From assembly GCA_017634255.1 (NCBI GenBank), contig JAGBNT010000014.1:1-19354 (forward strand): 19,354 nt of DNA, written 5' to 3'. The notes beneath the pieces are model-generated. The model had not been told where the DNA came from, did not search any database, and saw nothing but the letters and a program-made list of their open reading frames with translations. The DNA is from Lachnospiraceae bacterium (lineage in GTDB: Bacteria > Bacillota_A > Clostridia > Lachnospirales > Lachnospiraceae). The first letter of the stretch is position 1. Each line of letters starts with the position of its first letter. Positions 1 through 19,354 of the stretch are shown piece after piece. Both the position numbers and the translations under genes were made by a program.

Positions 1-536
1 ATCCCGATGTCTTCAACGTGCTGCTGCAGGTATTGGACGACGGGCGTATAACGGACTCCCAGGGGCATACCGTGGACTTTAAGAATACGATACTCATAAT
101 GACCTCTAATATAGGCTCCCAGTATCTTCTGGACGGAATAGACGCGGATGGAAACATAACGCTTGTTACGCAAAGCAAGGTCAATGAGGAGCTTAAAGAA
201 CACTTCAGACCGGAGTTTTTAAACAGACTGGATGAAACGATAATGTTCAGCCCCTTGAACCGGGACAATATCGACAGTATCATAGAACTTTTGGTAGAGG
301 ATACCAACAGGAGGCTTGCAGACAAGGAGCTTTCAATAAGGCTTACTGACGAGGCCAAGAGGGCTGTAGCGGATAATTCCTATGACCCCACTTTCGGCGC
401 CAGACCTTTGAAGCGATACATGCAAAAGAATGTGGAGACCCTTTCAGCAAGGCTGATACTTTCGGGAGATGTGCATGAGGGCTCAGTAATAGTCATAGAC
501 GCCGAGGACGGTGCTCTTAAGGCGTCGGTTGAATGA
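1..536 (+). CDS. clpB: ATP-dependent chaperone ClpB, C-terminal part (5' truncated by window edge)
   Basis: This is the end of a Clp/Hsp100 AAA+ ATPase. The reading frame is open from base 3 to the TGA at 534-536 and its true start lies outside the window. What is visible is the second half of the second nucleotide-binding domain: a VLLQVLDDGRITDSQG stretch, the sensor-1 region (MTSNIGS), the FRPEFLNRLDE segment with the arginine finger, and then the small C-terminal domain with the sensor-2 motif GARPLKR. These match ClpB more closely than ClpC or ClpX, and the C-terminal extension is short, as in ClpB. ClpB is a cytoplasmic hexamer that, with DnaK, threads aggregated proteins through its pore using ATP. 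No intrinsic terminator with a T-run follows; a promoter for the next gene begins within about 20 bases of the stop. ClpC or ClpA are the alternatives, less likely because the M-domain region cannot be inspected. Confidence 0.9.
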   Translation, partial: PDVFNVLLQVLDDGRITDSQGHTVDFKNTILIMTSNIGSQYLLDGIDADGNITLVTQSKVNEELKEHFRPEFLNRLDETIMFSPLNRDNIDSIIELLVEDTNRRLADKELSIRLTDEAKRAVADNSYDPTFGARPLKRYMQKNVETLSARLILSGDVHEGSVIVIDAEDGALKASVE

Positions 537-552
537 AAAAAACGTATAGATG

Positions 553-561
553 TGGTATAAT
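553..561 (+). promoter_or_regulatory. Extended -10 promoter for the DUF975 gene
   Basis: TGGTATAAT is a perfect TATAAT box (556-561) with a TG extension. Only a weak -35 can be proposed (TTGAAT at 529-534 is 21 bases away). Transcription would begin near 567-569, inside the hairpin at 563-586. Confidence 0.6.
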
Positions 562-562
562 A

Positions 563-586
563 CAGGGCGGCGGATATGCCGCCCTG
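563..586 (+). other. Perfect 9-bp GC-rich hairpin at the 5' end of the DUF975 transcript
   Basis: CAGGGCGGC (563-571) pairs exactly with GCCGCCCTG (578-586) around the loop GGATAT. The sequence after it (AATACATTT) is not a convincing T-run, so it is a poor intrinsic terminator for clpB. It lies directly downstream of the -10 box and ends 12 bases before the ribosome site GAGGAG (599-604). It could be a weak clpB terminator or a 5' structure on the next mRNA. Confidence 0.6.
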
Positions 587-612
587 AATACATTTAAAGA
601 GGAGATATTATC

Positions 613-1512
613 ATGTGGACAAGGAGCCTGCTTAAGACTCATGCTAAAGAATTTATTAAAAGAAATTACTGGAAATCGGTTCTGGCTTCATTAGTACTCA
701 CCCTATGTATGGGAGGAGGGGTCTTTGTAAACTACAGGACCAGTTTTAGGACCTCGATAAACGATATCAAAAATGCCGGACATTCTTTCAGAAGCCATAA
801 TATTCTGGATGCCGCCATGGAAAGCTTCGGTCTTTCGGGAGTAGACAGAAGGATGCTCCTGGGTGTTATTACAGTGATAACGGTTCTGATCTTTATAGGA
901 GTGCTGATAGGTCTGGCACTGCGTATCTTTTTGCTGCATCCCCTGGAGGTAGGGGGTCTGAGATTCTATTTGGACAATCATAACGAACCTGCCTCACTCG
1001 GAAGCCTGGGCTTTTCATTTGACAGCAGGCGTTATTGGAAGATTGTAAAAACGATGCTTTTGAAGGAGGTTTTTCTCCTGCTGTGGGGCTTGCTGTTTGT
1101 AATACCGGGGCTCATAAAATCCTATTCCTACAGGCTTGTGCCCTATATTATGGCGGATGATCCTGAAATGAAGCCCAATGATGCCATACTGCTTTCGAGA
1201 CAGCTTATGAACGGAAATAAATGGAGGGCATTTGTACTGGATCTTTCCTTTATCTTATGGCGTTTTCTTAATCTTTTCACCTTCGGACTCCTCGGGGTAT
1301 TGTGGGTAAATCCCTATGTTCATTCAACTGATGCGGAGCTATACCTTGCTATAAGATACGGCATTGCCAATCCGGCAAATGCAGATACAGTTAATCAGCA
1401 GCCGAGGATGTCCACAGAGGGAGTTTTTGAAACCGTGGAGCCCGAGAAAGTGGATAACGGGAACGTTACTGATAAGGATATATACGGAAACAGAAGTGGT
1501 CAGGATATTTAA
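613..1512 (+). CDS. DUF975 family integral membrane protein
   Basis: A 299-residue membrane protein of the DUF975 family (PF06161), common in Firmicutes and without a settled function. Family signs are the N-terminal amphipathic stretch with NYWKS just before the first membrane segment, the VGGLRFYLDNH segment, and the pair LLFVIPGLIKSYSY and YIMADDPEM. Hydrophobic segments lie at about residues 21-40, 81-110, 150-168 and 205-235. The last 45 residues are polar and probably cytoplasmic. The start is an ATG preceded by GAGGAG with an eight-base gap and by its own extended -10 promoter. A degenerate GGDEF gene starts 18 bases after its stop, so the two are probably cotranscribed; that raises, without proving, a link to membrane or c-di-GMP signalling. 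Confidence 0.85.
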   Translation: MWTRSLLKTHAKEFIKRNYWKSVLASLVLTLCMGGGVFVNYRTSFRTSINDIKNAGHSFRSHNILDAAMESFGLSGVDRRMLLGVITVITVLIFIGVLIGLALRIFLLHPLEVGGLRFYLDNHNEPASLGSLGFSFDSRRYWKIVKTMLLKEVFLLLWGLLFVIPGLIKSYSYRLVPYIMADDPEMKPNDAILLSRQLMNGNKWRAFVLDLSFILWRFLNLFTFGLLGVLWVNPYVHSTDAELYLAIRYGIANPANADTVNQQPRMSTEGVFETVEPEKVDNGNVTDKDIYGNRSGQDI

Positions 1513-1530
1513 GGGGGAGATGCAAGTAAC

Positions 1531-2064
1531 ATGGGGAGCGAAGGAATTAAGATAAAAAGTGATATTCTCAATTCTCTGGAGACCAGGGCTGAATATGATC
1601 CGCTTACGGAGGTTTACAACAGAAATGCGGCGGATGCCAATATTCGTGAGTGTTTAAGGCTTAACCCGGAGGACAGGGCGGCGATAGTGATGATAGAGAT
1701 CACGGATATACGCCGGATCAATGAAAAGTACGGTCACCATATGGGAGATCTGATACTTAAATCTGCCGCAAAGCTTATCGAAAGGTGTATTGGTATAGAT
1801 TCGGTTCTGGGACGCAACAGCGGAGCGCAGTTCATAGTTTTTCTTAAGGAAAGAAGCGGCTTTGGGGTGGAGGATATCATTAAAAAGATAGCGTCTGCCA
1901 AGCGTATCGTGGAGTATGAGGGTGAGGCTTATGAATATGAGTTTGCCATAGGATACTGCCTTTGTCCCTCCCAGGGGATATTGCTGCACGACCTGGCGGC
2001 AAAGGCGAGCGCAGCCTTGGAGAAGTCACGCACAGCGGGTGGTAAGGTGATAAAATTTGAATGA
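1531..2064 (+). CDS. Stand-alone degenerate GGDEF-domain protein (probably no cyclase activity)
   Basis: A 177-residue protein that is almost only a GGDEF fold. It keeps the domain entry DPLTEVYNRN, the helix RINEKYGHHMGD and a C-terminal AIGYCLCP strand. The signature loop, however, reads SGAQF where GGDEF is expected, and the first metal-binding aspartate of the usual DIDHFK motif is replaced by glutamate (EITDIRRIN). No RxxD I-site stands at the right distance. From family knowledge such proteins usually do not make c-di-GMP; they may bind GTP or act as partners. There is no sensor domain, only about 25 residues before the fold. The start ATG has AGGGGGAGA about ten bases upstream, and no alternative in-frame start exists between it and the preceding gene. 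It lies between DUF975 and a PAS-GGDEF-EAL gene, the likely functional neighbour. Confidence 0.85.
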   Translation: MGSEGIKIKSDILNSLETRAEYDPLTEVYNRNAADANIRECLRLNPEDRAAIVMIEITDIRRINEKYGHHMGDLILKSAAKLIERCIGIDSVLGRNSGAQFIVFLKERSGFGVEDIIKKIASAKRIVEYEGEAYEYEFAIGYCLCPSQGILLHDLAAKASAALEKSRTAGGKVIKFE

Positions 2065-2156
2065 TTTATAGTAAATGACACAACGAAAAGCGTTTGGTCG
2101 TTTGCTGCAGGACAGATGGTCAGAAGGATATGCAGTATTGAAAGGAAGAGTAAGCT

Positions 2157-3893
2157 ATGCCGGATAATAATGTTGAAAGGGAGATGAGACCGGATGAAAA
2201 AATGATACCGAAGGGACTTCCCGGAGGGTTCTTTATTTACAATGCATCAGGAAATGAGGAGCTGTATTACGCGGACGAAAACGTCATAAAGCTTTTTGGC
2301 TGCTCCTCCATGGAGGAATTTAGGGAATACACTAATAACAGCTTCTTAGGGATGGTATACCCGGAGGACCTTGAGAAGGTGGAGGGGGATATCCAGAAGC
2401 AGACCATGTTCGGGGAGAAGCGCCATGACTATGTGCGCTACCGTATTCAGGCAAAGACGGGAGAGATAAGATATATAGAGGATTTCGGACATCTTTTGCA
2501 CGGAGAGAACGGAAAAAGCTATTTTTACGTCTATATCGTGGATGTGGATAAGGATGAATATTATAACCGGAATAAAAACAGCTTTGCCGAGGCGCAGATC
2601 CTTTCATTTAATTCCGAAATGGATATACTTACCGGGCTCTTTAATATGCCCCGTTTTTATGAATGTGTGCAGGAGGAGCTCGGAAAGGAAGGTACAGGGC
2701 AGCTTCAAAACACTATTGTCTATATGGATATATCCGACTTTAAACTATTTAACGAGCGCTTTGGCTTCCAGAAGGGGGACGAGCTTTTGTACAACGTGGC
2801 AAGAAAGCTCTGGCAGAGCTTTGGAGAGCATATAATAGCCAGGTTCTCTGACGACCATTTTGTGGTCTATACCCACGACGAAAGCGTGCTGGAGAAAATA
2901 GTGGATATACAAAAGGACGTATCCGGCATGGTGGAGGGAACCAAGGTTACGATAAAAGCAGGCATATATTATATGAAGAAGGACAACTGCGATGTGGGTA
3001 TAGCCTGTGACCACGCGAGACTGGCGTGCAACGATTCCAAGCAGAGATACGATATAAATTACTGTATTTACAATGATGAGCTGACGGAGCGGCTTAAGAG
3101 GCGGCAATACATCGTCCACCATATAGACGAGGCGGTGGAAAATGAATATATAAAGATTTTCTATCAGCCCGTTATCAGGGTAAAGACAGGAGAGCTTTGC
3201 GGCTATGAGGCTCTGGCGCGCTGGAAGGACCCGGATGTGGGGATGCTCTCCCCTGCCGATTTCATAGAGACCCTTGAGCAGTCCCACCTCATACACAAGC
3301 TGGACTGCTTCATAATAAAAAAGGTCTGCGAGGACTATAAAAAGCTTAAAAACGCGGGGGAGCCTCTAGTACCTGTTTCGATAAACCTCTCGAGACTGGA
3401 TTTCGACCTCTGCGATATAGGGCGCGTTATCGACGACTACCGTGATGAGTACGATGTGCCAAAGAATATGCTGGACATAGAGATAACGGAGAGCGCCTTA
3501 AATGACGATTCGGAGGGGATGAAGAAGGAGATAAAGAGACTCAACGACTCCGGACATCAGATATGGATAGACGATTTCGGCAGCGGGTACTCTTCATTGA
3601 ACACTCTGGTTGAATATGTATTCGATGTATTGAAGCTCGACATGGAGTTTTTGCGGACCTTTGACCGCAATAAAAACATGGGTAAGCTTTTGGAACAGAT
3701 AGTTTCGGTGACGAACAAGCTGGGAAAGCTCGCACTCCAGGAGGGAGTGGAGACAAAGGAGCACTATGAGTTCCTTAAATCCATAGGCTGCGAGAAATGC
3801 CAGGGCTACTATTTCGGCAAACCCCAGCCCATGGAAGAGACCAGGGAAGCCACCCGCTCAAAGGGCATAGTATGGGAGAAGACAGAGGTTTAA
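2157..3893 (+). CDS. PAS-GGDEF-EAL protein, probable c-di-GMP phosphodiesterase with inactive GGDEF
   Basis: A 578-residue cytoplasmic signalling protein with no membrane segment. Residues 24-135 form a PAS fold (GGFFIYNASG to FYVYIVDVD). Residues 150-310 are a GGDEF domain in which the signature reads SDDHF (231-235), although the metal aspartate in YMDISDFK (D191) is kept. Residues 320-565 are an EAL domain with the expected catalytic set: E351 in YEALARW, N410 in INLS, the EITES glutamates (442-445), the DDFG pair (472-473), K493 in LKLD, QEGVE (528-532) and CQG (548-550). Known biochemistry of intact EAL domains predicts hydrolysis of c-di-GMP to pGpG, with the dead GGDEF as a possible GTP-sensing module; this is inference. 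The start ATG follows AAGGAAG. It converges with dapF, leaving only six bases between stops. Confidence 0.9.
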   Translation: MPDNNVEREMRPDEKMIPKGLPGGFFIYNASGNEELYYADENVIKLFGCSSMEEFREYTNNSFLGMVYPEDLEKVEGDIQKQTMFGEKRHDYVRYRIQAKTGEIRYIEDFGHLLHGENGKSYFYVYIVDVDKDEYYNRNKNSFAEAQILSFNSEMDILTGLFNMPRFYECVQEELGKEGTGQLQNTIVYMDISDFKLFNERFGFQKGDELLYNVARKLWQSFGEHIIARFSDDHFVVYTHDESVLEKIVDIQKDVSGMVEGTKVTIKAGIYYMKKDNCDVGIACDHARLACNDSKQRYDINYCIYNDELTERLKRRQYIVHHIDEAVENEYIKIFYQPVIRVKTGELCGYEALARWKDPDVGMLSPADFIETLEQSHLIHKLDCFIIKKVCEDYKKLKNAGEPLVPVSINLSRLDFDLCDIGRVIDDYRDEYDVPKNMLDIEITESALNDDSEGMKKEIKRLNDSGHQIWIDDFGSGYSSLNTLVEYVFDVLKLDMEFLRTFDRNKNMGKLLEQIVSVTNKLGKLALQEGVETKEHYEFLKSIGCEKCQGYYFGKPQPMEETREATRSKGIVWEKTEV

Positions 3894-3899
3894 AAAGAC

Positions 3900-4733
3900 T
3901 TAAACTGAAACTTCACCCGTAAATACGGTCTCGGCGGGACCGGTCATAAAGATATCCCCGCTTTCACGAGACCATTCTATGTTTAATTCACCTCCGCGCA
4001 GTATGAGCGTGGAGGTGTTTTCACTTTTTTCATTTAGGACTGCCGCTGCCAGAACGGCGCAGGCACCGGTGCCGCAGGCAAAGGTCTCTCCTGAACCGCG
4101 CTCCCAGACCCTCATTTTAAGATGAGTCCGGTCGATGACCTCCACAAATTCAGTATTTACCCTGTCGGGGAAAATGCTGTTATTCTCAAACAGCGGTCCG
4201 AGCTTTTCGAGCTCAAGGCTGTCGGTATCCGAAACGAAGATTACGGCATGGGGATTTCCCATGGAAACACAGGTTATGAGGTATTCCTCTTCATCAATGG
4301 TTACGCTCTCAGATACTATCCTCTCTCCGGGGAGAGCAACGGGGATGCGGGAGGGCTCAAATTCGGGAGCTCCCATGTTTACTCTTACCGTATCCACCTT
4401 TCCGTCCTTTACATGGAGCTTCAGCGTTTTTATACCTGCCAGGGTTTCCACAGTTATATCTGTCTTGTCCGTAAGAGAGTTATCGTAGACGTATTTTCCC
4501 ACACAGCGTATGCCGTTGCCGCACATCTTCCCCCTGGAGCCGTCGGCATTATACATCTCCATTTCGAAATCGGCTTTGTCGGAGGGATTTATGAAGATCA
4601 TCCCGTCAGAACCGATGCCGAAGTGCCTGTCGCTTAAGCGGATGGCGAGCTCCGGCTTGTTTTCGACCGCTTCCTCAAAGCCGTTCACATATATGTAATC
4701 ATTTCCTGTTCCGTGCATTTTCGTAAACTTCAT
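3900..4733 (-). CDS. dapF: Diaminopimelate epimerase
   Basis: DapF interconverts LL- and meso-diaminopimelate in the cytoplasm, the last step before lysine and the source of the meso-DAP used in peptidoglycan. The 277-residue length is normal. It starts MKFTKMHGTGNDY, the classical N terminus, and carries both catalytic cysteines: one in MCGNGIRC and the other in ETFACGTGACA. I place the start at 4733 rather than at the in-frame ATG at 4751, because AAAGGA sits nine bases before the inner ATG and the outer one overlaps that ribosome site. It is third in the minus-strand operon glnA - ANTAR - dapF, 32 bases after the ANTAR stop, so it should share the glnA leader control. The preceding enzyme of the pathway, DapL, is encoded divergently nearby. 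Confidence 0.95.
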   Translation of the reverse strand: MKFTKMHGTGNDYIYVNGFEEAVENKPELAIRLSDRHFGIGSDGMIFINPSDKADFEMEMYNADGSRGKMCGNGIRCVGKYVYDNSLTDKTDITVETLAGIKTLKLHVKDGKVDTVRVNMGAPEFEPSRIPVALPGERIVSESVTIDEEEYLITCVSMGNPHAVIFVSDTDSLELEKLGPLFENNSIFPDRVNTEFVEVIDRTHLKMRVWERGSGETFACGTGACAVLAAAVLNEKSENTSTLILRGGELNIEWSRESGDIFMTGPAETVFTGEVSV

Positions 4734-4765
4734 CGGAAATAGTCCTTTCATCGCCTCTAATTTTT

Positions 4766-5308
4766 TTACATGATGCGCAGCACCATCTGTGCGGATTCTA
4801 CCATATTTGTGCCTGAATCCATAGATATTTTTTGGAGGTACCGGTGGGCTTCCTCCTCTGACATATCGTTTCTTTGCATTAGCAGGAGCTTGGCGCCGTT
4901 TATGATCTCCTGCTCCTCACTGCTTCTCGCGCGGGGGCGCTCACGTCTCTTCCTGCGCCTGCGCTCGCAGTTTTCTACCATCATCTCGAGCGTATCGACA
5001 AGGTCATTTACCTTAAGAGGCATCTCCAGGCACAGAATACCGGAATCCGTCCTCTCCACGAGACTTGCCCTTCTGGTGACAAGGAGCATGTCGAAGTTTT
5101 CTCCGAGATAGTCCCCAAGCTCATCGTAGAGCATGTCGGGGAACTTGTAGCCGCAGACCACTATGCCGTCGATAATGTCGTCGGCGATGGAAAGAACCTC
5201 GGCACCTGTTGCGGCTGTTCCTATGCAATTAAAGCCGGAGCGGACAAGTATGTCCTTTATGCCCTTTGCCTCAGCGCTCCGGGAAAACCCTACAATGATA
5301 TTTGTCAC
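4766..5308 (-). CDS. ANTAR-domain RNA-binding antiterminator with pseudo-receiver (NitR-like)
   Basis: A 180-residue protein. Residues 1-112 have a response-regulator-like fold (MTNIIVGFSRSAEAKG onward), residues 113-129 are a strikingly basic linker (ERRRRKRRERPRARS), and residues 130-180 are an ANTAR domain (GAKLLLMQRNDMSEEEAHRY and a following helix). ANTAR domains bind paired hexaloop RNA hairpins and prevent transcription termination. The usual phosphoacceptor aspartate is missing: the strand reads VVCGYKFPD, with glycine at that place, so phosphorylation is unlikely. The start is GTG, six bases after the glnA stop, without a strong ribosome site, which suggests translational coupling. 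The arrangement recalls glnA-nitR of Clostridium saccharobutylicum, where an ANTAR protein is linked to glutamine synthetase. A matching RNA target is visible in the glnA leader (6676-6712), so autoregulation of the operon is the natural reading. Confidence 0.9.
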   Translation of the reverse strand: MTNIIVGFSRSAEAKGIKDILVRSGFNCIGTAATGAEVLSIADDIIDGIVVCGYKFPDMLYDELGDYLGENFDMLLVTRRASLVERTDSGILCLEMPLKVNDLVDTLEMMVENCERRRRKRRERPRARSSEEQEIINGAKLLLMQRNDMSEEEAHRYLQKISMDSGTNMVESAQMVLRIM

Positions 5309-5314
5309 TTGGCA

Positions 5315-6646
5315 TTACACTCTGTCCAGATAGTGCTCCACTTCCCACTGGCTTACATGAGCCCTGTAGTCAGCAAATTCGTTCAGCTTGGCATCGATAA
5401 ATTTTCTGGTTATATTCTCGCCCAGAATACTGCATACGAACTCGTCCTTTTTCAGCTCCTCCAGGGCGGCTCCCAGATTTTCCGGCAGTGTGTTTATACC
5501 GGCTCTTTCCCGTTCAGAGCTGGTCATGTTATAGATGTTTCCCTCGATGTCGGCGGGGGGCTCTATTTTATTTTTTATCCCGTCGAGACCTGCCTCAAGG
5601 CATAGCGCAAGAGCGAGATAGGGGTTTGAAGCGCTGTCCGGGCTTCTCAGCTCGATGCGGGTGTTTTCCCCGGCAGAGGAGGGGATCCTGATAAGGGAGG
5701 TTCTGTTCGAAAAGCTCCATGCCACATATGCAGGCGCGGCATCGTTGCCCGGGGATAAACGCTTGTAGGAATTTACTATCGGATTTAGGATGGCTGTCAT
5801 CCCGTAAATATGCTTCATGAGCCCGCCAATGAAGTATTTCGCCTCATCCGAGAGCCCGTCGGGGCTGGATTCGGAATAGAAGATATTCCTGCCCTCTGAG
5901 TGCAGGGATATATTTATATGCATGCCTGAGCCCGGAGCCTTGCAAAGGGGCTTGGGCATAAAGGTTGCATGAAGACCGTGGCGCTTTGCTATTGTCTTGA
6001 CGGCAAACTTGAAGGTCATGATATTATCCGCTGCAGTGAGTCCTTCTGTGTAATGGAAATTGATCTCATGCTGCGCAGGCGCCTGCTCATGATTGGAGCT
6101 TTCAACCTCATAGCCCATCTGTTCAAGCCCCAGGACAATGTCGCGTCTTGCGTTTTCGCCCATATCTATGGGCGCTACGTCAAAGTAGCCGGCTTTTTCA
6201 AATGTCTGTGTGGTGGGATTTCCGTTTTCGTCCGTGTTGAAAAGGAAAAATTCGTTAGAGGTGCCCACATTAAAGGTATAGCCCATCTCCCGCGCGTGTT
6301 TTACCGAATTTTGCAATATAAGCCGGGTATCGCCGGAGAAGCGGCTTCCGTCGGGACGGTGGATATCGCAGATGAACCTGGCGACCTTTCCCTGCTGGGG
6401 TCTCCAGGGAAAAGTCACGAACGTATCGATATCGGGATAGAGGATCATGTCGGACTCCTCAACCCTGGCGAAGCCGTCTATAAGCGAGCCGTCAAACATG
6501 CATTTGTTTTTAAGAGCCTTTTCAAGCTGTGAAGAGGTTATAGCCAGATTTTTCATTGTTCCGAAAATGTCAGGGAACTGAAGACGGATAAATTCAACAT
6601 CCTCATCCCGAACAAGCCTTATAATGTCATCCTTTGTATAAGCCAT
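5315..6646 (-). CDS. glnA: Glutamine synthetase type I (GSI-alpha)
   Basis: GlnA joins ammonia and glutamate with ATP to make glutamine. The 443-residue length fits type I dodecameric enzymes. Visible marks are the N-terminal beta-grasp region (FIRLQFPDIFGTMKN), the active-site stretch FMPKPLCKAPGSGMHIN, the ATP/glutamate region NSYKRLSPGNDAAPAY and the RIELRSPDSASNPYLA segment. The C-terminal part reads NIYNM where adenylylated beta enzymes have NLYDLP, which fits the alpha class of Firmicutes that is feedback-regulated rather than adenylylated. The start at 6646 is chosen because AAAGGAGAT stands just upstream and the protein then begins MAYTKDDIIRL; the open frame runs 28 codons further but that part is leader RNA. 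It is first in the operon with the ANTAR gene and dapF and is preceded by an attenuator. Confidence 0.97.
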   Translation of the reverse strand: MAYTKDDIIRLVRDEDVEFIRLQFPDIFGTMKNLAITSSQLEKALKNKCMFDGSLIDGFARVEESDMILYPDIDTFVTFPWRPQQGKVARFICDIHRPDGSRFSGDTRLILQNSVKHAREMGYTFNVGTSNEFFLFNTDENGNPTTQTFEKAGYFDVAPIDMGENARRDIVLGLEQMGYEVESSNHEQAPAQHEINFHYTEGLTAADNIMTFKFAVKTIAKRHGLHATFMPKPLCKAPGSGMHINISLHSEGRNIFYSESSPDGLSDEAKYFIGGLMKHIYGMTAILNPIVNSYKRLSPGNDAAPAYVAWSFSNRTSLIRIPSSAGENTRIELRSPDSASNPYLALALCLEAGLDGIKNKIEPPADIEGNIYNMTSSERERAGINTLPENLGAALEELKKDEFVCSILGENITRKFIDAKLNEFADYRAHVSQWEVEHYLDRV

Positions 6647-6664
6647 GATGATCTCCTTTCGTAT

Positions 6665-6701
6665 AAAAAACGCCCGGACAGAATCATTTCCTGCCCGAAC
6701 G
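6665..6701 (-). terminator. Intrinsic terminator (attenuator) in the glnA leader
   Basis: On the minus strand CGTTCGGGCAG (6701 to 6691) pairs with CTGTCCGGGCG (6681 to 6671), 11 pairs including three G-U pairs, around a nine-base loop, followed at once by TTTTTT (6670-6665). It lies between the glnA promoter and the glnA ribosome site, so it must act as an attenuator and not as the end of another gene. Confidence 0.8.
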
Positions 6702-6712
6702 CCTTTGTCCGA
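6676..6712 (-). promoter_or_regulatory. Candidate ANTAR-target RNA: two hexaloop hairpins in the glnA leader
   Basis: Read on the minus strand, P1 is CGGAC-AAAGGC-GTTCG (6711 to 6696): five pairs, one of them G-U, with a possible sixth U-G pair, and a six-base loop with A at position 1 and G at position 4. P2 follows directly: GGCAGGA-AATGAT-TCTGTCC (6695 to 6676), again a hexaloop with A1 and G4, with one bulged G (6690) in the 5' arm. This two-hairpin, A1/G4 arrangement is the published recognition pattern of ANTAR antiterminators. P1 takes up bases that form the 5' arm of the terminator at 6665-6701, so the two folds compete. The ANTAR gene lies in the operon that this leader controls. The fold was done by hand. 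Confidence 0.75.
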
Positions 6713-6720
6713 TTGCAATG

Positions 6721-6749
6721 AATATATCAATCGCGGAGTGCGTTGTCAA
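6721..6749 (-). promoter_or_regulatory. Strong sigma-A type promoter of the glnA operon
   Basis: On the minus strand a perfect -35 box TTGACA (6744-6749), a 17-base spacer and TATATT (6721-6726). The start would fall at about 6713-6714, placing hairpin P1 of the ANTAR target at the extreme 5' end of a leader of about 68 bases. Confidence 0.85.
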
Positions 6750-6773
6750 GCGCTGACCGCCGCCAAATTTCGC

Positions 6774-6802
6774 TTGAAACACTAAATAGACCATGATATT
6801 AT
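6774..6802 (+). promoter_or_regulatory. Promoter of dapL
   Basis: TTGAAA (6774-6779), 17-base spacer, TATTAT (6797-6802) with a TGA extension just before the -10 box. It is divergent from the glnA promoter; the two -35 boxes are only 24 bases apart. Confidence 0.75.
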
Positions 6803-6848
6803 TGCGCACGGATGTAACCGCAGTTCAGAGTAACAGAAAGGAAGAACA

Positions 6849-8072
6849 ATGTTTACGGTCAATGAGAATTATTTGAAACTGAGAGGCTCTTATCTTTTTT
6901 CCAGCATAGCCAACAAGGTGGCTGCCTTCTCAAAAGCCAATCCGGACGCGGATATAATAAGGCTTGGGATAGGCGATGTTACACAGCCCCTTACCCCTAC
7001 TATCATAAAGGCGCTTCACGATGCGGTGGACGAGATGGGAGACAGGACTACCTTTAAGGGCTATGCTCCCGATCTGGGCTATGCCTTCCTTAGGGAGGCT
7101 ATTGCCAGGAATGATTATGAGGCAAAAGGCTGCAGCATAGCTCCCGATGAGATATTCGTTTCCGACGGAGCCAAGTGCGATTCGGGCAACATACAGGAGC
7201 TCTTTGGAACAGATAATATCATTGCGGTGAGCGATCCCGTCTATCCGGTGTATGTGGACACGAACGTGATGGCGGGGCGGACCGGAGACTTCGACGAGAC
7301 AAATGAGCAGTGGAAGGATGTGGTATACATGCCCTGCACCGCTTCGAACGGCTTTGTTCCGGAATTGCCGGAGAAGACACCGGATATCATATATATCTGC
7401 TCCCCGAATAATCCCACGGGGGCGGCTTTAAAAAAGGCTGAGCTTCAAAAGTGGGTGAACTATTGCCTCGATAAAAAGGCGGTGATAATCTTTGACGCGG
7501 CATATGAGGCCTATATAAGCGAGGAGGACGTCCCCCATTCCATCTATGAATGTGAGGGTGCGAGGAATTGCGCTATCGAGATAAGGTCCTTTTCAAAGAA
7601 CGCAGGCTTCACAGGAGTGCGTCTGGGCTTTACAGTCATCCCCAAAGATCTTAAGGATCAGAAGGGAACTTCCCTGCATTCTTTATGGGCGAGAAGGCAC
7701 GGGACAAAGTACAACGGAGCCCCCTATATCATCCAGAGGGCAGGGGAGGCAGTCTACAGCGAAGAGGGACAAAAGGAGATAAAGGGTCTGGTGTCGTACT
7801 ACATGGACAACGCAAAAATGATCCTCGAGGGGCTTAAGGGCGCGGGCTTTGAAGTCAGCGGAGGAGTGAACGCTCCGTATATCTGGCTTAAAACCCCGGA
7901 TAATATGTCCAGCTGGGACTTTTTTGACTATCTCCTCGAAAAGATAAATATTGTCGGAACTCCGGGTTCCGGCTTCGGACCCAGCGGTGAGGGGTATTTT
8001 CGCCTGACGGCGTTCGGGAGCCGCGAGAATACCGAAAGAGCCGTGGAGAGGTTTAAACGCCTGAATGGCTAA
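6849..8072 (+). CDS. dapL: LL-diaminopimelate aminotransferase
   Basis: A PLP enzyme of fold type I that converts tetrahydrodipicolinate directly to LL-diaminopimelate with glutamate as amino donor, bypassing the succinylase and acetylase routes. Its 407 residues are normal for DapL. The N terminus ([19 protein letters not shown]) and the [15 protein letters not shown] segment are typical of DapL rather than of aspartate aminotransferases. The cofactor-binding set is present: SPNNPTGAA (185-193), D216 in FDAAYEAY, and the Schiff-base lysine K250 in [15 protein letters not shown]. The ATG start has AAAGGAAG just upstream and its own promoter. Its product is the substrate of DapF, encoded in the divergent glnA operon, so the two DAP steps flank one regulatory region. 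Confidence 0.96.
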
Positions 8073-8077
8073 ATATC

Positions 8078-8106
8078 TTGCAGTTTTAGTGATAGTCTGT
8101 TAGAAT
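8078..8106 (+). promoter_or_regulatory. Promoter of the secDF cluster
   Basis: TTGCAG (8078-8083), 17-base spacer and TAGAAT (8101-8106), with a TGT extension before the -10 box. It starts five bases after the dapL stop and is the only clear promoter before the chain of closely spaced genes from secDF to the small membrane protein ending at 13109. Confidence 0.7.
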
Positions 8107-8162
8107 ACACGGTGTTTGATTCATAATAGGAAGAATTAAAAGAGTTTTTATGGAGGAGAATG

Positions 8163-10403
<2,241 letters not shown>

Positions 10404-10406
10404 GCT

Positions 10407-10898
10407 ATGAACTCTGCAGTTATAAAGTATTTGATAATTTTTGTAATATCAATGGTTCCACTTGTGGAGCTGAGGGCAGCGATGCCTATTTCGCAGGCGC
10501 CGGATCTTTTCGGCCCTGCGCTTCCTTTTATACCTTCCCTTATCGTGTGCATGATAGGAAATATGCTGCCTGTACCGATAATCTTCCTTTTTGCCAGAAA
10601 GGTTCTGGAATGGGGTAAGGATAAAAAGGTCATAGGGAAATTTTTCACCTTCTGTCTGGAAAAGGGACATAAGGGCGGAGAAAAGCTTCAGGCTACGGCG
10701 GGGCGCGGGCTTTACGTGGCGCTTATGCTCTTTGTGGGAATACCTCTGCCGGGCACGAGAGCATGGACCGGAACCCTTGCAGCAAGCCTTCTGGATGTGG
10801 ACTTTAAGAAGAGCTGTATAGCGGTAATGGCGGGGGTGCTCATGGCGGGTCTCATAATGGGCTTAGGCTCCCTGGGGCTTTTCAATATTATTTTTTAA
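10407..10898 (+). CDS. COG2426 / 'small multi-drug export' family membrane protein
   Basis: A 163-residue integral membrane protein of the family Pfam calls Sm_multidrug_ex (PF06695, COG2426). Family marks are MVPLVELRAAMP near the N terminus, the IGNMLPVPIIFLFARKVLEWG segment, and GIPLPGTRAWTGTLAASLL. About four hydrophobic segments are visible (roughly 8-22, 40-65, 104-130, 138-160). Despite the family name a transport role is not established and I infer none. It starts three bases after the secDF stop with no strong ribosome site, which suggests coupling to secDF translation, and it is followed after 13 bases by the DUF4250 gene. Confidence 0.85.
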   Translation: MNSAVIKYLIIFVISMVPLVELRAAMPISQAPDLFGPALPFIPSLIVCMIGNMLPVPIIFLFARKVLEWGKDKKVIGKFFTFCLEKGHKGGEKLQATAGRGLYVALMLFVGIPLPGTRAWTGTLAASLLDVDFKKSCIAVMAGVLMAGLIMGLGSLGLFNIIF

Positions 10899-10911
10899 GT
10901 GAGGCGCATCC

Positions 10912-11082
10912 ATGCCGGAAGAACCAGTATTGCTTTTAAGTTATATAAATACAAAGCTCAGGGATACTTATTCCGATCTTGAAGAGCTTGCTTCGGCGGA
11001 AGGAACAACTTCCGCCGAAATAAAAAATAAGCTCTCTTCCATAGACTATCATTACGATCCGGATCTTAATCAGTTCAAATAA
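10912..11082 (+). CDS. DUF4250 family small protein
   Basis: A 56-residue protein: it begins MPEEPVLLLSYINTKLRD and ends in SIDYHYDPDLNQFK. This is the shape of the DUF4250 family (PF14056), small acidic proteins found widely in Clostridia and some other anaerobes with no known function: an N-terminal PxxPVxLLSxxNTKLRD segment, a middle helix and a C-terminal DYxYDxxxNQF signature. The ATG follows GAGG with a seven-base gap, and the stop is three bases before rarA, so translation of the two is probably coupled. The centre of the gene is an 11-bp perfect inverted repeat (10992-11019), which encodes SAE-GTT-SAE. Recognition comes from memory of the family pattern. Confidence 0.85.
   Translation: MPEEPVLLLSYINTKLRDTYSDLEELASAEGTTSAEIKNKLSSIDYHYDPDLNQFK
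10992..11019 (+). repeat. 11-bp perfect inverted repeat inside the DUF4250 gene
   Basis: TTCGGCGGAAG (10992-11002), loop GAACAA, CTTCCGCCGAA (11009-11019). No T-run follows on either strand (plus strand continues ATAAAAAATAAG), so it is not an intrinsic terminator. It is GC-rich in a less GC-rich gene. Confidence 0.8.
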
Positions 11083-11085
11083 AAT

Positions 11086-12417
11086 ATGGATTTATTCGAT
11101 TATGCCAGAAAGAATAATTTAAAACGGGAATCACCTCTTGCTTCCCGCATGAGGCCGACCTCTCTCGACGAGGTTGTGGGACAGGAGCATATCATAGGCA
11201 AAGACAAGCTGCTCTACAGGGCGATTGCCGCCGATAAGCTCTCCTCCATAATACTCTACGGACCTCCCGGAGTGGGAAAGACGACGATAGCGCAGGTCAT
11301 AGCCCATACGACGATGGCGGAATTTATTGAGCTTTCAGCGACCGCCGCGGGCAAAAAGGATATGGAGGAGGCGGTAAAGCGCGCCGAGGAGTCCATGGGG
11401 ATGTATGGGGCAAAGACTATACTTTTCATAGACGAGATACACCGCTTTAATAAGGGTCAGCAGGATTACCTCCTGCCCTTTGTGGAAAACGGAACGGTGA
11501 TCCTCATCGGAGCCACCACCGAAAACCCCTATTTTGAAGTAAACTCCGCTCTTATTTCCCGCTCTCTCGTATTCGAGCTCAGATCACTTTCGAAGGAGAA
11601 TATAATAACTCTGCTAAAGCGTGCCCTGAGCGACAGCGAGAAGGGCGTCGGAGCATATAACGCCTATGCGGATGATGAGGCGCTGGATTTTCTGGCAAAC
11701 TACTGTGACGGAGATGCCAGGAGTGCGTTAAACGGCATAGAGCTGGCGGTAATGACTACTCCAAGGGATGAGGACGGCAGGATACATATTACGGTCGATG
11801 TGGCGGGGGAATGTATACAGCATCGGGTAGTGCGCTACGATAAGACCGGAGACAATCACTACGATACCATTTCAGCCTTTATTAAGAGCATGAGAGGGTC
11901 AGACCCTGACGCAGCCATATTCTATCTGGCAAAGATGCTTTATGACGGAGAGGATGTTAAATTCATAGCAAGGCGCATGATGATATGCGCTTCGGAGGAT
12001 GTGGGAAACGCTGATCCCCAGGCACTTCAGGTAGCGGTGGCTGCATCGCTGGCAGTAGAGAGGGTGGGAATGCCCGAAGCCCAGATAATTTTGTCCCAGG
12101 CAGCGGCGTATATAGCGACCGCGCCTAAGAGCAATTCCGCGGTGGAGGCTATCTTTGCTGCTACAAGGGCGGTAAAGGAGACACCCGCTCTTACGATCCC
12201 TCCCTATCTGCAGGATGCGCATTATTCAGGGGCGGAGAAGCTGGGACGGGGCATCGGCTATAAGTACGCCCACGATTATCCCGATCACTATGTCAAACAG
12301 CGCTATCTTCCATATGAGCTCAAGGATATGCATTTCTATGATATATCCGAAATGGGCTATGAGAAGAAGATAAAGGAGCACATGAAAAGGCTAAGGAACA
12401 GGGAGGGCGAGGAATAA
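11086..12417 (+). CDS. rarA: Replication-associated recombination protein A (RarA/MgsA AAA+ ATPase)
   Basis: A 443-residue cytoplasmic AAA+ ATPase related to the clamp-loader family and to eukaryotic WRNIP1, acting at stalled replication forks. It shows the family N terminus LASRMRPTSLDEVVGQEHI, Walker A GPPGVGKT (59-66), Walker B ILFIDEIHRF (112-121), a sensor-1 region GATTENPYFEVNSALISR with the arginine finger, and the C-terminal tetramerisation part (RRMMICASEDVGNADP and AAAYIATAPKSNSAVEAI). Length and domain order are normal. There is no clear ribosome site before the ATG, three bases after the DUF4250 stop, so coupled translation is likely. The trmL gene starts four bases after its stop. 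Confidence 0.96.
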   Translation: MDLFDYARKNNLKRESPLASRMRPTSLDEVVGQEHIIGKDKLLYRAIAADKLSSIILYGPPGVGKTTIAQVIAHTTMAEFIELSATAAGKKDMEEAVKRAEESMGMYGAKTILFIDEIHRFNKGQQDYLLPFVENGTVILIGATTENPYFEVNSALISRSLVFELRSLSKENIITLLKRALSDSEKGVGAYNAYADDEALDFLANYCDGDARSALNGIELAVMTTPRDEDGRIHITVDVAGECIQHRVVRYDKTGDNHYDTISAFIKSMRGSDPDAAIFYLAKMLYDGEDVKFIARRMMICASEDVGNADPQALQVAVAASLAVERVGMPEAQIILSQAAAYIATAPKSNSAVEAIFAATRAVKETPALTIPPYLQDAHYSGAEKLGRGIGYKYAHDYPDHYVKQRYLPYELKDMHFYDISEMGYEKKIKEHMKRLRNREGEE

Positions 12418-12421
12418 AAAT

Positions 12422-12898
12422 ATGCTGGGAATTGTTCTCCATGAGCCGGAGATCCCGTATAATACGGGCAATATAGGCAGAACCTGCCTCGATGCCGGAG
12501 CCAGCCTTCATCTGATAGAGCCCCTTGGCTTCATACTTAGCGATAAGCGCCTAAAACGTGCGGGGATGGACTACTGGGACCGGCTGGACGTTACAAGGTA
12601 CAGGGATTATGAGCACTTTATGGAGCTACATCCGTCCTCAAAGATATGGTATGCCAGTACGAAGGCTCATAAGTGCTACTGTGACGTGAGCTTTTCGATG
12701 GATGATCTTATAATGTTCGGCAGAGAGGGAGGAGGTATTCCCGAGGATATCTTAAGGGAAAATGCTGAAAGCTGCATACGTATACCTATGATAGACGGAT
12801 GCCGTTCTTTGAATTTATGCAATTCGGTAGCAGTGGTGCTCTACGAGGCACTGCGTCAGAACGGTTTTCCGGGAATGAAGATGGAGGGAGAGTTATAG
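12422..12898 (+). CDS. trmL: tRNA (cytidine/uridine-34-2'-O)-methyltransferase
   Basis: A 158-residue SpoU-class (SPOUT) methyltransferase, which adds a methyl group from S-adenosylmethionine to the 2'-OH of the wobble base 34 of certain leucine tRNAs. The stand-alone length without an extra RNA-binding domain fits TrmL. The three SPOUT motifs are visible: NTGNIGRTC near residues 14-22, the knot motif FGREGGGIP near 99-107, and IPMIDGCRSLNLCNSVAVVLYE near the C terminus. The ribosome site GGGAGGGCGAGGAA lies in the end of rarA. Cotranscription with rarA and the next small gene is likely from spacing of three to four bases. Confidence 0.95.
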   Translation: MLGIVLHEPEIPYNTGNIGRTCLDAGASLHLIEPLGFILSDKRLKRAGMDYWDRLDVTRYRDYEHFMELHPSSKIWYASTKAHKCYCDVSFSMDDLIMFGREGGGIPEDILRENAESCIRIPMIDGCRSLNLCNSVAVVLYEALRQNGFPGMKMEGEL

Positions 12899-12902
12899 AG
12901 GT

Positions 12903-13109
12903 ATGTCTAAAATAATAGCCTTTATTTTGATATTTATTTCTTTCATCGTTTTCTTTGCTGCATTGAAGCTTATGAGATACTCGAAAAACGCAGGGAAATT
13001 CATACCCTGGGTCATTATTCCTATCGTAGTGATAATACTGTCGGTTCTTTTTCTTCTTTTTACCGACTTTATATTAGAAATTTTCAAAGAGATAAACAGC
13101 AATACTTGA
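12903..13109 (+). CDS. Small two-helix membrane protein of unknown function
   Basis: A 68-residue hydrophobic protein. Residues 3-22 (IIAFILIFISFIVFFAALK) and 34-55 are membrane helices, separated by a basic turn (RYSKNAGKF); the last residues are polar. I do not recognise the family. It starts four bases after the trmL stop with GGAGGGAGAG and AGAGG upstream, which supports the plus strand. An open frame also exists on the opposite strand of the same stretch, but it has no comparable ribosome site or operon context. Its stop codon lies inside the -35 box of the rho promoter. Confidence 0.65.
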   Translation: MSKIIAFILIFISFIVFFAALKLMRYSKNAGKFIPWVIIPIVVIILSVLFLLFTDFILEIFKEINSNT

Positions 13110-13134
13110 AGTAGCCGGATATATGGCGTATAAT
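13106..13134 (+). promoter_or_regulatory. Promoter of rho
   Basis: TTGAAG (13106-13111), 17-base spacer, TATAAT (13129-13134). Transcription would start near 13141, giving a leader of about 95 bases that is A-rich, poor in G and without an evident hairpin. Confidence 0.75.
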
Positions 13135-13236
13135 ATCTTTATTCTGGTATTTCAAAATCAAGGTCAGGAAATCAAAATCTAATTATAAACAATCCCAGTT
13201 TTTTAAACAGCAGACAGGATAATCAATGGAGGATTT

Positions 13237-14676
13237 ATGAGGGAAAAATTAAATACGTTACCGCTTCTACAGCTGAGGGAGCTTGCAAAAGCCAGGGGTT
13301 TAAAGGGCATCTCGACCATGAAAAAGGCAGAGCTTGTGGACATTTTGTGCGCCGAGAGCGAAAAGGAGGAGGCAGCCGAGGTTAAACGGAGCGCCCCTGT
13401 GGAGCAGGAGAAGACCAAAGAAGGGGCTTCGCCGGCGGCAGAGAAGAGCCCGGAAAAGAGCCTGGACAAGGCTCCGGAAAAGGCTCCTGAAAAGGGAAGC
13501 GGCGAGAAAAAGAGCGCAGACAGCCAGAGCGCATCAGATAAGGACAACCTCGATTCGGGAAATATCGCCAATGGTATATTGGAGGTAATGGCTGACGGCT
13601 ATGGCTTCATAAGGTGCGAAAACTATCTGCCCGGGGAAAATGATGTTTACGTTGCGCCGAGCCAGATAAGGCGCTTTAATTTAAAGACCGGAGATATAAT
13701 CGTCGGAAATATAAGGATAAAGACCCAGAATGAAAAATTCTCCGCTTTATTATATGTAAAGACTATCAACGGACTCCATCCTAATGAGATAGAAGACAGG
13801 ATGAATTTTGAAAATATGACTCCTATCTTCCCGAACGAGAGGATAAGGCTGGAGACCGGGGACGGAAATCTTGCAATGCGTATCATGGATATCATCTCTC
13901 CCGTAGGAAAGGGACAGAGAGGAATGATAGTATCTCCGCCCAAGGCAGGAAAGACGACCCTTTTAAAGCAGGTGGCAAAATCCGTGACTAAGCTAAATCC
14001 CGATATCCACCTTATAATCCTGTTAATAGACGAAAGACCGGAGGAGGTTACGGATATAAAGGAGTCCATAGAGGGAAAGAATGTGGAGGTCATCTATTCC
14101 ACCTTCGACGAGCTTCCCGAGCATCATAAGAGGGTCTCCGAGATGGTCATAGAGAGGGCGAGGCGCCTTGTAGAGCTGCACGAGGACGTTATGATACTTT
14201 TGGATTCCATTACAAGGCTTTCGAGGGCATATAACCTTACGGTTCCTCCTTCGGGACGGACGCTTTCGGGAGGTCTTGATCCGGCGGCGCTGCATATGCC
14301 AAAGAGATTTTTCGGTGCGGCTAGGAATATGAGAGAGGGAGGCTCCCTTACCATACTCGCTACAGCCCTGGTTGAGACCGGAAGCAAGATGGACGACGTC
14401 ATCTATGAGGAATTTAAGGGAACGGGCAATATGGAAATGGTGCTTAACAGAAAGCTTCAGGAAAAGAGAGTGTTCCCGGCTATAGATATACAGAAATCCG
14501 GCACCAGAAGAGATGATCTTCTCCTTGGAAGGGAGGAGCTGGAGGCTACGGACATTATCCACAAAGCAATAAACGGGATAAAGCCGGACGAGGCGGTGGA
14601 GCATCTGATAGACCTCTTCAGCAAGACCAGGACCAACAGGGAGTTCATAGAGTTTGTAAAGAAGAGAATGGTTTAA
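13237..14676 (+). CDS. rho: Transcription termination factor Rho
   Basis: A 479-residue RecA-like hexameric helicase that releases untranslated RNA from RNA polymerase. Residues 4-40 form the Rho N-terminal SAP-like domain ([15 protein letters not shown]). Residues 41-110 are a charged, low-complexity linker rich in Lys, Glu, Ala, Pro and Ser with PEK/DKAPEK repeats. The cold-shock RNA-binding domain starts at about 113 ([14 protein letters not shown]). The motor has Walker [11 protein letters not shown] (234-243), Walker B LIILLIDE (259-266), [11 protein letters not shown], the Q-loop [10 protein letters not shown] and the R-loop region [17 protein letters not shown]. All catalytic parts look intact, so it should be active. 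The start ATG has GGAGGA just upstream. Length exceeds the 419 of E. coli because of the linker. Confidence 0.97.
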
Positions 14677-14713
14677 GCCGCAAAATTCAGGACAGGGCAG
14701 TACAACAATTTTC

Positions 14714-14742
14714 TTGCATTAGCTCAAAGCTTATGATAGAAT
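14714..14742 (+). promoter_or_regulatory. Promoter of rpmE
   Basis: TTGCAT (14714-14719), 17-base spacer, TAGAAT (14737-14742) with a TGA extension before the -10 box. The leader to 14823 is about 75 bases and holds a weak GCCG/CGGC pairing before the ribosome site AAAGGCGG. Confidence 0.75.
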
Positions 14743-14823
14743 ACAAAAGCTGCACGAAAAGCAGGCAAAATAAATTAATGATGCCGCGGGTCAGTAATCT
14801 ACGGCGAATGGAAAGGCGGAAAA

Positions 14824-15027
14824 ATGAAAGCTGATATTCATCCTAAGTATTATGAAGCAAAGGTAACATGCAACTGTGGAAATACCTTTACCACCGGTTC
14901 TACAAAGCCTGAGGTAAAGGTCGAGATATGTTCAAAATGTCATCCGTTCTATACGGGACAGCAGAAGGCAACCCGTGCTGACGGACGTATCGAGAAGTTC
15001 AATAAGAGGTATAAGCTCGATAAATAG
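14824..15027 (+). CDS. rpmE: Ribosomal protein L31, zinc-binding form
   Basis: A 67-residue protein of the large ribosomal subunit. It begins [16 protein letters not shown], typical of L31. Four cysteines (C16, C18, C36, C39) in CNC and CSKC form the zinc site, so this is the zinc-containing form and not the zinc-free YtiA type. The C-terminal part [10 protein letters not shown] is basic. It has its own promoter and a good ribosome site, and is followed ten bases later by a long hairpin ending in TTTT that probably terminates much of its transcript. From knowledge of Bacillus, zinc-containing L31 can be swapped for a zinc-free paralogue under zinc shortage; no paralogue is present in this window. 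Confidence 0.97.
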
Positions 15028-15035
15028 CTTTATCA

Positions 15036-15128
15036 AGGGGGAGCTGTACATATATGTCCTTCGGACAGGGATTCCGGGTGTGTTTAATGCACGGGAGGTT
15101 TGGGGGATATATATGTACAGCTCCTTTT
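15036..15128 (+). terminator. Long rod-like hairpin after rpmE, probable terminator or attenuator
   Basis: GGAGCTGTACATATAT (15040-15055) pairs perfectly with the arm at 15109-15124, and pairing can extend to 15062/15102 inward and 15036/15128 outward with G-U pairs. The inner 39 bases can form a further stem (15072-15081 with 15089-15096, two bulged Gs). TTTTGTATT follows. It lies between rpmE and DUF1385 and no separate promoter was found for DUF1385, so it may be leaky and act as an attenuator. Confidence 0.6.
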
Positions 15129-15184
15129 GTATTGCATGATGTATTACCGCGTGAGCGGGGCTTATCAACATTTAAGGGAAAAAT

Positions 15185-16156
15185 ATGAAAAACAATACTT
15201 GTGCCAGAAAATATTCCGGTATCGGCGGACAGGCTGTCATGGAAGGCGTAATGATGAGAAACAAGGAAAAGTACGCCGTTGCCGTCCGTAAGAGTGACGG
15301 GGATATAGAGATAATGCAGGACGTCTACAAGGGAATAATACCTGTGGAGGGAATATATAAGATACCCTTCCTGCGGGGGATATTCAGCTTTGTGGATTCG
15401 CTGGTGCTGGGGCTTAAGACGTTAAACTATTCTGCGGAATTTTATACCGAGGAGCCGGAGGGCAGCGGGAAGGAAAAGAAGGAGCCTGATAATAAAAAGG
15501 ACGGGAAAAAGGAAAAGGGCGCCGGGGATGGCGTGGTTATGGGACTGGTCATGATAGTGTCCATACTTTTGGCTGTAGCTCTTTTTATGGTACTGCCATA
15601 TTACGCCTCCCTGCTCTTTGGCAAAGTGATCACCAATTCGCATCTGCTCGCGCTCGTTGAGGGGCTTATCAGGCTGGCGGTCTTTGTGATATATGTAAAG
15701 GCTATTTCCGGTATGGAGGATATAAAGCGCGTATTCATGTATCATGGAGCCGAGCATAAATGCATAAACTGTATTGAGAGCGGGAATGAGCTCAACGTGG
15801 ACAATGTCAGGGCGGCTTCCAAGGAGCACAGGCGCTGCGGGACAAGCTTCTTATTATATGTAATGGTTGTTTCCATTCTCTTTTTTGCGCTGATAGATAC
15901 TCCCAGCAGGGTAATGAGGGTGGTGTTGAGGATAGTTCTGATTCCGGTAATAGCCGCCGTTGCATACGAGCTTATAAGGCTTGCGGGAAAATCCAACAAT
16001 CCCGTGGTAAGGGCTCTTTCGACCCCCGGACTTCTGATGCAAAGACTTACTACCAGAGAGCCGGATGATAAGATGATCGAGGTCGGGATAAGGTCGGTCG
16101 AGGCGGTCTTTGACTGGAGGACGTATCTTAAGGAAAATTTCGGGACCGGAGAGTAA
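15185..16156 (+). CDS. DUF1385 family membrane protein (YqhQ-like)
   Basis: A 323-residue protein of the DUF1385 family (PF07136), like YqhQ of Bacillus subtilis. It opens with the family signature IGGQAVMEGVMMRN. A lysine- and glutamate-rich stretch (about residues 92-118) precedes the first membrane helix (120-140), with others near 150-175, 215-240 and 245-265. Between helices lies the second signature YHGAEHKCINCIESG (about 189-203), with NVRAASKEHRRCGTSFLL after it; its conserved histidine, glutamate and cysteine residues could bind a metal. Function is not established, and I infer none beyond that. The ATG follows AAGGGAA. It stands five bases before prmC, a neighbourhood repeated in many Clostridia. 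Confidence 0.9.
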   Translation: MKNNTCARKYSGIGGQAVMEGVMMRNKEKYAVAVRKSDGDIEIMQDVYKGIIPVEGIYKIPFLRGIFSFVDSLVLGLKTLNYSAEFYTEEPEGSGKEKKEPDNKKDGKKEKGAGDGVVMGLVMIVSILLAVALFMVLPYYASLLFGKVITNSHLLALVEGLIRLAVFVIYVKAISGMEDIKRVFMYHGAEHKCINCIESGNELNVDNVRAASKEHRRCGTSFLLYVMVVSILFFALIDTPSRVMRVVLRIVLIPVIAAVAYELIRLAGKSNNPVVRALSTPGLLMQRLTTREPDDKMIEVGIRSVEAVFDWRTYLKENFGTGE

Positions 16157-16161
16157 AGCGG

Positions 16162-17001
16162 ATGACCTTTTCGGAGGCTTATAAGGATGGCGTAAAAAAG
16201 CTTAAAGACGCAGGTATAGAGGACAGCGAGGCGGATGCGGGGATATTGCTTTCATATCTGACGGGAAAGAACAGGACCTTCTTTCTTACACACGCAGAGG
16301 AAGCTCTTTCCGAGGAGCTCGCCGCAAGATACGGGGAGCTTATTAAAAGACGCGCCGGGCATGTTCCCACACAGCTTATTACCGGGGTTCAGGATTTTAT
16401 GGGCTTTGAATTTGAGGTTAGTGAGAATGTCCTGATACCGAGGCTCGACACTGAATTTATGGTAGAGGAGGCGCTGCGGGAGATAACGGACGGAGCAAGG
16501 GTCCTGGATCTTTGCTGTGGTTCGGGTTGTATAATCATCTCGATAGCAAAGCTCACCAACGGTATAGAAGCGGTTGCATCCGATATTTCCGATGCAGCTC
16601 TGGCTCTTACAAGGAGGAACGCCGAAAGAATAGGAGCTGAGGTCGAGGTGGTAAAAAGCGACCTCTTTGATTCAATAGACGGAAAATTTGATTTTATCCT
16701 CAGCAACCCGCCTTATATTAGAAGCTCCGAGATACCGAAGCTCATGGAGGAGGTCAGGGAGCATGAGCCCCGCCTGGCGCTGGACGGTGGTGAGGACGGG
16801 CTTTTATTTTACAGAAGGATAGCCCGCGATGCCAGAGACAGGTTAAACGGCGGAGGAATGTTGATCCTGGAGATAGGGTATGACGAAGGGACGGCGGTCA
16901 AGGATATACTGGAAGCTGAGGGCTACAGGGATATTGAGATATTCACTGATTATTCGGGGAATGAAAGGGTGATAAAATGTTTGAAAAACTGGACGACGTA
17001 G
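16162..17001 (+). CDS. prmC: Peptide chain release factor N5-glutamine methyltransferase
   Basis: PrmC methylates the glutamine of the GGQ motif in release factors 1 and 2, which raises the speed of peptide release. The 279 residues include an N-terminal helical domain (to about residue 75) that contacts the release factor and a Rossmann methyltransferase domain. The SAM-binding loop is [16 protein letters not shown], and the NPPY catalytic motif ([14 protein letters not shown]) holds the substrate glutamine. [15 protein letters not shown] is also typical. The start ATG is five bases after the DUF1385 stop. Its end overlaps the start of its substrate gene prfA by 25 bases, in a different frame, so the two are translationally linked. 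Confidence 0.95.
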
Positions 17002-18047
17002 CTGCTAAATATGAAGAGATAATGTTTAAGCTAAGCACTCCCGACGCATTGCCCAAGGATAAGTATATGGAGCTTATGAAGGAGCAAAATGACCTGGCTC
17101 CGCTCGTGGAGGAATACAGAAAATACCGTGATAATAAAAAGGAAATAGAGGATGCGCTGGAGCTCATATCGTCGGAATCCGATGAGGATATGAAGGCTCT
17201 TGCCAGGGAGACTCTAAGCGAGGCAAAGGAAAAGGATAAAAAGCTGGAGGAAGAGCTTAAGATAATGCTCCTGCCCAAGGACAAGGACGATGAAAGAAAC
17301 GTCATCGTAGAGATCAGAGCCGGGGCGGGAGGAGAGGAGGCCGCGCTTTTTGCGGCTAATCTTTACCGGATGTACGTCCGCTTTTCCGAAAACGAGGGCT
17401 TTAAGGTGGAGACGACCGACGTGGAGGAGACCGGAATAGGCGGCTTTAAATATGTAAGCTTTATGATAAACGGGAAAGGCGCCTATTCCAGACTAAAGTA
17501 TGAGAGCGGGGTGCACCGCGTACAGAGAGTCCCTGAAACGGAGTCGGGAGGCAGGATACATACCTCCACTGCAACCGTAGCCATAATGCCCGAGGCGACA
17601 GAGGTTGAAGTGGATATCGATCCGAAGGACTGCAGGGTGGATGTGTTCAGGGCGTCGGGAAACGGAGGACAGTGCGTAAACACCACCGATTCCGCCGTAA
17701 GGCTCACCCATATTCCGACGGGTATAGTCATTTCCTGTCAGGACGAGAAATCCCAGATAAAGAACAAGGCAAAGGCATTTAAGGTGCTGCGGGCAAAGCT
17801 CTACGACCTGGAAAGGCAGAAAGCCCACGATGAGGAGGCAAATTTAAGAAAGAGCCAGGTGGGAAGCGGAGACAGGTCGGAGAAGATTAGAACCTACAAT
17901 TTCCCGCAGTCGAGGCTTACCGACCACAGGATCAATCTGACGCTGTATTCTCTGGATAAGATAATAGACGGGGATCTGGAACCGGTAATAGACGCACTTG
18001 CCGCCGCAGACCAGGCGGAGAAGCTTAGTGCGGTTGAGAATATTTGA
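16977..18047 (+). CDS. prfA: Peptide chain release factor 1
   Basis: RF1 reads UAA and UAG stop codons on the ribosome and triggers release of the finished peptide. The 356-residue length is normal. The [11 protein letters not shown] segment marks domain 1/2. The codon-reading PxT tripeptide is PET in [14 protein letters not shown], as expected for RF1 and not RF2 (SPF). The catalytic GGQ is at residues 230-232 ([12 protein letters not shown]), with Q232 the target of PrmC. The C-terminal part ([23 protein letters not shown]) is intact. The ATG follows AAAGGGTG inside the end of prmC. Downstream of its stop there is no obvious terminator before the next leader. Confidence 0.97.
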
Positions 18048-18089
18048 CACGGGATAACGGGAGTTATAAAATAATCAAGGCGAGTGAAA

Positions 18090-18098
18090 TGATACAAT
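18090..18098 (+). promoter_or_regulatory. Candidate extended -10 promoter for the diguanylate cyclase gene
   Basis: TGATACAAT: TACAAT at 18093-18098 with a TG extension; the -35 region is weak. It would place the start near 18105, just before the structured leader. Confidence 0.45.
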
Positions 18099-18120
18099 AG
18101 TTACAGCAAACAAAGTGTTT

Positions 18121-18202
18121 AGTCAGGGAGGACGGTGCCGCATATGATGCCGCCGGAAGCGCTGAGCATGGCGCTATGACGCCGCTTCCCTGGGTCAGGG
18201 GA
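18121..18202 (+). promoter_or_regulatory. Structured leader with two mutually exclusive folds over the ribosome site
   Basis: In one fold, CAGGGA (18124-18129) pairs with TCCCTG (18187-18192) and closes a junction holding two hairpins: 18133-18155 (CGGTG/CGCCG with an inner GCAT/ATGC) and 18157-18187 (AAGCG/CGCTT; its last base overlaps the outermost pair). The site AGGGG (18197-18201) is then free. In the other fold the same TCCCTG pairs with CAGGGG (18196-18201) around a GGT loop, a seven-pair hairpin hiding the site. No known riboswitch consensus was recognised, including the two c-di-GMP classes. The fold was made by hand. Confidence 0.5.
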
Positions 18203-18207
18203 CAAAA

Positions 18208-19354
18208 TTGTCTGAGGTAAATACAGGTGCGGCGGGGCTCGAAAAGGAGTTAGCCGCGGTCAGGTCAGAGCTGGAGGAAGTAAGGAGCAGGCTCGGACTT
18301 TTTGAAAAATATATTCCTGGAGGAATATTCAGTTATAACGCTCAAAATTATAAATTCGATTTTATAAGCCCCAACATGCTTAAGATGTTTTCCTGCACCG
18401 AGGAGGAGTTCAGGGAGAGGTACTACGATTCCTTTAATCTGTTGATATTAAAGGAGGACAGGAAGAATGTCCTTAACTCCATAGAGATGCAGCAGAACTT
18501 TGAAGGCTTCATCCAGGTGGCATACAGGATAAAGGGAGCCATGGATGAGATCCTCTCTGTGGGGCATATTGCGACACTTGTAAAAAACGGCGACAGGGAG
18601 ATATTCTGGGTATACATTTACGACAGGACGGAGGAGGTAACGTCCATTCAGGCTCTAAGGGAGCTCACCAGCCGTTATGAAAAGCAGTCGGAGCTTTTGC
18701 GTCTTATAAAAGAGGCTACCAATGATATCATATACGATTACAGCGTAACGGAGGACAGGCTGGAAAGCTCTAAAACACCGGGCAAGCCCATAGAGGATTT
18801 TGCGGCAAAGAAGGTCGTGGAGCATGTCGTTCATCCGGATGACGTCAGTATATTGTCGGCTAAGCTTCAGGATGCTCTGGTACAGGAGGTTAAGAATACC
18901 GTAGAATACCGGCTGGCAAACCCGGACGGCATCTACAGGTGGTACAGGCTTAATTATGCGAGCTTTGCGGACGAGTTTGACAAGGTTTACAGAGTCGTCG
19001 GGCTCGCCAAGGATGTATCCGAAGAAAAGCGTGTACAGCAGGAGCTTAAGGCTCAGGCTGAAAAGGACGGAATGACGGGGCTCTTAAACAAGGTGACCAT
19101 AAGGGATGCCGTTGAGGATTATTTAAGGACCTGCGACATAGGATCGTGTCACGCGATGATAATGATAGACACGGATCATTTTAAGGATGTAAATGATAAC
19201 CTTGGGCACGCGATGGGCGATGAGGTCATCAAGGAGGTGGCAAATTCCATCAGGAAGATATTCCGGGAAACGGATTTTGTCGGCAGGGTCGGCGGAGATG
19301 AGTTTCTGGTATTTATGAAGCACACCACCCCGGTGATCACCCAGGAGAGGGCGG
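18208..19354 (+). CDS. PAS-PAS-GGDEF diguanylate cyclase (3' truncated by window edge)
   Basis: The frame is open from an in-frame TGA at 18163-18165 to the window end and gives 382 residues. I choose TTG at 18208 as the start because AGGGG lies six bases before it and no ATG or GTG exists in frame until inside the first PAS fold. After a short coiled-coil-like stretch (LEKELAAVRSELEEVRSRL) come two PAS folds, about residues 33-150 and 165-275. The first resembles the PAS of the EAL protein at 2157-3893 (PGGIFSYNA against GGFFIYNA, then a CTEEEFRE-type helix). The GGDEF domain is intact: MIDTDHFKDVND with the metal aspartate, and GGDEF in GRVGGDEFLVF. An RxxD I-site (RETD) stands five residues before GGDEF, so product inhibition is expected. 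It should make c-di-GMP from two GTP. No membrane segment was seen. Confidence 0.9.
   Translation, partial: MSEVNTGAAGLEKELAAVRSELEEVRSRLGLFEKYIPGGIFSYNAQNYKFDFISPNMLKMFSCTEEEFRERYYDSFNLLILKEDRKNVLNSIEMQQNFEGFIQVAYRIKGAMDEILSVGHIATLVKNGDREIFWVYIYDRTEEVTSIQALRELTSRYEKQSELLRLIKEATNDIIYDYSVTEDRLESSKTPGKPIEDFAAKKVVEHVVHPDDVSILSAKLQDALVQEVKNTVEYRLANPDGIYRWYRLNYASFADEFDKVYRVVGLAKDVSEEKRVQQELKAQAEKDGMTGLLNKVTIRDAVEDYLRTCDIGSCHAMIMIDTDHFKDVNDNLGHAMGDEVIKEVANSIRKIFRETDFVGRVGGDEFLVFMKHTTPVITQERA

Follow-up and report, generated by a model that had tools for sequence, protein, structure and literature searches.

A probable single-hexaloop attenuator of the ANTAR type in the glnA leader of a Lachnospiraceae bacterium

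The short leader of the glnA operon on contig JAGBNT010000014.1 of a Lachnospiraceae bacterium raises the question whether glutamine synthetase is controlled there by an ANTAR-type antitermination switch, and whether one hexaloop hairpin may take the place of the two described for such systems. The window denotes in the following the whole stretch of 19,354 nucleotides that was analysed. As far as the available portions of the respective papers go, both hexaloops are necessary in the EutV system (PMC3369931; PMC8934654), the linker between the two hexaloop hairpins is given as about 5-12 nt (PMC3369931), leaders of glutamine synthetase and glutamate synthase genes have already been described as dual-hairpin targets of ANTAR control (PMC3369936, PMC3369931), and the role of single hexaloops is left as an open question in the structural work on EutV (PMC8934654), the one paper among those listed that mentions a single hexaloop in connection with ANTAR. 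A search of the literature outside subscription papers, preprints and supplements yielded no description of a single-hexaloop element; some of these leaders might already appear, assigned to the dual-hairpin motif, in the supplements of Ramesh 2012. The features concerned are the following.

6721..6749, minus strand: promoter TTGACA-17-TATATT, with the -35 box at 6749-6744 and the -10 box at 6726-6721
6695..6712, minus strand: hexaloop hairpin P1, TCGGAC[AAAGGC]GTTCGG, with the loop at 6706-6701; proposed ANTAR site and antiterminator
6665..6706, minus strand: intrinsic terminator with pentaloop AAUGA and six T, formed by an 18-bp stem of 6706-6689 with 6683-6666
6680..6691, minus strand: GGA[AATGAT]TCT, a 3-bp hairpin proposed as second hexaloop in an earlier sequence-only reading; judged non-functional as a hexaloop
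5315..6646, minus strand: glnA, type I glutamine synthetase of 443 aa (TIGR00653, 504.9 bits; PF00120/PF03951)
4766..5308, minus strand: gene of an ANTAR protein of 180 aa (PF03861)
3900..4751, minus strand: dapF, the third gene (TIGR00652)

The order on the minus strand is thus promoter (6749-6721), leader, glnA, ANTAR gene and dapF, and the earlier assignment of the second gene of the operon (4766-5308) to an ANTAR protein is borne out by its PF03861 match (56.0 bits versus a cut-off of 27.3, E 3.4e-15). The promoter TTGACA-17-TATATT is present as claimed, with a spacer of 17 nt and a TG ahead of the -10 box, but agrees with the consensus in 11/12 bases and is hence not fully "perfect", as it had been called. 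The position of the -10 box suggests a transcription start near ~6714. In the same window, dapL (6849-8072, plus strand) diverges from the glnA leader, and the encoded Rho protein (13237-14676, plus strand) has 479 aa, about 60 aa over its family profile of 413.

The first hairpin of the sequence-only reading was recovered at 6712-6695, its loop AAAGGC carrying both A1 and G4, and so was the terminator ending in six T, the 18-bp stem of which overlaps the six-T run at 6670-6665. For the 69-nt leader from about 6714 to glnA, a minimum free energy of -26.3 kcal/mol was calculated versus -13.9 kcal/mol (sd 2.36) in 200 shuffles, none of which was as good (z -5.25), and the one 18-bp terminator dominates this fold; a pattern scan for terminators with a loop limit of 8 did not have the window terminator in its list. 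It had also been proposed that P1 takes bases which the terminator needs, and indeed the loop plus the 3' arm of P1 are identical to the 5' arm of the terminator, which begins exactly at AAAGGC. The two structures are therefore mutually exclusive, and one hairpin could be enough for a switch. As calculated for a 55-nt leader, the fold with the terminator reaches -23.7 kcal/mol versus -11.6 kcal/mol with P1 (5 bp) enforced, and the enforced fold keeps an apical hairpin at some distance from the U run.

Related leaders were compared in a set of 79 elements, which was prefiltered for R-A-N-G in the loop and for closure of this loop by C-G, is uninformative on the conservation of those letters and probably includes chance elements (e.g., L107 +2999 and L132 +2992). 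A promoter scoring at least 8/12 precedes 64 of the 79, the median gap between -10 box and P1 being 9 nt, which places the beginning of P1 some 2 nt past the likely start in these promoter-bearing elements. The layout of the window, where P1 starts ~2 nt past the predicted start, was thus described correctly, but it is the rule among the relatives and not "unusually minimal".

The second A1/G4 hexaloop of the sequence-only reading did not survive this comparison. GGA[AATGAT]TCT as a 3-bp hairpin comes to +0.4 kcal/mol, the preferred fold of the 21-nt apical segment, at -8.9 kcal/mol, has the pentaloop AAUGA, a form with the apical hexaloop requires a bulged G and reaches -5.2 kcal/mol, and the hexaloop is not kept in the relatives. 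We accordingly regard it as unlikely that the leader is a classical dual-hexaloop ANTAR element, in which AATGAT would form on a bulged stem upon contact with the protein and both hexaloops would be needed, as in the eut, nas and ami systems, even if AATGAT has A1 and G4, its bulged form is predicted at the energy given above, and the 3-bp form results in a linker near the published length (about 5-12 nt in the available text of PMC3369931). The Desulfocucumis glnA leader L020 does show two such hexaloop hairpins in the identical by-eye scan, which also indicates that the scan is able to detect them. The pentaloop form, however, is better by 3.7 kcal/mol, the apical segment is at most 12 nt long in 26/79 elements, and folding of the downstream parts with P1 removed gave an A1/G4 hexaloop in a single one of the 79. 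Upstream, A1/G4 hexaloops within 60 nt occur in 2/79 elements, below the mean of shuffles (4.35), and the predicted start is as a rule too near to P1 to leave room for another hairpin.

A loose 3-bp A1/G4 hexaloop can be drawn downstream in 12/79 elements, which exceeds mononucleotide shuffles (mean of 2.8 and maximum of 9; the window element was scored with six extra downstream bases), but 7 of these 12 sit in the 3' arm of the terminator, mirroring P1. A second hexaloop in that 3' arm was considered as a separate candidate and rejected: A1/G4 is present there in 43/79 elements, and closure by at least 3 bp in 11 compared to a permuted mean of 11.5 gives no sign of selection. What stands of the proposed ANTAR antitermination switch is therefore the hexaloop hairpin overlapping the terminator, whereas the two-hairpin motif does not, as only one hairpin is conserved.

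A view on the leaders of glnA genes encoding related proteins (best 80 of 584 confirmed loci, with the leaders viewed for 47 of them and the window) shows in many cases the arrangement GAAC[RAGGGC]GTTC, behind which come an arm that can pair with the loop plus 3' arm and a U run. Among the 15 loci whose GlnA is closest in identity to that of the window, the ANTAR gene lies directly behind glnA in 14, and the element is found upstream of glnA in eight (L001, L004, L005, L006, L008, L010, L011 and L012, the element of L005 having 3 bp only); the leader of L003 contains a weak candidate (E 0.057), and no element was seen upstream of glnA in the other six. The genomes of L002, L003 and L005 carry an element ahead of a gene for glutamine synthetase III (loci L145, L136 and L140). 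A gap-free alignment was made of 16 leaders, hand-picked from the 47 loci and the window; earlier whole-leader MAFFT alignments had set the 3' arms wrongly and were discarded. The closing C-G pair, A2 and G4 of the loop are invariant in the 16 leaders, and position 1 is occupied by A or by G. The condition under which the sequence-only reading was to be refuted, related leaders that do not conserve A1/G4, thus received a mixed answer: G4 is present nearly everywhere, but A1 is sometimes replaced by G, as in the glnA leaders of L004, L006 and L012. The loops of these three, GAAGGT and GAAGAC with G1 and G4, may represent a drift of the recognition signal. The terminator helix of the 16 leaders has 90.4% of its cells paired, a value reached by 0/500 shuffles, with changes on both sides in 9/13 pairs, and P1 has 96.9% paired (12/500 shuffles as high).

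A covariance model of the 16 leaders (R1), which takes letters and terminator pairs into account but leaves the pairing of P1 unscored, was run over an order sample (295 genomes from the order to which G008, the Lachnospiraceae MAG containing L010, belongs) and a class sample (245 genomes of the class of G015, the Clostridium sp. MAG containing L033), which overlap by a few genomes; 200 genomes of the class of G548 (Brevibacillus, with L028) served as control. Matches were obtained in 94/295 genomes of the order sample at E 0.01 and in 44/245 of the class sample at E 0.001. P1 has at least 4 bp in 101 of 109 non-overlapping matches, compared to a mean of 64.4 and a maximum of 75 in 1000 permutations of the 3' arms, where the 109 stem from 94 sources and leave out four element-less loci, so that the fraction may be read as 101/~113; a 6-bp P1 is present in 37/109 (permuted maximum 23). 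The 109 matches comprise 106 distinct sequences, and a few come from near-identical genomes. Position 4 of the loop is G in 108/109 and position 1 is A in 107/109, letters which R1 favours, and A2, G4 and the closing C-G pair are nearly invariant. With mirror matches included (135 matches), 77.3% of the P1 cells are paired versus 34-48% when slid, 107 cells are changed on both sides versus at most 56 in controls, and the covariation score of P1 is 0.381 versus at most 0.157 in controls; in the same 135, neither the count of pair types nor that of changed pairs is higher than in shuffles or controls. At gathering score, no Rfam family matched in the window or at the elements of 26 related loci, and a TwoAYGGAY RNA (RF01731) at 5017-5180 (minus strand) of L010, away from the element, was the lone Rfam match. 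Locus L165 contains two complete single-hexaloop attenuators in tandem ahead of an ATP-grasp gene (1516-1427, minus strand).

The presence of the element is connected with that of an ANTAR gene. In the order sample, such a gene is found in 60/64 genomes with an R1 match at E 0.001 versus 142/231 without (P 1e-7), and in the class sample in 42/44 versus 82/201 (P 3e-12), with P values that ignore kinship; no ANTAR match was obtained in the remaining 4/64 and 2/44 genomes carrying an R1 match. At E<=1e-3, at least 20/64 genomes of the order sample have an ANTAR gene downstream of the element, on its strand and at most 12 kb away, and among the matches listed the gene is never upstream. The distances cluster at about 1.8 kb, which is the glnA arrangement, and at 6.7-6.9 kb. 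For the class sample with the four shared genomes removed, the gene is downstream in at least 11/40, with one match just behind an ANTAR gene, and for the order sample at E 0.01 in at least 28/94, with at least six matches just behind one. The elements at ~6.8 kb (G044, G058, G090, G100, G136 and others, corresponding to L128, L112, L110, L123 and L116) head an operon which opens with the amidotransferase of a split glutamate synthase.

Another RNA-binding protein or a ligand might read the loop of a nitrogen-regulon attenuator, with the co-occurrence of ANTAR genes being phylogenetic. This alternative, which has in its favour that the co-occurrence tests disregard kinship and that 142/202 ANTAR genomes of the order sample are without an R1 match at E 0.001, seems rather improbable to us, as the linkage in operons occurs in two arrangements in the order sample (~1.8 and 6.8 kb), the loop and closing pair fit the published ANTAR signature, and the element matches no Rfam family in the window or the 26 related loci. 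Moreover, an ANTAR match is present in 19/20 genomes of the first loci and is the only one in 18 of them, even where it is encoded away from glnA. Thus, G016, G017, G018 and G020 have ANTAR, dapF and dapL together and away from glnA, which retains the P1 hairpin. The three genes stand in a row in L093-L096, ANTAR and dapF adjoin in L098 and L099, and the sequence of L097 ends after ANTAR; a gene pair of lysine/peptidoglycan metabolism (dapF, dapL) appears to travel with the nitrogen regulator.

R1 proved unspecific, matching in 31/200 genomes of the Brevibacillus class, and P1 was therefore made a separate criterion, the loci showing it being called strict. These amount to 23/27 and 28/30 in the two Clostridia samples and to 4/20 of the loci fetched in the Brevibacillus class (51/57 versus 4/20, P 2e-8), from which it follows that P1 tracks the elements of Clostridia and not every terminator found by R1. 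A constitutive attenuator, the 5' hairpin of which would only protect the mRNA or reflect chance complementarity to a strong terminator, would be compatible with the terminator-like matches in the Brevibacillus class, but is highly improbable, since the loci of that class mostly come without the hairpin and the pairing of P1, which R1 does not score, exceeds permutation.

The genes at most 1400 nt behind 100 strict elements were labelled by BLASTX to Pfam-identified proteins or by cluster. Genes of nitrogen assimilation or of glutamine use follow 72/100 elements, a count which stands without a background of gene classes and with reference proteins drawn from those loci themselves. They comprise split or full glutamate synthase (26), glutamine synthetase III (18) and I (13), ammonium transporter (amt, 7), asnA (2), asnB (1), CTP synthase (2), NAD synthase (2) and a purF-like amidotransferase (1); outside these 72 are a purB-like lyase (4), others (11) and 13 without label.

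The nearest solved relatives of the ANTAR protein by sequence are EutV (6wsh, E 5e-11) and Rv1626 (1s8n, 3e-9), followed by AmiR (1qo0, 0.003) and NasR (4akk, 0.004). NitR of Clostridium saccharobutylicum may be a further relative. The phosphoacceptor Asp54 of EutV aligns with Gly53 of the window protein (Ser in L017) and the conserved Lys of receivers with Met96 (Leu in L003), and both residues are absent at the aligned places in all 14 proteins compared (the window protein and 13 relatives). Tyr164 of EutV aligns with His155, a His in 13/14 proteins and also in AmiR, and Met172 with the invariant Met163; Arg142, Lys143 and Lys147 of EutV are not conserved at the corresponding positions. Tyr164 stacks on G4 according to the available text of the structural work (PMC8934654). 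As judged from this residue alignment, the loop-facing side of the protein appears to be partly kept and the phosphorylation side lost.

Compared with a dual-hexaloop target, the window contains a first hexaloop hairpin with A1 and G4, the 3' arm of which overlaps the 5' arm of the terminator, here together with the loop, but its second A1/G4 hexaloop is neither conserved nor a stable fold in the window; compared with an EutV-type response regulator, the protein is without phosphoacceptor Asp and conserved Lys. The eut leaders of E. faecalis and their regulator EutV share with it the A1/G4 hexaloop, the conserved closing pair and the terminator overlap as well as, in the available parts of the sources, the ANTAR output domain and the nitrogen theme (PMC3369931; PMC8934654), whereas the window has one hexaloop hairpin, with the loop as well as the 3' arm in the 5' arm of the terminator, and a pseudo-receiver in place of the phosphorylated receiver of EutV. 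AmiR of Pseudomonas aeruginosa likewise combines a pseudo-receiver with ANTAR and has His at the Tyr164 position, but is under the control of AmiC, and P1 and P2 structures are described for the amiE leader in the portions at hand (PMC8934654, PMC3369936). The nasF leader of Klebsiella oxytoca with NasR shows an A1/G4 hexaloop ahead of a terminator and serves nitrogen control, but NasR senses nitrate via a NIT domain, and P1 lies separately upstream with P2 overlapping the terminator, as described in the accessible text (PMC3369936). The BglG/LicT-RAT antiterminators also use a protein-stabilised hairpin to exclude the terminator, but belong to another protein family and recognise RNA in a stem with internal loops, as far as the same text goes (PMC3369936). 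The proposed one-hexaloop attenuator would be a variation on the established dual-hexaloop mechanism.

The competing structures, their conservation, the gene set and the co-occurrence and linkage with ANTAR genes were computed here. Good support for an ANTAR-type antitermination switch comes from the conserved hairpin and its terminator overlap, from the co-occurrence and linkage of ANTAR genes and from the leaders of nitrogen genes, and the glnA leader is very probably a true ANTAR-type attenuator with one hexaloop. We consider it likely that it attenuates transcription through one hexaloop of ANTAR type in the following manner, in which binding by the ANTAR protein, the sufficiency of one hexaloop and the direction and signal of control are what we infer. 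By default, the nascent RNA would form the 18-bp terminator, and transcription would halt ahead of glnA. The product of the ANTAR gene behind glnA, when active, presumably under nitrogen limitation, would hold TCGGAC[AAAGGC]GTTCGG once this hairpin leaves RNA polymerase and thereby remove at least 10 bases from the 5' arm of the terminator. What remains would be a short apical hairpin at a distance of 5-6 nt from the U run, and the polymerase would then read into glnA-ANTAR-dapF. One hairpin would thus act as protein recruiter and as antiterminator, so that the classical second hexaloop would not be needed, and a like element would operate ahead of the nitrogen gene set in many Clostridia. As the receiver-like domain is without the phosphorylation residues, a protein partner or a metabolite probably provides the signal, by analogy with AmiR; in view of GlnR of Bacillus, glutamine synthetase itself may be such a partner.

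With somewhat greater reserve, we lean towards the broader view that these leaders form an undescribed class of single-hexaloop ANTAR antiterminators in Clostridia, mostly under one pseudo-receiver regulator per genome, and that the requirement for two hexaloops is not general; the proposed nitrogen (glutamine) regulon would comprise glutamine synthetases I and III, glutamate synthase, amt and glutamine-dependent amidotransferases. The set of leaders provides many natural cases of a single hexaloop, and that of the window, with ~55 nt, should be easy to test in vitro. The set would also explain how ammonium assimilation is controlled by one RNA-binding regulator in many Clostridia.
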